A DNA stretch of 64,000 nt from Methylocystis sp. L43 (GTDB taxonomy: Bacteria > Pseudomonadota > Alphaproteobacteria > Rhizobiales > Beijerinckiaceae), in NCBI RefSeq assembly GCF_015709525.1, contig NZ_JADNRA010000035.1:124001-188000 (forward strand), written 5' to 3'. The first letter of the stretch is position 1; every line of letters begins with the position of its first letter. The translations under genes and the position numbers were made by a program. The notes below the pieces were generated by a model that was not told the DNA's origin, searched no databases, and saw only the letters and a list, made by a program, of their open reading frames with translations. Shown one piece after another: positions 1 through 64,000 of the stretch.

Positions 1-132
1 AGGCGTCATCGCGTAATGGCCGGCCCGCGCCGCCTCAATCTCGCGCGCGGCCTCGGCCAGAGCCTCTTGGTCCTCGGCGGGCCAGTTCTCGATCGCGGGC
101 AGCAGGTGCTTGAGAGCGCTGATCATGGCCAT
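1..132 (-). CDS. Small antitoxin-like protein, C-terminus cut by window edge
   Basis: A 44-codon reading frame runs off the left edge; its 3' end is outside the window. The visible protein is acidic and helical, with a segment reading LPAIENWPAEDQEAL followed by Glu/Ala-rich residues and GHYAMTP. This resembles the short helical antitoxins that precede ParE/RelE-type toxin genes in alphaproteobacteria. That is family resemblance only. A toxin would be expected just outside the window on the same strand. The start at 132 (ATG) has a second ATG six bases downstream, and neither has a strong ribosome binding site. Confidence 0.4.
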   Translation of the reverse strand, partial: MAMISALKHLLPAIENWPAEDQEALAEAAREIEAARAGHYAMTP

Positions 133-171
133 AGCATAACATGAAACGGACGCTCGGCGAGTGACCGCGCC

Positions 172-813
172 TCATTCGCTCAAGAGCTTGGCGACGAATT
201 GCTCGATTTCCTTGTCGCGCCTCGGCCGTCTCTGCCGTTCGGCGCGCAGGATCGCGATCAGATCGTCGAAGGCGCGCTGCAGATCGTCGTTGACGATCAC
301 ATAGTCGTAATCTTTCCAACGCGCGATTTCCTTCCGCGCGTTCTCCAGCCGCCGCGCCATCGCCTCGCGCGAATCCTCAGCGCGCCGTTCAAGTCGGGCG
401 CGCAGTTCATCCATCGACGGCGGCAGGATGAAGACGGTGACGGCGTCAGCGCCCATCTTCTCGCGCACCTGGCGCGTACCCTGATAATCAATATCGAACA
501 GGCAGTCGCGGCCTTGCGCAAGAATGTCTTCGACCGGCCCGCGCGGCGTGCCGTAAAAATTGCCGTGAACCTCGGCCCATTCCAAAAGTTCGCCGGCGTC
601 GCGCATGGCGGCGAATCGACGCTCGGGGATGAAGCTGTAATGGATGCCGTCGACTTCGCTCGAACGCCTTGTGCGCGTCGTCACCGAAATTGACAGCGTC
701 AGATCGAGATCGCGGTCCTGCAGCAGCATCCGCGTCAGCGTCGTCTTGCCCGCGCCGGAGGGCGAGGAAAGGATGAGGACAATGCCGCGGCGGCTGGATG
801 GAGTTGGAAGCAT
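172..813 (-). CDS. gmk: Guanylate kinase
   Basis: Phosphorylates GMP (and dGMP) to GDP with ATP, an essential step of guanine nucleotide supply in the cytoplasm. The 213-residue length is normal for the family. The P-loop SSPSGAGKTT lies at residues 16-25, and the GMP-binding segment with VTTRTRR follows near residue 45. It lies 72 bp downstream of the yicC homologue on the same strand, the usual alphaproteobacterial order (yicC then gmk), so the two are probably cotranscribed. Confidence 0.96.
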   Translation of the reverse strand: MLPTPSSRRGIVLILSSPSGAGKTTLTRMLLQDRDLDLTLSISVTTRTRRSSEVDGIHYSFIPERRFAAMRDAGELLEWAEVHGNFYGTPRGPVEDILAQGRDCLFDIDYQGTRQVREKMGADAVTVFILPPSMDELRARLERRAEDSREAMARRLENARKEIARWKDYDYVIVNDDLQRAFDDLIAILRAERQRRPRRDKEIEQFVAKLLSE

Positions 814-885
814 GACTTTTCGAGAGCGAGTAACGAATAGTGAGTAGCGAGTTAGCGAGTAGCGGCCGCGCTGTCCACTCGCGAC

Positions 886-1773
886 TCACTCGATGTTTTG
901 AACCTGCTCGCGCAGCTGCTCGACCTCGATCTTCAGTTCAAGCCCGATCGCCGAGAGTCCGGCGTCGTTCGATTTGGCGCACAGCGTGTTGGTCTCACGG
1001 CCAAGCTCCTGCGCCAGAAAATCCAGACGACGGCCGATCGGCCCACCCGCGACGAGCAGTTTGGACGCGCTGTCGACATGCGCCTTCAATCGGTCGAGCT
1101 CCTCGCGAATGTCGGCTCGAACCGCAAGCAGCGCCGCCTCCTGATGCAGTCGCGCCGGATCGAGGGAATCGGCGTTCTCCAGGAGGCGCGCGAGCTGCTG
1201 CTTCAGCCGCGCGCGAATCGCTTCCGGCTGGCGCGCCGGCGCCGCGTCGGCCTGCGCGGCTAGGATCGATATGCGATCGAGCCGCTGACGAAGGACCGCC
1301 GCCAGAGCGTCGCCCTCCGCGGCGCGCGAGGCGATCAGCGCGTTCAGCGCTTCATCCAGCGATCCGAGAATCTGCGCGTCAAGCTCGGCGCGATCGGCGT
1401 CGGACAGCTCCGGCTCGACGATCTCGACCACGCCGCGCACCGCGAGCAGACCATCGAGCGTCGCGGGGCCGATATTAGCGGGCGGCGGGCGTTCGGAGAG
1501 CGCGGTGAGAAGGGCGTCGAGAGCGACGCGGTTGAGGCGGGCGACCTGGCTCTCGTCTTCGCGCTTTGCGACAAGATTGGCGAAAACCGCCCCGCGCGCG
1601 AGCCGCGCGGCGATTTTTTCCCGCGCCTTGATCTCCACGGAGTCGAAATCGGGCGGGGCGCGCAGACGCAGATCGAGCCCCTTGGCGTTGACGCTCTTGA
1701 GCTCCCACGCATAGCGAAAGGCGGCGACGGCGCCCTGAACGCGGGCGAATCCCGTCATGCTGTGAATGCTCAT
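886..1773 (-). CDS. yicC: YicC/YloC family endoribonuclease
   Basis: The 295-residue protein starts with the family hallmark SMTGF and has the long helical middle and conserved C-terminal domain (IREELDRLKAH, then GRRLDFLAQELGRE) of YicC proteins. Members in E. coli and Bacillus are endoribonucleases acting on structured or small RNAs; the substrate here is unknown. It lies between mltG and gmk on the same strand, a standard neighbourhood in this order. Confidence 0.93.
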   Translation of the reverse strand: MSIHSMTGFARVQGAVAAFRYAWELKSVNAKGLDLRLRAPPDFDSVEIKAREKIAARLARGAVFANLVAKREDESQVARLNRVALDALLTALSERPPPANIGPATLDGLLAVRGVVEIVEPELSDADRAELDAQILGSLDEALNALIASRAAEGDALAAVLRQRLDRISILAAQADAAPARQPEAIRARLKQQLARLLENADSLDPARLHQEAALLAVRADIREELDRLKAHVDSASKLLVAGGPIGRRLDFLAQELGRETNTLCAKSNDAGLSAIGLELKIEVEQLREQVQNIE

Positions 1774-1848
1774 GGGCGGCGGCGTCTCCGAGACGGCGAA
1801 TCGGCGTGAGGCCGACGTGCGCCGCGCCTGACTATCGCCGGGTCGGCG

Positions 1849-4557
1849 TTACCGCAAATCGCTCGTCATAGGAACCGTCTTCGCCGAGGTGAGATCCCAG
1901 CTCTTGTCGCGCAGCGGGTCGAGCGGCGTGCCTTCTGAGGCGTCGAAGGCGCGCGGACGAAGGGGCCGACCGTCCGTCGCGGCCAAAGCCGTCGCGCCCG
2001 CCGGCGGCGCGGCGCCCTGAGCGGCGAGTCGTTCCCCAAGCGCTTCGCCGGGAAGATCGTCGGAGCCTGCCGAAAGTCCAAGACGCGCCGCGCGAGCCCT
2101 CTGTTCAGCGCGCTGCGCCGGCGAGACCGGATAGGCGGCGATCTCGCCATCGTCAGGCTGAGCGTCCGGACTATCGCTCGCGACCGTCGTCATATCCGGA
2201 TTGAGCCGCTCCTCCTCCGCGCGGGGCGCCGGGCGGCCGACGAAAAGCATCGGGTCGAACAGCGCCTTAGCGCGCAGCTGCACGGATTCCTCGGTAAAGA
2301 AGGGTCGCGCCGGCCGCAGGGCGGCATATTCAGCCGCCTGGACTTGCGTGCGGTCGCCGTGGCCGCCGAGGAAAAAATCGGCTTCGGCGAAAGCAAATTT
2401 GCCGAGCCGGTGAGTCGGACCGTCGTCGGGCGCCATGGCGCGGTTCGGCGGAAAGTCTTCGTGACTGTCAGCGAGCGTGACGAGACGTCCGATGGGCGCC
2501 TGCGTGCGCTTATCGGGCTTGGGCGCGGCCGGCGCGGGAACGCCGGGCGTGGCGCGATCAACCGCGCCGTCGGTCTTTTCCTTCTCCAATCGCCGCCAGT
2601 TCTGGACGTTGCGCGAATGTTGGTCGAGCGATTCGGAGAAGACATGACCGCCCGTGCCGTCGGCGACAAAATATAGATCGCGCGTCGGCGCCGGATGCGC
2701 GGCGGCTTCAAGCGCTGCGCGGCCGGGATTGGCGATCGGTCCCGGCGGAAGACCGTCGATGGCGTAGGTGTTGTAAGGCGTCCACTTCTCGATTTCGCTG
2801 CGCATGATCGGTCGGCCGAGCGTCGCTTTTCCGCCGACGAGGCCGTAGATGATCGTGGGATCGGACTGAAGGCGCATGCCTTTGCGCAGCCGATTGACGA
2901 ATACGGCGGCGACGCGCGGCCGCTCTTCGTCCTTGCCGGTCTCCTTTTCGACGATCGACGCCAGCGTCACCAGTTCGTAGGGCGTGCGCAAGGGCAGGTC
3001 CGGCGAGCGCTTCGCCCAGATCGCGTCGAGCGTCTTGCGCTGATCCTCCTGCATCTTTGCGAGGAGGCGCGCCCGAGGGTAGCCGCGCGGGAATTTGTAG
3101 GTCTCCGGCAGCAGAGCGCCTTCCTTCGGCAGGTCGACGACATCGCCTACCAGCAGTTCGGCCTCTTTCAGCTTTTGCACAATTTGTTCCGACGTCAGAC
3201 CTTCCGGAATGGTTACGCTGTGCATGATATGGCGGCCGGAGGCGATCTGATCGATCACGTTGCGAAGGCTGATGTTTTTCTTGAAGGCGTATTCGCCGGG
3301 CTTCAGCTTTCCGAGCTTGCCTTCGAGAACGATCCCGAGCTGCATGAGCGTCGAATTGGCGATGACGCCTTCGCGCTCGAGTTGGGAGATGAGCTCAAGC
3401 AAGTCGCTGCGCGGCGGAATATAGACGACCTTGTCGGCCGCGAGCGGCCCCGGTTCCTTGAGCTTGTGCATAACGGCGATGACGCCGAAGACGCCGGCGA
3501 CAAGCGCGACGAGCACGAAACTCAGGAAGCCGCTCGCCACGGAAAGCGTTCCCTCGCGGCGCTTACGCTTTTTCGGCGTGGGCGTGGGCGCGACTTGCGG
3601 CTGCGAATCCTGTTTGGCGCCGCGCTCCACGCGCCGCCGGAATATGCCGGCGCCCGCCGCAGCGGCGCCCGGCTTTGCCGCCGCGGGCGGTCCGGCAGAT
3701 CCGAGTGATGGCGCTTCAGCCCTGATCGTGGGGCGCGGCGGCGGGGTCCAGGACGGGGGAGCTGGCGATGCGGGACCGGCAGGCGGCGCGGGAGACGGTT
3801 TTGCGGTTTCGCCGGCAGGCGCGACGTAGGCAGTCGGCGCGGCCGCTTGCGCCAATGGCGGCGGCGGCGCGCTCGGGGCTGGAGCGGGAGGCTGGTAGAG
3901 GGGCGCTTCCGCCTTCGCAGCAACGGGCGGCTGTGGCGCTGGCGGCGGAACGATGGGTTGGATAGGCGCCGCCGGAACCGGCGTGACGATCTCAGCCGCT
4001 GGCGGGGCGGGCGCTTTCGGCGGCTCGGGCGGCGACGTTTCGACCTTCGCCGCGACGGGCGGATGCGGCGCTGGCGGCGGAGCCACGGCGGCTTGGAGGG
4101 ACGCTGCCGGAACCGGCGTGACGACGTCCGCCGCGGGCGGGGCGGGAATTTTCGGAGTCTCGGGCGGCGGCGCTTCGACCTTCGCCGCGACGGGGGGCTG
4201 TGGCGTTGGCGCCGGAACGATGGGTTGGACGGGCGCCGGCGGAACCGGCGTGACGACGTCAGCCGCTGGTGGGGCGGGAATTTTCGTAGTCTCGGGCGGC
4301 GGCGCTTCGACCTTCGCCGCGATCGGCGGCAGCGGCGAGGACGCGACCGCGGGCGGCTCTTTAACCGGCGGCGCGCCCTGCGGTGAAACTTCCGTCGGCG
4401 GCGCGTCAGACGCCATTGCGGGCGCGTTCAAGGATTCTTGAACTGTGAGGTCTTCGCTCCGCCGCGCGGCGCTTTCGGCAGGGGTCGGCTCGGCCGGCGC
4501 CGCTGCGGCGGCGTCTGTTGGCTTTTCGGGCGCGCCTTTGTTGTCCGCTTCGCTCAT
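1849..4557 (-). CDS. mltG: Endolytic transglycosylase MltG with long repeat-rich N-terminus
   Basis: Cleaves nascent peptidoglycan glycan strands to terminate their elongation. From the chosen start (MSEADN, position 4557) the protein is 902 residues, more than twice the usual length of about 340-430. Residues 1 to about 335 are Pro/Ala-rich, presumably cytoplasmic, and include about three tandem 44-residue repeats at about 80-212. One membrane helix follows at about 338-364. The YceG catalytic domain then carries the ASIVEKET motif with the catalytic Glu near residue 537. Roughly 200 extra residues follow the domain. An in-frame ATG 33 bp upstream (4590) is possible but lacks support. The gene lies between fabF and yicC. 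Confidence 0.93.
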   Translation of the reverse strand: MSEADNKGAPEKPTDAAAAAPAEPTPAESAARRSEDLTVQESLNAPAMASDAPPTEVSPQGAPPVKEPPAVASSPLPPIAAKVEAPPPETTKIPAPPAADVVTPVPPAPVQPIVPAPTPQPPVAAKVEAPPPETPKIPAPPAADVVTPVPAASLQAAVAPPPAPHPPVAAKVETSPPEPPKAPAPPAAEIVTPVPAAPIQPIVPPPAPQPPVAAKAEAPLYQPPAPAPSAPPPPLAQAAAPTAYVAPAGETAKPSPAPPAGPASPAPPSWTPPPRPTIRAEAPSLGSAGPPAAAKPGAAAAGAGIFRRRVERGAKQDSQPQVAPTPTPKKRKRREGTLSVASGFLSFVLVALVAGVFGVIAVMHKLKEPGPLAADKVVYIPPRSDLLELISQLEREGVIANSTLMQLGIVLEGKLGKLKPGEYAFKKNISLRNVIDQIASGRHIMHSVTIPEGLTSEQIVQKLKEAELLVGDVVDLPKEGALLPETYKFPRGYPRARLLAKMQEDQRKTLDAIWAKRSPDLPLRTPYELVTLASIVEKETGKDEERPRVAAVFVNRLRKGMRLQSDPTIIYGLVGGKATLGRPIMRSEIEKWTPYNTYAIDGLPPGPIANPGRAALEAAAHPAPTRDLYFVADGTGGHVFSESLDQHSRNVQNWRRLEKEKTDGAVDRATPGVPAPAAPKPDKRTQAPIGRLVTLADSHEDFPPNRAMAPDDGPTHRLGKFAFAEADFFLGGHGDRTQVQAAEYAALRPARPFFTEESVQLRAKALFDPMLFVGRPAPRAEEERLNPDMTTVASDSPDAQPDDGEIAAYPVSPAQRAEQRARAARLGLSAGSDDLPGEALGERLAAQGAAPPAGATALAATDGRPLRPRAFDASEGTPLDPLRDKSWDLTSAKTVPMTSDLR
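3922..4320 (-). repeat. Tandem repeats inside mltG coding for Pro/Ala-rich units
   Basis: Three consecutive near-identical units of about 132-135 bp encode 44-45-residue blocks, each opening with AAKVE and containing PAPPAA and VTPVP. A fourth partial unit follows toward 3890. The reading frame is kept across all copies, so copy-number changes would lengthen or shorten the protein without breaking it. Confidence 0.85.
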
Positions 4558-4719
4558 CGCACTACGCCCATCAAAGGTCGAAGATCTCACGCCGATTATC
4601 GCCGAGGACTTACACTATGCCTTATTGTGGCGAATTCAGGAATGCGCCGCTTCGGTTTGCAGGCTCCGGCGCGCGCATCGCGCGATAGACGTTCGAATGC
4701 GCCGACTGAGCGCCCATGC

Positions 4720-5982
4720 TCAGGAGGCGCGGCGAAACAGCAGCGAGGCGTTCGTGCCGCCAAAGCCGAAGGAGTTCGACAAAGCGATATTGATTTCCTT
4801 CTCGCGGGCTTTGTGCGGCACGAGGTCGATCGTCGTTTCGACCGAGGGATTGTCGAGGTTGCGCGTCGGCGGCGCGACATTCGCCTGCATCGCCAGGATC
4901 GAATAGATCGCTTCGACGGCGCCGGCGGCGCCGAGCAGATGGCCGATCGCGGATTTCGTCGACGACATGGCGAGCTTCGGTTCGACATTGCCGAGAAGGC
5001 GTTCGACGGCTTTGAGTTCAATCTCGTCGCCGAGCGGCGTCGACGTGCCGTGCGCGTTCACGTAATCGACGTCGGAGACGGAAACGCCGGCGCGCTTCAG
5101 CGCCGCCTTCATGCAGCGATAGGCGCCGTCGCCATCGGGCGATGGAGCGGTGATGTGATAGGCGTCGCCCGACATGCCGTAGCCGATAAGTTCGGCGTAG
5201 ATTTTCGCGCCCCGCGCCTTGGCGTGCTCATATTCCTCGAGCACGACGCAGCCTGCGCCTTCGCCCAGCACGAAGCCGTCGCGATCCTTGTCATAAGGCC
5301 GGGAGGCGGCTTCGGGACGATTGTTGAATCCGGTCGACAGCGCGCGGCACGCGGCGAAGCCAGCGACGCCAATGCGATTGACGGGCGATTCGGCGCCGCC
5401 GGCGACCATCACGTCGGCGTCGCCCATTGCGATGATGCGCCCTGCGTCGCCGATGGCGTGCGTGCCGGTGGCGCAGGCCGTCACCACCGCATGATTCGGG
5501 CCCTTCAGGCCATGCATGATGGAAACATAGCCGGCCACGAGATTGATGATTCGGCCCGAGACGAAGAAAGGCGACACGCGGCGCGGTCCCTTCTCCCTCA
5601 AGGTGACGGAGGTTTCGTAAATGCCGCCGAGGCCGCCGATGCCGGAGCCGATCAGAACGCCAGTGGATTCCTGCTTCTCTGGGGTGTCGGCCACCCAACC
5701 GGAATCCTTAAGCGCCTGGGTCGCGGCGCTCGCGCCATAGATGATGAAATCATCGACCTTGCGCTGCTCTTTGGGATCGAACCAGTCGTCAGGATTGAAC
5801 GTGCCGTCCGTGCCGTCGCCGCGCGGCACGACCGCCGCAATCTGGCACGCGAGGTCGGAGGCCTCGAATGTGTCGATACGTTTGAAGCCGCATTCTCCGG
5901 CGGCGAGACGGCGCCAATTGGTGTCCACGCCGCAGCCCAAAGGAGATACGACGCCAAGACCGGTGACGACCACCCTGCGCAT
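4720..5982 (-). CDS. fabF: Beta-ketoacyl-ACP synthase II
   Basis: Condenses malonyl-ACP with acyl-ACP in fatty-acid elongation. The 420-residue length is typical. The active-site Cys is C170 in VVTACATGTHAIG, and the two catalytic His are visible in NAHGTSTPLGD and KSAIGHLLGAAGA. It follows acpP on the same strand by about 90 bp, so acpP-fabF is likely one transcript. Confidence 0.97.
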   Translation of the reverse strand: MRRVVVTGLGVVSPLGCGVDTNWRRLAAGECGFKRIDTFEASDLACQIAAVVPRGDGTDGTFNPDDWFDPKEQRKVDDFIIYGASAATQALKDSGWVADTPEKQESTGVLIGSGIGGLGGIYETSVTLREKGPRRVSPFFVSGRIINLVAGYVSIMHGLKGPNHAVVTACATGTHAIGDAGRIIAMGDADVMVAGGAESPVNRIGVAGFAACRALSTGFNNRPEAASRPYDKDRDGFVLGEGAGCVVLEEYEHAKARGAKIYAELIGYGMSGDAYHITAPSPDGDGAYRCMKAALKRAGVSVSDVDYVNAHGTSTPLGDEIELKAVERLLGNVEPKLAMSSTKSAIGHLLGAAGAVEAIYSILAMQANVAPPTRNLDNPSVETTIDLVPHKAREKEINIALSNSFGFGGTNASLLFRRAS

Positions 5983-6074
5983 GGCTCTACTCTCGAACTT
6001 TTTCTTGTTGTCGGAATGGCGGCGTCGGCGAAGCCTCGCGAGAGGATTCGCCGCGCGCTTGGATCTTCAGTTCG

Positions 6075-6314
6075 TCAGGCGGCTTTTGCCTTTTCGAGGA
6101 ACTTCACTGCATCGCCCACAGTGAGAATCGTCTCGGCGGCGTCGTCGGGAATCTCGACGCCGAATTCTTCCTCGAAAGCCATGACGAGTTCGACGGTATC
6201 GAGCGAATCGGCTCCCAGATCGTCGATGAAATTGGCCTTGTCGACGACCTTGTCGGCTTCGACGCCGAGATGCTCGACAACAATCTTTTTCACGCGCTCG
6301 GCGACATCGCTCAT
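6075..6314 (-). CDS. acpP: Acyl carrier protein
   Basis: A 79-residue acidic protein that carries acyl chains on a phosphopantetheine arm. The arm attaches at Ser37 in the canonical motif [10 protein letters not shown]. An in-frame TGA closes the frame after a KAKAA tail. It lies upstream of fabF, and fabG lies upstream of it after a 299-bp gap. That gap holds GC-rich inverted repeats but no gene. Confidence 0.97.
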
Positions 6315-6613
6315 CTTCTTTGATCCCTGTCTGCGTTTGGCGCCTCACGCGCCGTGTGGCGATTTAGAGCAGGCCTGCTGGCGCGCTCCATGATCGCCCT
6401 TCATCCCTTGTAACGTGCAATCGCGCGCCGATCGCCCTGATGTGTGCGAGACGCGTTGCGGCTTGCTCCACCGGGTTTAAATCGCGGCGACGCCGCCCCT
6501 CAGCGGCGAGGTCTGGTAGCATACTTCCCTGGGCATGGCGAGAGGCGCCCCCGCGTTCCCGCGGACGCGGCGAAAGGTCGCCGCAGACGCGTTTTCCTGG
6601 CGATTCGGCTCTC

Positions 6614-7351
6614 CTAGATCATGGCCATGCCGCCGTTGACGTGCAGGGTCTGCCCGGTGACATAGGCCGCCTCGGCGCTGGCCAGATAGACGCAGGCGGC
6701 GGCGACGTCGGAGCCGGTCCCGAGCCTTCCGGCGGGCACCATGCGTAGGATCGCCTCCTTCTGCGCGCCGGTCAGAGCCTCGGTCATCGGGCTTTCGATG
6801 AATCCGGGCGCGACGCAATTGACGGTCACGCCGCGCGAGGCGACCTCGGCGGCCAGCGACTTCGACATGCCGATCATGCCCGCCTTGGCGGCGGCGTAAT
6901 TTCCTTGCCCGGGATTGCCGGTCACGCCGACGACCGACGTGATCTGGATGATTCGGCCGAAGCGCTTTTTCATCATGCCGCGCAGCGCCGCGCGCGACAG
7001 ACGGAAGGCCGACGTCAAATTGACGTTGATGACGGCGTCCCAGTCCTCGTCCTTGAGGCGCATGAACAACATGTCGCGGGTGATGCCGGCGTTATTGACG
7101 AGAATGTCCAGACCGCCCATCGCCGCCTCCGCCGCCGGCACGAGCTTCTCGATCTCGTCCTTTTGCGAAAGATCGCAGGGCAGAATGTGCGTGCGGCCGT
7201 TCAATTCGCCGGCAAGCGCCTCGAGCGCCTCTTTTCTCGTGCCGGAAAGCGCCACGATGGCGCCGGCGGCGTGAAGCGCGCGCGCGATCGCCGCGCCGAT
7301 TCCGCCGCTCGCGCCCGTCACCAGCGCAGTCTTGCCGTTGAGATCAAACAT
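6614..7351 (-). CDS. fabG: 3-oxoacyl-ACP reductase
   Basis: NADPH-dependent SDR that reduces 3-oxoacyl-ACP in fatty-acid synthesis. The start at 7351 (MFDLNGKTAL) gives 245 residues, the normal size; the frame stays open upstream but that part has no family similarity. Visible motifs are the cofactor loop TGASGGIG (12-19), NNAG (86-89) and the catalytic S139, Y152 and K156 (YAAAK). It belongs with fabD upstream on the same strand, but the two are separated by a plus-strand outer-membrane gene. Confidence 0.96.
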   Translation of the reverse strand: MFDLNGKTALVTGASGGIGAAIARALHAAGAIVALSGTRKEALEALAGELNGRTHILPCDLSQKDEIEKLVPAAEAAMGGLDILVNNAGITRDMLFMRLKDEDWDAVINVNLTSAFRLSRAALRGMMKKRFGRIIQITSVVGVTGNPGQGNYAAAKAGMIGMSKSLAAEVASRGVTVNCVAPGFIESPMTEALTGAQKEAILRMVPAGRLGTGSDVAAACVYLASAEAAYVTGQTLHVNGGMAMI

Positions 7352-7777
7352 GTCTTGCCCTCTCCTCCCTCGCGCCATGGCGTGAGCCTTATAGCTCAGT
7401 TCGGGGGAGTGGCCTTTTTTCAGCCGCGGTTCAACTTCAAACGACCGCCTCCACAACGGCGGACGCCACCGACGCCCGATCGGAAATCGGGAGAAAGCGA
7501 GCGTCAGTTCGGCTTCGTTTCGCAAGCGACGGATTCGAGACTGAATTGCTCGACGACGCATCGGAATCTGCGTCAAATTACATTGTGGCGTAACTGCAAC
7601 AGTCGAAATCTTTTGGGTCTTTTGGGCCTGATTTTACCTTCTGTTTGTTGTTTCCCGCGAGAAATTTGCGCACAGTCCGCCGTGCTTGGGGGTCAGCGTC
7701 CACGAAACGTCCGAGAGAGTCACGGGACTGACGCGCACCTATTAATTTCAGTTGGCTCGAAAATGAAGGATAGAGAG
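7352..7777. other. Intergenic region between divergent fabG and outer-membrane protein gene
   Basis: A 426-bp stretch without a convincing gene. It must hold the fabG promoter (minus strand) and the promoter of the beta-barrel gene (plus strand). The part from about 7600 to 7670 is T-rich relative to its surroundings. I could not assign a confident -35/-10 pair. Confidence 0.5.
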
Positions 7778-8557
7778 ATGAAGACAGCGATCTCGGCTCT
7801 GGCTCTGGCGACGGCGCTTTTCGCCGGCGCCGCGAACGCCGCCGATCTACCCTCCCACAAGGCGCCGCCGCCGTACATCCCCCCGCCGCCGATCATGACC
7901 TGGACCGGGTTCTACGCCGGTCTTAACCTCGGCGGTGGCTTCTACGCCAGCAATTCCTCCAATCAGGGTTGGAACGCGGGCTGGAACAACGGCAACAACA
8001 ACACCGGCGGTGTCATCGGCGGCGGTCAGCTCGGCTATAACTTCCAGGTTACGCCGATGTTCGTCGTCGGCGTCGAGACCGACTTCCAGGGCACCAGCCT
8101 TGGTTCCGGCGGCAACAACAACAACAACTGGTGGTTGTTCGGCGGCGGCTTCGGCGGCGGCGGCGCTGGTTCGGCGCGCCTGAACTGGTTCGGCACCGTT
8201 CGCGGCCGCGTCGGCATCACCCTGTTGAGCCCGCAACTGTTGGTCTACGGCACGGGCGGCTTCGCCTATGGCGAAGTGCAGCGCAACAGCTGGTTTAACC
8301 AGAACAGCGCCGTGCAGACGGGCTGGACCGCTGGCGGCGGCGCCGAGTGGATGTTCTTCCCGAACTGGTCCGCCAAGGTCGAGTATCTGTACACGCAGAT
8401 CAGCGGCAGCAACAGCAACAACAACTGGCTGTTTGCGTTCAACCCGGGTTGGGGCCTGAACAATGTGAACAACCGCACGCGCTTCCACACGATCCGCGCG
8501 GGCATCAACTACCACTTCAACTTCGGCTCCCCGGCGCCGGTGTTGGCCAAGTACTAA
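7778..8557 (+). CDS. Outer-membrane beta-barrel protein (Omp25/Omp31-like)
   Basis: The 259-residue protein begins with a clear signal peptide (MKTAISALALATALFAGA, cleavage near ANA/AD). After a Pro-rich stretch (PPPYIPPPP) comes WTGFYAGLNLGG, typical of rhizobial Omp25/Omp31-type barrels, and the chain ends in an alternating strand closing NYHFNF before a short tail. Predicted surface loops are unusually rich in Asn, Gly and Trp, with runs of Asn. The ATG at 7778 is preceded by GGATAGAGAG; an in-frame ATG at 7763 is the alternative. A strong hairpin terminator follows. Confidence 0.9.
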   Translation: MKTAISALALATALFAGAANAADLPSHKAPPPYIPPPPIMTWTGFYAGLNLGGGFYASNSSNQGWNAGWNNGNNNTGGVIGGGQLGYNFQVTPMFVVGVETDFQGTSLGSGGNNNNNWWLFGGGFGGGGAGSARLNWFGTVRGRVGITLLSPQLLVYGTGGFAYGEVQRNSWFNQNSAVQTGWTAGGGAEWMFFPNWSAKVEYLYTQISGSNSNNNWLFAFNPGWGLNNVNNRTRFHTIRAGINYHFNFGSPAPVLAKY

Positions 8558-8588
8558 CCGACGGATCGACCTGACGGTCGAGGGAATG

Positions 8589-8620
8589 GGCCCGGTCCTC
8601 GCGACCGGGCCTTTTCTTTT
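8589..8620 (+). terminator. Rho-independent terminator after outer-membrane protein gene
   Basis: A 9-bp GC-rich stem (8589-8597 with 8603-8611) with a 5-nt loop is followed by TTTTCTTTT. It lies between the convergent barrel gene and fabD. Confidence 0.85.
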
Positions 8621-8648
8621 GGCTCTCTTCTGTTTCTGTTCCCGCTGC

Positions 8649-9596
8649 TTACGCGAAGGCGCGATAGGCGTCGAAATCGGCGGGCGCGCCCACTGAAATG
8701 CCCGTTGCTTGCGGCGTGATCCTCTTCAACAGGCCGGCAAGAACTTTGCCCGAGCCGCATTCGACGAACTTCGTCGCGCCGTGACTCGCCATATAGGCCA
8801 CGCATTCGCGCCAGCGCACCGCGCCGGTGACCTGCTCGACGAGCAGTCGGCGAATCGCCTCCGGGTCCTGCGTCGGCTCCGCCGTCACATTGGCGACGAC
8901 CGGAACCCGCGGGGCGCTGATCGCCGCTCCGGCGAGCGCCTCGCGCATGGCGTTGGCGGCAGGCTGCATCAGCGCGCAATGGAAGGGCGCGGAGACCGGC
9001 AGCAGAACCGCGCGCTTGATTCCCTTCTCCTTGGCGATGTCGATCGCCTTGTCGACGGCGCTCTTCGCGCCGGAAATCACCACCTGGCCGCCGCCATTGT
9101 CATTGGCGACCTGGCAGACGGCCTTCGCCGCGGTCGTCGCCTCCTCTGCGACGGCGCGCGCCTGATCGAGATCGGCGCCGAGCAGCGCCGCCATGGCGCC
9201 TTCTCCGACAGGGACCGCCTTCTGCATGGCGTCGCCGCGAATGCGCAGCAGCCGCGCCGTATCAAAAATCGTCAGCGCGCCCGCCGCCGCGAGAGCGGAA
9301 TATTCGCCGAGCGAATGTCCGGCGACGAAGGCCGCGTCGCGCGGAAGATCAAGGCCGCATTCGGCTTCGAGGGCGCGAATCGTCGCGAGCGAAACCGCCA
9401 TCAGCGCCGGCTGGGCGTTGGCGGTGAGCGTCAGCTCCGATTCAGGGCCTTCGAACATGAGTTTCGAGAGCGGCTGGGACAGCGCATCGTCAACCTCGGC
9501 GAAAACCGCGCGCGCGGACTCGAAGGCGTCGAACAGCGCCTGGCCCATGCCGACCGCCTGAGATCCCTGACCCGGAAAAATGAAAGCCTTCTGCAT
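8649..9596 (-). CDS. fabD: Malonyl-CoA:ACP acyltransferase
   Basis: Transfers malonyl from CoA to ACP to supply fatty-acid elongation. The start at 9596 (MQKAFIFPGQGSQ) gives 315 residues, the family norm; the open frame upstream is not protein-like. The nucleophile is S95 in GHSLGEYSAL, and the catalytic His is in APFHCAL. It would normally abut fabG; here an oppositely oriented outer-membrane gene lies between them. Confidence 0.96.
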   Translation of the reverse strand: MQKAFIFPGQGSQAVGMGQALFDAFESARAVFAEVDDALSQPLSKLMFEGPESELTLTANAQPALMAVSLATIRALEAECGLDLPRDAAFVAGHSLGEYSALAAAGALTIFDTARLLRIRGDAMQKAVPVGEGAMAALLGADLDQARAVAEEATTAAKAVCQVANDNGGGQVVISGAKSAVDKAIDIAKEKGIKRAVLLPVSAPFHCALMQPAANAMREALAGAAISAPRVPVVANVTAEPTQDPEAIRRLLVEQVTGAVRWRECVAYMASHGATKFVECGSGKVLAGLLKRITPQATGISVGAPADFDAYRAFA

Positions 9597-9702
9597 GCGT
9601 AACCGTCCCTGCTTTATTTTTGTTTGGGTCGCCGCGTGTGGCGCAGGGGGGTTCGCTGTGTCAAGTTGGCGCGTGAAGCGGAAAAGCGCGCCGGAGCGGG
9701 AG

Positions 9703-10269
9703 ATGAGCGAAACGACATGCGGCTGCGACGGCGGCCGCTTCAATCGGCGCGCCGCGCTGGCGACGATCGGCGCAGGTTTCGGGCTAGCCTTTGGCGCCGC
9801 GCCGGCGCATGGCCATGCCAAGCGCGCGCCCGTCCTGCCGGAGGATGAGGGATTTATGCGCTTGGCGATCGCTGAAGCCGCCAAGGGCGACTTTCCCTTT
9901 GGCGCCGTCATCGTGCGCGACGGCAAGGTCGTCTCGACCGGACGCAATCTCGGCGTGACGAACAATGATCCAACCGCGCATGGCGAGATGGTGGCGATTC
10001 GCCGCTTCGTCGCCGACAATCCGGCCAAGGATCTCAAGGGCGCGACGCTTTACACGTCGGGCGAGCCCTGCCCGATGTGCATGGGCGCGATCGTCTGGTG
10101 CGGACTCGGGCGTGTCGTCTTCGCCGCGTCGATCGAGCAGCTTGAGAAGCGAATCGGCCAGATCATGATCACGAGCAAAGCCGTGGCGCAGGCCGCGCCG
10201 TTTGAAACCATAGAGATCACCGGCGGCGTGCTGGCGACGGAGGCGTTGGCGCTGTTTGTCAAGAAATAG
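9703..10269 (+). CDS. Tat-exported nucleoside/nucleobase deaminase
   Basis: A zinc-dependent cytidine-deaminase-fold protein. The start at 9703, after GGAGCGGGAG, gives 188 residues. Twin arginines (FNRRAAL, 15-16) and a hydrophobic stretch to AAPAHG mark a Tat signal, so it should work in the periplasm. Zinc ligands are H93 and the cysteines of PCPMC (123, 126), with E95 as the proton shuttle; the motif reads HGE rather than HAE. The GAVIVRDGKVVSTGRN segment and the length resemble guanine-deaminase/TadA relatives. The substrate cannot be read from sequence. A separate TadA is encoded at 52030, so this is not the tRNA enzyme. Confidence 0.8.
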   Translation: MSETTCGCDGGRFNRRAALATIGAGFGLAFGAAPAHGHAKRAPVLPEDEGFMRLAIAEAAKGDFPFGAVIVRDGKVVSTGRNLGVTNNDPTAHGEMVAIRRFVADNPAKDLKGATLYTSGEPCPMCMGAIVWCGLGRVVFAASIEQLEKRIGQIMITSKAVAQAAPFETIEITGGVLATEALALFVKK

Positions 10270-10642
10270 ACGGCGCTTCTCGGCGCGTCCGGACATCGGA
10301 CGACGATTGGCCGACGAGGCGACGCCAAGCTTGGATTGACGCCGCGCTCGTCGGTGGCCGTCGTTTCGGCGATGGTTCGCGGCGCGTTGTCGCGGATCCG
10401 GCGTCGCGGGAGGAGCGTCGCCGAAACCGTCGTCTTTGACGCATCACGATCGGCGCGGACCGGGGGGCGCCGCGCCAAATCGCGAGTGGCGGACAACGCC
10501 CGCCGCGCCTCCATCCTCCGAAACGAGGCTCTCGAGGATGAGAGGCCGAAAGCGCCGCTCGAGATAGCCGCGAGCTTGCCAAGGCAGCGCCAATTTTCGC
10601 CAATCAATCAACCGAGCCCTGCAGCCCGCCATCTTGTCGCGC
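10270..10642. other. Gene-free spacer between convergent genes, with an inverted repeat
   Basis: A 373-bp GC-rich stretch between the 3' ends of the deaminase and SOUL genes. No frame in it looks protein-like. It contains an exact 9-nt inverted repeat (TTTCGGCGA at 10364-10372, complement at 10418-10426) extended imperfectly on both sides, which could fold into a long hairpin. No T-run follows. Confidence 0.4.
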
Positions 10643-11218
10643 TCACTCGCGGGCGATCTCGACCAGGACTTCGTTGCGCCGGTTCCAGGGCAGCGTCCAG
10701 GGCGGATCGTAGAAGGCGTATTGCGGCTCGCCCTTGGGCGAGATCCTCTGGCGCTTCAGATAATCCAAGAGCTTCGCCTTGTTTTCGGCGAGGGCGTCGT
10801 CGCCGGCGAGGCCGGAGAAGCGAATCGCCGCCATGCGCTTGCCCGGCGCGGCGGCGAGTTTGACGTCCGCGCTGTTGGGCTTGGGCAGGCTCGCCATGCT
10901 GTATTCGGCGGGCATGGTGAAGCGCACTTTCCAGTCGCCGCCCTTCCACTCCTGTCCGACAGGGGCGGTCATGGCGATTTTTCGCTGCGGGGAATTGTCG
11001 CCGAAAATATAACCGGCGAGGCGGCGGAAGCCTTCGCTAATGGCTGCGCCGCGCTCGCCGGCGACCGTCGTCTCTGCGACGATCTGCGGCGCGTAGTCGC
11101 GAATTTCGATGGCCCCTGTCGAGGCGACCACCGAATATCGTGCATGCTCCACATCGGAATCCGCGCGTGCGGGGGCAGCCGCGATCAGTCCGACGAGGAT
11201 GGCAAGAAAGCGCCGCAT
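10643..11218 (-). CDS. SOUL-family haem-binding protein, exported
   Basis: From the ATG at 11218 the protein is 191 residues with a signal peptide (MRRFLAILVGLIAAAPARA), so it is likely periplasmic. The rest matches the SOUL/HBP fold: YSVVASTGAIEIRDYAP near the N-terminus, FRRLAGYIFGDN, then KIAMTAPV. SOUL proteins bind haem or tetrapyrroles; the physiological role in bacteria is unclear. An in-frame upstream start would remove the signal peptide from the N-terminus and is less likely. Confidence 0.88.
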   Translation of the reverse strand: MRRFLAILVGLIAAAPARADSDVEHARYSVVASTGAIEIRDYAPQIVAETTVAGERGAAISEGFRRLAGYIFGDNSPQRKIAMTAPVGQEWKGGDWKVRFTMPAEYSMASLPKPNSADVKLAAAPGKRMAAIRFSGLAGDDALAENKAKLLDYLKRQRISPKGEPQYAFYDPPWTLPWNRRNEVLVEIARE

Positions 11219-11369
11219 CTCCTGGATCCTCTGTTGTGAAGAGGTAAGATGAGGCGCGGCAGGGCGACGGAACAGGCGCCAGGGCGCCAATGAGGGGCGT
11301 TTTTTCGCCAGTTCCACAAGCCGGGGAGCTTTCGGCCTATATCCGCAGAGTCGAAGTGCCCTGACCAAC

Positions 11370-13181
11370 TTAGCCGTTCACGCTAACTTCTAGCCCATTC
11401 GCCTTTCGGATAAAGCTGATCAATTCAACGACTCGGTCTCGAAGATCGAGACATGACAGGTCTGCGGCAGTTTCGCATACGCGCTGCGCGACGCGCACTT
11501 TATCGACCTCCTTGACAATCCCATTACTCGACTGACCTTCGCCTTCTACCCGCTTGAAGTACAACGCATGTTCGAATGGACCATGCTTATGGTGCGTACC
11601 GTAAACTCTAGAATGAACTTGCTTCACCGCATTCTGCAGCGTCTGGTATGGAACGTAATTTTCGATTTCCCGCCCAGCTGTCACCCAGGCAGGTCCCCTC
11701 GTTCTCGAAAACTCTTCGATAATTCGAGATTTAGTTTGATTTAATGGGTCAGATGCAGAGCGCCTGTCGCTATCGATCACAATGGCGCTATTCCTGTTTA
11801 AGGCCACTAGATTTACAAATTGGTCAACCTCTTCGTCAAATTCCATGTCTTCACCCGACAAATGACTGAGCAGTCTACCGCCGTAAAACATAATTGAGTA
11901 ATGGATGCTCTCGACAAGTTCTTCGTCGAGCGACGCTATCCAGTATTTCAGATATATTCTGTCTGATGGTCCTTCAACCCAAACTACTGCGTTTGCCTGA
12001 AGCAGGTCTGAAGCCTTATACCCAAGATCCACGCATATTCCAAAGCGTTCCCGCTTGAGAATTGTTTCTGTAATCTGCGTCTTGGCTCCATCGTTGTTAA
12101 CATGGAACACGGCAGACCCAGGAGTATCGATAAAGCAGGCGGAGTGAGTTGCAATAAAATATTGATTTGAAGTGTATTTCTGCAAATAGGAAATGAGCTT
12201 TCTTTGCAAGATTGGATGAAGGTGAAGCTCGGGTTCTTCAATACAGATTATCATATTTTCATGTGAGATGCAGGCAGCAGCGATGACAATTAGCTCGTGA
12301 ATTCCCGTTCCAAGCGCGGAAAGAGGCAATTTCTTTCCATTCATTTCAACGAGGATATGTTCGCGGTTATGAGGGATATTGATCTGCGCGGACTTCTCTC
12401 CGCTCACATCCACCAACATTTTGTTGATTTTATCAAATACAGCCTTGTCTTGTGGTCTATCGTAATCAGGGTTCTGAAGGGTGGCTAAGCGATCTATCAG
12501 ACCCTGTCCGCTAAGATCGGAATACTCTTGATCCTTCGGACCTATTTGCCGAACCGCCGGAATTAGACCCGCTTGGGGCAAGCGTATTGAAATTCGCGAT
12601 TTAACCGCTTGCATTGTTTCGGGGAACCAATGCTGTTCATACGCGCCGCTGCTGGCTGCCCTTAGAAAAGACCAGAGAGATTGCCACTGCTCAGGCGACA
12701 AGACAGACCGTCCGATCTGAGCATCAAACGGTTTTTCAAACTCAAACGAGCGCGCGGAAAGTGCTCCTCTAGGAGGAGGAATCGGAGCTTTGAGCCAAAG
12801 CGCGTTACCTTCACCGAGGTGAGTGATCAGCTTAGTAATAACATCTTTCAGATCAATATCGCGAGGGCGGTTGCCGATTCGGTCGGGTACGCCCGTTCCT
12901 ACCGTTTCAAGGATTTGCCCTAGCGGAAGCGCAATGCACGCACTCAGCGTACCTTGGTTCGTACCCACGTGAACTTCAAGCGGATCGAGCTCGACCGGTC
13001 TTGCATCTTCCTTTCCTGGGTAGCGGGACAAATGTTTCGAGATAAAATTTAGAATAGTCGATTTCCCAGAATTATTTGACCCGATAAAAAAATTGAAACG
13101 CTTGAACGGATATAGCGTCTGTGTCTGATCACCGATACCTCGATAAAATTGCAGTTTTAAGCCGTGTAAGAAAACGCCCAT
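11370..13181 (-). CDS. OLD-family ATPase/TOPRIM nuclease
   Basis: A 603-residue protein joining an SMC/ABC-type ATPase to a C-terminal TOPRIM nuclease domain. Visible motifs are Walker A GSNNSGKST (34-42), a signature-like LSALGTGIHEL (near 288), Walker B IICIEEPELHLHP (from 311), H-loop ATHS (H346), TOPRIM Glu403 in WVEGPSD, and the DxD pair D470/D472 in VIDSDRRS, followed by REIENY. Relatives include P2 OLD and the GajA nuclease of Gabija. No UvrD-type helicase partner is adjacent, so it is a solitary (class 1-like) OLD. The gene is clearly more AT-rich and has different codon use from all neighbours, suggesting transfer. It starts 30 bp after acs on the same strand. Confidence 0.85.
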   Translation of the reverse strand: MGVFLHGLKLQFYRGIGDQTQTLYPFKRFNFFIGSNNSGKSTILNFISKHLSRYPGKEDARPVELDPLEVHVGTNQGTLSACIALPLGQILETVGTGVPDRIGNRPRDIDLKDVITKLITHLGEGNALWLKAPIPPPRGALSARSFEFEKPFDAQIGRSVLSPEQWQSLWSFLRAASSGAYEQHWFPETMQAVKSRISIRLPQAGLIPAVRQIGPKDQEYSDLSGQGLIDRLATLQNPDYDRPQDKAVFDKINKMLVDVSGEKSAQINIPHNREHILVEMNGKKLPLSALGTGIHELIVIAAACISHENMIICIEEPELHLHPILQRKLISYLQKYTSNQYFIATHSACFIDTPGSAVFHVNNDGAKTQITETILKRERFGICVDLGYKASDLLQANAVVWVEGPSDRIYLKYWIASLDEELVESIHYSIMFYGGRLLSHLSGEDMEFDEEVDQFVNLVALNRNSAIVIDSDRRSASDPLNQTKSRIIEEFSRTRGPAWVTAGREIENYVPYQTLQNAVKQVHSRVYGTHHKHGPFEHALYFKRVEGEGQSSNGIVKEVDKVRVAQRVCETAADLSCLDLRDRVVELISFIRKANGLEVSVNG

Positions 13182-13211
13182 TGCTCAATCCGTCAGTTGG
13201 TGACCTACGAG

Positions 13212-15155
13212 TCAGTGAATAGGAGGTTTTGGCCTCGCCCTCACCAGCTCCTCCACCACCCCCGGGTCCGCAAGCGTCGATGTATCTCCCAGCGCGCCGA
13301 ACTCGCCCTCTGCGATTTTGCGCAAAATGCGCCGCATGATCTTGCCCGAACGCGTCTTCGGCAGTCCCGGCGCGAATTGCACGATGTCGGGCGTCGCGAT
13401 CGGCCCGATCTCATGGCGCACCCAATGCACCAGCTCCTTGCGCAGATGTTCGCTCGCCGCGACGCCCTGATTGAGCGTCACAAAGGCGTAGATGCCCTGT
13501 CCCTTGATGTCGTGCGGATAGCCGACGACGGCGGCTTCCGAGACCTTCTCATGTGCGACGAGCGCGCTCTCGACTTCCGCCGTGCCGAGGCGATGGCCCG
13601 AGACATTGATGACGTCGTCGACGCGGCCGGTGATCCAGTAATCGCCGTCGGCATCGCGCTTGGCGCCGTCGCCGGTGAAATATTTGCCGGGAAAGGCCGA
13701 GAAATAAGTCTGAGCGAAACGTTCGTGATCGCCATAGACGGTGCGCATCTGCCCGGGCCATGAATCGGCGATGACGAGCAGCCCTTCGCATTGGCCTTCG
13801 AGAACATTGCCGGCCTGATCGACGATCTCCGGCGCGACGCCGAAAAACGGGCGCGTCGCCGAGCCGGGCTTCAAATCAATCGCGCCCGGCAGCGGCGAGA
13901 TCAGCACGCCGCCGGTTTCCGTCTGCCACCAGGTGTCGACGATGGGGCAGCGGCCATCGCCGACGACGCGGTGATACCATTCCCACGCTTCCGGATTGAT
14001 CGGTTCGCCAACCGAGCCAAGCAAGCGCAGCGATTTGCGGCTGGTCTTTTTCACGGGCGCCTCGCCCGCCGCCATCAGCGCGCGAATGGCGGTCGGCGCC
14101 GTGTAGAAAATATCGACCTTATGCTTGTCGATGATCTCCCAGAAACGCGACACGCTCGGATAATTCGGCACGCCTTCGAACATCAGCGTCGTCGCGCCGT
14201 TCGCAAGCGGGCCGTAGACGATATAGCTGTGGCCGGTCACCCAGCCCACATCCGCCGTGCACCAATAGACGTCGCCTTCGCGATAATCGAAGACGAGTTC
14301 ATGGGTGAGCGAGGTGTAGACGAGATAGCCGCCGGTCGTATGCAGCGCGCCCTTCGGCTTGCCGGTGGAGCCGGACGTGTAAAGGATGAACAGCGGATCT
14401 TCGGCGTCCATCTCCGCATAGGGACAATCGGCGTGCACGCGCGCGGCTTCTTCCTCATAGCGGAAGTCGCGGCCGGGCTGCATGTCGATCTCGGCGCCGG
14501 TGCGCGTCACGACGATGACCGTCTTGGCGGACACCTTGTCGAGCGCGGCGTCGACATTGGCTTTCAGCGGAATTTTCTTGCCGCCGCGCAGGCCTTCGTC
14601 CGCCGTGACGATGACCTGTGATTCCGCGTCCGCGATGCGTCCAGCGAGCGAATCCGGCGAGAAGCCGCCAAAGACCACCGAATGAACGGCGCCGATGCGC
14701 GCGCAGGCCAGCATGGCGAAAGCGGCTTCGGGGATCATCGGCAGATAGATGGTGACGCGGTCGCCTTTCTTGACGCCGTGTTTCTTGAGCACATTGGCGA
14801 AGCGGCAGACTTCCTCATGCAGTTCGGCGTAAGTGATGTGGCGACACGCCGAAGGATCGTCGCCTTCCCAGATGATCGCGACTTTGTTGGCGCGCTCCGG
14901 CAGATGCCGGTCGATGCAATTCATCGCGACATTGGTCGTGCCGTCCTCGAACCAGCGTATCGAAACATTATGCGTGTCGAAGCTCGTGCGCTTCACTTTT
15001 GAAAAGGGCGTGATCCAGTCGATGCGCTGCGCCTGCTCGGCCCAGAAGCCGTCCGGATCTTTGAGGGAGCGTTCATAGAGCCGGCGATAGGTCGCTTCGT
15101 CGATGCGCGCGTTCTTTTTCCAGTCGTCGGGGACGGGGTAGGTTTTTTGCGACAT
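13212..15155 (-). CDS. acs: Acetyl-CoA synthetase
   Basis: Activates acetate to acetyl-CoA via acetyl-AMP. The start at 15155 ([12 protein letters not shown]), six bases after a GGAG site, gives 647 residues, matching the family. The AMP-binding motif [11 protein letters not shown], the WWQTETGG segment and the C-terminal [11 protein letters not shown] with the acetylatable Lys near 605 are present. The frame stays open upstream through an interspersed repeat, which is not coding. Confidence 0.96.
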
Positions 15156-15190
15156 TCGTTTCTCCATCGACGCATTTCGTAAACGCCCGC

Positions 15191-15300
15191 CCGTCATGGC
15201 CGGGCTTGTCCCGGCCATCCACGTCTTTATGGCGACGCAGATTGGGAGAACATGGCGCAGTGTCTCGGCGTGGAAGCCCGCGACAAGCGCGGGCATGACG
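15191..15300. repeat. Interspersed palindromic element upstream of acs
   Basis: Two hairpins face each other. The left one has stem TGGCCGGG with CCCGGCCA (15196-15203, 15209-15216); the right one has stem GCCCGCG with CGCGGGC (15276-15282, 15288-15294). The ends CGTCATG (15191) and CATGACG (to 15300) are inverted copies. Elements of this appearance are frequent between genes in Hyphomicrobiales genomes. Confidence 0.75.
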
Positions 15301-15336
15301 CGGAAAGGGGACGCTTAAGCACGGAATGGGGAGCGC

Positions 15337-15969
15337 TCATCCCTTGCGGGCGCGGGCGAGCTCCACATTGTGCTGCATGCGCCGAACCATGAGCCGCATC
15401 AGGTAAAAGCCAAATTGCGGAGTCTGCGCCGCAAGCTGCAAGAGATCGTCATAGCGCACGCAGAGAAGCTCGACGTCGGTCGCGGCGACCGCGGTGGCGG
15501 TGCGGCGATTTTCATTGGTGAACATGCCCATCTCGCCAAAGAGCGTTCCGGGCTTCAGCGTGACGTCGGGCTCGCGCAGATGGATCTCGCCGTGCACCAA
15601 GAGATAGGCTTCCTCGGACAGATCGCCGATGCGATGCAGGACGAAGCCTTCGGAAAGCTTTATGGGCCGCATATAGGGACGCAGCCATTCGAAATCGAAA
15701 TCCTCGGAGGCGGCGGCGCGAATGTCCTGAACGAGCCGCCGGATCTGTCGGAGCCGCACGATGTTGACCGGGACCAGAAAGGCGTTGAGCGCGAAGAGCG
15801 GGTAGAGACCCTTGAGAAAGAAGTAGGCGGCGAACAGCGCATTGGCGAGGATCGCCGCGATCCGCAGCGGGATCATGGTGTTCGACACATAAACGAACAC
15901 GCTCGCCGCCGCGGCGAGATAGCCGATGACTTCGATAAGCAGACCGTTCAGCGTCGTGGGCAGCGTCAT
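15337..15969 (-). CDS. Membrane protein with cyclic-nucleotide-binding domain (Popeye-like layout)
   Basis: The 210-residue protein has about three hydrophobic helices in the first 75 residues, then a linker and a cNMP-binding domain from about 95 to 190. The phosphate-binding cassette is recognisable as FGEMGMF followed by RRTATA. No catalytic or DNA-binding domain is attached, so it looks like a membrane-anchored sensor. The layout of three helices plus cNMP domain recalls Popeye proteins, but I cannot show homology. It has its own upstream region facing the DUF2243 gene. Confidence 0.75.
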   Translation of the reverse strand: MTLPTTLNGLLIEVIGYLAAAASVFVYVSNTMIPLRIAAILANALFAAYFFLKGLYPLFALNAFLVPVNIVRLRQIRRLVQDIRAAASEDFDFEWLRPYMRPIKLSEGFVLHRIGDLSEEAYLLVHGEIHLREPDVTLKPGTLFGEMGMFTNENRRTATAVAATDVELLCVRYDDLLQLAAQTPQFGFYLMRLMVRRMQHNVELARARKG

Positions 15970-16037
15970 GGCGAGATCGCTCGGACTTCAGCTTCGCCCA
16001 ACACCTTTAGCAGAAGACTTTGTAAAAATGCGAGGGC

Positions 16038-16062
16038 GGAACACGTCGTCGCCCCGGGCGTT
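16038..16062 (+). promoter_or_regulatory. EcfG-type general-stress promoter for DUF2243 gene
   Basis: GGAAC at 16038-16042 and CGTT at 16059-16062 are separated by exactly 16 nt, the alphaproteobacterial EcfG consensus. The start codon of the downstream gene is at 16095, leaving room for a leader of about 25 nt with a GGAG-like ribosome site. Confidence 0.75.
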
Positions 16063-16094
16063 GCAAAGGTCTACGGGGTGGAGCAGGAATCGCC

Positions 16095-16622
16095 ATGACG
16101 CAGTCAGCCAGCATTCGTCCCGCCCCCGCCCCGGCTGCTTTTCCGACCGCCGCCGCCATCATTCTTGGCGTGGGGCTTGGCATTTTCTTTGACGGGATCG
16201 TTCTGCACCAACTCTTGCAGTGGCATCATCTGGTCAGCAACTGGAGCCCCGCCGGGACTGTCGAGGGGATGGAATTCAACACCTATTGGGACGGGATGTT
16301 GCACAGTTTCGCTTATGTCTGCGTCGGCGTCGGACTGTTCCTTCTGTGGCGCGCCTCGCGCCGCGCAGGTTACATGTGGTCCGGCCGGCGCCTGACGGGC
16401 GCGCTGCTGATCGGCTGGGGCGGGTTCAACCTTTACGATGGCGTCATCAACCATCTCGTCCTCGGCATCCATCATGTGAATGAACGAGTCGATCGCGCCC
16501 AGTGGCCGATCTATGACGCGGGCTTCATCATCTGGGGCGCCGCGATGTTGCTGGCGGGCTTTCTGCTTCTGCGCGGCGGCAAGGCGGAAGTGGAGGGCGA
16601 GGTCCAGAGCACGCTCCGATAA
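16095..16622 (+). CDS. DUF2243 integral membrane protein
   Basis: A 175-residue protein with four predicted membrane helices. Conserved His-rich motifs [14 protein letters not shown] (first loop) and [20 protein letters not shown] (third) are the DUF2243 signature and suggest metal or haem binding; function is unknown. An exact EcfG promoter lies just upstream, so it is probably a general-stress gene. Other start codons are not attractive, and GGAGCAGG precedes the ATG. Confidence 0.88.
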
Positions 16623-16728
16623 AGTTAACATTTTGATTTTGGCGATCCCCGCGTCCCTTCGCGCTTTGCCCTCGCTGCGGCGATTTGGTAAAGGGCGGGA
16701 GACTTCCTCGCGCCACACCGAAAGAAAC

Positions 16729-17334
16729 ATGGACAAATTCACCACGCTGACGGGCGTCGCGGCGCCGTTGCCGATCATGAACGTCGATACGGACATGATC
16801 ATCCCCAAGCAATATCTCAAAACCATTCAGCGCACGGGCCTCGGCAAGGGCCTCTTTTCGGAGATGCGCTATCGCGACGACGGTTCCGAGAATCCCGATT
16901 TCGTCCTGAACCAGCCGGCCTACCGCAATGCGCGCATCCTCGTCGCCGGCGACAATTTCGGCTGCGGCTCGTCGCGCGAACATGCGCCCTGGGCGCTGCT
17001 CGACTTCGGGCTCCGCTGCATCATTTCGACGAGTTTCGCCGATATTTTCTATAACAATTGCTTCAAGAACGGGATTTTGCCGATCGCGGTGAGCGAGGCC
17101 GAGCTCGAAAAGCTGATGGACGACGCCAAGCGCGGCGCAAACGCCACCCTCACCGTCGACCTCGCGGCGCAGGAGATTCGCGGACCGGACGGCGGCGTGA
17201 TCACATTCGACATCGACCCCTTTCGCAAGCACTGCCTGCTGAACGGGCTCGACGACATCGGTCTGACCCTCCAAAAGGCCGAAAAGATCGACGACTACGA
17301 AAAGCAGGCCGCGGCGAAGCGCCCTTGGGCCTGA
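16729..17334 (+). CDS. leuD: 3-isopropylmalate dehydratase small subunit
   Basis: Pairs with LeuC to isomerise isopropylmalate in leucine biosynthesis. The ATG at 16729 gives 201 residues, the normal length. Family motifs include [13 protein letters not shown] near the start and [15 protein letters not shown] in the middle. LeuC is not in the window. The upstream open frame is not homologous to anything I recognise. Confidence 0.95.
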
Positions 17335-17458
17335 CAGCAACGTCGGCGCCGCAGCGCGGCGCCGGGCAAATGTTTCCGAAGCGGCGTTTGGCGCCCCTGA
17401 CGGGGCGGCGAGCGTCGCTTCCAACCGCTGGACGCCCAGAGCGACGGACAAGGCGCGC

Positions 17459-18445
17459 TTGAGTTATCTTTCCGCCCTTTCCATGCGATTTCGCACCGCC
17501 GGCCAGTCGCTGGCGCGGCTCGCTAACGGCGTGAGGCGCTCGCGAAAGCCCGACGACATCGCGGAAGGCCAATGGCGTGACGCCCAAAACTTAGGCGCCG
17601 ATTCCGACGAGGCGGCGCGCGACGCAAACTTCTGGGGACCCGCGCCGACAAACGAACAGGCTGAGCCGTCGCCGTCCTTCGAGCCGGGCTCCGTCTATCG
17701 GGAACCCGCCGGATTCGACGGCCAGGGCCTGCTTTCCATTCATAATCTGGCGAAGTCCTATAAAGCGCGCCGCGTCGTCGAAGACGTGAGCCTGCATGTG
17801 GCGCGAGGCGAGGCGGTCGGGCTGCTGGGCCCCAACGGCGCCGGCAAAACCACTGTCTTCTATATGATCACAGGGCTGGTGAAGCCCGACAAGGGCGTGA
17901 TTTCGCTCGACGGCTATGATGTGACGCCGCTGCCGATGTATCGGCGCGCACGGCTCGGGATCGGCTATCTGCCGCAGGAGGCGTCGGTGTTCCGGGGCCT
18001 CTCGGTGGAGGACAATATCCGCGCCGTGCTCGAGATCACCCAGCCAGACATTAAAAAGCGCGAGGAGGAGCTGGAGGCGCTGCTGGAAGAGTTCCGCCTC
18101 ACGCGCATGCGCCACACGCCCGCCGTCGCGCTCTCCGGCGGCGAACGGCGTCGCTGCGAGATCGCCCGCGCGCTCGCCGGCCACCCCTCCTTCATGCTGC
18201 TCGACGAGCCTTTCGCCGGCATCGATCCGATTGCGGTCGGGGGCATTCAGGACCTTGTGCGGCATTTGAAAGCGCGCGGCATTGGCGTGCTCATCACCGA
18301 CCACAGCGTTCGCGAGACGCTGGGCCTCACCGACCGCGCTTACATTATCTACAACGGCCATGTGCTGACCGAAGGAACGCCTGACGAAATCGTCGCCAAT
18401 CCAGACGTTCGGCGCATTTATCTTGGCGAAGATTTCCGCATGTAG
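17459..18445 (+). CDS. lptB: LPS export ABC transporter ATPase
   Basis: ATPase of the LptB2FGC complex that extracts LPS from the inner membrane. Walker [10 protein letters not shown] (124-132), the signature LSGGERRR and Walker [13 protein letters not shown] are all present. The ABC domain starts only near residue 90; the first 90 residues are an Arg- then Glu/Pro-rich extension of unknown role. The assigned start is TTG with AAGG six bases upstream; ATG at 17483 is the alternative. It precedes rpoN, hpf and ptsN as in other alphaproteobacteria, but lptC/lptA are not upstream; leuD is. Confidence 0.93.
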
Positions 18446-18691
18446 CGCCACAGGCGCCGCGAGCGGCGCCAGGGTGCGCGCTAGGCGCCCCAACCAACAT
18501 TGGTGCGACAAAGCTCGCTTCGCCTTGAGAATCGGGGCAGTTTCGCGTTCGATGAATTGGTGATTAAGGGTTAGGCGATTTGCCCCGCCGCGCGCTGCTT
18601 TTTTGGCCCTGTGCGCGCTTGGGCGAAGTGATATAAGCAAGAACCGGGCCGCAAAGCGGCGGCCGATGCGTTCCGAGTGGGCCGAGCGAAG

Positions 18692-20257
18692 ATGGCGATT
18701 TCCACCAAATTGATGATGCGTCAGGGCCAAGCCCTGGTGATGACGCCGCAGCTGCTCCAGGCGATCAAGCTGCTGCAGTTTTCCAATTTGGAGCTTGCCG
18801 CCTTTTTGCATGACGAGCTCGAGCGCAATCCGCTTCTCGAAGCCCAGGAAGGCGATGGCGGCGTCGACGCGGCCGATCCTTCCCAGGGCGCCGAGCCAAG
18901 CGCCGGCGAGGCCTTTGAAGGGCCGCAGGAGGGCGACTGGGCGCAGCAGGATCTCGCCGTCGATTCCGCGACGCTCTCCGCCGATCTCGGCGCCGACATG
19001 AGCAACGCTTTTGAGCCCGAGGGTCCCACGATCGGGGAGCGGGCGCGGGATGAAGCCGCGGACGGCGCCGGGCTTTCGGCGACCTCCTGGACCGGGGCCG
19101 CCGGCGGTGGGCCGGCTGACGGCGAAGCGCCCAATCTCGAAGCCTATGTCGCCGACCGGCTGAGCCTCCACGAGCATCTCGCCGAACAGCTGGCGCTCGC
19201 CTGCCCGGATCCGCGTCACAGACTCATCGGCCAGGCGATCATCGACGCGATCGATGAGAGCGGCTATCTGCGAGAGAGCCTGGGCGAGATCGCCGCGCGT
19301 CTCGAGGCGAACATGGCCGAGGCCGAGCACGTTCTGGCGACCATCCAGAGCTTCGACCCTTCCGGCGTCGGCGCGCGCGATCTTGCGGAGTGCCTCGCAA
19401 TCCAGCTCAAGGAGCGCGACCGCTATGATCCGGCGATGCAGGCGTTCGTCGCCAATCTTGCGCTGGTCGCGCGCCGCGATTTCGCGCAGCTCGCCAAGGT
19501 CTGCGGCGTCGACGACGAAGACATCGCCGACATGGCGGCGGAGTTGCGCCGGCTGGAGCCCAAGCCCGGCCGGGCGTTCGGCGGCGCCCCGATTCAGCCG
19601 CTCGTCGCCGACGTCATTGTTCGCGCCGCTGCGGACGGCGCCTGGCATGTCGAGCTCAACGCCGACGCGCTGCCGCGCGTGTTGGTCAACCACAGCTATG
19701 CGGCGCAAGTCAGCGCGGTCGCCACCGGCCCCGCCGACAAAAGCTTCATTTCGAGCTGCCTGCAGAACGCCAACTGGTTGACCAAGAGTCTCGAGCAGAG
19801 GGCCCGCACCATTCTACGCGTCGCCTCTGAAATCGTGCGATTGCAGGACGCCTTCCTCACGCATGGCGTCGAACATCTGCGTCCGCTGAACCTGCGCACG
19901 GTCGCCGATGCGATCGGCATGCATGAGTCGACGGTCTCGCGGGTGACGTCGAACAAATACATGATGACGCCGCGCGGCGTCTTCGAGCTTAAATATTTCT
20001 TCTCCGCGTCGATCGCCACGACGAGCGGCGCCGCCGCGCATTCGGCCGAGGCGGTGCGCTTTCGCATCAAGCAGATGATCGATCGGGAAACGCCCGACGG
20101 CATCCTGTCGGATGACGCGATCGTCGAACGGCTGAAGGCGAGCGACATCGAAATCGCCCGGCGCACGGTTGCGAAATACCGCGACAGTTTGCGCATTCCC
20201 TCCTCGGTCGATCGCCGCCGCGCCAAGCTTGCGCAGGCGCGCATGACGACCAATTAA
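18692..20257 (+). CDS. rpoN: RNA polymerase sigma-54 factor
   Basis: The 521-residue protein directs RNA polymerase to -24/-12 promoters of nitrogen and other genes, and needs enhancer-binding proteins. Region I is Gln/Leu-rich (MTPQLLQAIKLLQFSNLEL, from about residue 16). The acidic region II spans about 55-150. The core-binding and HTH regions follow, and the RpoN box ARRTVAKYR lies near the C-terminus. The start at 18692 has GAGCGAAG before it; an in-frame GTG at 18677 is less likely. Confidence 0.97.
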   Translation: MAISTKLMMRQGQALVMTPQLLQAIKLLQFSNLELAAFLHDELERNPLLEAQEGDGGVDAADPSQGAEPSAGEAFEGPQEGDWAQQDLAVDSATLSADLGADMSNAFEPEGPTIGERARDEAADGAGLSATSWTGAAGGGPADGEAPNLEAYVADRLSLHEHLAEQLALACPDPRHRLIGQAIIDAIDESGYLRESLGEIAARLEANMAEAEHVLATIQSFDPSGVGARDLAECLAIQLKERDRYDPAMQAFVANLALVARRDFAQLAKVCGVDDEDIADMAAELRRLEPKPGRAFGGAPIQPLVADVIVRAAADGAWHVELNADALPRVLVNHSYAAQVSAVATGPADKSFISSCLQNANWLTKSLEQRARTILRVASEIVRLQDAFLTHGVEHLRPLNLRTVADAIGMHESTVSRVTSNKYMMTPRGVFELKYFFSASIATTSGAAAHSAEAVRFRIKQMIDRETPDGILSDDAIVERLKASDIEIARRTVAKYRDSLRIPSSVDRRRAKLAQARMTTN

Positions 20258-20509
20258 TTGTCCTATGTCGTCCTTGGCTTGAAGCTTCGCCGTGAGTGGA
20301 GACTCCATTGACTTCGCGCGCCGAGGCTTCTAACGCTGCGCGGAATTTCCGCTCTTTGGCTAGATGGCGGGCGATTCGCCGACCTCTCAGGCGGAATTCC
20401 AGGGCGGATGGGGCGCATTGGGCGGTTGGTCTGACGGCGGCGCGGCAGGCGCGCGGCTGGCTCGTTCCGCGGCCGAAACTTCGCTCGCAACGAAAGTTCG
20501 GATTGCAAA

Positions 20510-21103
20510 ATGTCTCTTAGGGTTTCCGGCAAGAACATCAACATCGGCGAAGCGCTTCGGGCTCATGTGACGCAGAGGCTGGAGACGGCGGCCGCGAAAT
20601 ATTTCGACGGCCAAGTCAGCGGCCACGTCACCATCTCGCCGGAGGGCTCGGGCTTTCGGGCCGACTGCAGCCTGCATCTCGCCTCAGGCATCGTGTTGCA
20701 GGCCGACGGCCGCGCGCAGGAGCCCTACGCTTCCTTCGATCAGGCGGCGGAACGCATCGAAAAGCGCCTGCGCCGCTACAAAAGCAGGCTCAAGAGCCAT
20801 CATGAGCATGGCCACGGCGGGGCCGATGGCGCTCAGGCCGAGGTTGTCGCCTATCACGTGATTGAAGCGCCCGATCAGGAAAATGAGGCGTCGGCGGAGT
20901 TCAGCCCCGCGATCATCGCCGAATCCACCACGCAATTGCGTCGGCTGTCGGTTTCGGCGGCGGTGCTCGACCTCGATCTCACTGGCGCGCCCGTCGTGGT
21001 GTTCCGGCACGCCAACACTGGCCGCGTGAATGTCGTCTATCGGCGCGGCGACGAAAATATCGGCTGGATCGACACTCCCGATTCGGACGGCGACGCGCGC
21101 TGA
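20510..21103 (+). CDS. hpf: Long-form ribosome hibernation promoting factor
   Basis: A 197-residue long-form HPF: an N-terminal S30AE domain (1 to about 100, opening MSLRVSGKNINIGEAL), a linker, and a C-terminal dimerisation domain with FRHANTGRVNVVYRR and IGWID. It dimerises and stores 70S ribosomes as 100S particles in slow growth. Its place between rpoN and ptsN is the standard one. The 252-bp gap after rpoN probably holds its promoter, which I could not assign. Confidence 0.95.
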   Translation: MSLRVSGKNINIGEALRAHVTQRLETAAAKYFDGQVSGHVTISPEGSGFRADCSLHLASGIVLQADGRAQEPYASFDQAAERIEKRLRRYKSRLKSHHEHGHGGADGAQAEVVAYHVIEAPDQENEASAEFSPAIIAESTTQLRRLSVSAAVLDLDLTGAPVVVFRHANTGRVNVVYRRGDENIGWIDTPDSDGDAR

Positions 21104-21270
21104 CGCACAAACGTCGTGGATGGCCATAATAACGGCCTCCTCGGCACGTATCTTGCCATTTTCCCACGTCCCTTCGGGTTTTGGCGAAAATAGCGAGACG
21201 TTGAAATTTCAAGGATGGTCGGGGCCTTCGGCGGCCCTAGACCTCCCATGAGAAGCAGGATGATCGTCGC

Positions 21271-21735
21271 ATGCGGCCAACGGACTTGGTATCGCCCGAT
21301 TCGGTTTGCGCCTCGCTGAAGGCGACGACGAAGAAACACCTTCTCCAGGAACTCAGCGAGAAGGCCGCGAAGATCTGCGGGCTCCCGGCGCGCGAGATCT
21401 TCGATGCGCTTCTTCACCGCGAGCGGCTGGGCTCGACCGGGATTGGCGAAGGCATCGCCATTCCACACGGAAAGCTTGCCAAATTGAAGGGGATTTACGG
21501 GGTTTTCGGCCGTCTTGATCGCCCTGTCGACTTCGGCTCTCTTGACGGCGCGCCGGTCGATCTCGTTTTCATGATACTCACGCCCGAGAGTTCGGGCGCT
21601 GACCATCTCAAGGCGCTTGCCTGCGCCGCCCGGATGCTGAGAGATCAAGGCCTCGTCGCGACGCTACGCGGCACGCGCGACGACGACGCGCTTTATTCGC
21701 TCATCGCGCAGCGTTCGAAGCCGTTTGCGGCGTAA
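21271..21735 (+). CDS. ptsN: Nitrogen-regulatory PTS IIA protein
   Basis: EIIA-Ntr, the phosphate acceptor of the nitrogen PTS, which regulates metabolism and K+ transport by protein contact. 154 residues. The phosphorylated His is H66 in GIAIPHGKL. Downstream of hpf on the same strand and convergent with the KGG-repeat gene. Confidence 0.95.
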   Translation: MRPTDLVSPDSVCASLKATTKKHLLQELSEKAAKICGLPAREIFDALLHRERLGSTGIGEGIAIPHGKLAKLKGIYGVFGRLDRPVDFGSLDGAPVDLVFMILTPESSGADHLKALACAARMLRDQGLVATLRGTRDDDALYSLIAQRSKPFAA

Positions 21736-21762
21736 AAATTGCGCCGCTCCTTAGAGCGGCGC
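21736..21762 (-). terminator. Rho-independent terminator of the KGG-repeat gene
   Basis: A 9-bp stem (21754-21762 with 21741-21749) with a 4-nt loop overlaps the stop codon of the minus-strand gene. On that strand it is followed by AATTTTTA. Confidence 0.7.
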
Positions 21763-22029
21763 GCTGCGTTTTTGGGCGCCGCCTCCGTGCGAGGCGTGTC
21801 CGCCTTTGCGGCCGGCTTCCGAAGCGAGCGCATGATCGCGCGAGAAGCTCCGCTTGGCCGGATTCACGCTTTGACCGCCCTTGCGCCCTGCCCGGGCCGC
21901 GAGGTCGGGGTTCTGCGAGAAACTTCGTTTCTCATCAGGAACGCTTTGTCCGCCCTTGCGCGCAATGGCCCGCTGCTTTTCGGGATCCATCGACGCAAAA
22001 CCGCGACTGGATTTTTTGTTCTCCTCCAT
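21751..22029 (-). CDS. KGG-repeat stress-induced protein
   Basis: A 92-residue, highly charged, low-complexity protein with three KGG repeats (IARKGGQSV, AGRKGGQSV, AGRKGGHAS) spaced by Phe-Ser segments, matching the YciG/GsiB-type stress family. Such proteins are hydrophilic and typically induced in stationary phase or by general stress. It lies beside phyR. Upstream, only a poor match to the EcfG promoter (GAAAC, 16 nt, AGTT at 22091-22067 on the minus strand) is visible. Confidence 0.88.
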   Translation of the reverse strand: MEENKKSSRGFASMDPEKQRAIARKGGQSVPDEKRSFSQNPDLAARAGRKGGQSVNPAKRSFSRDHALASEAGRKGGHASHGGGAQKRSAPL

Positions 22030-22184
22030 GGGCCGCCTCTCATAGTTTCCCAGCGCCTTCGGCTATAACTCGCCGGGTCGGGCAATGTTTCTGGGAGGCG
22101 GCGATTTATCTTTGCAGTCCCGAAGGATCTTCCGCGGGGACGGCGAACGCTTAAAAAACTAATGTTTGCAATAAGATCAGTGGC

Positions 22185-23000
22185 TCACATGCCGACCCGC
22201 GGCGCGGATTGTTCGCGGCGTCCGGCGCGTCGTTCAAAAAACAGCGCCTGGCTAATGACGGCCTTGAGGCTTTCGACGTTGAAAGGTTTGGCGATCAGAA
22301 AGGCCGGTTCGGGCGGCTCGCCGGTCAAGAACCGCTCGGGATAGGCGGTCACGAAGATCACCGGGATGGACAGCGAGACGAGGATCTCGTTTACGGCGTC
22401 GAGCCCCGAACTGCCGTCCGCCAGCTGGATGTCGGCGAGGATCAATCCCGGGTTGCTTTCTTGTATGGCCGTCAGCGCCTCGGCATGCGTGCGCGGCATG
22501 CCGACCACGCGATGTCCCAGCTCCTCGACAATGCTCCTCAGGTCGTGGGCGATCAGGGGCTCGTCCTCGATGATCAGCACGTCGGTCGCGATCTGATCGG
22601 CGATCTCGCCATTCGCCGCCTCGATCAGCGCGCTGGCCTCGACGTCCGAAACATTGAGCGTCTGGCCAATCTGGTCGAGATCGAAACCTTCGAGCGCCTG
22701 CAGCAAAAATGCTATTCGCGGCTTCAGCGAAATGGCGTCGAGATTGCGTCGGCCGCTTTCCGCCAGCGCGCCGGAGCGATCGGTGTGGGCGTTAATCGGC
22801 GCCGCCGCCCAGACGTCAAGGAACAGACGGTAAACGGAGATGCGGAGGTCATCGGAGTCTGTGATCCGGCTTGGTTCCGCGACAACGGTTTCGAGGGTGG
22901 CCAGCACATAGGCGTCGCCGCCCTCCCGATCGCCGACCAATGCACGGGCGAAACGTCTCAAATAGGGAATATGCGCTGAAATTTCCTTTGACGCCGACAT
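22185..23000 (-). CDS. phyR: General stress response regulator PhyR
   Basis: The 271-residue protein joins an N-terminal EcfG-like sigma decoy (about 1-130) to a C-terminal receiver (about 138-256). Receiver residues are visible: acidic pair E145/D146, phosphoacceptor D190 (LILADIQL), T218 and K238. Phosphorylated PhyR binds NepR and frees EcfG. It is divergent from nepR-ecfG, the classic arrangement. No EcfG-type promoter was found on its own strand in the shared intergenic region. Confidence 0.96.
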   Translation of the reverse strand: MSASKEISAHIPYLRRFARALVGDREGGDAYVLATLETVVAEPSRITDSDDLRISVYRLFLDVWAAAPINAHTDRSGALAESGRRNLDAISLKPRIAFLLQALEGFDLDQIGQTLNVSDVEASALIEAANGEIADQIATDVLIIEDEPLIAHDLRSIVEELGHRVVGMPRTHAEALTAIQESNPGLILADIQLADGSSGLDAVNEILVSLSIPVIFVTAYPERFLTGEPPEPAFLIAKPFNVESLKAVISQALFFERRAGRREQSAPRVGM

Positions 23001-23098
23001 GTCTTACAACTCCAGCAGCATCGCCTCACAGAGGAGAGGAGTGCGGGCTAAGCGGATTCAACACTTGGACAATACGTCAAAACTGCTCGGCATTTTAG

Positions 23099-23123
23099 GG
23101 AACCAATCCTTCAGCGGTGCGTT
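23099..23123 (+). promoter_or_regulatory. EcfG-type promoter of nepR-ecfG
   Basis: GGAAC (23099-23103), 16 nt, CGTT (23120-23123): an exact EcfG consensus, implying autoregulation of the operon. Transcription would begin about 23130, which rules out the in-frame start codon at 23124. Confidence 0.82.
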
Positions 23124-23195
23124 TTGCCTATCGTCCTTGCGGCGCAGTATAACGCGGCGGCTCCAGAAATCATGCATATTAAAATAGAGGGCTCC

Positions 23196-23564
23196 ATGGG
23201 GAATAAAAATCCGGAGAATATAGTTGCGCGCGCGAAAGCAGACGACGATGCTTTCGCAAGCGACGGGCGGTATTCTTCGAGACCGAGCCCTCGAAGGGTG
23301 GAGACGTTTGCAGGGTGGGTGATGACACGTGACGAATTCGGCGACCATCGCCGAGGGGTAGGGGAGCCGCGCTGCGGCGCACAACCGGTCCAGCGACAGC
23401 GGCCGGTGGAATTTCAGGACTCGATCGGAAAGGAGCTTCGCAATCTTTACGACGACGTGGTGGCTCAACCGGTCCCCGATCGGTTTTTGAAACTTTTGAA
23501 CCAACTCGAAACGAATGTGCTATCCTCCCCGGCGACATCAAGCGCGCCGAGGAAGAGTGAGTGA
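23196..23564 (+). CDS. nepR: Anti-sigma factor NepR
   Basis: Sequesters EcfG until phosphorylated PhyR takes NepR away. The conserved NepR helix region DSIGKELRNLYDDVVAQPVP followed by DRFLKLLNQLE is at residues about 75-105 with this start. Typical NepR proteins are only about 60 residues. The N-terminal part here is poorly biased in codon third positions, so the ATG at 23322 (80 residues, preceded by AGGG) is a serious alternative; ATG at 23172 is also possible. The stop overlaps the ecfG start by four bases, suggesting translational coupling. Confidence 0.82.
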   Translation: MGNKNPENIVARAKADDDAFASDGRYSSRPSPRRVETFAGWVMTRDEFGDHRRGVGEPRCGAQPVQRQRPVEFQDSIGKELRNLYDDVVAQPVPDRFLKLLNQLETNVLSSPATSSAPRKSE

Positions 23565-24130
23565 AGGCAAGCGAAGAAGCGCATTCAGCAGGACAGGGAT
23601 TGAAGGCTGATCTGATCTCAGCCATCCCGAGCTTGCGCGCCTTCGCGGTGTCGATTTGCGGAAACTCCGACCGCGCCGACGACCTGGTTCAGGAAACATT
23701 GGTCAAGGCTTGGGGCAGCCTCGCGACGTTTTCGGAAGGCACCAATCTCACCGCCTGGCTGTTCACGATTCTGCGCAACATCTACTACAGCGAATTTCGC
23801 AAGCGCCGACGCGAGGCTCCCGATCCCGACGGTCTGATCGCCGGAAGATTGGTCGCGCCGGACTCGCAGCACGCGCATATGGATTTTCTCGACTTCCGCG
23901 ACGCGATGCAAAAATTGCCGCTCGATCAGCGCGAAGCGCTGATCCTCGTCGGCGCGTCCGGCATGTCATATGAGGAAGCTGCTCAAATCTGCGGCTGCGC
24001 GCCGGGCACGATGAAGAGCCGGGTGAACCGCGCCCGCAATCGGCTCTCCGACCTGATGTCGGCGCCGCCGAGCGCCGAGCCGCGCGAATGGTCCTTGGCC
24101 GAGGAGTTCTCCGCAGCCACGCGCGATTGA
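23561..24130 (+). CDS. ecfG: General stress sigma factor EcfG
   Basis: A 189-residue ECF sigma factor of the EcfG group. Region 2 carries DRADDLVQETLVKAW and NLTAWLFTILRN; region 4 carries LPLDQREALILVGASGMSYEEAA and the HTH CAPGTMKSRVNRAR. It starts with GTG at 23561, overlapping the end of nepR. Likely targets in this window are the GGAAC-N16-CGTT promoters at 16038, 23099 and 37097. Confidence 0.95.
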   Translation: MKASEEAHSAGQGLKADLISAIPSLRAFAVSICGNSDRADDLVQETLVKAWGSLATFSEGTNLTAWLFTILRNIYYSEFRKRRREAPDPDGLIAGRLVAPDSQHAHMDFLDFRDAMQKLPLDQREALILVGASGMSYEEAAQICGCAPGTMKSRVNRARNRLSDLMSAPPSAEPREWSLAEEFSAATRD

Positions 24131-24193
24131 ACGCTGCTCGGAAATGCCGCATAGGGAGGCGCGCGAAACGCCCCTTCCCATGCGAGCCAGCCG

Positions 24194-25591
24194 ATGACCG
24201 ACGATCACAGAATTGAACGCGACTCCTTCGGCGACATCGCCGTGCCGTCCTGGGCCTATTGGGGCGCGCAGACGGAACGCTCGCGGGAGAATTTTCCGAT
24301 CGGCGGCGACCGCATGCCGATCGAGATCGTGCATGCGCTGGCGCGCATCAAGCTCGCGGCCGCCAAGGTCAACGCCAGGAAGGGCCTGCTCGAGCCCAAA
24401 ATCGCCGACGCGATCGTCGCCGCCGCGCGCGAAGTGATCGACGGCAAGCTCGACGAGCATTTTCCGCTCGTCGTCTGGCAGACCGGCTCCGGCACCCAGA
24501 CCAACATGAACGTCAATGAGGTCATCGCCAATCGCGCCAATGAAACGCTCGGCGCGCCGCGCGGCGCGAAATCGCCCGTGCATCCCAACGATCACGTCAA
24601 TCTCGGGCAGTCGTCGAACGACAGTTTCCCGACCGCCATTCACATCGCCGGCGCCACGACGATCTCCGGTCGGCTGATTCCCGCTGTCGAGCGGCTGCAT
24701 ATTTCGCTCAACGCCAAGGCGGTGAAATTCGCCAATATCATCAAGATCGGCCGCACCCATCTGCAGGATGCGACGCCGGTGACGCTCGGCCAGGAGTTTT
24801 CAGGCTATGCGGCGCAGGCCGAATACGCGGAAAGGCGCATCAGAACGACCCTCGCCGATCTTCTGCAGCTCGCCCAGGGCGGCACGGCGGTCGGCACCGG
24901 CGTCAACACCTTCAAAGGCTTTGGCGAAGAGGTCGCCGCCGACATCGCCGAGCAGACCGGACTGCCTTTCGTCTCGGCGCCCAACAAATTCGAGGCGCTC
25001 GCGACTCACGATGCGATCGTCTTCGCCCATGGCGCGCTCAATGCGCTGGCGTCAGGCCTCTACAAGATCGCGAGCGACATTCGCCTGCTCGGCTCCGGGC
25101 CACGCGCCGGCCTCGGGGAACTGAGGCTTCCCGAGAACGAGCCCGGCTCGTCGATCATGCCGGGCAAAGTCAATCCGACCCAGGTCGAGTCGCTGACAAT
25201 GGTGTGCACGCGGGTTTTCGGCAACAACGCGACGATCACCTTCGCCGCCTCGCAAGGCCATCTCGAACTCAATGTGCTGAAGCCGGTCGTCGGCTTCGCG
25301 CTGCTCGAATCGACCATTCTGCTCGCCGACGGCATCAACAGTTTCGTCGCGCGCTGCGTCGACGGCATTGAAGCGGACGAGGCCAATATCAAGCGCTTCC
25401 TGGATCGCTCGCTGATGCTCGTCACCGCGCTCGCGCCGAAGATCGGCTATGACGCGGCCTCCAAGATCGCGCGCGCTGCGCACAAAAACGGCACGAGCCT
25501 GAAGGAAGAGGCGCTCGCGTCCGGCAAGGTGACGGAAGTCGAATTCGACGAGATCGTGCGGCCGGAAAAGATGCTCGCGCCGAGCGATTGA
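24194..25591 (+). CDS. fumC: Class II fumarate hydratase
   Basis: Interconverts fumarate and malate in the TCA cycle; iron-independent. 465 residues. The superfamily signature [11 protein letters not shown] lies at 318-328 with the catalytic Ser in the SS pair, and the general base region [10 protein letters not shown] holds H189. An interspersed repeat follows. Confidence 0.97.
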
Positions 25592-25604
25592 GCATCCTCC
25601 TCTT

Positions 25605-25781
25605 GACCTCGTCCTTCGAGACGCCGCCTCGATCTCGGGCTTGCCCGAGATCGACGTCTAATGCGCAAGTCGGGTAAACCGCGACTTGCGGGCGGCTCCT
25701 CAGGATGAGGTCAAGGGGAGCAAACAGGGTTTCCTTATCCTGAGGAGACCGCGAAGCGGTCGTCTCGAAGGACGAGGAAAC
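25605..25781. repeat. Composite palindromic repeat between fumC and peptidase gene
   Basis: The ends are inverted copies: CCTCGTCCTTCGAGACG at the left and CGTCTCGAAGGACGAGG at the right. Inside lie further hairpins, including GATCTCGGGC with GCCCGAGATC, GCAAGTCG with CGACTTGC, and two inverted copies of TCCTCAGGAT-type sequence. It occupies most of the 269-bp intergenic space. Short elements with these sequences are common in Hyphomicrobiales. Confidence 0.75.
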
Positions 25782-25860
25782 CCGGCGTCTCAAGTGCGCC
25801 GCGCCTTCCCCTCGCCATGCATCCGCATTAGTTTCGGCTTCTCACCGAGGAGCTCAATTC

Positions 25861-27249
25861 ATGGCCGCGCTCGACGCCGTGCTCACGACCATAGACGCCA
25901 ATCTCGACGCCTCGAGAGAACGCCTGTTCGATCTCTTGCGCATTCCCTCCGTTTCGACCGATCCGGCCTATAGCGCGCAATGTCTGCGGGCGGCGAACTG
26001 GCTCAAGGATCAGCTCAACGGCCTCGGTTACGAAGCGCAGGTGCGCGAGACGCCCGGCCATCCGATCGTCGTTGGCCACGCCAAGGCGAAACGCAAGGAT
26101 GCGCCGCATGTGCTGTTCTACGGCCATTATGACGTGCAGCCGCCAGATCCCTTGGAACTGTGGGAAACCGAACCGTTCGCGCCGCGGCTGACCGAGGGCA
26201 AGGACGGCAAGGACATCGTCGCCCGCGGCGCCTCGGACGACAAAGGCCAGCTGATGACCTTTCTCGAAGCCTGCCGCGCATTCGAAGCGAATGGCGGCCT
26301 GCCCTGCAACGTCACCTTTCTGTTTGAGGGCGAAGAGGAGACGGGGTCGCCTTCGCTTCCGGGCTTTCTCGCCGCGCATAAGGACGAACTCTCGGCGCCA
26401 GATCTCGCGCTCGTTTGCGACACCAGCATGTGGAACGCGTCGACGCCGGCGATCACAGTGATGCTGCGCGGGCTGGCGCTCGAAGAGGTGATCATCAAAG
26501 GGCCGAGCCATGATCTTCATTCCGGCATGTTCGGCGGGCCGGTGCTGAATCCGATTCATGTGCTGGCGAAAATCATCGCCGATCTGCATGACATCGAGGG
26601 CAAGGTGACGCTGCCCGGCTTCTACGCCAGCGTGCCGGAGATTCCGCAAGACATCGCCGAGCAATGGCGCGCCATCGACTTCGATGAGGCCAAATGGCTC
26701 TCGGAAGTCGGCCTCACGCGCGTTGGCGGCGAAACGGGCCGCGGAATCATCGAGCAGATCTGGGCGCGCCCGACCTGTGACGTCAACGGAATCATCGGCG
26801 GCTACACCGGCGCGGGATCGAAGACGGTGCTGCCGGCGCAGGCGTCGGCGAAATTTTCCTTTCGCCTCGTCGGCAAGCAGGACGCCAAAACGATCCTGGA
26901 AAGCTTCCGTAGCTTCGTGCGCGAGCGTCTGCCAACGGACGCGAAAGCCGAATTCATTTCACATGGCGCGTCGAACGCTCTGCAACTTCCCTTCGGCTCG
27001 GAGGCGCTCAATCGCGCCCGCCGCGCGCTGGCGGAAGAATGGGAGAAGGAAGCGGTGCTCGCCGGCTGCGGCGGCTCGATCCCGATCGTCGGCGCCTTCA
27101 AGCGCGACCTCAATATGGATTCGCTGATGATCGGCTTCGCGCATGACGACGACCGCATTCATTCGCCGAATGAGAAATATTCCTACGCGTCGTTCCACAA
27201 GGGAACGCGCTCCTGGGCGCGCGTGCTGCACGCGCTGGCGGCGGCGTAA
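25861..27249 (+). CDS. M20-family metallopeptidase (dipeptidase)
   Basis: A 462-residue cytoplasmic di-zinc peptidase of the M20 dipeptidase/CNDP type. The first zinc motif reads FYGHYDVQP, the second has FEGEEETGSPS with the catalytic/bridging Glu pair, and the dimerisation lid region begins after LRGLALEEV. The natural substrate, probably small peptides, cannot be told. No signal peptide. Confidence 0.9.
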   Translation: MAALDAVLTTIDANLDASRERLFDLLRIPSVSTDPAYSAQCLRAANWLKDQLNGLGYEAQVRETPGHPIVVGHAKAKRKDAPHVLFYGHYDVQPPDPLELWETEPFAPRLTEGKDGKDIVARGASDDKGQLMTFLEACRAFEANGGLPCNVTFLFEGEEETGSPSLPGFLAAHKDELSAPDLALVCDTSMWNASTPAITVMLRGLALEEVIIKGPSHDLHSGMFGGPVLNPIHVLAKIIADLHDIEGKVTLPGFYASVPEIPQDIAEQWRAIDFDEAKWLSEVGLTRVGGETGRGIIEQIWARPTCDVNGIIGGYTGAGSKTVLPAQASAKFSFRLVGKQDAKTILESFRSFVRERLPTDAKAEFISHGASNALQLPFGSEALNRARRALAEEWEKEAVLAGCGGSIPIVGAFKRDLNMDSLMIGFAHDDDRIHSPNEKYSYASFHKGTRSWARVLHALAAA

Positions 27250-27322
27250 TCGCAGTGAGAGAAGCAATCTTCTACGGCCACGCTCTTGACTCGCGATGCG
27301 ATCGGCACTCTATTTTGCGACA

Positions 27323-27498
27323 GACGGTTCCTAACGGGATCAAAATGGGAATGCGGTGAGCGCGCTGCTTCGTGCGCAATTCCGCGGCTGCCCCCGCAAC
27401 TGTAAGCGGCGAGCCGACGACCACTAAGCCACTGGAGCCATAAGGCTCTGGGAAGGCGGTCCGAGGCGACAACCCGCGAGCCAGGAGACCTGCCGTCG
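27323..27498 (+). promoter_or_regulatory. Cobalamin riboswitch
   Basis: The conserved core is visible: GGGAATGCGGTGAG, then GGCTGCCCCCGCAACTGTAAG, the GCCACTGG segment, GGGAAGGC, and the B12 box AGCCAGGAGACCTGCC (27478-27493). It lies about 120 nt upstream of the btuB start. Binding of adenosyl- or other cobalamins should repress the operon downstream. Confidence 0.95.
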
Positions 27499-27620
27499 CT
27501 TCGTGGTCACGCGCGAAAGCGTCGGGCGGGGTGCACCGATGCGGCCGATGCCCTGCGTCTTTAGCGGCGTGTGGCGGAGACCTTTCGCAGTGACGGCCCA
27601 CGTTCGCTGCGAGTCCAGCT

Positions 27621-29699
27621 ATGCCTTCCCACATTTTTACGACCGCCTTGCGCGGCGCGTTTGTGCTGTCTTTTTCCCTCTCCACTTCCGTCGCTTTCGC
27701 TCAGCAATCCCTGCCGGTCATTGAGGTCGGCCCGTTGAGTCCGGCGCAGCCAGGCTCCCCGGGCGAGGCGCTTGAGGACCAAACCGTCGTCACGCCGACG
27801 CGCGTCGAGCAGCCGGCGTCGAGCAGCGGCGCCTCAGTCAGCGTCATTCATGCGCGTGATATCCAGAAGCGCGGATCGCTCGGCTTCAATGACGTTCTGC
27901 GCGGCGTGCCGGGACTCGACGTCTTTTCGAACGGCGGGCCTGGAACACAAACCTCCGTCGCCTTGCGCGGCTCGACGCCCGGCCAGACATTGGTGCTGAT
28001 CGACGGAATCCGCATTGGCGATCCGACGAGCACGGACGGTTCGGTCGATTTCGGCCAGCTCATTCCGACCGACATCGAGCGCATCGAAGTGCTGCGCGGT
28101 CCGCAATCGGCGCTTTACGGCTCCGATGCGATGGGCGGCGTGATCAATATCATCACGCGCCGCGGCAAGGGCGCGCCGCAAGGCTGGCTCATGTCGGAGG
28201 CCGGCGCTTATGGAACGTCGTCGTCGCGCGCGTCGATCTCAGGAAGCGACGGGCGCGGCGCTTACGCGCTGTCGATCTCGGGCCTGCACGCCGACGGCTT
28301 TCCGCGCTACGGCTATCGTCAGCAGCGTCCGATCTTCATCGGCGATCAGACGACGCCGCTGCCGCCGCTTCCCGCCAACGATCCGACGAACAATGTCGGC
28401 GTCACCGGGCGCATCGGCTATGAATTCACCGAAGATGCGCGAATCGAGGCGGGCCTCGCCGGCTACGACAGCGCCATTCGCTACGACAATCCCTACGCCT
28501 TCAATCCTTGGAGCGTCTTCGATCGTTTCAATCATCAGCATGCGACATTCATGCAGGGCTATGTGCGGCTCGGCGCCGAGATGTTCGACAAGAGTCTGCG
28601 CAACCGGCTGACGCTCTACGCCAATCGCGGCAACCGCGACGCCTGGATGACGGAAGCCTGTTTCGACATGCGGACCTTCACATCGCAGAACTGCCGTTTC
28701 GGTTATCTCGGCGGGCGCAGGGGCGTCGAATATCAGAGCGATGTCGCGCTTGGGCCGCTGGGTCTTGCGACCATCGGCGCGCGTGTCGAAACCGAGACGG
28801 CGCAGAATTCGCGCGAAGCCTGGATCGTCGATGATTACGCGCCGACGCACGCTGTCCAGACGACATGGTCCGGCTACGCGCAGCATCAGTTCACTTTGTT
28901 CGACCGGCTCGACATTTCTTATGGCGGGCGCGCCGATGCGGTGAGCAACAACCAAACTTTTCTCACCTGGCGGACGATGGCGAATTTCCGCATCGATGAG
29001 ATCGGCATGCGGCTGCGCGGCTCTGCGACGACCGGCGCGAAAACCGCTTCGCTCTATCAGCGATTCAGCCAGTACGGCGATCCAACGCTCGCGCCCGAAC
29101 GCGTCATCGGCTTCGACGCCGGCGTCGATCAGAGCTTTTTTGGCGGCCGCGCCACGGCCTCCGTCTCGGTCTTTCACAATCGCTACGAAAATCTTGTTCA
29201 ATTCGGAAAGGCCGAGAGTTGCACGTCGACGCAGATCTTCGGCTGCTATTTCAATGTCGGGCGCGCGGATACGCGCGGCGTCGAATTTTCCGGCGAAGCT
29301 GCTCTCGCGCCAGGCGCTCTGCTGTTACGCGGAAGTTACACGTTTCTCGCCGCGCGAAATCTCGATGATGACGAGGGCAGCATTTACGCCGGACGCACGC
29401 TGTTGCGCCGTCCGCGTCACAAGGGCATGTGGTCGGTCATTTATACGGGATTGCCGGGTCTCGAACTTGAGGCGCGCGCCAATATCGTCGGCGCCGCGCA
29501 TGACGTGGACTTTATCTTCAACAGACGCGTGATGCTCGCGCCCTATGTGCGGCTCGATCTCTTCGCCAATTACAGGCTGACCGACCAGCTGACGCTGCAT
29601 GCGCGCATCGAGAATGTGGGCGATGCGCTCTACGAGGAAGTCTACAATTATTCGACGACGGCGCGCGCCTTCTATGGCGGCGTGAAATACGCCTGGTGA
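27621..29699 (+). CDS. btuB: TonB-dependent vitamin B12 receptor
   Basis: A 692-residue outer-membrane receptor. A signal peptide ends near VAFA/QQ, a TonB-box-like DQTVVTPTR lies at about 52-60, the plug domain (ISGSD follows later; plug motif LRGSTPGQTLVLIDGIRIGD) occupies about 60-190, and a 22-strand-type barrel ends in a terminal aromatic (YAW). Substrate assignment to cobalamin rests on the riboswitch just upstream and BtuB-like plug sequence. It overlaps or abuts the next gene, so at least three genes are probably cotranscribed. Confidence 0.93.
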   Translation: MPSHIFTTALRGAFVLSFSLSTSVAFAQQSLPVIEVGPLSPAQPGSPGEALEDQTVVTPTRVEQPASSSGASVSVIHARDIQKRGSLGFNDVLRGVPGLDVFSNGGPGTQTSVALRGSTPGQTLVLIDGIRIGDPTSTDGSVDFGQLIPTDIERIEVLRGPQSALYGSDAMGGVINIITRRGKGAPQGWLMSEAGAYGTSSSRASISGSDGRGAYALSISGLHADGFPRYGYRQQRPIFIGDQTTPLPPLPANDPTNNVGVTGRIGYEFTEDARIEAGLAGYDSAIRYDNPYAFNPWSVFDRFNHQHATFMQGYVRLGAEMFDKSLRNRLTLYANRGNRDAWMTEACFDMRTFTSQNCRFGYLGGRRGVEYQSDVALGPLGLATIGARVETETAQNSREAWIVDDYAPTHAVQTTWSGYAQHQFTLFDRLDISYGGRADAVSNNQTFLTWRTMANFRIDEIGMRLRGSATTGAKTASLYQRFSQYGDPTLAPERVIGFDAGVDQSFFGGRATASVSVFHNRYENLVQFGKAESCTSTQIFGCYFNVGRADTRGVEFSGEAALAPGALLLRGSYTFLAARNLDDDEGSIYAGRTLLRRPRHKGMWSVIYTGLPGLELEARANIVGAAHDVDFIFNRRVMLAPYVRLDLFANYRLTDQLTLHARIENVGDALYEEVYNYSTTARAFYGGVKYAW

Positions 29700-29713
29700 T
29701 GAGGGAGATCGAC

Positions 29714-30313
29714 ATGGAAACGAATTCAGACCTAAAACCAAGCGTAACGCCAAGACGCATCGTCGAGCCCGACGGCGCATCGCTCGACGTCTTCTCGCTG
29801 CCGCTGGATACGGCGAGTCTTGAAGAACTGTTTCGCGACCTTTTCGAACATCACTGGCGCGAGATCGTCTTCGGACCGATCATTCAGGGCGCGGCGTGGG
29901 AGATCCACGCCGATCGTGCGCCAACGCGCATAAGGCTGCTCGACGGCTATCTCACCGTCGCTTTCGGCGTCACGCACTTCCATGTCTGCATCGGCGAGAA
30001 CAAGGGATCGCGCGCGCGGCCGACGTCTCCCGAACTTGCTAAGCTCAGACGCACGTCGCGCGCCGAACTCTATCGGCGGCGAAACACGAGCTGCGTGCCG
30101 ATGTCGTGGGGACTGCAGCTGTTCAATGGCGCCGGCGAACAGCAGATCACCGTGCTGCTGCCCAATCCGTTCCTCGACGCGGAGACGGACAAAGTCCTCA
30201 AAGAACCGGATTGGTCGCGCTTGGCGCTGTGGGACAAATTGCGCGCGCGCTGGTTTGGCCTGCACGAGCCTGATCCCATCGATCGTTCAGCAGGCCGGTT
30301 GCGAGGAGACTGA
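29714..30313 (+). CDS. Conserved hypothetical protein in B12-riboswitch operon
   Basis: A 199-residue soluble protein without signal peptide or membrane helix. I do not recognise a catalytic family. Notable segments are LFEHHWREIVFGPIIQGAAWEI, the short His motif THFHVCIGENKG and an Arg-rich stretch. The ATG at 29714 follows GAGGGAG by six bases; ATG at 29699 would overlap the btuB stop. Because it is placed directly between btuB and a membrane-protein gene under a cobalamin riboswitch, a role in cobalamin or cobalt handling is likely but inferred from context only. Confidence 0.75.
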   Translation: METNSDLKPSVTPRRIVEPDGASLDVFSLPLDTASLEELFRDLFEHHWREIVFGPIIQGAAWEIHADRAPTRIRLLDGYLTVAFGVTHFHVCIGENKGSRARPTSPELAKLRRTSRAELYRRRNTSCVPMSWGLQLFNGAGEQQITVLLPNPFLDAETDKVLKEPDWSRLALWDKLRARWFGLHEPDPIDRSAGRLRGD

Positions 30314-30367
30314 CGCGCCGCGCTTTTGAATTCGACTTCCCCGTGTTCACTTGAAAGGAGAAACCTC

Positions 30368-30922
30368 ATGTCGCTGACGCTTTCCACTCTGCCGACGACA
30401 AACCGCCGCATCTTCTGGGCCGCGACCTTCATCGCCGCGAGCGTCATTTTCAGCTTCGGTTGGGCGTGCGCCTTGCCGCTCGCGGGCTTCGCCGCCGTCG
30501 CGGCGCTCACCAGCGCGCGTCACGAGGCCCTGCTGCTGACGGGCGCAGTCTGGTTCGCCAATCAGGCCGTGGGTTTTCTTTTCCTGCATTATCCGACGGA
30601 CGCCATGACGCTGTTTTGGGGCGGCGCGCTCGGCGTCATCGCTCTGCTGTCGTGTGAAAGCGCCGGCCTGCTCGCGCGCCGCTTTTCTGGTTTCGCTGGC
30701 GGGCTCGCCGCTTTCCTTGCGGCTTTCGTCGTCTATGAGAGTCTGGTTTTGGCGGTTACGGCGGCGACGGGCCCCGGCGTCGACCATTTCACCGCGCCGG
30801 TCGTGACGCGGATCTTTCTCATCAATCTCAGCGCCTTTGTTGCGCTGCTGATGTTGAAGGCCGCAGGCGCCGCGGCAGCGAAGCGCGATGTGACGAAGGC
30901 GCTCGCCCCGCATCCGATCTGA
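30368..30922 (+). CDS. Hydrophobic membrane protein in B12-riboswitch operon
   Basis: A 184-residue protein with five or six membrane helices and a short basic C-terminal tail (KRDVTKALAPHPI). It starts at 30368 after AAGGAG. No ATP-binding or known permease motif is visible. Size and helix count are like an ECF-transporter S component or a small cobalamin/cobalt permease, but I see no sequence proof. It follows btuB and a soluble gene under the riboswitch. A decayed partial copy lies at 32084. Confidence 0.75.
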   Translation: MSLTLSTLPTTNRRIFWAATFIAASVIFSFGWACALPLAGFAAVAALTSARHEALLLTGAVWFANQAVGFLFLHYPTDAMTLFWGGALGVIALLSCESAGLLARRFSGFAGGLAAFLAAFVVYESLVLAVTAATGPGVDHFTAPVVTRIFLINLSAFVALLMLKAAGAAAAKRDVTKALAPHPI

Positions 30923-30944
30923 ACGCAAAGGAGCCGTCGACGAT

Positions 30945-30972
30945 GGGCAGGTCATGACGTTGTGACCTGCCC
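30945..30972. other. Perfect hairpin after B12-uptake genes
   Basis: GGGCAGGTCA (30945-30954) pairs with TGACCTGCCC (30963-30972) around an 8-nt loop, just past the last gene of the operon. No T-run follows, so it may be a weak terminator or an mRNA 3'-end stabiliser. Confidence 0.55.
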
Positions 30973-31035
30973 CCATGATCGCGACGCCTTCGGCCTTCGC
31001 ACCGCGCAACAAGCGGGACGCCCAGTTCGCTCAAC

Positions 31036-32007
31036 TCATCGGTCCGCCGCTTCGCCGACCGTGTCGGCCATCACAGCGCCGCGCTCGCCGAGCGGGCGAT
31101 GTTCCCCTACGGTCGTGTCTTCCTTCGTTTGGTGCTCCATCTCCGCATTCACCTTTGCGCCGATGAGCAAAACGATCGACGAAACCCACAGCCAGACCAT
31201 GAAGCTCATCACGGCGCCGAGAGCGCCATAGGTTTCATTGAAATGTCCGATGTTTTTCGCGTACCAGGAGAACAGAATCGACGTCACGAGCCAGCCGACC
31301 GCAGCGAATACGCCACCCCAACTCACCCAGCGCCATTTGGCTTCATCTCGGCTCGGACCGTAACGATAAAGGACGGAGATCGCGAGAGAGACGACAATCA
31401 GCAGCAGCGGCCATCTGGCGATGCGAAGCAGATCCTGAAGGTAGGCCGGCGCTCCGCTTGCGCCTTGCACAGCGGGCCCCAAGACCAACATCGCCGCGAG
31501 CGCGAAACTCAAAAGAATAACGCCCAATAATGTGAAACCGAGCGATACAAGATTCAGCCGGACGAACCCGCGCTTCTCGCGCTCCCCGTAAATGACGTTC
31601 AGTGCGTCGAACAGCGCCTTCATGCCGGCGTTCGCGCTCCAAATTGAAACGAGGAAGCCTGCGATTGATGCGAGCCCCAAGCCGGCGTCGGCGCTCCCGG
31701 CGATGCTGGTGAGCTGATCCCGAACGAATGAAATGACGTCCTCAGGCATCAGACCGGCGAGCGCGCCGATTTGCGCGTCGATCATCGCGGGGTCTGCGAG
31801 CCAGGAAAAGGCGGAAACCAGCGCCGCCAGCGCCGGGAAAATTGCAAGCAGTGCGTAGAACGTCACGCCGCCGGCAATGGCGAGAATGCGGTCTTCGCCG
31901 ACGCCATTGTAGACGCGCCACAGAATGTCCTTCCAACCTGTCTGCGGAATCTCTGTCGGCGTCGAGGCGGATCGCCCACGATCAGGCCGCGCTGTCGTCA
32001 TCGCCAT
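31036..32007 (-). CDS. YihY/BrkB-family membrane protein
   Basis: A 323-residue inner-membrane protein with about six helices. Family features include the cytoplasmic N-terminus, GGVTFYALLAIFPALAALVS at the first helix, and SANAGMKALFDALNVIYGE and YGALGAVMSFMVWLWVSSI further on. The function of this family is not settled. The start at 32007 is supported by GGGAGAAG; upstream codons are less likely. A near-consensus EcfG promoter lies on the same strand at 32064-32040. Confidence 0.88.
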   Translation of the reverse strand: MAMTTARPDRGRSASTPTEIPQTGWKDILWRVYNGVGEDRILAIAGGVTFYALLAIFPALAALVSAFSWLADPAMIDAQIGALAGLMPEDVISFVRDQLTSIAGSADAGLGLASIAGFLVSIWSANAGMKALFDALNVIYGEREKRGFVRLNLVSLGFTLLGVILLSFALAAMLVLGPAVQGASGAPAYLQDLLRIARWPLLLIVVSLAISVLYRYGPSRDEAKWRWVSWGGVFAAVGWLVTSILFSWYAKNIGHFNETYGALGAVMSFMVWLWVSSIVLLIGAKVNAEMEHQTKEDTTVGEHRPLGERGAVMADTVGEAADR

Positions 32008-32039
32008 TGCGCTTCTCCCATAAAACAAGCACCGGCTTA

Positions 32040-32064
32040 AACAACGGGCTGCAACCGCTGTTCC
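32040..32064 (-). promoter_or_regulatory. Possible EcfG-type promoter of yihY homologue
   Basis: On the minus strand GGAAC (32064-32060), 16 nt, TGTT (32043-32040), one mismatch from the consensus -10. The position, about 35 bp before the start codon, is suitable. Tentative. Confidence 0.35.
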
Positions 32065-32083
32065 ACGCATTCCTTTTGTTTGC

Positions 32084-32225
32084 GCTCTCGTCAGCGCCGG
32101 ACTGCTCGCGCGCCGCTTTCATGGTTCCGCTGACGTCGTCGCAGCGCCTGTCGATCCTAAAGGCCGCAGGCGCCGCGGTAGCCAACCGCGATGTGACGAA
32201 GGCATTCGCCTCGCGCCCGATCTAG
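32084..32225 (+). pseudogene. Decayed partial copy of the membrane-protein gene at 30368
   Basis: Two blocks match the gene at 30368-30922. One is AGCGCCGG, then CTGCTCGCGCGCCGCTTT, from its middle. The other is its last 60 bp (the encoded end reads LKAAGAAVANRDVTKAF versus LKAAGAAAAKRDVTKAL), continuing past the stop into GGAGCCGTCGACGA shared by both loci. About 150 bp between the blocks are missing and the two blocks lie in different frames, so it cannot make the protein. Confidence 0.8.
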
Positions 32226-32357
32226 GGTGCGAGGGAGCCGTCGACGAAGCGGAGGCCGCGGCCCGACGCGGATTTTCGTCGGGCCGTGTTCTTGCGGCGT
32301 GTCGATTCAGCGCGTCTTCAGGCGGCTTAGACTGCGGTGACTCGCAAAAATTCGCAC

Positions 32358-33323
32358 TTAGTGAATATGCGCCTTGGCGCCAGCGCCGACGTTCGCATCG
32401 TCGCCGCTGTCGCGGCGGCAGGACATTCGCACGCGCTCCCGCAGCCACATGTGCGCGTGATCTTTCTCATGGCGTGGATGCCAGAGCATCATCAACTCGT
32501 AGCGCGGCAGGTCGATCGGGATCGGCAGGATTTTGAGCGGAGCCAGCTGTACGAACTGCTCGGCCATCCTTTGTGGCAGACAGAGCATGAGGTCGGTCTT
32601 CTCGAGAATCCAGGGCGTCGTCAAGAAGTTCGGCAGAACAAGAAATACGTTTCTACGTAGTCCCAGCTTCGCGAGACTGTCGTCGATCAGGCCCGTCCCT
32701 GCTTCCCGCCAGCTGATCAGCACATGCTTGCCTTCCAGAAATTGCGCCAGACTGATGTCATCGCCCGGGACTTGCGCGTTCGATTTTCTTGTGAGGCAAA
32801 CGATGCTCTCGCCCATCAACGCCTGCGAGCAGACATGCGGCGTGCTGCCGAAGATTGCGTCGAAGCCGATCGCCAGATCGATATTGTCTTTCTCGAGCAC
32901 GATGTGGGGCGGCCCTGTTATCGGCTGCCGAATATGCACCTCGATATGCGGGGCGATGCGGATCATCGACTCGGCAAGCGTCGGCAACAGGGCGAAGCCG
33001 ACGTAGTCGCTTGTGGAGATCACGAAACGCCGGCGACTGGTCGCGGGATCAAATTCTGGCGGCGGTTCGACGATCCTTTCGATCTCCCGAAGCACGGCCG
33101 CCGTCGGCTCCAGCAACGCAAGCGCGCGCGCCGTAGGGACCAAGCCCGATGCGGACTTCACCAATATCGGATCATCGAGCTGGTCACGCAGCCTGCGCAA
33201 AATATGGCTCATGGCGGGCTGGCTCAGACATAGCTTTTCTGCGGCGCGCGACACGTTCTTCTCTTCGAGAAGCGCCTTCAACGCCAGCAACAGATTGAGG
33301 TCGAAAGACTTGAGGTTGACCAT
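32358..33323 (-). CDS. LysR-family regulator (NodD-like subgroup)
   Basis: A 321-residue transcription factor. The N-terminal winged HTH (about 4-65) contains KNVSRAAEKLCLSQPAMSHI, and the effector-binding domain follows from about 95. The pattern FDLNLLLALKALL plus the HTH resembles the NodD/LinR-like subgroup. It is divergent from the methyltransferase gene at 33568 with 244 bp between them, so it may control that run of genes. The effector is unknown. Confidence 0.9.
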   Translation of the reverse strand: MVNLKSFDLNLLLALKALLEEKNVSRAAEKLCLSQPAMSHILRRLRDQLDDPILVKSASGLVPTARALALLEPTAAVLREIERIVEPPPEFDPATSRRRFVISTSDYVGFALLPTLAESMIRIAPHIEVHIRQPITGPPHIVLEKDNIDLAIGFDAIFGSTPHVCSQALMGESIVCLTRKSNAQVPGDDISLAQFLEGKHVLISWREAGTGLIDDSLAKLGLRRNVFLVLPNFLTTPWILEKTDLMLCLPQRMAEQFVQLAPLKILPIPIDLPRYELMMLWHPRHEKDHAHMWLRERVRMSCRRDSGDDANVGAGAKAHIH

Positions 33324-33567
33324 CCTGTCGCTGCCTCTTGCGAATTGAGTCTGCTGTTTCGAACTCGTCGACGCAGCACGTCTAGGGGTTTAGTTCCCCG
33401 AATGAGTTCATAAGATTTTCGAATTTTACCGCGTCGGCGACAATCGATAAAGCTTCCGGCGGCTTGGGCCGGAACAAGATCCAAAAATGAAGGCCGCGAA
33501 GCGTTCGACGCTTCCGCGCCGACGGGCGAAGCGGCGCAAGCGTCGAGGAAAGCCGAGGAGGACCGCC

Positions 33568-34227
33568 ATGTCCATCAATGTGCCTGCAGACCGTCCGCCG
33601 ATTGATCCGCATCCGCTCAGCCCCTATGTCGCGTGGGCGGGGAATCGAAATCGTGATCCGATTCTCAGCATGTTCAGAGTGATCTTTCCGAACAGCGGCA
33701 ATGTGCTGGAACTTGCGAGCGGCGCCGGCAACCACATCAACTATTTCGCGCCGCATTTCCCGAATCTGTCGTTTCAGCCTTCTGACTATGACGTCGAAGT
33801 GTTCGATTCGATCAAGAAGAAGCGCGATGAAGCAGGCAGCAAAAATATCTTCGATCCCATCAAAATCGATCTGACTGAGCCACAGACCTGGCCCAGCGCC
33901 AGCGATCGGCTCTACGACGGCATTTTCGTGGTGAACCTCTTCCAGGTCGCGCCGGTCTCGATCTGTGACGGCATCGCTCAAGTCGCCGACCGGGTGTTGA
34001 CGAAGGATGGCTTTGTCGCGATCTACGGGCCGTTCAAGGTTGATGGCAGTTATACGACCGAGTCAAACGCCGCTTTCGATAAGGAAATCCTTGCGCCCAA
34101 TATCGCCGAATGGGGCCTTAAGGACGTGCGCGATCTCGAACGCGCCGCCAACGCACACAATATCGCGCTTAAAAAAATCATGGACATGCCCGCGAACAAC
34201 TTCATTCTTCTCTTTGGGCGCGCATGA
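33568..34227 (+). CDS. DUF938 SAM-dependent methyltransferase
   Basis: A 219-residue class I methyltransferase-fold protein. The SAM-binding motif I is VLELASGAGNHINYFA; SFQPSDYD is the acidic end of strand 2. These and the PLSPYVAWAGNRNRDPIL opening match the DUF938 family, whose substrate is unknown. Start at 33568 after GAGGAGG; the upstream extension is Arg/Lys-rich and probably untranslated. The next gene begins 31 bp downstream. Confidence 0.87.
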   Translation: MSINVPADRPPIDPHPLSPYVAWAGNRNRDPILSMFRVIFPNSGNVLELASGAGNHINYFAPHFPNLSFQPSDYDVEVFDSIKKKRDEAGSKNIFDPIKIDLTEPQTWPSASDRLYDGIFVVNLFQVAPVSICDGIAQVADRVLTKDGFVAIYGPFKVDGSYTTESNAAFDKEILAPNIAEWGLKDVRDLERAANAHNIALKKIMDMPANNFILLFGRA

Positions 34228-34258
34228 GGCGAGCGCGGCCGAAGAGAATTGACGCGCT

Positions 34259-35005
34259 ATGACAGAAGCGGCGATGGCGAATAGGGGGGTGGCGCTCGTG
34301 ATTGGGGTCGGCGCCGAGTCGGGCCTCGGCGCGGCGCTGGCGCGGCGTTTCGCGCGCGAAGGGCTCCGCGTCATGGTCGCGGGCCGCACGCCGGAGCGGC
34401 TGCGAATCGTCGCCGAGCAGATTGGCGCCGCGGGCGGCGCGGTCGCGATCAAGGTCGCAGACGCCACCAGCGAAGCCGATGTCGCCGCCCTCTTCGACGA
34501 AGCAGACCGCGACGGCGACCTCGCGCTGGTCGCCTACAATGTCGGGAATAATATCGCGGCTTCTGCTCAGGACACGACGCCCGAACTCTTCGAGCGCCTT
34601 TGGCGCCAAAACGCCCTCGGCGGCTTCGTCGTCGGGCGGGAGGCGGCCCGGCGCTTCTCCCACCGCGGGCAGGGCACGATCCTGTTCACCGGCGCGACGG
34701 CGTCCTTGCGGGCGCGTCCGCCCTTCCTGGCCTTCGCCGCCGCCAAAGCCGCCTTGCGCGCCGTCGCCCAAGGGCTTGCGCGCGAGTTTGGCTCAAAGGG
34801 CGTTCATGTCGCCCATATCGTCGTCGACGGCGTGATCGCGGGCGAATATGCGGCGACGAATTTCGCCGACTACACGCACTCCAAGGGCGCGGACGGCGTC
34901 CTTGCCGTTGACGACATCGCCGACGCCTATTGGGCGCTGCACTGTCAAAAGCGCAGCGCCTGGACTCACGAAATGGACCTTCGGCCCTTCAAGGAGCCAT
35001 TCTAG
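34259..35005 (+). CDS. Atypical short-chain dehydrogenase/reductase-like protein
   Basis: A 248-residue Rossmann protein with the cofactor loop GVGAESGLG near residue 16. At the catalytic site the usual Tyr-x3-Lys is F159-AAA-K163 and the Ser 13 residues earlier is Ala146, so the standard SDR proton relay is missing. The segment FTGATASLRARPPFLAFAAAK is characteristic of a divergent SDR subgroup. It is likely cotranscribed with the methyltransferase upstream and the DUF1326 gene 34 bp downstream. Substrate unknown. Confidence 0.85.
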   Translation: MTEAAMANRGVALVIGVGAESGLGAALARRFAREGLRVMVAGRTPERLRIVAEQIGAAGGAVAIKVADATSEADVAALFDEADRDGDLALVAYNVGNNIAASAQDTTPELFERLWRQNALGGFVVGREAARRFSHRGQGTILFTGATASLRARPPFLAFAAAKAALRAVAQGLAREFGSKGVHVAHIVVDGVIAGEYAATNFADYTHSKGADGVLAVDDIADAYWALHCQKRSAWTHEMDLRPFKEPF

Positions 35006-35039
35006 GTCCGCACATTCACGGCCGCGGAGAAAGCAGAAA

Positions 35040-35663
35040 ATGGCGACGCGAACAAAGTGGCGCTTTGTCGGCGACTATCTCGAGAACTGCAATTGCGACA
35101 TCGTCTGTCCCTGCCTGGTCTCGACCAAGGCCATGATGGCGATGCCGACGCAAGGGTGTTGCGACAACATTTTGGCGTTCCACATCGACAAAGGCCATTA
35201 CGGCGACGTGGCGCTGGATGGGCTGAATGTGGCGCTTGCGGCGCATGCGCCGGGACCGATGGCGGAGGGCGACTGGACGCTCGCCGTCTATATCGACGAG
35301 CGCGCAACCGACGAACAGACCGCCGCTCTGGGCGCGATTTTCGGCGGCGACGAAGGCGGACCGATGGCGGCTTTCGCGCCTTTGGTCGGAACGCATCTCG
35401 GCGTCAAGAAGACCTCGATCCATTACACGATCGAGGGCAAATCACGCGCGGTCGAAATTCCGGGCGTTCTCGCCGTCGCCGTCGATCCGCTGGCGAGCAT
35501 GCATCCGAGCGGCGAAATCTGGGGCATGACCGGGCATCCGCTCGCGCCGGAGAAAATCGCTTTCGGCGTCGGCCGCACGGGCAACCATTTCAATGACCAC
35601 GGCATGGACTGGAATAATTCGGGCCAGAACGGGCATTACGCGCCGATCGAATGGTCGAATTGA
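35040..35663 (+). CDS. DUF1326 cysteine-motif protein
   Basis: A 207-residue soluble protein. The N-terminus carries CNCDIVCPC (C17, C19, C23, C25) and a Cys pair at 40-41, a layout suited to metal binding and characteristic of DUF1326. Function is not established. The DUF2182 membrane-protein gene follows after 3 bp; this pairing recurs in other bacteria, which suggests they act together. Confidence 0.88.
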   Translation: MATRTKWRFVGDYLENCNCDIVCPCLVSTKAMMAMPTQGCCDNILAFHIDKGHYGDVALDGLNVALAAHAPGPMAEGDWTLAVYIDERATDEQTAALGAIFGGDEGGPMAAFAPLVGTHLGVKKTSIHYTIEGKSRAVEIPGVLAVAVDPLASMHPSGEIWGMTGHPLAPEKIAFGVGRTGNHFNDHGMDWNNSGQNGHYAPIEWSN

Positions 35664-35666
35664 CGG

Positions 35667-36458
35667 ATGGCGCCCCTCGCATGGAACAGACGCTTAGACC
35701 TGATCGCACTTCAGCGTAACGCGATCCTGGCCCTGCTCATCGCCTTGTCGGTCGCGGCGTGGACGCTTCTGATCTGGCAAGGCGCAGGTCATGACGCCCA
35801 TAGCAGCATGGCCTCGCCGTCCATGGGACTCGGCGCGCCGCTGTTCATCGCCGTCTGGCTGGCGATGACGATTGCGATGATGTTTCCGACGGTGGCGCCG
35901 ATGGCGCTCACCTTCCACAAGGTACAGGCCGCGCGCCGCAAACGGGGACAGGCCTTCGTCGGAACATGGGCCTTCCTCGCCGGCTATCTGCTCGTCTGGA
36001 TGGCGTCTGGCCTCCTCGCTTATCTTGGCGCGCTCGCCGCGGAGGCGGGCGCCGCGCGTCTGGATCTTTCGGCGCCGGCGCAGGGCCGGATCGGCGGGTT
36101 GATCCTTATCGCCGCCGGACTCTACCAGCTCACGCCGTTGAAAGAGCTCTGCCTGACCAAATGCCGCACGCCGATCAGCTTCATCATGACCTCCTGGCGC
36201 GAGGGGACGCTCGGCGCCCTGCAGATGGGCGCCCACCACGGCGCCTGGTGCCTTGGCTGCTGCTGGCTGCTTTGCGCGATCATGTTTCCTCTCGGCATGA
36301 TGAACGTCGCCGCGCTTGCGAGCGTGACGGCGATCGTTTTCGCCGAGAAGACCCTGCCATGGGGCCCCGCCGTGGCGCAGGCCATGGGCATCGCCATCCT
36401 CGTCTACGGCCTCTTGATCATTCTCCAGCCTCAGGCGTTTCCGATCATCCATGGATGA
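35667..36458 (+). CDS. DUF2182 integral membrane protein
   Basis: A 263-residue protein with about six or seven membrane helices. Family marks are MTIAMMFPTVAPM, the LTPLKELCLTKCRTPI loop with two Cys, and GAWCLGCCWLLCAIMF. The Met/Cys/His content suggests metal binding, possibly copper. It starts three bases after DUF1326 and ends the run that begins at 33568. Confidence 0.88.
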   Translation: MAPLAWNRRLDLIALQRNAILALLIALSVAAWTLLIWQGAGHDAHSSMASPSMGLGAPLFIAVWLAMTIAMMFPTVAPMALTFHKVQAARRKRGQAFVGTWAFLAGYLLVWMASGLLAYLGALAAEAGAARLDLSAPAQGRIGGLILIAAGLYQLTPLKELCLTKCRTPISFIMTSWREGTLGALQMGAHHGAWCLGCCWLLCAIMFPLGMMNVAALASVTAIVFAEKTLPWGPAVAQAMGIAILVYGLLIILQPQAFPIIHG

Positions 36459-36638
36459 TCGGGCGTGGCCGGGCCGCGCACCGCCGGCCCGCTCTTCACC
36501 TCGCCCGCCGAGCTGACTTTTTAGCTGCGCCGCGTCGTTCAGTTACACGACGGGGGACGATCGCACGCGTCGCGCCTCATATTGTGACGAAACACTGCGG
36601 CCGATTTCTTATCTCGGCCGCAGCTTCTTTGCGACGCT

Positions 36639-37007
36639 CTATTCGACTATCCCTCGCGCACGGCCGCACGACACTGCGCAGGAACAACCAGTCCCGAGCC
36701 ATCCGGGCTCTTTGAGCAAGCAGGTCTTCACGGGGGTCGCACAATAATAGCCCTCAGTCGCGACAGGCGCGGCATTGGCTGCACCGTAATAGCCGTAGTT
36801 TCCAGAGCCGTAATGGCCGTACGGATAGGCAGAGCCGTAATAGCCCTCGCTACACGGGTAGCTCGCCGCCGCGCCTAGCGCCATGTCGTCGGGCCCCCAA
36901 TCCCCGCCACAGCGGGCCCATGCCGAAGCTGAAGTTGAAATGGACAGCAGCGCGATTGCGATCGTGGCGGCGAGCGCCGCAGTAACTATCTCGCGTGGGT
37001 TATTCAT
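36639..37007 (-). CDS. Small secreted Tyr/Gly- and Cys-rich protein
   Basis: From the ATG at 37007 (AGGAG eight bases upstream) the protein has 122 residues. A signal peptide ends near ASA/WARC. The mature part has a Tyr/Gly/Ser-rich stretch (GYYGSAYPYGHYGSGNYGYY) and a C-terminal part with several Cys (CATPVKTCLL, GTGCSCAVSC). I do not recognise the family; an envelope or surface role is inferred from composition. An exact EcfG promoter lies upstream, so it should be stress-induced. Confidence 0.72.
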   Translation of the reverse strand: MNNPREIVTAALAATIAIALLSISTSASAWARCGGDWGPDDMALGAAASYPCSEGYYGSAYPYGHYGSGNYGYYGAANAAPVATEGYYCATPVKTCLLKEPGWLGTGCSCAVSCGRARGIVE

Positions 37008-37072
37008 TGGCGGAACTCCTTCGGCCAGGCTCAGCCAGGTCCGATCCGACAACACCCCAACGCCCACCCTGT

Positions 37073-37097
37073 AACGCCAGCCCCGCTTGCTTGTTCC
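37073..37097 (-). promoter_or_regulatory. EcfG-type promoter of the secreted Tyr/Gly-rich protein
   Basis: On the minus strand GGAAC (37097-37093), 16 nt, CGTT (37076-37073). The gene starts at 37007, leaving a leader of about 60 nt. Confidence 0.75.
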
Positions 37098-37233
37098 CGC
37101 CTATGAGGGCGCGGAACGCAACGGCGGGAGGCGAGCCGGATGACGACACTTTCGCCTACCTCATTCATAAAATTGAGTGCATCTCAGACCGCAAGAAATC
37201 TCCGCTCTTGGCGCGTTCACGGCTCACGAAAGC

Positions 37234-37758
37234 TCACCCGCCGAGCATCCGGTCCCCGTGTCCGCTGTGCAGGTCTGCGAGCCGCGCCAGGGCGAACAAT
37301 AGATCGCTCAGGCGATTGAGATAGGCCAGCGCGCTTTCGGGCGCCGGCGGTTCATCGAGCGCGGCGACGCTGCGCTCGGCCCGCCGCGCGACAGCGCGCG
37401 CCATATGGAGACGCGCGCTCGCTTCCGCCTCTCCCGGATAGATGAAATCGCGCAGCGGCGGCAGCGCGTCGGTGGCGCGATCGATTTCGGCTTCGAGCGC
37501 CGCGGTCTCGGCGTCGTCGAAGGCAAGATCGATCTTCCGCGCTTCGGCGCTGACGATGGCGCTGATCGTGTAGAGCGCCTTTTGCGCGCCGCTCAAAAGA
37601 TCGTTCGCTTCGGGGAAGACGACGCGCGCGAGTCCGAGGCTCGCCGACAATTCGTCGAGATCGCCGACCGCCGCCACGCGCGGATCGAACTTCGCCGCCC
37701 GCCGCCCCGAGAAGAGGCTTGTCTGGCCTCTGTCGCCTTTTTTCGTATAGAGCTTCAT
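37234..37758 (-). CDS. Cob(I)alamin adenosyltransferase, PduO type
   Basis: A 174-residue trimeric-type ATP:cob(I)alamin adenosyltransferase that makes adenosylcobalamin. The N-terminal ATP-binding motif KLYTKKGDRGQTSLFSG and the later DFIYPGEAEASARLHMARAVARRAER segment are diagnostic. The ATG at 37758 is preferred over a GTG 15 bp upstream. It is not under the riboswitch seen at 27.3 kb. Confidence 0.93.
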   Translation of the reverse strand: MKLYTKKGDRGQTSLFSGRRAAKFDPRVAAVGDLDELSASLGLARVVFPEANDLLSGAQKALYTISAIVSAEARKIDLAFDDAETAALEAEIDRATDALPPLRDFIYPGEAEASARLHMARAVARRAERSVAALDEPPAPESALAYLNRLSDLLFALARLADLHSGHGDRMLGG

Positions 37759-38087
37759 CGCCGTCACGCGCACCCCCGTCTCTTCGTTACCTCACGCAAG
37801 GCCAGCCGGTCATCCCATAAACGCCGCGTTGGAAAAAGCCTCGCTGAAGGTGGAGCCGGGCAAGGCGCGGTCGGGGCGCCGCCGGGCGGCGCCGCTGCCT
37901 CGTGGCGCCATTGTTTTTATTGGCGGTGGCGCCGCGCTGCGCAAGAAAAGAGGCGCGGGCGCGTCATTCGGCCACTCGCCTTTAATGCGCGGATCGGCTA
38001 TGTAAGAAAACGTCCAAACTGGACGGCAGGCAGGACGGGAGCTTGTCGTCGCACTCCGGGACAAGGGAAAAATCAAAGGGTTCGAGC
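37759..38087. other. Intergenic region upstream of hemA and adenosyltransferase gene
   Basis: A 329-bp space between divergent genes. The part from about 37860 to 37960 is very GC-rich with several inverted repeats (for example GGCGCCG runs). No convincing gene is visible. Promoters for hemA and the adenosyltransferase must lie here but could not be assigned. Confidence 0.45.
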
Positions 38088-39374
38088 ATGGTCTATCGGC
38101 GTTACTTCGAGGCCGCCGTCTCCCGTCTGAAGGACGAGCGCCGCTACCGCGTCTTTGCGCATCTGGAGCGCGACGTCGAAGCTTTCCCGCTAGCGAATTG
38201 GCATCGCGAGGACGGCTCGGTCGAGCCAGTGACCATCTGGTGCTCCAACGACTATCTCGGCATGGGCCAGCATCCGGACGTGATCGCCGCCATGGTCGAC
38301 ACGGCGAGCAGAGTCGGCGCCGGCTCCGGCGGCACCCGCAATATTTCCGGCACCAGCCACGCCATTGTCGAGCTTGAACGCGAACTCGCCGATCTGCACG
38401 GCAAGGAAGCCGCGCTCGTCTTCACGTCCGGCTGGATTTCCAATCTCGCGGCAATCTCGACGATCGCCGACCTGCTGCCCAATTGCGTCATTCTCTCCGA
38501 CGCCTCGAACCACAATTCAATGATCGAAGGCGTGAAGCGCTCGCGCGCCGAGAAGAAGATCTTCCGGCACAATGATCTTGCGCATCTCGAAGAGCTGCTG
38601 ATCGAAGCGGGCGATCGGCCCAAGCTCGTCGTCTTCGAAAGCCTCTATTCGATGAACGGCAATATCGCGCCGGTCGCCGACATCGTCGCGCTGGCTGAGC
38701 GCTATGGCGCGATGACCTATGTCGACGAGGTGCATGCGGTCGGCATGTATGGCGCGCGCGGCGGCGGCATCTGCGAACGCGAAGGCGTGATGGGGCGCGT
38801 CCATGTGATCGAGGGCACGCTCGCCAAGGGCTTCGGCACGATGGGCGGCTATATCGCTGGCGACGCCGTCATCATCGACGCGATCCGGTCCTATGCGGCT
38901 TCCTTCATCTTCACGACGGCGCTGCCGCCGGCCGTCGCTGCCGCCGCCTGCGCCGCGGTGCGGCTGCTCAAGCGCCGGCCGGATCTGCGCGCGGCGCATC
39001 AGCGCGCCTCGCATATCACCAAGCACGCGCTTGCCGCCGCCGGCCTGCCCGTGATGGAAAATGGCTCGCATATCGTGCCGGTGATGGTGCGCGACGCCGA
39101 GCTTTGCAAGTCTGCGAGCGACCTGCTGCTCGATCGCCACTCGATCTACATTCAGCCGATCAACTATCCAACGGTGGCGAAGGGAAGCGAGCGGCTGCGC
39201 GTCACGCCAACGCCCTGCCACACGCCGGCGCATATCGCCAATCTCGTCGAGTCGCTCGTCGACGTCTGGCATACGCTCGGCATTCCCTTCGTCGAGCCGC
39301 CGTCGCATCTGCATGTCGCGGCGAAGAGCGACGAGAAATGCACCTATCCCGAGATTAAACTCGCGGCGCAGTAG
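38088..39374 (+). CDS. hemA: 5-aminolevulinate synthase
   Basis: Condenses glycine and succinyl-CoA to 5-aminolevulinate, the C4 entry to haem, a hallmark of alphaproteobacteria. The ATG at 38088 gives 428 residues. The PLP Lys is K247 in [14 protein letters not shown], and the substrate-loop motif [15 protein letters not shown] is present. An upstream in-frame ATG would add 15 residues without homology. Confidence 0.96.
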
Positions 39375-39407
39375 GCGCGCGAAATGACGGCCGCAAATCT
39401 TTTCGGT

Positions 39408-39797
39408 TCAGGATTTTTCCGCAGCCAGAAGATTTGCGTCTCGGGCCAGCCGCCATCGCCCGTCGGCTTCCTTGCGTAGAATCGACATGGCATATCCGGT
39501 CCGGTGCAAAGGCGCGCCTCCGTCTAGAGGCGTCGCCGTCATGTCGATGTAATTGCGCAGATACGCCCAGTCGCCAAAAATGCAGAGTTCCTGGATTTCG
39601 CTGCGCCCCTCGATTGCGACGTTCTTCATGTTTTTCGAAGCGGCTACGAAAGCCTCCTTGCCGAATGGCTTTCCCCCCGGCGTCAAAAAAATCACGTCAT
39701 CCGTCATCAGATCGAGCAGCGCTGCAAGATCGCCCGCTTTGCTGCAGGCCATCCAGGCTTCGACCAACGCGCGAATGGCTCTTTCGTCGTCCGTCAC
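39408..39797 (-). CDS. SgcJ/EcaC-family (NTF2-like, DUF4440) protein
   Basis: A 129-residue NTF2-fold protein with the family pattern: ALVEAWMACSKAGDLAALLDLMTDDVIFLTPGG at the front and MSILRKEADGRWRLARDANLL at the end. Such proteins are small enzymes or binding proteins of varied or unknown function. It lies between hemA (convergent) and ugd (upstream, same strand) with a 25-bp gap. Confidence 0.85.
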   Translation of the reverse strand: MTDDERAIRALVEAWMACSKAGDLAALLDLMTDDVIFLTPGGKPFGKEAFVAASKNMKNVAIEGRSEIQELCIFGDWAYLRNYIDMTATPLDGGAPLHRTGYAMSILRKEADGRWRLARDANLLAAEKS

Positions 39798-39822
39798 GCC
39801 ACAATCCTCCGCGTAAGCCCTC

Positions 39823-41127
39823 TCACGTCCGTCCGACGCTCACATAAGTGAAGCCGCGCTTGCGCACGTCGCCGGGGCGATAGACGTTGCGCAGATCGAC
39901 GATGATCGGCTGCTTCAAGAGGCTTCTGACCCGATCGAGATCCAGCGCGCGGAACGCGTCCCATTCGGTGACGATGGCGAGCGCGTCGGCGCCTTCCAGC
40001 GCCGAATAGGCGTTGTCGTGGAAGGTGACTTCCGGCATCAGCGGACGCGCCTGCGCCATGCTCTCGGGGTCATAGGCGTGCACCTGCGCCCCGTCGCCGG
40101 CAAGCGAAGCGACGATGGCGAGCGAGGGCGCATCGCGCATGTCGTCGGTGTTAGGCTTGAAGGCCAATCCTAAGAGCGCGATCTTCTTGCCGCGCACCGA
40201 GCCGCCGAGCGCATGGATGACCTTGCGCGCCATCGCCCTCTTGCGCGCGTCATTGACGGCGACGACCGTTTCGACGATGCGCAGCGCCGCGCCTTCGTCC
40301 TGCCCCGTCTTGATCAGCGCCAGCGTGTCTTTCGGAAAGCAGGAGCCGCCATAGCCGGGGCCGGCGTGCAGGAATTTCGCGCCGATGCGCTTGTCGAGTC
40401 CGATGCCGCGCGCGACCTCCTGCACATCAGCGCCAACCTTTTCGCACAGATCGGCGATTTCGTTGATGAAGGTGATCTTCGTCGCGAGAAAGGCGTTGGC
40501 CGCGTATTTGGTGAGCTCCGACGTGCGGCGCCCAACGAAGACCAGCGGCGGCGCGTTCAGCGACAGCGGACGATAGATTTCCTCCATCACGTCGCGCGCG
40601 CGCGGATCTTCGATGCCGATGACGACGCGGTCGGGGCGTTTGAAATCCTCGATCGCCGCGCCTTCGCGCAAGAATTCAGGATTGGAAACGACGGTGAAGT
40701 CGGCGTCCGGATTGACTTCACGGATAATCCGCTCGACTTCATCGCCGGTGCCGACGGGGACGGTCGATTTATTGACGACGACCGTGAATCCTTCGAGCGC
40801 TTTGGCGATGGTCTGTGCGACGGCGTAGACGAAGGACAGATCCGCATGGCCGTCGCCGCGCCGCGACGGCGTGCCGACCGCGATGAACACCGCGTCCGCG
40901 CCCCTCACCGAGGATTCGAGTTCGGTGGTGAAGGAGAGGCGGTTCTGTTCAACGTTATTGGCGACGAGTTCGTCTAAGCCGGGTTCAAAGATCGGTATCT
41001 CGCCCGCCTTCAGGCGCTCGATCTTGTTCGCGTCGGCGTCGACGCAAATGACGTTGTGGCCGAAGTCGGCGAAACAGGCGCCCGAGACCAGACCCACATA
41101 GCCCGAACCAATCATCGTAATGTTCAT
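39823..41127 (-). CDS. ugd: UDP-glucose 6-dehydrogenase
   Basis: Oxidises UDP-glucose to UDP-glucuronate for polysaccharide or envelope sugar synthesis. 434 residues. The NAD-binding loop GSGYVGLVSGACFADFGHNV is at the N-terminus, and the catalytic Cys is C263 in GYGGSCFPKD. No other polysaccharide genes are adjacent. Confidence 0.96.
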   Translation of the reverse strand: MNITMIGSGYVGLVSGACFADFGHNVICVDADANKIERLKAGEIPIFEPGLDELVANNVEQNRLSFTTELESSVRGADAVFIAVGTPSRRGDGHADLSFVYAVAQTIAKALEGFTVVVNKSTVPVGTGDEVERIIREVNPDADFTVVSNPEFLREGAAIEDFKRPDRVVIGIEDPRARDVMEEIYRPLSLNAPPLVFVGRRTSELTKYAANAFLATKITFINEIADLCEKVGADVQEVARGIGLDKRIGAKFLHAGPGYGGSCFPKDTLALIKTGQDEGAALRIVETVVAVNDARKRAMARKVIHALGGSVRGKKIALLGLAFKPNTDDMRDAPSLAIVASLAGDGAQVHAYDPESMAQARPLMPEVTFHDNAYSALEGADALAIVTEWDAFRALDLDRVRSLLKQPIIVDLRNVYRPGDVRKRGFTYVSVGRT

Positions 41128-41271
41128 CAGCGTCAGTCTCTCGCTTCATGTGCGATGCCTCCCAAGGGAGGTTGCGCGGGGAAGCCGCGCGGGTGGAGGC
41201 GAGCAGAGTGCGGGACGCGCGGTTCAGCCCGCCCGCGCCTACCGCGCGACTCTACCCATCAAGGGGGTGGG

Positions 41272-43566
41272 TCATCCGCCGACGCCGAAGGCGGCGAGCG
41301 CCGCCATATTGACGATCTCCGTGTCCGTCGCGCCGAGTTGGACGATTTGAATCGGTTTGTCGAGTCCGACGATCAGCGGACCGAGAACGGTCGCGCCGCC
41401 CAGTTCCTGTAACATTTTTGTCGAAATAGCCGCCGAATGAAACGCTGGCATGACAAGAACATTCGCTGTCTCAGTGAGCCGCGAAAACGGATAGGCGCTC
41501 ATCAAATCCTTGTTGAGCGCAATGTCCGCGCCCATCTCGCCCTCATATTCGAAATCGACGCGCCGGTGGTCGAGAACATTGACCGCCTGATGCACGCGCG
41601 CCGTGCGCTCGCCCGGCGGATAGCCGAATGTCGAAAAGGCCAGCATGGCGACCCGCGGCACGAGTCCGATGCGGCGCGCCACGCCGGCCGCCTCAATGGC
41701 GATTTCCGCAAGCTCGTGGGCGTCGGGCATTTCGGTGATCGCGGTGTCGGCGACGACGACGACGCGGCCATTGGCGAGAATGATCGACGCGCCGATGACG
41801 CGGTGGCCCGGCTTGTGGTCGACGACGCGGCGCACGTCTTCAAGCGCGTGGGAGAAATTGCGCGTGACGCCCGTCACCATGGCGTCGGCGTCGCCCTGCG
41901 CCACCATCGCCGCAGCGAAATGATTGCGATCCTGATTGATCAGTCGCTGGCAGTCACGCATCAGAAGGCCCTTGCGCTGCAGGCGCTCGAACAGGAACTG
42001 CGCATAGACCGCGTTGCGGTGCGAAAGTTTGGCGTTGTGGATTTCGATCTCCGCCGGAAGCTCAAGGCCGGCGTTCGCCGCCGCTTCCTTGACGCGATCC
42101 TCCCGGCCGACGAGCACGGCGCGTCCGAAACCCTGATGAACGAAGGAGAGGGCGGCCCGGATGACCTGCTCCTCTTCGCCCTCGGCGAAGACGACGCGCT
42201 TGGGATCGCGCCGCACGCGTTCGTGAATGGTCTGCATCAGCCCGGCGATCGGATCGCGCCGCGCTGAAAGCTCGGCGCGATAGGCCTTCATGTCGACGAT
42301 GGGGCGTCGCGCGACGCCGGTGTCCATCGCCGCCAGCGCCACGGCGGGCGGAATGATGGAGATCAGGCGCGGGTCGAAAGGCGCCGGGATAATATAGTCA
42401 CGGCCGAAACGCGGCCGGGCGCCGCGGTAGGCGTTGGCGACCTCGTCCGGCACGTCCTCGCGCGCGAGATCGGCGAGCGCCTTCGTCGCAGCGATCTTCA
42501 TCTCCATGTTGATCGTCTTGGCGCGCACGTCGAGCGCGCCCCGGAAAATATACGGAAAACCCAGGACGTTATTGATCTGGTTGGGATAGTCGGAACGGCC
42601 CGTGGCGATGATCACGTCGGCGCGCGTGGCGCGCGCTTCTTCGGGCGTGATCTCCGGGTCGGGATTGGCCATGGCGAAGACGATCGGGTTGTCCGCCATG
42701 CTGCGAAGCATGGCTGGCGTCAGGGCGCCCTTGACCGAAAGGCCGTAGAAGATGTCGGCGCCTTCCAGCGCCTCGGCGAGCGTTCGCGCCGTGGTGTCGA
42801 CGGCGTGCGCGCTCTTCCACTGGTTCATCCCCTCCTGGCGGCCGCGATAGACGACGCCCTTGGTGTCGCACAGGATGACGTTGCGCGGATCGAAACCCAT
42901 CGCTTTGGCGAGATCGAGACAGGCGATGCCGGCGGCGCCGGCGCCGTTGCAGACGAGTTTCGCTTCACGGATGTCACGGCCCGTCAGCAGCAGCGCGTTG
43001 AGCATACCGGCGGCGGAGATGATCGCCGTTCCGTGCTGATCGTCATGAAAGACCGGAATGTCCATGAGATCGCGTAGCCGCTCCTCGATGACGAAACACT
43101 CCGGCGCCTTGATGTCTTCGAGATTGATGCCGCCGAATGAGGGGCCGAGATATCGGACGGCGTTGACGAATGCGTCGACCTCCTTCGCATCGATCTCGAG
43201 ATCGATGGAATCGATGTCGGCGAACCGCTTGAACAGCGCGGCCTTGCCTTCCATCACCGGCTTCGCCGCAAGCGCGCCGAGATCGCCAAGCCCGAGGATC
43301 GCAGTGCCGTTGGTGATGACGGCGACCATGTTGCCGCGGGTCGTATAATCGAACGCCGCTGAAGGATCCTTGGCGATGGCGAGCACCGGCGCGGCGACGC
43401 CCGGCGAATAGGCGAGCGACAGGTCGCGCTGAGTCGCCATCGGCTTCGAGGCGATGACGGCGAGCTTGCCGGGCCGGCCGCGCGAATGAAACAGCAGCGC
43501 CTCCTTGTCCGATATCGCCGCGCGCTGCTCTCCTTCCGCCCGATTTTCCGCCATGTCGTCGGCCAT
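41272..43566 (-). CDS. maeB: NADP-dependent malic enzyme with phosphotransacetylase-like domain
   Basis: The 764-residue protein pairs an N-terminal malic enzyme (about 1-430; motifs [10 protein letters not shown] and [13 protein letters not shown]) with a C-terminal PTA-like regulatory domain. It decarboxylates malate to pyruvate with NADPH formation. The ATG at 43566 gives the normal length; the open frame upstream covers a tandem repeat and is unlikely to be translated. Confidence 0.95.
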
Positions 43567-43680
43567 CTTCGCCCCTTTGCTTGTTGCGACGCAACACGGC
43601 GACCATACCCGGAGCGTGGCTGCGTCCACAAGCGCTTTGCCCAAGGCGGCCGCGCCCAGCGTCACGGAACCAAGCGTCAC

Positions 43681-43705
43681 GGAACAATGACGCCGCGCCA
43701 GAGTT
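43681..43705 (+). promoter_or_regulatory. Possible EcfG-type promoter of small membrane protein cluster
   Basis: GGAAC (43681-43685), 16 nt, AGTT (43702-43705), one mismatch in the -10. A second GGAAC lies 15 bp upstream because of a short tandem repeat (GCGTCACGGAAC twice, 43659-43685). The first gene starts at 43780. Tentative. Confidence 0.35.
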
Positions 43706-43779
43706 TTAGGGCATGCGCGGCTGTCCACGCTGCGGCTTAGGTCGTGATTCCGGGCAGCACAGCGGAAGCGGAGGTTTCA

Positions 43780-43854
43780 ATGAGTGGCATCATTTATCTC
43801 GTCGGACTGATCGTCGTGGTTCTGGCGATTTTATCATTTCTTGGCCTGCGCTGA
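43780..43854 (+). CDS. 24-residue single-helix membrane peptide
   Basis: A 25-codon frame with a good ribosome site (GGAGG, seven bases before ATG) encodes a peptide that is one hydrophobic helix, beginning MSGIIYLVGL and ending FLGLR. It lies 11 bp before the next gene. Its function is unknown. It is too short for automatic gene calling, but the ribosome site, helix and context make translation likely. Confidence 0.65.
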   Translation: MSGIIYLVGLIVVVLAILSFLGLR

Positions 43855-43865
43855 GGAGATGCAGA

Positions 43866-44792
43866 ATGACTGACTTCGTGCAAACGGGACTCGGCGTCGG
43901 GCCGTCGCGCGGCGAAGCCGCCGCGGTGGCGGCCGCACAAGACATGTCCGGCCGGTCGACCAATACCGATTGGGCCGCCATCATCGCCGGCGCAACGATC
44001 GCCGGCGCAATTTCCTTCATCATGGGGGCCTTCGGTTCAGCGATCGGCCTGTCGATGACGTCGCCCTATGGCGGCGCGTCCTTGGTTGTGCATCTGATCG
44101 CGTTGACGCTCTGGGTGCTCTGGATCACCGTTTCGAGCTTTGCGGTCGGCGGTTACGTCACGGGACGGCTGCGCCGGCGCGCCGGAGACGTTTCGCAAGA
44201 CGAGGTGGAAGTTCGCGACGGGGTCCATGGCCTCGTGCTCTGGGCAGTCGCGATCGTGGTGTTTGCGCTCATCGCAGGCGCTTCTATCTTCCAGCTCGCA
44301 AAGACGGGCGTTGCCGCAGCGGCGTCTTCAGAGGGCGCGAGAAGCGAGACGTCGACGCTTACGCCCGCGGTGACTCCGGTCGAAGAGCGAGTCGATTTTC
44401 TGTTGCGCGGCGATGGCGACGTGAACGCACGGGGCGTGACGATGCCGGCCGAATATCCGCGCGCGATCGTGAAGCGCATCGTCGAGCGCGGCTTGGCGAC
44501 AGGCGAAATCTCCGGAGAAGATCACGCCTATCTCGTCAATGTTCTCGCTTCGCGCTCCGGCCTCGCCCCGCAGGAAGCCGAACGGCGCGTTGATCTGAGC
44601 GCCGAACGCCTGCGCGAAGATCAGGCGAAGGCGAAGGAGACGGCCGAGACCGCGCGCAAGACCGGCATCCTGCTCGCCTTCCTTTCCGCAGCGACAATGC
44701 TGCTCGGCGCGGTGGCGGCGTGGTACGGCGCGACGCTCGGCGGGCGCCATCGCGATGAAAACGTCGGCGTCGCGGCGTTCTCTCGCTTCTAA
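43866..44792 (+). CDS. Integral membrane protein of unknown function
   Basis: A 308-residue protein with an N-terminal soluble segment, about three membrane helices in residues 37-150 (WAAIIAGATIAGAISFIMG, LIALTLWVLWITVSSFAVGG, GLVLWAVAIVVFALIAGASI), a large external or cytoplasmic charged segment with Glu/Ala/Lys-rich helix, and a C-terminal helix (LAFLSAATMLLGAVAAWYG). I do not recognise a functional family. Preceded by GGAGATGCAGA and flanked on both sides by 24-residue membrane peptides; probably one transcript. Confidence 0.8.
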   Translation: MTDFVQTGLGVGPSRGEAAAVAAAQDMSGRSTNTDWAAIIAGATIAGAISFIMGAFGSAIGLSMTSPYGGASLVVHLIALTLWVLWITVSSFAVGGYVTGRLRRRAGDVSQDEVEVRDGVHGLVLWAVAIVVFALIAGASIFQLAKTGVAAAASSEGARSETSTLTPAVTPVEERVDFLLRGDGDVNARGVTMPAEYPRAIVKRIVERGLATGEISGEDHAYLVNVLASRSGLAPQEAERRVDLSAERLREDQAKAKETAETARKTGILLAFLSAATMLLGAVAAWYGATLGGRHRDENVGVAAFSRF

Positions 44793-44805
44793 CTGGAGGT
44801 GTGAC

Positions 44806-44880
44806 ATGTTCCGGTCTGTCTTGCTATGGATGCTCGGGATTCCGATACCGATCATCATCCTTCTGGCGTTCTGGCGCTAA
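44806..44880 (+). CDS. 24-residue single-helix membrane peptide
   Basis: GGAGG seven bases upstream of the ATG introduces a peptide starting MFRSVLLWMLGIPIPI and ending LAFWR. It is the same length as the peptide at 43780 but not the same sequence. It follows the membrane protein gene by 13 bp and is followed by a strong terminator. Function unknown. Confidence 0.65.
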   Translation: MFRSVLLWMLGIPIPIIILLAFWR

Positions 44881-44894
44881 CACGAGCTGCGATA

Positions 44895-44926
44895 AAGCCC
44901 CGGAAGAACGCTCTTCCGGGGCTTTT
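44895..44926. terminator. Strong hairpin terminator between convergent genes
   Basis: A perfect 12-bp stem (44895-44906 with 44913-44924) with a 6-nt loop is followed by T-rich sequence on the plus strand, and on the minus strand by a short A/T tail. It separates the small-membrane-protein operon from the DUF3616 gene. Confidence 0.88.
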
Positions 44927-44927
44927 C

Positions 44928-45944
44928 TTATGGCTTGCGGGGAATGTTGAAGACCAGCGGCGCGCCGTCGTCGCCTCCGTCCGAGAGCACGAGCAAGCGA
45001 TAGCGTCTGGGGTTCAGCTCAAGCACGGCGATGGCCTCCGGCTTGATGAGGCTGCCTTTCTTCCCTAGCGGCGCGTTTTGAAGATCGAGTGCTGCAAGTT
45101 CTCTTGGTTGCACAGCTACGCCGGTCGTCAGTCCGCGCAACTCGACGATCGAATAGTCCGCTGGCGATTCAGCGTCGCTGGGTCCAACAAGAGCGAGCGC
45201 CTCGCCGTCCGCGATTGCGAGATCTCGAAAGCCCTTGTTGGCGCCCAGCCGAACCGTTGCGAGAGAGGGTCGAAGATCGCCTCCCTCGAAAAGAGCCCTT
45301 GCGTCGACGCTGACGATGTAGGCGCTCCCGTCGACGTTCGGCGCGCGCAAGGCGAAGAACAGCCGCCCATTCGCCGTCGCCATGCCCTCGATGTCGATGC
45401 GGTTGCGACCCGGAGCCCTGTCGCAGCGGCAGTCGCCGGGAACGGCATAGGATGCAAGTTCGGGAAGGCCGCGCATCGCGTCCCACAGGCGCTCGCTGTG
45501 CGCCATCGTTCCGATATGGCCGTTCTCGTCGGCCGTGAGCCGGTAGACTCGTCGGCTGTCAGAATTGTCGCAGCATGTTTCGCGCTTTGCGGCGTGTGAT
45601 CCGGCCACGTAAAAATAGCCGCCGTCGACGGCCGCAGCTTCGGCGTCGAGCTCCTTCTCCACGCCATCGAATTCGAAGAGTTTCCCGACAGAGACGAGCC
45701 GCTCGCCATTGATGCGCATGAAGGCGCCCTGGCGGCCTTCATCGACGGCGAGCACGCACATGCCGCTCGTTCCGCAGGCAAAGCCGCTGAACGCTTCATT
45801 CGACCTTTTCGACCCAAAGGGATGCTTGTCGACTTGCCAAGCAATTGGCGATTCCGGCGCGACGCGATCCGCGGCGAAAGCGGCCGAACACAGCCAAGCG
45901 CCAGCTGCGGCAATCGCGATAGGACGATAGATGGCGACAATCAT
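44928..45944 (-). CDS. Exported DUF3616 protein
   Basis: A 338-residue protein with a signal peptide (ending near SAAFA/AD). The rest looks like a beta-propeller: repeated segments such as [39 protein letters not shown] and [18 protein letters not shown] match the DUF3616 family of phosphodiesterase/phytase-like propellers. Function is unproven. Start at 45944 is preceded by GGGGA; a TTG 18 bp upstream is less likely. Confidence 0.82.
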
Positions 45945-46066
45945 CGAAGTCCCCAATCCCAATCAGGCAAGCTAGAGTCGAATCTAGGCCCGGGCGGACG
46001 CGTCGTCCACATGCAAGCGCATGCCGCGCGTGGCGCTTGCGCCGCGACGCCGTTACACTGGCTGGC

Positions 46067-48748
46067 ATGAAACACACAGCGCCCGTTCCTGCTCAAAATC
46101 TCAATGACCAGGCGCAGACGCGCGCGACGCCCATGATCGCGCAGTATATTGAGATCAAGGCGGCGAACGCCGATTGCCTGCTCTTCTATCGCATGGGCGA
46201 TTTCTACGAGCTGTTTTTTGAAGACGCGCAGACGGCGTCGCGGGCGCTCGGCATCATGCTGACGAAGCGCGGCAAGCATCTTGGCGAAGACATTCCGATG
46301 TGCGGCGTGCCGGTCGAGCGCGCCAATGATTATCTGCAAAAACTCATCGCGCTTGGACATCGCGTCGCCGTCTGCGAGCAGACCGAAGACCCGGCGGAAG
46401 CCAAGAAGCGTGGCGCGAAATCGGTGGTGCGGCGCGACGTCGTGCGGCTGGTCACGCCCGGCACGATCACCGAAGACGCGCTGCTTGATCCCACGAGGCA
46501 CAACGCCTTTTTAGCCATCGCCCGCTTGCGCGGGGAGGACGGCCGCTGGCGATACGGCCTGGCGAGCGTCGACATTTCGACGGGCGACTTTACGGTCTGT
46601 GAACGCGAAGAGAATGCGCTTGGCGCCGAGATCGCGCGCCTGGAGCCGCGCGAAATCATCGCCGTCGACGCGCTGTGCAGAGACCCATCGCTTGCGACGC
46701 TCTTCGAGGGCGCCGGCGCGCCCATCGCGCCGATCGGCCGCGACATCGGCGACGGCGCTGACGCGGCAAGACGCCTCATGGCGTTCTACGCCGTGGCGAC
46801 GCTCGAGGGCTTTGGCGCCTTCAGCGATTGTGAGCTCGCCGCCGCCGCGACGGCGATCCTCTATGTCGAGCGCACGCAAAAGGGACAGCGCCCGGCGCTG
46901 TCGCGCCCAACGAGCCTGCGCGCGCGGACGGCGCTTGAAATCGACGCGGCGACGCGCGCCAATCTCGAACTGACGCGCACGCTGTCCGGCGCGCGCGAGG
47001 GCTCGCTGCTTTGGGTCGTCGACCTCACCGTCACGCCCGGCGGCGCGAGACTCTTGGCCGAGCGGATCGCGGCGCCCTTGACCGACGCGCGACTGATCGC
47101 AGCGCGCCTCGACGCTGTCGCCTTCTTTCTCGAAAAGCCGGATCTGCGCGGCGCGTTCCGCGCGAAGCTCGCGCGCGCGCCGGATCTCTCTCGCGCCTTG
47201 TCGCGCCTTTCGCTGGAGCGCGGCGGCCCGCGCGATCTCGCAAGCGTCGGCGTCGCGCTCGACGCTGCGCAAGACATCGCGACGCTTTTTGCGCCCCTTG
47301 ATCCCCCGTCGGAGATCGCTGCGGAAGCTCAGATATTTTCTGAAGCGGACATCGCGCTCGCTGACGACATCGCCGCAGCTTTGAAAGACAGCCTGCCGCT
47401 CGACAGGCGCAATGGCGATTTCATTCGCGAGGGCCGCGACGCCGAACTCGATGACGCGAGACGCCTACGCGACGCAAGCCGCAAGGTGATCGCCGAGCTG
47501 CAGGGGCGATATGCCGAACTCACCGATACAAAGCTGAAGATCAAGCACAATAATTTTCTAGGGTTTTTTCTCGAGGTTTCGCTGGCGAATGGCGAGAGGC
47601 TGCTGCGGCCGCCGTTCGACGCGACCTTCACGCATCGGCAGACCATGGCCGACGCGATGCGTTTCTCGACGCGCGAACTCGTCGAACTCGAAGCGAAGAT
47701 CGCTTCGGCGGCCGATCGCGCGCTGGCGCGGGAACTGGCGATCTTCGACGCGCTGGTCGCGGGCGTCTGCGCGCGCGCTGAAGATTTGCGGCGCCTCGCC
47801 GAGGCGTTCGCGCGGCTCGATCTCTACGGCGCGCTCGCCGAAGTCGCAGAGAAGCGCGGCTGGACGCGCCCGCTGATCGACGCCTCGCTCGATTTCGAGA
47901 TTGTCGGCGGGCGCCATCCCGTCGTCGAAGCGTCGCTGCAGTCGCAAGGCAAGGCTTTCGCCGCCAACGATTGTGATCTTTGCGGAACCGAGGGCGGCCG
48001 AATCGCCGTCGTCACCGGTCCGAACATGGCCGGCAAGTCGACCTATCTGCGTCAGAACGCGCTCATTGCGCTCCTCGCGCAGACGGGCTCCTACGTTCCC
48101 GCGCAGTCCGCCCGCATCGGCGTCATCGACAGGCTGTTCTCGCGCGTCGGCGCCTCTGACGATCTCGCCCGCGGGCGCTCGACTTTCATGGTCGAGATGG
48201 TCGAAACCGCGGCGATCTTGAACGGCGCGAGCCCCCGTTCTCTCGTCATCCTCGATGAAATCGGTCGTGGCACGGCGACCTTCGACGGACTTTCGATCGC
48301 CTGGGCGACGATCGAACATCTGCATGAAGTGAATCGCTCGCGCGCGATCTTCGCCACCCATTTCCACGAATTGACGCAGCTTTCAAAGCGGCTGCCGCGG
48401 CTCGTCAATCTGACGATGAAGGTGACCGATCACGCCGGCGACGTAGTGTTTCTGCATGAGGTGATCAAAGGCGCGGCCGACCGCTCTTATGGCGTGCATG
48501 TCGCGCAGCTCGCGGGACTGCCGGCGAGCGTCGTCGCGCGTGCGCACGCGATTCTCGCAGAGTTGGAAGCAGCTGACCGTCGCGCGCCGGTCGAGACCTT
48601 GATCGACGATCTGCCGCTCTTTGCACGCCTCGCTGAGGCGTCGGCGCCGAAGGATTCGTTGCGCGACGCGCTTCAAGAGATTGATCCGGACCAGATGACG
48701 CCGCGCGAAGCGCTCGCCGCGCTCTACGAATTGAAGAAGAAACTTTGA
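46067..48748 (+). CDS. mutS: DNA mismatch repair protein MutS
   Basis: Recognises mismatches and starts repair. 893 residues. The mismatch-contacting motif GDFYELF is near residue 47, and Walker [10 protein letters not shown] starts at about 651, followed by the signature region and ATHFHEL. The ATG at 46067 is the likely start; the frame stays open 30 bp further upstream. No mutL nearby. Confidence 0.97.
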
Positions 48749-48934
48749 AGCCGTCTTTTGTGATTTGAAGCGAAGCTTAAAGACTCGTGACTAAGTCGCA
48801 GACCGCGACGCGTTCGAAGCACACACTCAAATCCATCGAGCCCCGTTGCGTCCTTCCGTCGACGTCAAGACGCGTCGAATGAAGTCGCAAGGATCGGGGC
48901 TATACGCCGGTGCCGCCTGCGGCCTTCGCTACGC

Positions 48935-49414
48935 ATGTCCGTCTCTCATTCGACGGCGGCGCCAAACTACTCTGACATCGGAGAACGGGTCATGATTCTC
49001 GTGTTGATTTTCGTCGGCGTCGCTTTGGCGACAGGCAGCGTGCTCTCATTGATCGACGGCCAGTTTAGGGTCAGCAAGGTGACGGCTGTCATGGCTTTTG
49101 TCGGAGGAATGATCATGGTCGTTGGCGCTGAGGCCGGATTGATCGGCTCCAGTTCGTCCTTCTTCAAAGCGCAGCAGATTAAAACGTCGGCCTGCGAATT
49201 GGACGGCGAGTCCGCATATCCTGAAAATCGACGCTTGGACCCAGATCACCTGATCCGCAAATATATTGTGGGGTGCATGGCGCAGTCAGGCTATGCTTGG
49301 ACAAGCGATCACGAACACTGCAGGGAAGCGCCGCTCGCCACCAATCCGCTGTGCTATCTGCCGACCGGCCTTTTCGATCGCGCGGTGACGAAAGTCCAAG
49401 TCGCCTTTGAGTAG
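48935..49414 (+). CDS. Hypothetical membrane-anchored Cys-containing protein
   Basis: A 159-residue protein with two hydrophobic helices at about 18-38 and 48-68, then a soluble C-terminal half with four Cys (TSACELDGE, IVGCMAQSGY, EHCREA, NPLCYLP). I do not recognise the family. The start at 48935 lacks a strong ribosome site; MILVLIF at 48992 is an alternative. The gene stands alone between mutS and rsmD. Confidence 0.6.
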   Translation: MSVSHSTAAPNYSDIGERVMILVLIFVGVALATGSVLSLIDGQFRVSKVTAVMAFVGGMIMVVGAEAGLIGSSSSFFKAQQIKTSACELDGESAYPENRRLDPDHLIRKYIVGCMAQSGYAWTSDHEHCREAPLATNPLCYLPTGLFDRAVTKVQVAFE

Positions 49415-49442
49415 GCGCGCTGCGGCGGGCGTCCGCCGCAGG

Positions 49443-50000
49443 TCACGCAAGATTGCGCGCGAAGACGAATTGCGTGTCGCCATAGCGGCGTTCGTCTTCG
49501 CGCAGCAAATTCGGCGGCAGGTTGATTTGCGCCTTGGCGCTTTCTTCGACGACGACGATGGCGTCCGGCGCAAGCCAGCCGCCATCGACAAGCGCGATGA
49601 GCGCGGGTGTCGCGAGATCCTTGCCATAAGGCGGATCGAGGAAGGCGAGCGAAAATCTTTCGCCCGCCGGCGCGGCGCCGAGCTTGGTGGCGTCCCGGCG
49701 AAAGATCCGCGTGACGCCGCCAAGTCCCAGCGCTTCAATATTGGCGCGCAGCAGCGCGCGCGCCTCCGCGCCGTCATCGACGAAAAGCGCCCGCGCCGCG
49801 CCGCGCGACAAGGCCTCGAGTCCGAGCGCGCCGGCGCCGGCGAAGAGATCGACGACGTTTGCGCCCGCAACCGGATCGCCGAAGCGATGCGCGAGAATGT
49901 CAAAAACCGATTCGCGCAGCCGTTCGGACGTTGGTCGAATGGCCTGCGAACGTGGTCCCGAAAGCGCCCGACCGCGCAGGGCGCCGCCGACGATGCGCAT
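49443..50000 (-). CDS. rsmD: 16S rRNA (guanine966-N2)-methyltransferase
   Basis: Methylates G966 of 16S rRNA. 185 residues, starting MRIVGGALRGRAL, a family hallmark. The SAM loop VVDLFAGAGALGLEALSRGA and catalytic LDPPYGK are present. It begins 3 bp after the pseudouridine synthase gene on the same strand, so they are cotranscribed RNA-modification genes. Confidence 0.95.
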   Translation of the reverse strand: MRIVGGALRGRALSGPRSQAIRPTSERLRESVFDILAHRFGDPVAGANVVDLFAGAGALGLEALSRGAARALFVDDGAEARALLRANIEALGLGGVTRIFRRDATKLGAAPAGERFSLAFLDPPYGKDLATPALIALVDGGWLAPDAIVVVEESAKAQINLPPNLLREDERRYGDTQFVFARNLA

Positions 50001-50003
50001 GGT

Positions 50004-51977
50004 CTATGCGCCGCGCGGCTTACGTGGTCCCTTCGGCGGCCCCTTGCGCGGTCCCTTGAAGGGTCCTTTGGGTGGTCCTTTGCGCGGCGCGCCTCGGCCG
50101 CCCGCGGGGCCTTTGCCCGGCCCGCTGCGTGGACCTTTGTGCGGACCCCGAGACGGTCCGCCGCTGCGCGAAGGCCGCGCGTCTCCGCCCGAGCGGGGCT
50201 GATCGAATTTGCGCTCGCGAGGGGCGCGGTCGCCAGCCGAAAAGTCGCGCTCGCCGCTGCGCGCCGGGCGCTTGTCGAATGTCCGTGGCCGCTCCTGGCG
50301 AGTCGCGCTGGCGCCGCGCGTATCGCGTCGGGCCTCGTCGCCGTCGCGACGCGGCGGACGCTTGTCTAAACGCGTGTCATCGCGATTGGCTGTGCGATAA
50401 TTTCTCTGACCGCTCGCGCGGTCGTCCGGCCGCCTCTCGAATCTCTGCGTGTTGCGCGGGCGCTCGTCGCGCCCCTCGGCGCTCCGCTCGCGCGGCGCCC
50501 GCGTCGGCGGACGCGCCCCGCGCTGATCGTCGAAGCGCGGCGCGCGGCGCTGTTCGGGCGCGGCCCGCTCGTCGCGGCGGCGACCGTCCTCGCGAGAGAA
50601 ACGCTCGCCGTGCGGCTTGCTGTCGCGCGATGGGCGTTCGGATCGCGCCGTTGGCTGTTGCCGCGCGCCATCGGCGCGCATCGCATCGAAGCGCCGGGCG
50701 TTGCGCGAAGGCGCCGCCGCCTCGTCGCGTCGCCGCGTCGGAGTCACCCGTTCGACGGCGACGGCGCGGCCCTTGCGATCGGCGACCGCGCCGCGCGTCA
50801 CGCGCGCCCGGGGTCCGGCGTCGCGTCGCTCGTCCTGCTCTTTGCGCAGTGTGGAGACATGTTTGCGCGGACGCTTCTCGGCGCGCGCACGAATCTCCTG
50901 CTGCTCCGCCGGCTCCTTCTCGCGCAGCGGCGCGGCGAAATCGACGCCCGCAAGTTCGGCGAGCGACTTGCCCAATTGCTCGCGCAGCGTTTTCAATCGC
51001 ACTTCTTCGACAGCCCCTTCGGCGAGATCGCCGAGCTGGAACGGCCCGTATGACACGCGAATGAGCCGCGTCACGTCGAGCCCGAGATGCGCCATGACGC
51101 GCTTGATCTCGCGGTTCTTGCCTTCCGTGAGATTCATAGCGATCCAGACGTTGGCGCCTTGTTCGCGTTCGAGCCGCGCCTCGATCGGCGCATAGTGGAT
51201 GCCGTCGATCGTCACGCCGTCGCCCAATGAATCGAGCTGCGCCTGATCGATCGCGCCATGCGCCCGCACGCGATAGCGCCGCGTCCAACCTGTCGCGGGC
51301 AGTTCGAGCGTGCGCGCGAGGCCGCCGTCGTTGGTGAGCAGCAGCAACCCTTCGGTATTGATGTCGAGCCGGCCGACGCTGACGAGCCGCGGCAAGTCCG
51401 CATGATGTTCCTCAAGATAAGAGAACACCGTGGCGCGGCCTTCTTCGTCGCGCGCGGTGGTGACATAGCCGGCGGGCTTGTGGAACAGAAAGAGCCGCGT
51501 GCGCTCGCGCGCCTGCATCGGCGCCCCGTCGACCGTGATCTTGTCGCTGTCGCTCACATTGAAGGCGGGACTCGTTTGTACGCGGCCGTTGACGGCGACG
51601 CGGCCTTCGGCGATCCAGCGCTCTGCGTCGCGGCGCGAACAGACTCCGGCGCGGGCCATAACCTTGGCGATGCGATCGCCTTCAAAGGCGCCTTCGCGGG
51701 GCGCGGGCGCAGGCGCGGCGACGCGCTGCTTGGCGGGGGACTTTGCGGGGGGCTTGGCGGACGGCTTACCGGGGCGCTTGCCGCGCGCGCTTTCGGCGTC
51801 GCGCCCGGCGGGCTTGTCCACGCGAGGTTTCTCAAGGCGAGGTTTGTCGAAGCGTGGCTTTGCTGGCCTCGTGTCTTCGCGCGCGGCATGTGCGGTCGGC
51901 GTCTTCTTGGCGGGCCGGCGCAAGGGCCGATCGCCGCCGGGGGAGCCGGCGCGGGTATTTCGGTTCTTTTCGGTCAT
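50004..51977 (-). CDS. RluB/RsuA-family pseudouridine synthase with long basic tail
   Basis: A 657-residue protein; the enzyme proper spans about 100-340. An S4 RNA-binding domain (VMARAGVCSRRDAERWIAEG) is followed by the synthase domain (LFHKPAGYVTTARD, then catalytic Asp in GRLDINTEGLL). The first 100 residues are Lys/Pro/Arg-rich, and the last 300 are an Arg/Gly/Asp-rich disordered tail that ends in many KGP/RGP units. RluB-type members modify 23S rRNA. Such tails on RluB are common in alphaproteobacteria but this one is long. Confidence 0.92.
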   Translation of the reverse strand: MTEKNRNTRAGSPGGDRPLRRPAKKTPTAHAAREDTRPAKPRFDKPRLEKPRVDKPAGRDAESARGKRPGKPSAKPPAKSPAKQRVAAPAPAPREGAFEGDRIAKVMARAGVCSRRDAERWIAEGRVAVNGRVQTSPAFNVSDSDKITVDGAPMQARERTRLFLFHKPAGYVTTARDEEGRATVFSYLEEHHADLPRLVSVGRLDINTEGLLLLTNDGGLARTLELPATGWTRRYRVRAHGAIDQAQLDSLGDGVTIDGIHYAPIEARLEREQGANVWIAMNLTEGKNREIKRVMAHLGLDVTRLIRVSYGPFQLGDLAEGAVEEVRLKTLREQLGKSLAELAGVDFAAPLREKEPAEQQEIRARAEKRPRKHVSTLRKEQDERRDAGPRARVTRGAVADRKGRAVAVERVTPTRRRDEAAAPSRNARRFDAMRADGARQQPTARSERPSRDSKPHGERFSREDGRRRDERAAPEQRRAPRFDDQRGARPPTRAPRERSAEGRDERPRNTQRFERRPDDRASGQRNYRTANRDDTRLDKRPPRRDGDEARRDTRGASATRQERPRTFDKRPARSGERDFSAGDRAPRERKFDQPRSGGDARPSRSGGPSRGPHKGPRSGPGKGPAGGRGAPRKGPPKGPFKGPRKGPPKGPRKPRGA

Positions 51978-52029
51978 GGGTTCTGATAGCAGGCGCCAAG
52001 CGCGCTTTGAAGCGGCGTTCGCTTAAGAG

Positions 52030-52482
52030 ATGCAAATGAATGGCAAGGACCCTTTCGGCGCCGCCTTCGAGCAGGCGCGGGCTGCGGCGGCGGCAGGCGA
52101 AGTCCCGGTCGGCGCGGCGCTTATGCGCAATGGCGAAATCATCGCCGCCGCCGGAAATCGCACGCTGCGCGATCGCGATCCGACGGCGCACGCCGAAATG
52201 CTTGTGATTCGCCAGGCATGCGTCGCGATCGGCTCGGAGCGCCTCGTCGACTGCGATCTCTATGTGACGCTCGAGCCCTGCGCCATGTGCGCCGCGGCGA
52301 TTTCCTTCGCGCGCATTCGGCGACTCTATTATGCGGCAAGCGATCCGAAGGGGGGCGCCGTGGAGCACGGGCCGCGGTTTTTTGCGCAGCCGACCTGCCA
52401 CCACCGGCCGGAAGTCTATGGCGGCATACGCGAAAGCGAGGCGGCGCTGCTCCTTCGCGAATTCTTTCAGGCGCGGCGGTGA
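52030..52482 (+). CDS. tadA: tRNA-specific adenosine deaminase
   Basis: Converts A34 of tRNA-Arg(ACG) to inosine. 150 residues. Zinc ligands H54 and C84/C87 (PTAHAEM and EPCAMC) with E56 as proton shuttle. Its 3' end overlaps the end of the convergent patatin gene by 16 bp. Confidence 0.94.
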   Translation: MQMNGKDPFGAAFEQARAAAAAGEVPVGAALMRNGEIIAAAGNRTLRDRDPTAHAEMLVIRQACVAIGSERLVDCDLYVTLEPCAMCAAAISFARIRRLYYAASDPKGGAVEHGPRFFAQPTCHHRPEVYGGIRESEAALLLREFFQARR

Positions 52483-53327
52483 GCTTCTAACCGCAGCGCC
52501 GCCTGCGCCAGTCCCTGGCGCAGCGTGTCACGGCAGGCGTCGCCGGCCGCGAAAATGCGCGACGCCTTGAAGAGGTCCAGCGCGAGATATTGATGCACTT
52601 CCGGTCGGATGAGCACGTCGGGCGGCCGCTCGGCGATCATGCGCGAACTGATCGCGTTCATCATGATCTGGCTCGCGACGATCATCGTCTCGAAGGCGGA
52701 CGGCGGCCCCTTGCCGGTCTCGACGCCGAAATTGCCGGAGACGTCGACGGCGATGACAATGTCGGCAAGGCCCCAGAGATGGTCATAAGGAAGGGGATTG
52801 ACCAATCCGCCATCGACGAAATAGCCGTGATCGCTCGTGGCGGCGCGCACGATGCCCGGAATAGCCATCGACCCGGCGACGGCGGGACGCAATGGTCCCG
52901 TGGCGAAGACCGCCTCGATGCGGCGGCGAAAATCAGTCGCGACGACCTGCAGCGGAATGCTTAAATCTTCGAAGCGTTCCGGCATGCCTTCGGGCCAGAA
53001 GGCGTGAAGAAAGCGCTCGCCGTCGAATAGCAGCGGATGCGCGACGCGGGAAAGAAGCCGCTTTCGCCCCCGCGCCCGCGCGTGAAGCAGCCGGCGCGCG
53101 AGTCCGATGCGGTTCTTGAGAATGGCCTGAGTGTGGGCGCGCAGCGCCGCGCCCGAGAAGCCTGCGGCGTAAGCGGCGCCGACGATGGCGCCGATCGAGG
53201 CGCCGGCGATGGCCACCGGCCGCACGCCAAGCTCATCCAGCGCTTCGAGCACGCAGATATGCGCAAGCCCGCGCGCGCCCCCGCCGCCAAGGGCGAGCGC
53301 GACGGTCTTGCCGCGATAGAGGCTCAC
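52467..53327 (-). CDS. Patatin-like phospholipase (RssA type)
   Basis: A 286-residue cytoplasmic acyl hydrolase fold. The oxyanion loop GGGGARGLAH (14-23), nucleophile S44 in GASIG, and catalytic Asp in the later YFVDGGLVNPLPYD segment are complete. The size and layout match RssA/YchK. It overlaps the upstream alpha/beta hydrolase gene by four bases, so they are translationally coupled. Confidence 0.92.
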   Translation of the reverse strand: MSLYRGKTVALALGGGGARGLAHICVLEALDELGVRPVAIAGASIGAIVGAAYAAGFSGAALRAHTQAILKNRIGLARRLLHARARGRKRLLSRVAHPLLFDGERFLHAFWPEGMPERFEDLSIPLQVVATDFRRRIEAVFATGPLRPAVAGSMAIPGIVRAATSDHGYFVDGGLVNPLPYDHLWGLADIVIAVDVSGNFGVETGKGPPSAFETMIVASQIMMNAISSRMIAERPPDVLIRPEVHQYLALDLFKASRIFAAGDACRDTLRQGLAQAALRLEAHRRA

Positions 53328-54208
53328 AGGAAATTCTCCAGCGCGGCAAGCGTCTCCGCCGGCGCCTCCTCCATCGGATAAAGCCCGGAGTCGACGCGGG
53401 CCTCGGCGACATCATCGCCCCATTCGCCCCACGCGGCCGCGAGCGAGGGGCCGTTCGCCGGGAAGGTCGCATCTCCGGCGACAATGAGCGTGGGCATGAC
53501 GAGCTTCTTGCCCTCCGCTTTGTCCTCTGCAAGGTGCTCGCGATCGATGGTCGCGCCGGCGCGGAAATCCTCGCAGAAAGCGTGAATGCGCGCCGGATCA
53601 TTGGAGGCCTGGCGATAGGCCGCGAGCGCCTCCGCGCCGAACGGCTCCAGCGACTTCGCCTTGGTTGCATTCATCAGCGCATCGTCGAGAAAGCCGATCG
53701 GATCGAGGCCGATCAGCTCTTCGGGCTTGGGCGCGTCTGCCGCGAGGAAACGCGCGCGTCCGACCCGCTGCAGATCCGCGTCGCCGAACTCATCGTTGAT
53801 CGGCGCGATATTAATGAGCGCAATCTTATCGAGCCGACCGGGCTGATCGAGCGCGAGGCGCTGGCCGACGCGCGCGCCCCTGTCGTGACCGATGAGCGCG
53901 AAACGCACATGGCCGAGCGACTCCATGACCGCGACGACGTCGGCGGCCATTTCCCGCTTGCTATAGTTCTCGCCCTTCTCGCTCGCCGGAACCCCCGACC
54001 AGCCATAGCCGCGAAGATCCATGGCGACGACCGTAAAGCGTTTGGCGAGCGCCGGCGCAATTTTGCGCCAGGCGACATGCGTCTCGCCGAACCCATGCAA
54101 CAGAACCACGGGCTGGCCCTCGCCGTAGACGCGGGCGAATATCTTTCCAGCCGGCGCATCGATCCAATGCGAAGCGAAACCAGGAAAAAACTCTGCGGAA
54201 TCGGACAT
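53324..54208 (-). CDS. Alpha/beta hydrolase, haloacetate dehalogenase-like, catalytic His apparently lost
   Basis: A 294-residue alpha/beta hydrolase. The oxyanion motif LLHGFGETHVAW and the nucleophile motif GHDRGARVG (Asp109, followed by R110 and R113) match haloacetate/fluoroacetate dehalogenases and relatives. Near the C-terminus, where the family has a catalytic His in a GHFxPEEAP-type motif, this protein reads SGLYPMEEAPAET: Leu (CTT) replaces His (CAT/CAC). It is therefore either inactive, altered, or affected by a single-base error. It begins a two-gene unit with the patatin gene. Confidence 0.85.
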   Translation of the reverse strand: MSDSAEFFPGFASHWIDAPAGKIFARVYGEGQPVVLLHGFGETHVAWRKIAPALAKRFTVVAMDLRGYGWSGVPASEKGENYSKREMAADVVAVMESLGHVRFALIGHDRGARVGQRLALDQPGRLDKIALINIAPINDEFGDADLQRVGRARFLAADAPKPEELIGLDPIGFLDDALMNATKAKSLEPFGAEALAAYRQASNDPARIHAFCEDFRAGATIDREHLAEDKAEGKKLVMPTLIVAGDATFPANGPSLAAAWGEWGDDVAEARVDSGLYPMEEAPAETLAALENFL

Positions 54209-54419
54209 GCGTTACAATCATCTCCCTTGGACCTGCGCAGCTGCGCGAACGTTATACAGTATCAGCGCCGACGCTCCCGAAATATATATCGCTGATGGTC
54301 AAGCGACTATGTCACGAAGATCGCCCGCCTTGTCTGCTTGAAAAGGAAGCTGAAGCGCTTCAATGTTGAGGAAGGTCAAAAAAGATTTCGAAAGCAACAC
54401 GGCAACACGGGAGAGAGAC

Positions 54420-55004
54420 ATGGCAAGCCAGATCGTCAACGAGGTCGTGACCGCGAACAATGCTTACGCCGCCAATTTTGGAAGCAAGAGCGAACTTGCG
54501 CTGCCGCCGGCCCGCGGCTTCGCGATCCTGACCTGCATGGACGCGCGTCTCGATCCCGCGAAATACGCCGGACTGTCGGAAGGCGACGCGCATGTGATTC
54601 GCAACGCCGGCGGCCGCGCATCCGATGACGCGATTCGCTCGCTCGTCATTTCCCATAAGCTGCTCGGCACCAAGGAGTGGTTCGTCATTCACCACACCAA
54701 CTGCGGCATGGAGCTCTTCTGCGACGAGATCATGAGCGACTTGCTGGATGACAATCTCGCGACGGCGAGTTTCGACGGCGAGAACTGGTCGAACCCGCAA
54801 CATGGCGGCGGCTGCGCGGCCGGCCACTTCATCAAGTGGCACACGATCGAGAATCAGGAGGAAAGCGTCGCGCAGGATGTCGCGCGCATCCGTTCGCATC
54901 CGCTGGTGCCGAAAAACATCCCGATCTACGGCTACATCTATGATGTGAAGACCGGCAAGATCAACGAGGTCACGGAAGCGACCAAGCTCGGCAAGGCGGC
55001 GTAA
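54420..55004 (+). CDS. Beta-class carbonic anhydrase
   Basis: Interconverts CO2 and bicarbonate. 194 residues from the ATG at 54420 (GGGAGAGAGAC before it). Zinc ligands are C39 and C95 with H92 (TCMDAR and HHTNC); D41/R43 form the conserved dyad. No carboxysome or CO2-fixation genes lie nearby. A divergent 211-bp region with an AT-rich patch probably holds its promoter. Confidence 0.92.
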
Positions 55005-55065
55005 CCCGCGTCAGGCTGAGTCCCGACGCTTCGCTTGGCGAAGCGATCGCGACGACGTGATATCT

Positions 55066-55100
55066 GGATCCCCGATCGCGCTATGCGCGTCGGGGATGAC
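55066..55100. repeat. Short interspersed palindrome
   Basis: GGATCCCCGATCGCG faces GCGCGTCGGGGATGAC around CTAT. Hairpin elements of this kind (the ATCCCCGA ... TCGGGGAT pair) are scattered between genes in many Hyphomicrobiales. It lies between the carbonic anhydrase and rhodanese genes. Confidence 0.65.
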
Positions 55101-55111
55101 AGATCGCGCAG

Positions 55112-55130
55112 GTCAACCCGCCGGGTTGAC
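55112..55130 (-). terminator. Possible terminator hairpin of the MFP-RND-CMD-rhodanese operon
   Basis: GTCAACCC (55112-55119) pairs with GGGTTGAC (55123-55130), overlapping the stop codon of the rhodanese gene. There is no T-run, so function as a terminator is uncertain. Confidence 0.4.
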
Positions 55131-55471
55131 TATTCCACCGCGCCGCCGCTGGCGCGCCAGCCGCCGGTGCCCGGCGCATAGTGGCGAAGATCCTTTCGTC
55201 CAGCGCCCTGCGCCTGAGCCAGCGCCTTGGCCGAACGCCCGCCCGCCTGGCAAATGAGGACAACGTCGCCCTTCGGAAGCTTTGTCGGATCGAAGCTCGA
55301 GAGCGGCATGTTTTTGGCCCCCGGCACATGCCCGGCGCCATATTCATGCGGCTCGCGCACATCGACGATGGCGCAGGATTTGTCCGCGACGACGCGGCAG
55401 AAATCATCATGCTCGATCGTCGGCACCGCGCCGCCGCCCGCGAGTTTCGACAAGAGAGAGCCCAGAGCCAT
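55130..55471 (-). CDS. Single-domain rhodanese
   Basis: A 113-residue sulfurtransferase-fold protein. The active Cys74 lies in CQAGGRS, a normal six-residue rhodanese loop; VDVREPHEYGAGHVPGA is the family marker. It ends the operon with the MFP, RND and CMD genes and may handle sulfane sulfur. No signal peptide. Confidence 0.9.
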   Translation of the reverse strand: MALGSLLSKLAGGGAVPTIEHDDFCRVVADKSCAIVDVREPHEYGAGHVPGAKNMPLSSFDPTKLPKGDVVLICQAGGRSAKALAQAQGAGRKDLRHYAPGTGGWRASGGAVE

Positions 55472-55488
55472 TGTTCGTTCCTTTCTTC

Positions 55489-55842
55489 TCAGGCCTGCTT
55501 TTCGGCGTCGAACTGGGCGAAGGCGGCGAGCGCGTGGCTCGCATACATCACCGACGGTCCGGCGCCCATGTAGATGCTCATGGCGAGCGTCTCCATCACC
55601 TCCTCGCGCGTCGCGCCGCGCTGTGACGCGGCTTTGGCGTGGAAAGCGATGCAATCGTCGCAGCGCACCGCGACGCTGACCGCAAGCGCGATCAGTTCCT
55701 TTGTCTTGGGGTCGAGCGCGCCCTGCGCGCCCGCCGATATCGCCATCGCCGAAAAGGCCTTCATCACCTCAGGCGAGCCGACGCGCAATTCTCTTATGTC
55801 GGCGGAGAGCTTCTTGGCGAGCGCCGCCCAGTCTTCGATCAT
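55489..55842 (-). CDS. Carboxymuconolactone decarboxylase/AhpD-like protein
   Basis: A 117-residue helical protein with the redox CxxC-x3-H motif of AhpD-type members (CDDCIAFH; C61, C64, H68), so a thiol-redox role is more likely than decarboxylation. The start overlaps the end of the RND gene by four bases. It is cotranscribed with the RND and rhodanese genes. Confidence 0.9.
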   Translation of the reverse strand: MIEDWAALAKKLSADIRELRVGSPEVMKAFSAMAISAGAQGALDPKTKELIALAVSVAVRCDDCIAFHAKAASQRGATREEVMETLAMSIYMGAGPSVMYASHALAAFAQFDAEKQA

Positions 55843-58800
55843 GACGCACTCCTTGGGACTTCGTCGTCGCGCAGGACGACATAGATCGCGGGGATGACAA
55901 GCAAGGTCAGCGCCGTCGATGAGGCGAGGCCAAAGACCAGCGAAATGGCGAGACCCTGAAAGATCGGATCGGTAAGGATAAAGGCCGCGCCGATGATCGC
56001 CGCGGCGGCGGTCAGAAAGATCGGCTTGAAGCGGACGGCGCCCGCCTCGATCAGCGCCGCGCGCAAGCTCATGCCGCGGGCGCGCAAATGCCGGATGAAG
56101 TCGACGAGCAGGATCGAATTGCGCACGACGATTCCGGCGAGCGCGATGAAGCCGATCATCGAGGTGGCGGTGAAGGCGGCGTTGAACAGGATATGGCCGA
56201 TGACGATGCCGACGAGCGTCAATGGCACCGGCGCCAGGATGACCAGCGGCAGCTTGAACGAGCCGAACTGCGCGACGACCAGAAGATAGATGCCGAGCAG
56301 CGCCACCATGAAGGCTGCGCCCATGTCGCGGAAGGTCACGTAGGTCACCTCCCATTCGCCGTCCCAGAGCAGCGTGGGCTTGGAATCATCGAGCGGCTGG
56401 CCGTGATATTTGATCGTCGGCGGACCTGAGGCGCCCCAATCGATCTTGTCGATCGCGTCTTCGACCGCGAGCATCCCATAGATCGGCGCTTCGAAACGTC
56501 CGGCGACCTCGGCGCTGACCATTTCGGCGAAGCGGCCGTTGTGCCGGAAAATCGGATAGGAGCCGAGTTCGCGGGTCGCCTTGACGACGTCGCCGAGTTC
56601 GACATTGGCGCCCTGACGCGCCGTGCCGCCGGCAGGGAGCGGCGTCGACAGGATGCGTTCGCTCGGCGTCATGGCCCCGCGCGGCAACGCCACGGAAATG
56701 TCGATGGGCTTGGCGCCGCCGCCTTTTTGCGAAAAGCCGATCTTCACGCCGCCGACCAGAGCCCCGATCGTGTCGTAGACGGCGCGCTCTTCGACGCCAT
56801 GATATTCGAGCGCTTCCTGATCGATCTCGAAGCGTAGGCGCTCGGCGCGCTGGCCGAAGCTGTCGTCCGTATCGACGACGAAATCGACCGCGTCAAAAGC
56901 CTTGCGCACTTTCGCCGCAAGATCGCGCCGCGATTGCGCGTCCGGACCATAGACTTCGGCGAGCAGCGTCGACAGCACGGGAGGGCCCGGCGGCACTTCG
57001 ACGACCTTGATCGCGGTATGCTCCGGCGCGGGCAGGCCTTCGAGCCTCTTGCGAATGTCGAGCGCGATCGCATGGCTCGCGCGGCTGCGCTCCGACTTCG
57101 GCTGCAGATTGATCGCCAGATCGCCCATCTCCGGCGCCTTGCGCATATAATAGTGCCGCACCAGACCGTTGAAGTTGAACGGCGCGGCGGCGCCCGCATA
57201 GGACTGAACGGAGGTCAGCTCCGGGATATCTTTCAGGCGCTCGGCCGCCGCCGTCAGCACCCGATCCGTTTCTTCGAGCGAAGCGCCGCGCGGCAGATCG
57301 ACGACGACCGCAATCTCCGACTTGTTGTCGAACGGCAGCAGCTTCACGCGCACGGTCTTCGTTGCCAAGAGCGCCATGGAGAGAAGCGTCGCAAGACCGA
57401 CGCCGATCAGAAACCATTGCGAACGCTTTCGGCCCTTCAGCAGGGGCGTCGCGACGCGCACATAGAAATTGCCCATGGGGCCGCGTTCATGCGCATGATC
57501 GACGCCGTCGCCGCGCTCCTGCGCGAAACGCTTGCCGGCGACCTTGAGCAGAAGCCAGGGCGTGATCGTCATGGCGACAAAAAAGGAAAAGATCATCGCG
57601 AGCGAAGCGTTCGCGGGAATGGGGCTCATATAGGGCCCCATCAGACCCGAGACGAACATCATCGGCAGCAGCGCGGCGACGATGGTGAGCGTCGCGACGA
57701 TGGTTGGATTGCCGACTTCCGCCACGGCTTCCACCGCCGTATCGATCAGGCTGCGGGAGCCGCGCATATGCCAGTGGCGCACGATGTTTTCAACGACGAC
57801 GATGGCGTCGTCGACCAGAATGCCGATGGAGAAAATGAGCGCGAAAAGACTGACGCGATTGATCGTGTAGCCCATCAGCCATGAGGCGAAGAGCGTGAGC
57901 AGAATCGTCGTCGGGATGATGACGAAGACGACGACGCCCTCGCGCCAGCCGACCATCACCACGATGAGCGCGACGATCGAGACGGTCGCGAGCGCGAGAT
58001 GGAAAAGCAGCTCATTGGCCTTTTCGGTGGCCGTCTCGCCATAGTCGCGCGTCACCGCGATCTCAATATCGTCGGGAACGATGCGGCCCTTGACGGCCTC
58101 CAGCCGATGCATGACCTCGTCGGCGACGATGACGGCGTTGGCGCCCTTGCGCTTCGCGATCGCGATGCTGACAGCGGGGCGCTTATCAAGGCCGCCGGCG
58201 GCGTTGCGGGTCATTGTCCAGCTGAGCCGGTCGGGCTCGGCGGCGCCGACGCGCACATCGGCGACGTCTTTTACATAGACCGGCCGTCCGTCTCTCGTGG
58301 TGAGCAGCAGCAGACCGACATCGGGAACGCCCTGCAGAGTTTGGCCGGCGACGACCGGCACGGCGCGATTGGCCTCGCGAAACGCGCCGACGAGAAAGGA
58401 GCGGTTGGCGTTGGTCAGCTTGTCAATGAGCTGATTGAGCGTCACCCCAGATTGCGACAGGCGCTCCGGATCAGGTTCGACGCGGATCTGATTGGGGCTG
58501 CCGCCGACGATGTAACTTAAGCCGACGTCATTGACCTTGGTGAGGTCGTGCTGCAGCTCCTCGGCGACCTGATAGAGGCCGTTGTCGGTCCATCGATCGG
58601 CGCGCTCCGGCTTCGCCGACAGCGTCAGCACGACGATCGCCACGTCATCGATGCCGCGGCCGATGATCAGCGGCTCGGGAATGCCCTTCGGCAATTCACC
58701 GATATTGGCGCGTATCTTGTCGTGAATGCGCAGCACGGCGTTGTCCTGCGGCGTGCCGACATAAAAGCGCGCTGTGACGACCACATTGTCGTCGCGCGTC

Positions 58801-59075
58801 TGCGAATAGACATGCTCGACGCCGTTGACGCCCTTGATGATGTCCTCAAGCGGGCGGGTGATGAGTTCGATCGCGTCTTCAGCCTTATAGCCGTTGGCCG
58901 ACACCATGATGTCGACCATCGGCACGGAGATCTGCGGCTCCTCCTCGCGCGGCAGCGAGCGCAGCGCGATCAGCCCGACGAGAATCGAGGCGATCAGCAG
59001 CAGCGGCGTCAACGGCGAATTGATGAAAGTGCGGGTCAGCGTTCCGGAAATGCCGGGGCGAAACTCTGCGCTCAT
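55839..59075 (-). CDS. RND-family efflux transporter permease
   Basis: A 1078-residue inner-membrane pump of the AcrB/CzcA superfamily with 12 helices in two repeats and large periplasmic loops. The proton-relay Asp pair is in FSIGILVDDAIVVVENIV (near residue 410). The substrate is unknown. It overlaps the MFP gene start and the CMD gene by 4 bp each. Linkage to a rhodanese and an AhpD-like protein, rather than to an outer-membrane channel gene, is characteristic of a recurrent cluster. Confidence 0.92.
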   Translation of the reverse strand: MSAEFRPGISGTLTRTFINSPLTPLLLIASILVGLIALRSLPREEEPQISVPMVDIMVSANGYKAEDAIELITRPLEDIIKGVNGVEHVYSQTRDDNVVVTARFYVGTPQDNAVLRIHDKIRANIGELPKGIPEPLIIGRGIDDVAIVVLTLSAKPERADRWTDNGLYQVAEELQHDLTKVNDVGLSYIVGGSPNQIRVEPDPERLSQSGVTLNQLIDKLTNANRSFLVGAFREANRAVPVVAGQTLQGVPDVGLLLLTTRDGRPVYVKDVADVRVGAAEPDRLSWTMTRNAAGGLDKRPAVSIAIAKRKGANAVIVADEVMHRLEAVKGRIVPDDIEIAVTRDYGETATEKANELLFHLALATVSIVALIVVMVGWREGVVVFVIIPTTILLTLFASWLMGYTINRVSLFALIFSIGILVDDAIVVVENIVRHWHMRGSRSLIDTAVEAVAEVGNPTIVATLTIVAALLPMMFVSGLMGPYMSPIPANASLAMIFSFFVAMTITPWLLLKVAGKRFAQERGDGVDHAHERGPMGNFYVRVATPLLKGRKRSQWFLIGVGLATLLSMALLATKTVRVKLLPFDNKSEIAVVVDLPRGASLEETDRVLTAAAERLKDIPELTSVQSYAGAAAPFNFNGLVRHYYMRKAPEMGDLAINLQPKSERSRASHAIALDIRKRLEGLPAPEHTAIKVVEVPPGPPVLSTLLAEVYGPDAQSRRDLAAKVRKAFDAVDFVVDTDDSFGQRAERLRFEIDQEALEYHGVEERAVYDTIGALVGGVKIGFSQKGGGAKPIDISVALPRGAMTPSERILSTPLPAGGTARQGANVELGDVVKATRELGSYPIFRHNGRFAEMVSAEVAGRFEAPIYGMLAVEDAIDKIDWGASGPPTIKYHGQPLDDSKPTLLWDGEWEVTYVTFRDMGAAFMVALLGIYLLVVAQFGSFKLPLVILAPVPLTLVGIVIGHILFNAAFTATSMIGFIALAGIVVRNSILLVDFIRHLRARGMSLRAALIEAGAVRFKPIFLTAAAAIIGAAFILTDPIFQGLAISLVFGLASSTALTLLVIPAIYVVLRDDEVPRSAS

Positions 59076-60070
59076 GGCGTCGACACCACGTCGCCGTCAT
59101 GGAGGCCGGATAGAATCTCGACGCCGTCGCCGTGCGCTTCGCCAAGCTGAATGACGACCTCTTCGCCGGAGGCGAGTCGGACAAAATCCACGCCGGCGCG
59201 TCGATAGACCGCGCTGCGCGGGATGATGATCGTGTCACGCTTGCCCGTCGTGACGTAAACCCGCGCCCGTTCGCCGACGAAATAGTCGCCGAGTCCTACG
59301 ACGTCGACGTCGGCGATGACGCGGCCGCCCTGAATCTCGGGATAGACGATGCGCACACGCCCTTGTTTACGTTCGCCGCCCGCCTCCGCATGCAGGCCGC
59401 GCGCGCCGATCTCGACCTTGTCGCCGGCGCGCATAAAGCGCGCGTGGCGTTCGGGCAATTGCAGGCGCAGGATATATTTGTCTTCGGCGATCGTCGCGAT
59501 GGTTTCGCCCGGCAGGACAACCCGGCCGACGGAAACCGGAATGGTGAGGATACGGCCAGGCCCCGGCGCGCGCACCGAGCCTTCCGCCGCCTGCTGCTCG
59601 ATGACGCCACGGTCGGACCGCAAGGCCGAGAGGTTGCGGTCGGCGACGTCGAGCGCGGTTTTCGCGTGATCGAACAGCGCCTTGGTATAGACTCCGCGTC
59701 GAAACAGTTCCTGCGCGCGGTCGAAATCGCCCTGCGCCTTCTCGCGCTGCGCCTGCTGAGAGCGGATCCGCTGATCGAGCGCCTGAATCTGCAGAAAAAG
59801 TTTCTGATCGACGACCGAAGCGATTTCGGCGCCGCCGGCGACGTCATCGCCCTCTTTGATCTTGAGCGCGCTCACGGTGCCGCCGATGCGGGCCCGCGCC
59901 GTCAATTGGTGCGCCGGCTCCACCGAAGCGACAACCGCCTTGAGGTCATCCACCGGGGCGACCCGGATCGTGATCTCTCCGGCGTTCGCGCCCAAGGAAG
60001 CGCCCAAGGAATAAGTCAACGCTGCGAGGAGCGCCGTCGGCGCAAAATGGAAGCGGCACATTGGTCTCAT
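59072..60070 (-). CDS. RND efflux periplasmic adaptor (MFP)
   Basis: A 332-residue periplasmic membrane-fusion protein with a signal sequence (cleavage near ANAGE). A lipoyl half-domain motif (ARIGGTVSALKIKEGDDV), a coiled coil at about 90-140 (QALDQRIRSQQAQREKAQGDF) and a beta-barrel domain follow. It starts the operon with the RND gene, overlapping by 4 bp. No TolC-type partner is in the window. Confidence 0.9.
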   Translation of the reverse strand: MRPMCRFHFAPTALLAALTYSLGASLGANAGEITIRVAPVDDLKAVVASVEPAHQLTARARIGGTVSALKIKEGDDVAGGAEIASVVDQKLFLQIQALDQRIRSQQAQREKAQGDFDRAQELFRRGVYTKALFDHAKTALDVADRNLSALRSDRGVIEQQAAEGSVRAPGPGRILTIPVSVGRVVLPGETIATIAEDKYILRLQLPERHARFMRAGDKVEIGARGLHAEAGGERKQGRVRIVYPEIQGGRVIADVDVVGLGDYFVGERARVYVTTGKRDTIIIPRSAVYRRAGVDFVRLASGEEVVIQLGEAHGDGVEILSGLHDGDVVSTP

Positions 60071-60167
60071 GCAGGCCAGTTATATGCGCAAAGTGTAAAT
60101 TAGCAATAGCGAATTTAAGTTCGGGGAAGGAGAGGCGGCGCGCGGCCGCCGAATTCCCGCGGTCGCG

Positions 60168-60404
60168 TCAGCCCCAAAGATTGCACCAGCCACGTGCGCT
60201 GACGGGTCCGCTCACGACGCCGCAGCCCGATGGGGCGTTGAACCAGGAGCAGTTGGCGCAACTTTGCCGGCCGTTCGGCGCGCCGCGGTAGGCGGCCGCC
60301 GATTTGCTCGACTTCGCTTGCGCGCTCGTTGTGCTCAGTCCAGCCGCAGCCGCGCCCAACAGCAACATCAAGGAGCGGCGCGTCGGCGCGAGACATCCAG
60401 CCAT
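60168..60404 (-). CDS. Exported high-potential iron-sulfur protein
   Basis: A 78-residue protein. A Tat signal (PTRRSLMLLLGAA) is followed by four Cys (C49, C52, C61, C74; spacing C-x2-C-x8-C-x12-C) that would bind the 4Fe-4S cluster, and the end RGWCNLW is typical of HiPIP. It should carry electrons in the periplasm. It is divergent from the BigR-type repressor gene, with only 160 bp between, and may share its control. Confidence 0.88.
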   Translation of the reverse strand: MAGCLAPTRRSLMLLLGAAAAGLSTTSAQAKSSKSAAAYRGAPNGRQSCANCSWFNAPSGCGVVSGPVSARGWCNLWG

Positions 60405-60528
60405 TTCACTCTCCCTTCGCAACTTGTCCGTTCTCGGACGATTCGAATAAATTAGATTTACGTAATATACTGGGTTCTTGTCGGCTTGAATGCGACATAA
60501 GCGCTCTTCGGAGGCGCCTCTGGCGCGC

Positions 60529-60557
60529 TTGACAATTATATTCAATAAACATAATTT
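60529..60557 (+). promoter_or_regulatory. Sigma-70 promoter with overlapping AT-rich operator for bigR
   Basis: TTGACA (60529-60534), 17 nt, TAATTT (60552-60557) make a near-consensus promoter eight bases before the bigR start. The spacer is bounded by an inverted repeat, AATTAT (60534-60539) and ATAATT (60551-60556), an attractive site for the autogenous repressor. A second AT-rich palindrome, ATTCGAAT, lies at 60441-60448 toward the HiPIP gene. Confidence 0.72.
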
Positions 60558-60564
60558 AGAGACT

Positions 60565-60924
60565 ATGAATGTAAATCTGCTTGCGCTCGCGCCGAAAGCT
60601 GCGGAAGCCGAGAGTTTTCTCAAGGCGCTGGCCAACCGCCATCGGCTGATGGTGCTCTGCCAGCTGCACGGGGGCGAGCTGTCGGTGACAAAGCTGCAGG
60701 AGGCGATTGGACTGAGCCAATCGTCACTGTCGCAGCACCTTGCGCGGCTGCGCGAGGACAAGCTCGTCAAGACCCGCCGCGAATCGCAGACGATTTACTA
60801 TTCCTTGTCCGATGGAAACGTCTCGCGGATCATCGGACTGCTCTATGAAATGTTCTGCGCCGAGCAGTGCGGCAAGCCGGCCAAACCGCGCGCGCGCGCC
60901 AAATCGAAGGAACTCACGCGATGA
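60565..60924 (+). CDS. bigR: BigR/SqrR-type persulfide-sensing ArsR repressor
   Basis: A 119-residue winged-helix repressor. HTH segment LSQSSLSQHLARLREDKLV matches ArsR. Two Cys, C32 (VLCQL) and C98 (MFCAE), are 66 residues apart, the same spacing as the dithiol pair in BigR and SqrR that forms a tetrasulfide with persulfides. C102 is a third Cys. Its stop overlaps the next start by four bases. Target genes are probably the DUF2892 gene, SQR and perhaps HiPIP. Confidence 0.85.
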   Translation: MNVNLLALAPKAAEAESFLKALANRHRLMVLCQLHGGELSVTKLQEAIGLSQSSLSQHLARLREDKLVKTRRESQTIYYSLSDGNVSRIIGLLYEMFCAEQCGKPAKPRARAKSKELTR

Positions 60925-61121
60925 GCATTGATCGCATCATCATGGCTTTCGCCGGGACCATGATCCTCCTGAGCCTGCTTTTGGCGCAGTTGTTCAGCCC
61001 GTGGTGGCTCTTGCTCACAGCTTTCGTCGGCGTCAACCTGTTGCAGGCGGCCTTCACGGGCCTCTGCCCATTGGCGATGGCGCTGAAGCGGTACGGCGCC
61101 AAATCGGGCGCCGCCTTCTAG
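60921..61121 (+). CDS. DUF2892 (YgaP-like) membrane protein
   Basis: A 66-residue protein with two membrane helices and the DUF2892 marker FTGLCPLAMALKRYG. In YgaP-type proteins this domain anchors a rhodanese; here it stands alone. In other bacteria it accompanies BigR operons. ATG at 60921 overlaps the bigR stop (ATGA). Confidence 0.85.
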   Translation: MSIDRIIMAFAGTMILLSLLLAQLFSPWWLLLTAFVGVNLLQAAFTGLCPLAMALKRYGAKSGAAF

Positions 61122-61208
61122 ACGTCATCGACGTTCAGCATGGGCGCGCTAATCGTTCGCAGCGCGCCTGAGTGAAGACTTTGGATCGTGAGCGACGAAG
61201 GGCAGACG

Positions 61209-61877
61209 ATGCCGTCTGATTGGATCGACGAAACGCCCTCCTTGCGCAGCCTCGACGCGGCGACGAAGACGCTTCTGCGGGACTCCGCCATGCGCAAGCA
61301 AATTCCGCGAGGCGCCGTGCTGTTCCGGCCCGGCGACTATTGCGCGCATTTTCCGCTGATCGTTTCGGGCTCGGTGCGGGTGCAGCGGGTGACTGAATCG
61401 GGTCGGGAAATCGTGCTTTACCGGGTCGGCGCGAACGAAACCTGCGTTCTCACCACTGCCTCGCTGCTCTCGGATGACGCCTATGCGGCCGAGGGCGTCG
61501 CCGAAACCGACGTCACCGCCTATGTCGTGCCCGCCGATCGGTTCAACGCGCTGATGAACGCGTCGGAAGGTTTTCGCGCGCTGGTGTTCGACGGCTACGG
61601 AAAGCGACTCGCCTCGCTGATGTCGCGCATCGAGGAAATTGTCTGCACACGCATCAATGTTCGCTTGGCGGAGCGTCTTCTCGCGCTGCGCGGCGCCGGC
61701 GACAAAATCGCGGCGACGCAGCAGGCGCTCGCCGCAGATCTCGGCACCGCGCGTGAAGTCGTTGGTCGTACGCTGAAAGCGTTTGAGCGCTCAGGCTGGG
61801 TGAAATTGTCGCGCGGCGGCGCCGAGATCGTCAATCTGGCGGCATTGCGATCGCTCTGCGACGCGCAGCGTGACTAA
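61209..61877 (+). CDS. Crp/Fnr-family transcription regulator
   Basis: A 222-residue protein with an N-terminal cyclic-nucleotide-binding-fold sensor (about 25-135) and C-terminal HTH (TQQALAADLGTAREVVGRTLK). Two Cys, in GDYCAHF and NETCVL, lie in the sensor; there is no Fnr-type N-terminal Cys cluster. It may sense redox or sulfur state and regulate SQR and cydA downstream, but that is inferred from position. Start 61209 is preceded by GAAGGGC; a GTG at 61188 is possible. Confidence 0.85.
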   Translation: MPSDWIDETPSLRSLDAATKTLLRDSAMRKQIPRGAVLFRPGDYCAHFPLIVSGSVRVQRVTESGREIVLYRVGANETCVLTTASLLSDDAYAAEGVAETDVTAYVVPADRFNALMNASEGFRALVFDGYGKRLASLMSRIEEIVCTRINVRLAERLLALRGAGDKIAATQQALAADLGTAREVVGRTLKAFERSGWVKLSRGGAEIVNLAALRSLCDAQRD

Positions 61878-61973
61878 GTCGCGGACATGCGCGCGCCAAG
61901 CGTGCATGTCATCGCCAATGAGCGCAACCGTCAGCGCGAAACGTGATGCGCAAAGCGCAAGGGGGGGACTTAA

Positions 61974-63257
61974 ATGGCTCATATCGTCGTCATGGGCGCG
62001 GGGATCGGCGGCGTCGCCGCGGCGCTGGAAGTCCGCGAGGGACTTGCAAAGCAACATCAGGTTACGGTCGTTTCGGAACTCGAGAATTTTCAGTTCACGC
62101 CGTCCAACCCGTGGCTCGCCGTGCAATGGCGCAAGCCGGACGAACTCAAGGTGCCGCTCGCGCCGGTCTTCAAAAAGAAGAAGATCAATTTCATTCCCGT
62201 GGGCGCGAAGCGCGTTCTGCCTGACGAAAACCGTCTCGAACTGCAGAATGGCGAGAGCATCGCCTACGACTATCTCGTTATTGCGACCGGTCCCAAGCTC
62301 GCCTTCGAAGAAGTGCCGGGGCTTGGACCACATGGCGGACATACGCATTCGGTCTGCACGTTGCAGCATGCCGAGACGGCGTCGAAGGCCTATGAGGACT
62401 TCTGCAAGGATCCTGGTCCGATCATCGTCGGCGCCGCGCCCGGCGTCTCCTGTTTTGGTCCGGCGTATGAATACGCCATGATCCTTTCCACCGATCTGCG
62501 TCGGCGCGGCATCCGCGACAAGGTGCCGATGACTTACATCACGTCCGAGCCTTATGTCGGCCATCTGGGTTTGGGGGGCGTCGGCGATACGAAGGGAATG
62601 CTCGAATCGGCGTTCCGCGATCGCGACATCAAATGGATCGTCAACGCCAAGACGACCGCCGTTGAACCGGGACTTCTCAAATGCGCCGAGCTTGACGATC
62701 AGGGGCAGGTCAAGAAAGAGCACGAAGTGCCGTTCAAATTCGCCATGGTGATGCCGGCCTTCAAAGGCGTCGACGCGCTGATGGGCGTCGAAGGACTGGT
62801 CAATCCGCGCGGCTTCGTCATCATCGACAAGAACCAGCGCAATCCGAAATACCGAAATGTCTTCGGCGTCGGCGTCTGCGTTGCGATCCCGCCTGTCGAA
62901 GCGACGCCGGTGCCGACGGGCACGCCGAAGACCGGCTACATGATCGAGTCAATGGTGACGGCGACGGCGCATAATATCGCCGCGCTGATCGCTGGGCGCG
63001 AAGCGAAAGAAGAAGGCACGTGGAATGCGGTTTGCTTGGCGGATTTCGGCGACAAGGGCGTCGCCTTCGTCGCCAAGCCGCAGATTCCGCCGCGCAACGT
63101 CAATTGGTCGAGCGAGGGGCGGTGGGTGCATCTTGCGAAGATCGCCTATGAAAAATACTTCCTGCGCAAGGTCCGCAAGGGACAGAGCGAGCCTGTCTAT
63201 GAGCGGTACATCATGAAACTGCTCGGCATCGAACGGCTACGCCGCGCCCTGTCATAA
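61974..63257 (+). CDS. sqr: Sulfide:quinone oxidoreductase
   Basis: A 427-residue FAD enzyme that oxidises sulfide to polysulfide/persulfide and reduces quinone. The FAD loop GAGIGGVAAALE is at 8-19. The three catalytic Cys are C128 (SVCTLQH), C160 (APGVSCFGP) and C354 (NAVCLADFGD), matching the spacing known for Acidithiobacillus SQR. The C-terminal membrane-associating helices are present. It lies between the regulator and cyd genes. Confidence 0.94.
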   Translation: MAHIVVMGAGIGGVAAALEVREGLAKQHQVTVVSELENFQFTPSNPWLAVQWRKPDELKVPLAPVFKKKKINFIPVGAKRVLPDENRLELQNGESIAYDYLVIATGPKLAFEEVPGLGPHGGHTHSVCTLQHAETASKAYEDFCKDPGPIIVGAAPGVSCFGPAYEYAMILSTDLRRRGIRDKVPMTYITSEPYVGHLGLGGVGDTKGMLESAFRDRDIKWIVNAKTTAVEPGLLKCAELDDQGQVKKEHEVPFKFAMVMPAFKGVDALMGVEGLVNPRGFVIIDKNQRNPKYRNVFGVGVCVAIPPVEATPVPTGTPKTGYMIESMVTATAHNIAALIAGREAKEEGTWNAVCLADFGDKGVAFVAKPQIPPRNVNWSSEGRWVHLAKIAYEKYFLRKVRKGQSEPVYERYIMKLLGIERLRRALS

Positions 63258-63272
63258 GGCGGCGCCGCAGCC

Positions 63273-63301
63273 ATGCAACGCTAGGGCATGCAACGCTAGG
63301 G
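63273..63301. repeat. Short tandem repeat before cydP
   Basis: CATGCAACGCTAGGG occurs at 63273-63287 and again (14 nt) at 63288-63301, between sqr and cydP. It may be a duplicated regulatory or ribosome-proximal site; AGGG precedes the cydP start by about eight bases. Confidence 0.65.
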
Positions 63302-63309
63302 ATGAGTCG

Positions 63310-63468
63310 ATGCGCACAAGACCATTGGGACGCGAGATCGCCATCGCGCTTGGTTTCAAGCTGCTGGCGCTCATTGCGCTTTACATCGCGTTCTTCGGTC
63401 CCGCGCATCGCATCAAGGTGACGCCGGCGCAGATGGCGGAAGCGCTGTCCGCCACCGCGCCGCGCTGA
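63310..63468 (+). CDS. cydP: Small cytochrome bd oxidase-associated protein CydP
   Basis: A 52-residue protein with one membrane helix (about 13-30) and the CydP pattern: [20 protein letters not shown], then FFGPAHR and a soluble tail [10 protein letters not shown]. It lies 19 bp before cydA, in the usual position of this small accessory subunit. It is too short for automatic gene calling but has AGGGAT before the ATG. Confidence 0.85.
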
Positions 63469-63487
63469 CATCGATCAGGAGCTTAAA

Positions 63488-64000
63488 ATGTTCGAATTCG
63501 ACGTCGTCACGCTCTCGCGCCTGCAATTTGCGCTGACGGCGATGTATCACTTCCTTTTTGTGCCGCTGACGCTCGGCCTCGCGCTGCTGCTCGCGATCAT
63601 GGAAAGCGTCTATGTGATGACGGGGCGAACCGTCTGGCGCGAAGCGACGCAATTCTGGGGCACGCTGTTTGGCATCAACTTCGCCATGGGCGTCGCCACC
63701 GGCGTCACGATGGAATTTCAGTTTGGCACCAACTGGGCCTATTACTCGCATTATGTCGGCGACATTTTTGGCGCGCCGCTCGCCATCGAAGGCCTGATGG
63801 CCTTCTTCCTTGAGGCGACCTTCGTCGGCCTGTTTTTCTTCGGCTGGAAGCGTCTAAGCAAGGTCCAGCATCTCGTCGTCACCTGGCTTGTCGCGCTCGG
63901 CGCCAATTTCTCGGCGCTGTGGATTCTTGTCGCCAACGCCTGGATGCAGAATCCGGTCGGCGCCGCGTTCAATCCGCAGACGATGCGCATGGAGCTCACG
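63488..64000 (+). CDS. cydA: Cytochrome bd-type quinol oxidase subunit I, N-terminal part
   Basis: The frame runs off the right edge with 171 codons visible, about a third of CydA. The start [20 protein letters not shown] carries the predicted high-spin haem ligand H21, and the following [26 protein letters not shown] is strongly conserved. The Q-loop that separates bd subtypes from CIO is outside the window. It probably receives electrons from SQR through quinol. Confidence 0.93.

Follow-up and report, generated by a model that had tools for sequence, protein, structure and literature searches.

A cobalamin riboswitch-headed operon of a Methylocystis-like genome with a candidate inner-membrane corrinoid importer of predicted S-component fold

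According to a passage of PMC6072759, many B12-dependent Gram-negative bacteria possess BtuB but no BtuCDF, and the proteins handling B12 at their inner membrane were mostly yet to be identified. The same paper credits the proposal of alternative B12 transporters to Rodionov et al. (2003), and describes BtuM and BioY as solitary S-component-like proteins which transport without a module. BtuM of Thiobacillus denitrificans has B12 as its substrate. In Methylobacterium the usual arrangement is a riboswitch-led btuBFCD set, as stated in an excerpt of PMC3621897.

The window analysed here is a stretch of 64,000 nucleotides from a Methylocystis-like genome that is 100% complete. A cobalamin riboswitch aptamer (RF00174) was found on the + strand at positions 27309-27511 (124.1 bits, gathering score 31.5, E 1e-30, full model 1-189), and was the sole Rfam match at the gathering threshold in the 64-kb window. 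It is followed on the same strand by genes for a BtuB-like TonB-dependent receptor of 692 amino acids (27621-29699), a DUF7676 protein of 199 amino acids (29714-30313) and a membrane protein of 184 amino acids, referred to below as MP (30368-30922), with intergenic gaps of 14 nt between receptor and DUF7676 and 54 nt between DUF7676 and MP. A GGAG-type Shine-Dalgarno sequence was recognised by eye 5' of the MP start. The original prediction of a riboswitch heading genes for a receptor, a 199-residue soluble protein and a 184-residue membrane protein was thus confirmed by the Rfam score and by the common strand of the reading frames; its start at 27323 lies 14 nt inside the aptamer. A promoter and terminator scan gave counts near those of shuffled sequences (1 against 0.6, and 6 against 4.1 with a standard deviation of 1.7), and PADLOC gave no match.

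The receptor shares with BtuB the TonB plug (E 4.9e-29), the TonB_dep_Rec barrel (E 9.3e-38) and the cobalamin control. Its top NCBIfam model was TIGR01779 (TonB-B12) with 263.4 bits, and since this score is under the equivalog cut-off of 599.7 the protein is named BtuB-like only.

At E <= 1 MP matched neither a Pfam nor an NCBIfam family. Its profiles (alignments A1 and A3) retrieved nothing from the PDB sequences by hmmsearch at E <= 10, and no relation to BtuM was seen in this search. Weak Pfam and NCBIfam matches of single MP members, such as a chlorophyll synthase model (best E 0.0011), were judged to be chance. The structural model of MP (pLDDT 85, pTM 0.81) has six helices, and its top ten VIA entries were all ECF-transporter chains at Z 9.5-11.8 with the next entry at 7.0, values to be read with the caveat that for helical bundles this aligner can give Z below about 13 by chance; Foldseek alone gave E 0.26 and a probability of 0.95. 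The matched S-components (RibU, BioY, ThiT, PanT and CbiM, the last as 5x3x_M at Z 10.1) aligned over 146-168 of the 184 residues with sequence identities of 10-14%. BtuM was absent among the Foldseek and VIA matches listed, which excludes nothing. On the strength of the model MP is predicted to be a solitary ECF-S-component-like protein.

Counts of lysine and arginine predict an N-in/C-in topology, with a mean of 0.0-0.1 in loops L1, L3 and L5, assigned to the outer side, and of at least 1.4 in loops L2 and L4 and at both ends. Cys34 in outer loop L1 (codon 30467-30469, + strand) is the sole invariant cysteine in 31/31 sequences of alignment A3, which excludes the copy at locus L195 with a stop within the MP frame; no histidine is invariant, and Cys34 is a candidate axial cobalt ligand. 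Like BtuM, MP has a size of about 20 kDa and, as predicted, six helices, both ends in the cytosol and the S-component fold; it also shares the lack of an ECF module, nearby receptor and adenosyltransferase genes, and a single invariant cysteine on the outer side. The two differ in the place of this residue: the invariant cobalt ligand of BtuM is Cys80 in L3, whereas L3 of MP carries a Leu-x-Tyr-Pro motif and a cysteine within residues 72-78 in 3/31 sequences only, each time at 72.

No match was found in the whole genome to the FecCD permease (PF01032), to Peripla_BP_2 (PF01497, BtuF-type) or to CbiQ/EcfT (PF02361). The original statement that BtuFCD genes are lacking therefore holds genome-wide at the family level, and in this the operon differs from BtuFCD, with which it shares its step in the pathway, after a BtuB-like receptor and with control by a cobalamin riboswitch. 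MP was present in 24/37 genomes of the genus; 20 of these 24 have no FecCD match and 17 no Peripla_BP_2 match, and PF02361 occurred in none of them, this genome and the other 23 congeners alike differing in this from ECF systems (5/40 for all MP genomes). MP accompanies FecCD in the remaining 4/24 congeners and in genome G059. In the wider set 28/35 MP genomes carry FecCD, although for one of these genomes the match is weak and partial, and because of this a general replacement of BtuCD by MP was rejected.

The linkage to the riboswitch was counted in 61 genomes, this one and 60 relatives, where 37 MP places less 5 C-terminal fragments left 32 full-length copies. For 29/32 a cobalamin riboswitch precedes MP on its own strand at a distance of 2.7-4.7 kb, and the other three copies are near a contig end with less than 2 kb of upstream sequence; the chance expectation, computed for four of the genomes, is about 0.0015-0.003 per copy. 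The pair had been expected beside cobalamin riboswitches in genomes without btuFCD, and both this linkage and the 20/24 FecCD-free congeners bear it out. DUF7676 was found in 23/24 MP-bearing congeners against 0/13 MP-less ones. For the eight MP-less congeners in which all riboswitches were read, none of the 11 loci heads a receptor-DUF7676-MP operon; 8 head CobN-type cobalamin-synthesis runs, named by eye, and 3 a different receptor alone.

MP occurs more widely in the Alphaproteobacteria, and of 42 wider loci scanned, a set that leaves out loci L145-L157, 24 have a riboswitch at most 6 kb upstream of MP and in the same orientation. Several of the 42 coincide, fully or nearly so, with a locus of the 61-genome count or are copies of one mobile cassette. 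In these lineages MP often stands beside receptors, cytosolic BtuF-like proteins, CbtA or cob genes. A BtuF-like protein adjoins MP at L174, L178, L184, L188, L189 and L192, and 5 of these 6 have a start without a signal peptide. A riboswitch-receptor-MP-BtuF-like cassette is near identical across several sphingomonad genera, and a PduO-type adenosyltransferase or CbiZ lies downstream of MP in several relatives. At locus L112 DUF7676 is accompanied by a BtuF-like gene, and 16 kb of sequence there contain no MP. Right beside MP no corrinoid-like gene was seen at seven distant loci (L167, L168, L170, L177, L185, L186 and L187), which, like the wider loci lacking the riboswitch, counts against a corrinoid importer. 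The proposed pairing of MP with the soluble protein is close in Methylocystis and Beijerinckia only; MP of other lineages occurs without DUF7676.

The soluble protein matches PF24724 (DUF7676, a Pfam family of unknown function) at E 6e-70, so that of the two partners originally called unassigned only MP remains without a family. All 17 members compared match DUF7676, and no heme-carrier Pfam family was listed for them up to E 10, a threshold at which the HMMER filters drop most weak matches; the profile gave weak matches only among PDB sequences (E 1.3, butirosin-protein entries). The best structural model has a pLDDT of 74, the five models spanning 74 to 42, and it matched HutX by Foldseek with E 2.6e-4 and a probability of 1.00. 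Among 33 VIA entries the first 15 had Z 5.9-10.3 and the next 3.4; 12 of the 15 are titled ChuX, HutX, HemS, PhuS, ChuS or putative heme-binding and 3 are untitled structural-genomics entries. The protein is thus predicted from its model to take the HutX/ChuX heme-carrier fold. It shares with HutX, ChuX and HemS this predicted fold, an operon setting with a TonB receptor and the lack of a signal peptide, its N-terminus having no strongly hydrophobic stretch by hydropathy. It differs from them in its cobalamin-regulated operon and in an HFHxC motif (His88, His90 and Cys92; 29975-29989, + strand), invariant in 17/17 sequences of alignment A2, whose residues are candidate cobalt ligands.

From sequence, models and the analogy with BtuM, we consider it probable that the operon serves a cobalamin-repressed, self-contained import of corrinoids, with MP as an ATP-independent, BtuM-like importer and DUF7676 as a cytosolic corrinoid trap or carrier. 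The receptor would carry cobamides over the outer membrane, and MP would take the corrin at the periplasmic face, where Cys34 of L1, beside the Leu-x-Tyr-Pro of L3, is probably a ligand of the cobalt. Transport into the cytosol by MP may then need no ATP, in line with the proposal made for BtuM. DUF7676 would capture the corrin in the cytosol, by which an inward gradient would be kept, and release it to be adenosylated or remodelled. A BtuF-like protein of the cytosol may have the role of DUF7676 in other lineages. More tentatively, we suggest a new design of ATP-independent B12 import, in which an unnamed solitary S-component-like family grips the corrin cobalt by a cysteine of L1 and is joined to a recruited HutX/ChuX-fold cytosolic trap exchangeable with a BtuF-like protein. 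For methane oxidisers and further Alphaproteobacteria, of which some lack a BtuC-type permease match, the MP family is a concrete candidate for an inner-membrane B12 importer. If the proposal is true, the occurrence of a heme-carrier fold among B12 genes would point to a bacterial protein for B12 trafficking by which a passive importer is kept working in the inward direction.

The original suggestion of MP as an alternative cobalamin importer of the inner membrane is supported by the riboswitch linkage, the FecCD absence and the S-component-like model, and its cobalt variant is less likely. The latter would make MP a Co2+ importer akin in fold to CbiM/NikM and placed under a riboswitch like CbtAB, the receptor bringing a cobalt complex and DUF7676 serving cobalt insertion. 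The CbiM match agrees with it, as do the position of MP next to CbtA at L192 and within cob biosynthesis clusters at L193, L197 and L198 (genes except CobS named by eye). The metal site of CbiM/NikM is an N-terminal Met-His. This site was not seen in MP, where Cys34 is the sole invariant residue among cysteines and histidines, and DUF7676 models as a tetrapyrrole-carrier fold. MP shares riboswitch control with CbtAB and other riboswitch-controlled cobalt transporters, but it has no Pfam family, and its usual partners, receptors, BtuF-like proteins and corrinoid enzymes such as PduO and CbiZ, are of the corrinoid type. The second cobalamin riboswitch of this genome heads a CbtA-like gene alone (named by eye; an adenosyltransferase-like frame there is divergent), an arrangement that speaks for the cobalt reading; that a CbtA-like gene is already there speaks against it. 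We regard the cobalt reading as improbable.

That MP is an accessory to another pump, BtuCD or in Methylocystis an SbmA/BacA-type protein, for example by capturing, decyanating or anchoring corrinoids, is likewise unlikely. Such a role would suit G059, where riboswitch, BtuF-type, FecCD and ATPase genes and then MP stand in a row; mycobacterial BacA imports cobalamin according to a passage of PMC10960864. The SbmA/BacA family (PF05992) has matches in 24/24 MP-bearing Methylocystis-group genomes, and these together with the FecCD of the wider set count against the uniqueness of MP and in favour of an accessory role. Against an accessory role, MP occurs without any FecCD match in most congeners, the six PF05992 places of this genome are far from both riboswitches, and BtuM and BioY transport unaided in the account of PMC6072759. 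A cargo of heme or an iron chelate, with the riboswitch secondary and DUF7676 a heme carrier, would fit the modelled HutX/ChuX fold and the siderophore-receptor-like receptors recognised by eye in some cassettes, two of which have a PepSY_TM protein (L102 and L103). It is very unlikely, however, given the cobalamin riboswitch before all 29 MP copies with enough upstream sequence, the downstream PduO and CbiZ genes, and the absence of any heme-degradation gene recognisable by eye beside the cassettes.

A full-text literature search, judged by titles and the starts of abstracts, gave no paper describing the receptor-DUF7676-MP operon. The name 'BtuN' appears with cobalamin, and without a sequence, in passages of two genome papers (PMC7038796 and PMC8954225); if MP is 'BtuN', its link to B12 was predicted earlier.

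A complete cobalamin riboswitch (27309–27511, + strand, 124.1 bits) was the sole Rfam match at the gathering threshold in the whole window. It is followed on the same strand by genes for a 692-aa TonB-dependent receptor (27621–29699) with plug and barrel domains, whose top NCBIfam model was the B12 receptor TIGR01779 at a score below the cut-off, a 199-aa soluble protein (29714–30313) assigned to Pfam DUF7676 (E 6e-70), and a 184-aa membrane protein, MP (30368–30922). Rfam, Pfam and the gene positions confirmed the operon of the original prediction. Searches of Pfam and NCBIfam with MP gave no family at E ≤ 1, and 31 diverse relatives gave just scattered weak rows; a name for the MP family may already exist in the literature. 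A decayed second MP copy, a C-terminal fragment (residues 143–184, 55% identity, E 4e-4), was located at 32094–32222 (+ strand), and three congeners (G023, G017 and G004) carry comparable fragments close to the operon.

Family searches of the L43 genome (4.06-Mb assembly, 35 contigs, 100% complete) gave no match to FecCD (BtuC-type permease), Peripla_BP_2 (BtuF-type binding protein) or CbiQ/EcfT, so neither a BtuFCD-type importer nor an ECF module was found there. The genome has two cobalamin riboswitches, the second of which precedes, on the minus strand of locus L002, a frame recognised by eye as CbtA-like, with an adenosyltransferase-like frame divergent to it.

Linkage was analyzed in 61 genomes (L43 and 60 relatives), 37 of them in the genus. 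MP was present in 25, including 24 of the 37, at 37 places, or 32 full-length copies once five C-terminal fragments were omitted. A same-strand cobalamin riboswitch was found 2.7–4.7 kb upstream of 29 of the 32; before the remaining three, the contig extends for only about 0.8, 1.1 and 1.9 kb. The chance expectation, computed for four of the genomes, was ~0.0015–0.003 per copy. DUF7676 accompanied MP in 23/24 MP genomes of the genus and was found in 0/13 MP-less ones. FecCD was absent from 20/24 MP genomes of the genus, likewise from 11/13 MP-less ones, and Peripla_BP_2 from 17/24 MP genomes. These counts bear out the expected pairing of the membrane and soluble proteins beside riboswitches in genomes lacking btuFCD. 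Riboswitch neighbours were read in eight of the 13 MP-less congeners, the other five being less complete; of their 11 riboswitches, eight precede gene runs judged by eye to be of CobN type, and three precede a different receptor that is not followed by MP. From the co-occurrence and these readings, receptor, DUF7676 and MP are gained or lost as a set within the genus, except in G024, where DUF7676 is missing.

The cassette receptor of congeners is either BtuB-like or of a longer type of about 860 aa. In the riboswitch operons L102 and L103, receptor and DUF7676 are separated by a gene for a PepSY_TM protein, of a type that generally goes with iron chelates. MP is followed by a cobalamin adenosyltransferase in L093 (PF01923; similar frames by eye in L094 and L100) and by the adenosylcobinamide amidohydrolase CbiZ in L095 and L097 (PF01955; by eye also in L096, L098, L099 and L101), both being corrinoid enzymes, in keeping with imported corrinoids being trapped and remodelled. 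Another type of TonB receptor, some 800 aa long, stands under a second cobalamin riboswitch in L106, L107, L108, L109, L110, L113, L115 and L120, alone in genomes G002, G030 and G011 and otherwise beside the MP operon. At G007:C1:4100280-4100767 DUF7676 carries an in-frame stop, and at G029:C5:21291-21603 it was matched in two pieces only; both MP matches are without a stop.

The structure model of MP (pLDDT 85, pTM 0.81) showed six helices. Its ten best VIA entries were without exception ECF transporter chains, with Z from 11.8 down to 9.5 (values under about 13 being possibly chance for helical bundles) and the next row at 7.0; the top match was TmRibU (3.0 Å over 150 residues, Z 11.8), and others included biotin, thiamin, pantothenate and cobalt S-components. 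Because of these Z values and a weak Foldseek result (E 0.26, probability 0.95), the predicted S-component fold is probable rather than proven. Over 31 diverse members, Lys/Arg counts averaged 0.0–0.1 in loops L1, L3 and L5 and at least 1.4 in L2, L4 and both ends, which predicts both termini inside. Cys34 (L1) is the only invariant cysteine (31/31); Pro37, Gln66 and Trp84 are likewise invariant, and Tyr75 and Pro76 of L3 occur in 30/31. The DUF7676 model (pLDDT 74; five models ranging down to 42) matched HutX in Foldseek (E 2.6e-4, probability 1.00). Its VIA rows 1–15 (Z 5.9–10.3, next row 3.4) comprised 12 with titles naming ChuX, HutX, HemS, PhuS, ChuS or a putative heme-binding protein, the other three being structural-genomics entries without a title. 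His88, His90 and Cys92 were invariant (17/17).

The closest worked-out case for MP is BtuM of Thiobacillus denitrificans, described as an S-component-like protein of 22 kDa that has no ECF module, rescues the B12-dependent growth of E. coli, binds cobalt via a cysteine of its L3, possibly works by facilitated diffusion and has an adenosyltransferase gene nearby (PMC6072759). MP resembles it in size, predicted fold, both ends inside and the types of neighbouring gene, and it likewise lacks a module and has an invariant cysteine on the outer side. This cysteine, however, lies in L1 and that of BtuM in L3; on this evidence MP would operate in the BtuM manner, yet it is not classed as BtuM. MP would be a passive corrinoid importer, for which we infer substrate, direction and binding, and DUF7676 a cytosolic acceptor keeping it running inward, a part that a BtuF-like protein would play in other lineages. 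The operon would represent a variant of the vitamin importers that consist of a solitary S-component-like protein, here joined by a partner whose predicted heme-carrier fold was unexpected. The alternative inner-membrane importer with a soluble partner originally proposed is supported in outline by riboswitch linkage and the predicted fold.

A caveat to this importer is the presence of SbmA/BacA-family proteins, and of FecCD in most tested MP genomes outside the genus. Six SbmA_BacA matches were found in the L43 genome and, since a mycobacterial BacA is described as importing cobalamin (PMC10960864), a second B12 route may exist there. FecCD was present in 28 of the 35 MP genomes of the wider set (in one via a weak partial match; a 36th genome, G092, entered for DUF7676 and is not among the 35), and the seven without it were Methylosinus, Methylocapsa, Methylovirgula, related Beijerinckiaceae or unnamed proteobacterial records. 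The gene order of G059 (riboswitch, BtuF-type, FecCD, ATPase, MP) counts against the simple picture.

The MP profile detected 18/397 genomes and 10/141 genera of the order, and 40 named loci, among them Methylosinus, Beijerinckia, Methylovirgula and several sphingomonads; the named matches nearest to the MP of the L43 genome are from Methylocystis. A same-strand cobalamin riboswitch lay ≤6 kb upstream of MP in 24 of 42 wider loci scanned, which are partly redundant, several being (near-)identical to loci of the 61 genomes or copies of one mobile cassette. The order riboswitch–receptor–DUF7676–MP was found in Methylocystis and Beijerinckia L160, riboswitch–receptor–MP in L166, L169, L171 and L173 (both Methylovirgula), L190, L194 and L196, and riboswitch–receptor–MP–BtuF-like in sphingomonads. 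MP–BtuF-like occurred without receptor in L188, L189 and L195 (with a stop within MP of L195), CbtA–MP–BtuF-like in L192 with metH alongside (by eye), and MP within cob clusters in L193, L197 and L198 (mostly by eye). Also counting against the simple picture, no corrinoid-like gene was seen directly beside MP in L167, L168, L170, L177 and L185–L187 (L172 is a cut-off locus).

As a clear signal peptide was not found at the BtuF-like starts examined (L178, L174, L188, L189, L192 and L092, the last with the gene some 1.2 kb away from MP), a cytosolic location is probable for these proteins. Those of L188, L189 and L192 adjoin MP, an ABC permease was not recognised beside them, and they may represent a wider class of corrinoid binders in the cytosol. 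DUF7676 is rare, with 3/398 genomes carrying it in a sample of the phylum. The only one of these members from outside the genus, L112, has the order riboswitch–receptor–DUF7676–BtuF-like with no MP found within the 16 kb read, so DUF7676 may serve another importer.

The riboswitch–receptor–MP–BtuF-like cassette of L178–L184 showed >99.8% identity over about 4.5 kb or more across genera (Qipengyuania, Parapontixanthobacter, Aurantiacibacter, Sphingobium and Sphingomonas contigs), the copy of L184, a Citromicrobium MAG, being 98.1% identical. This points to recent transfer of a putative B12-uptake cassette. An integrase-like gene was seen by eye near it in L178 and L184.
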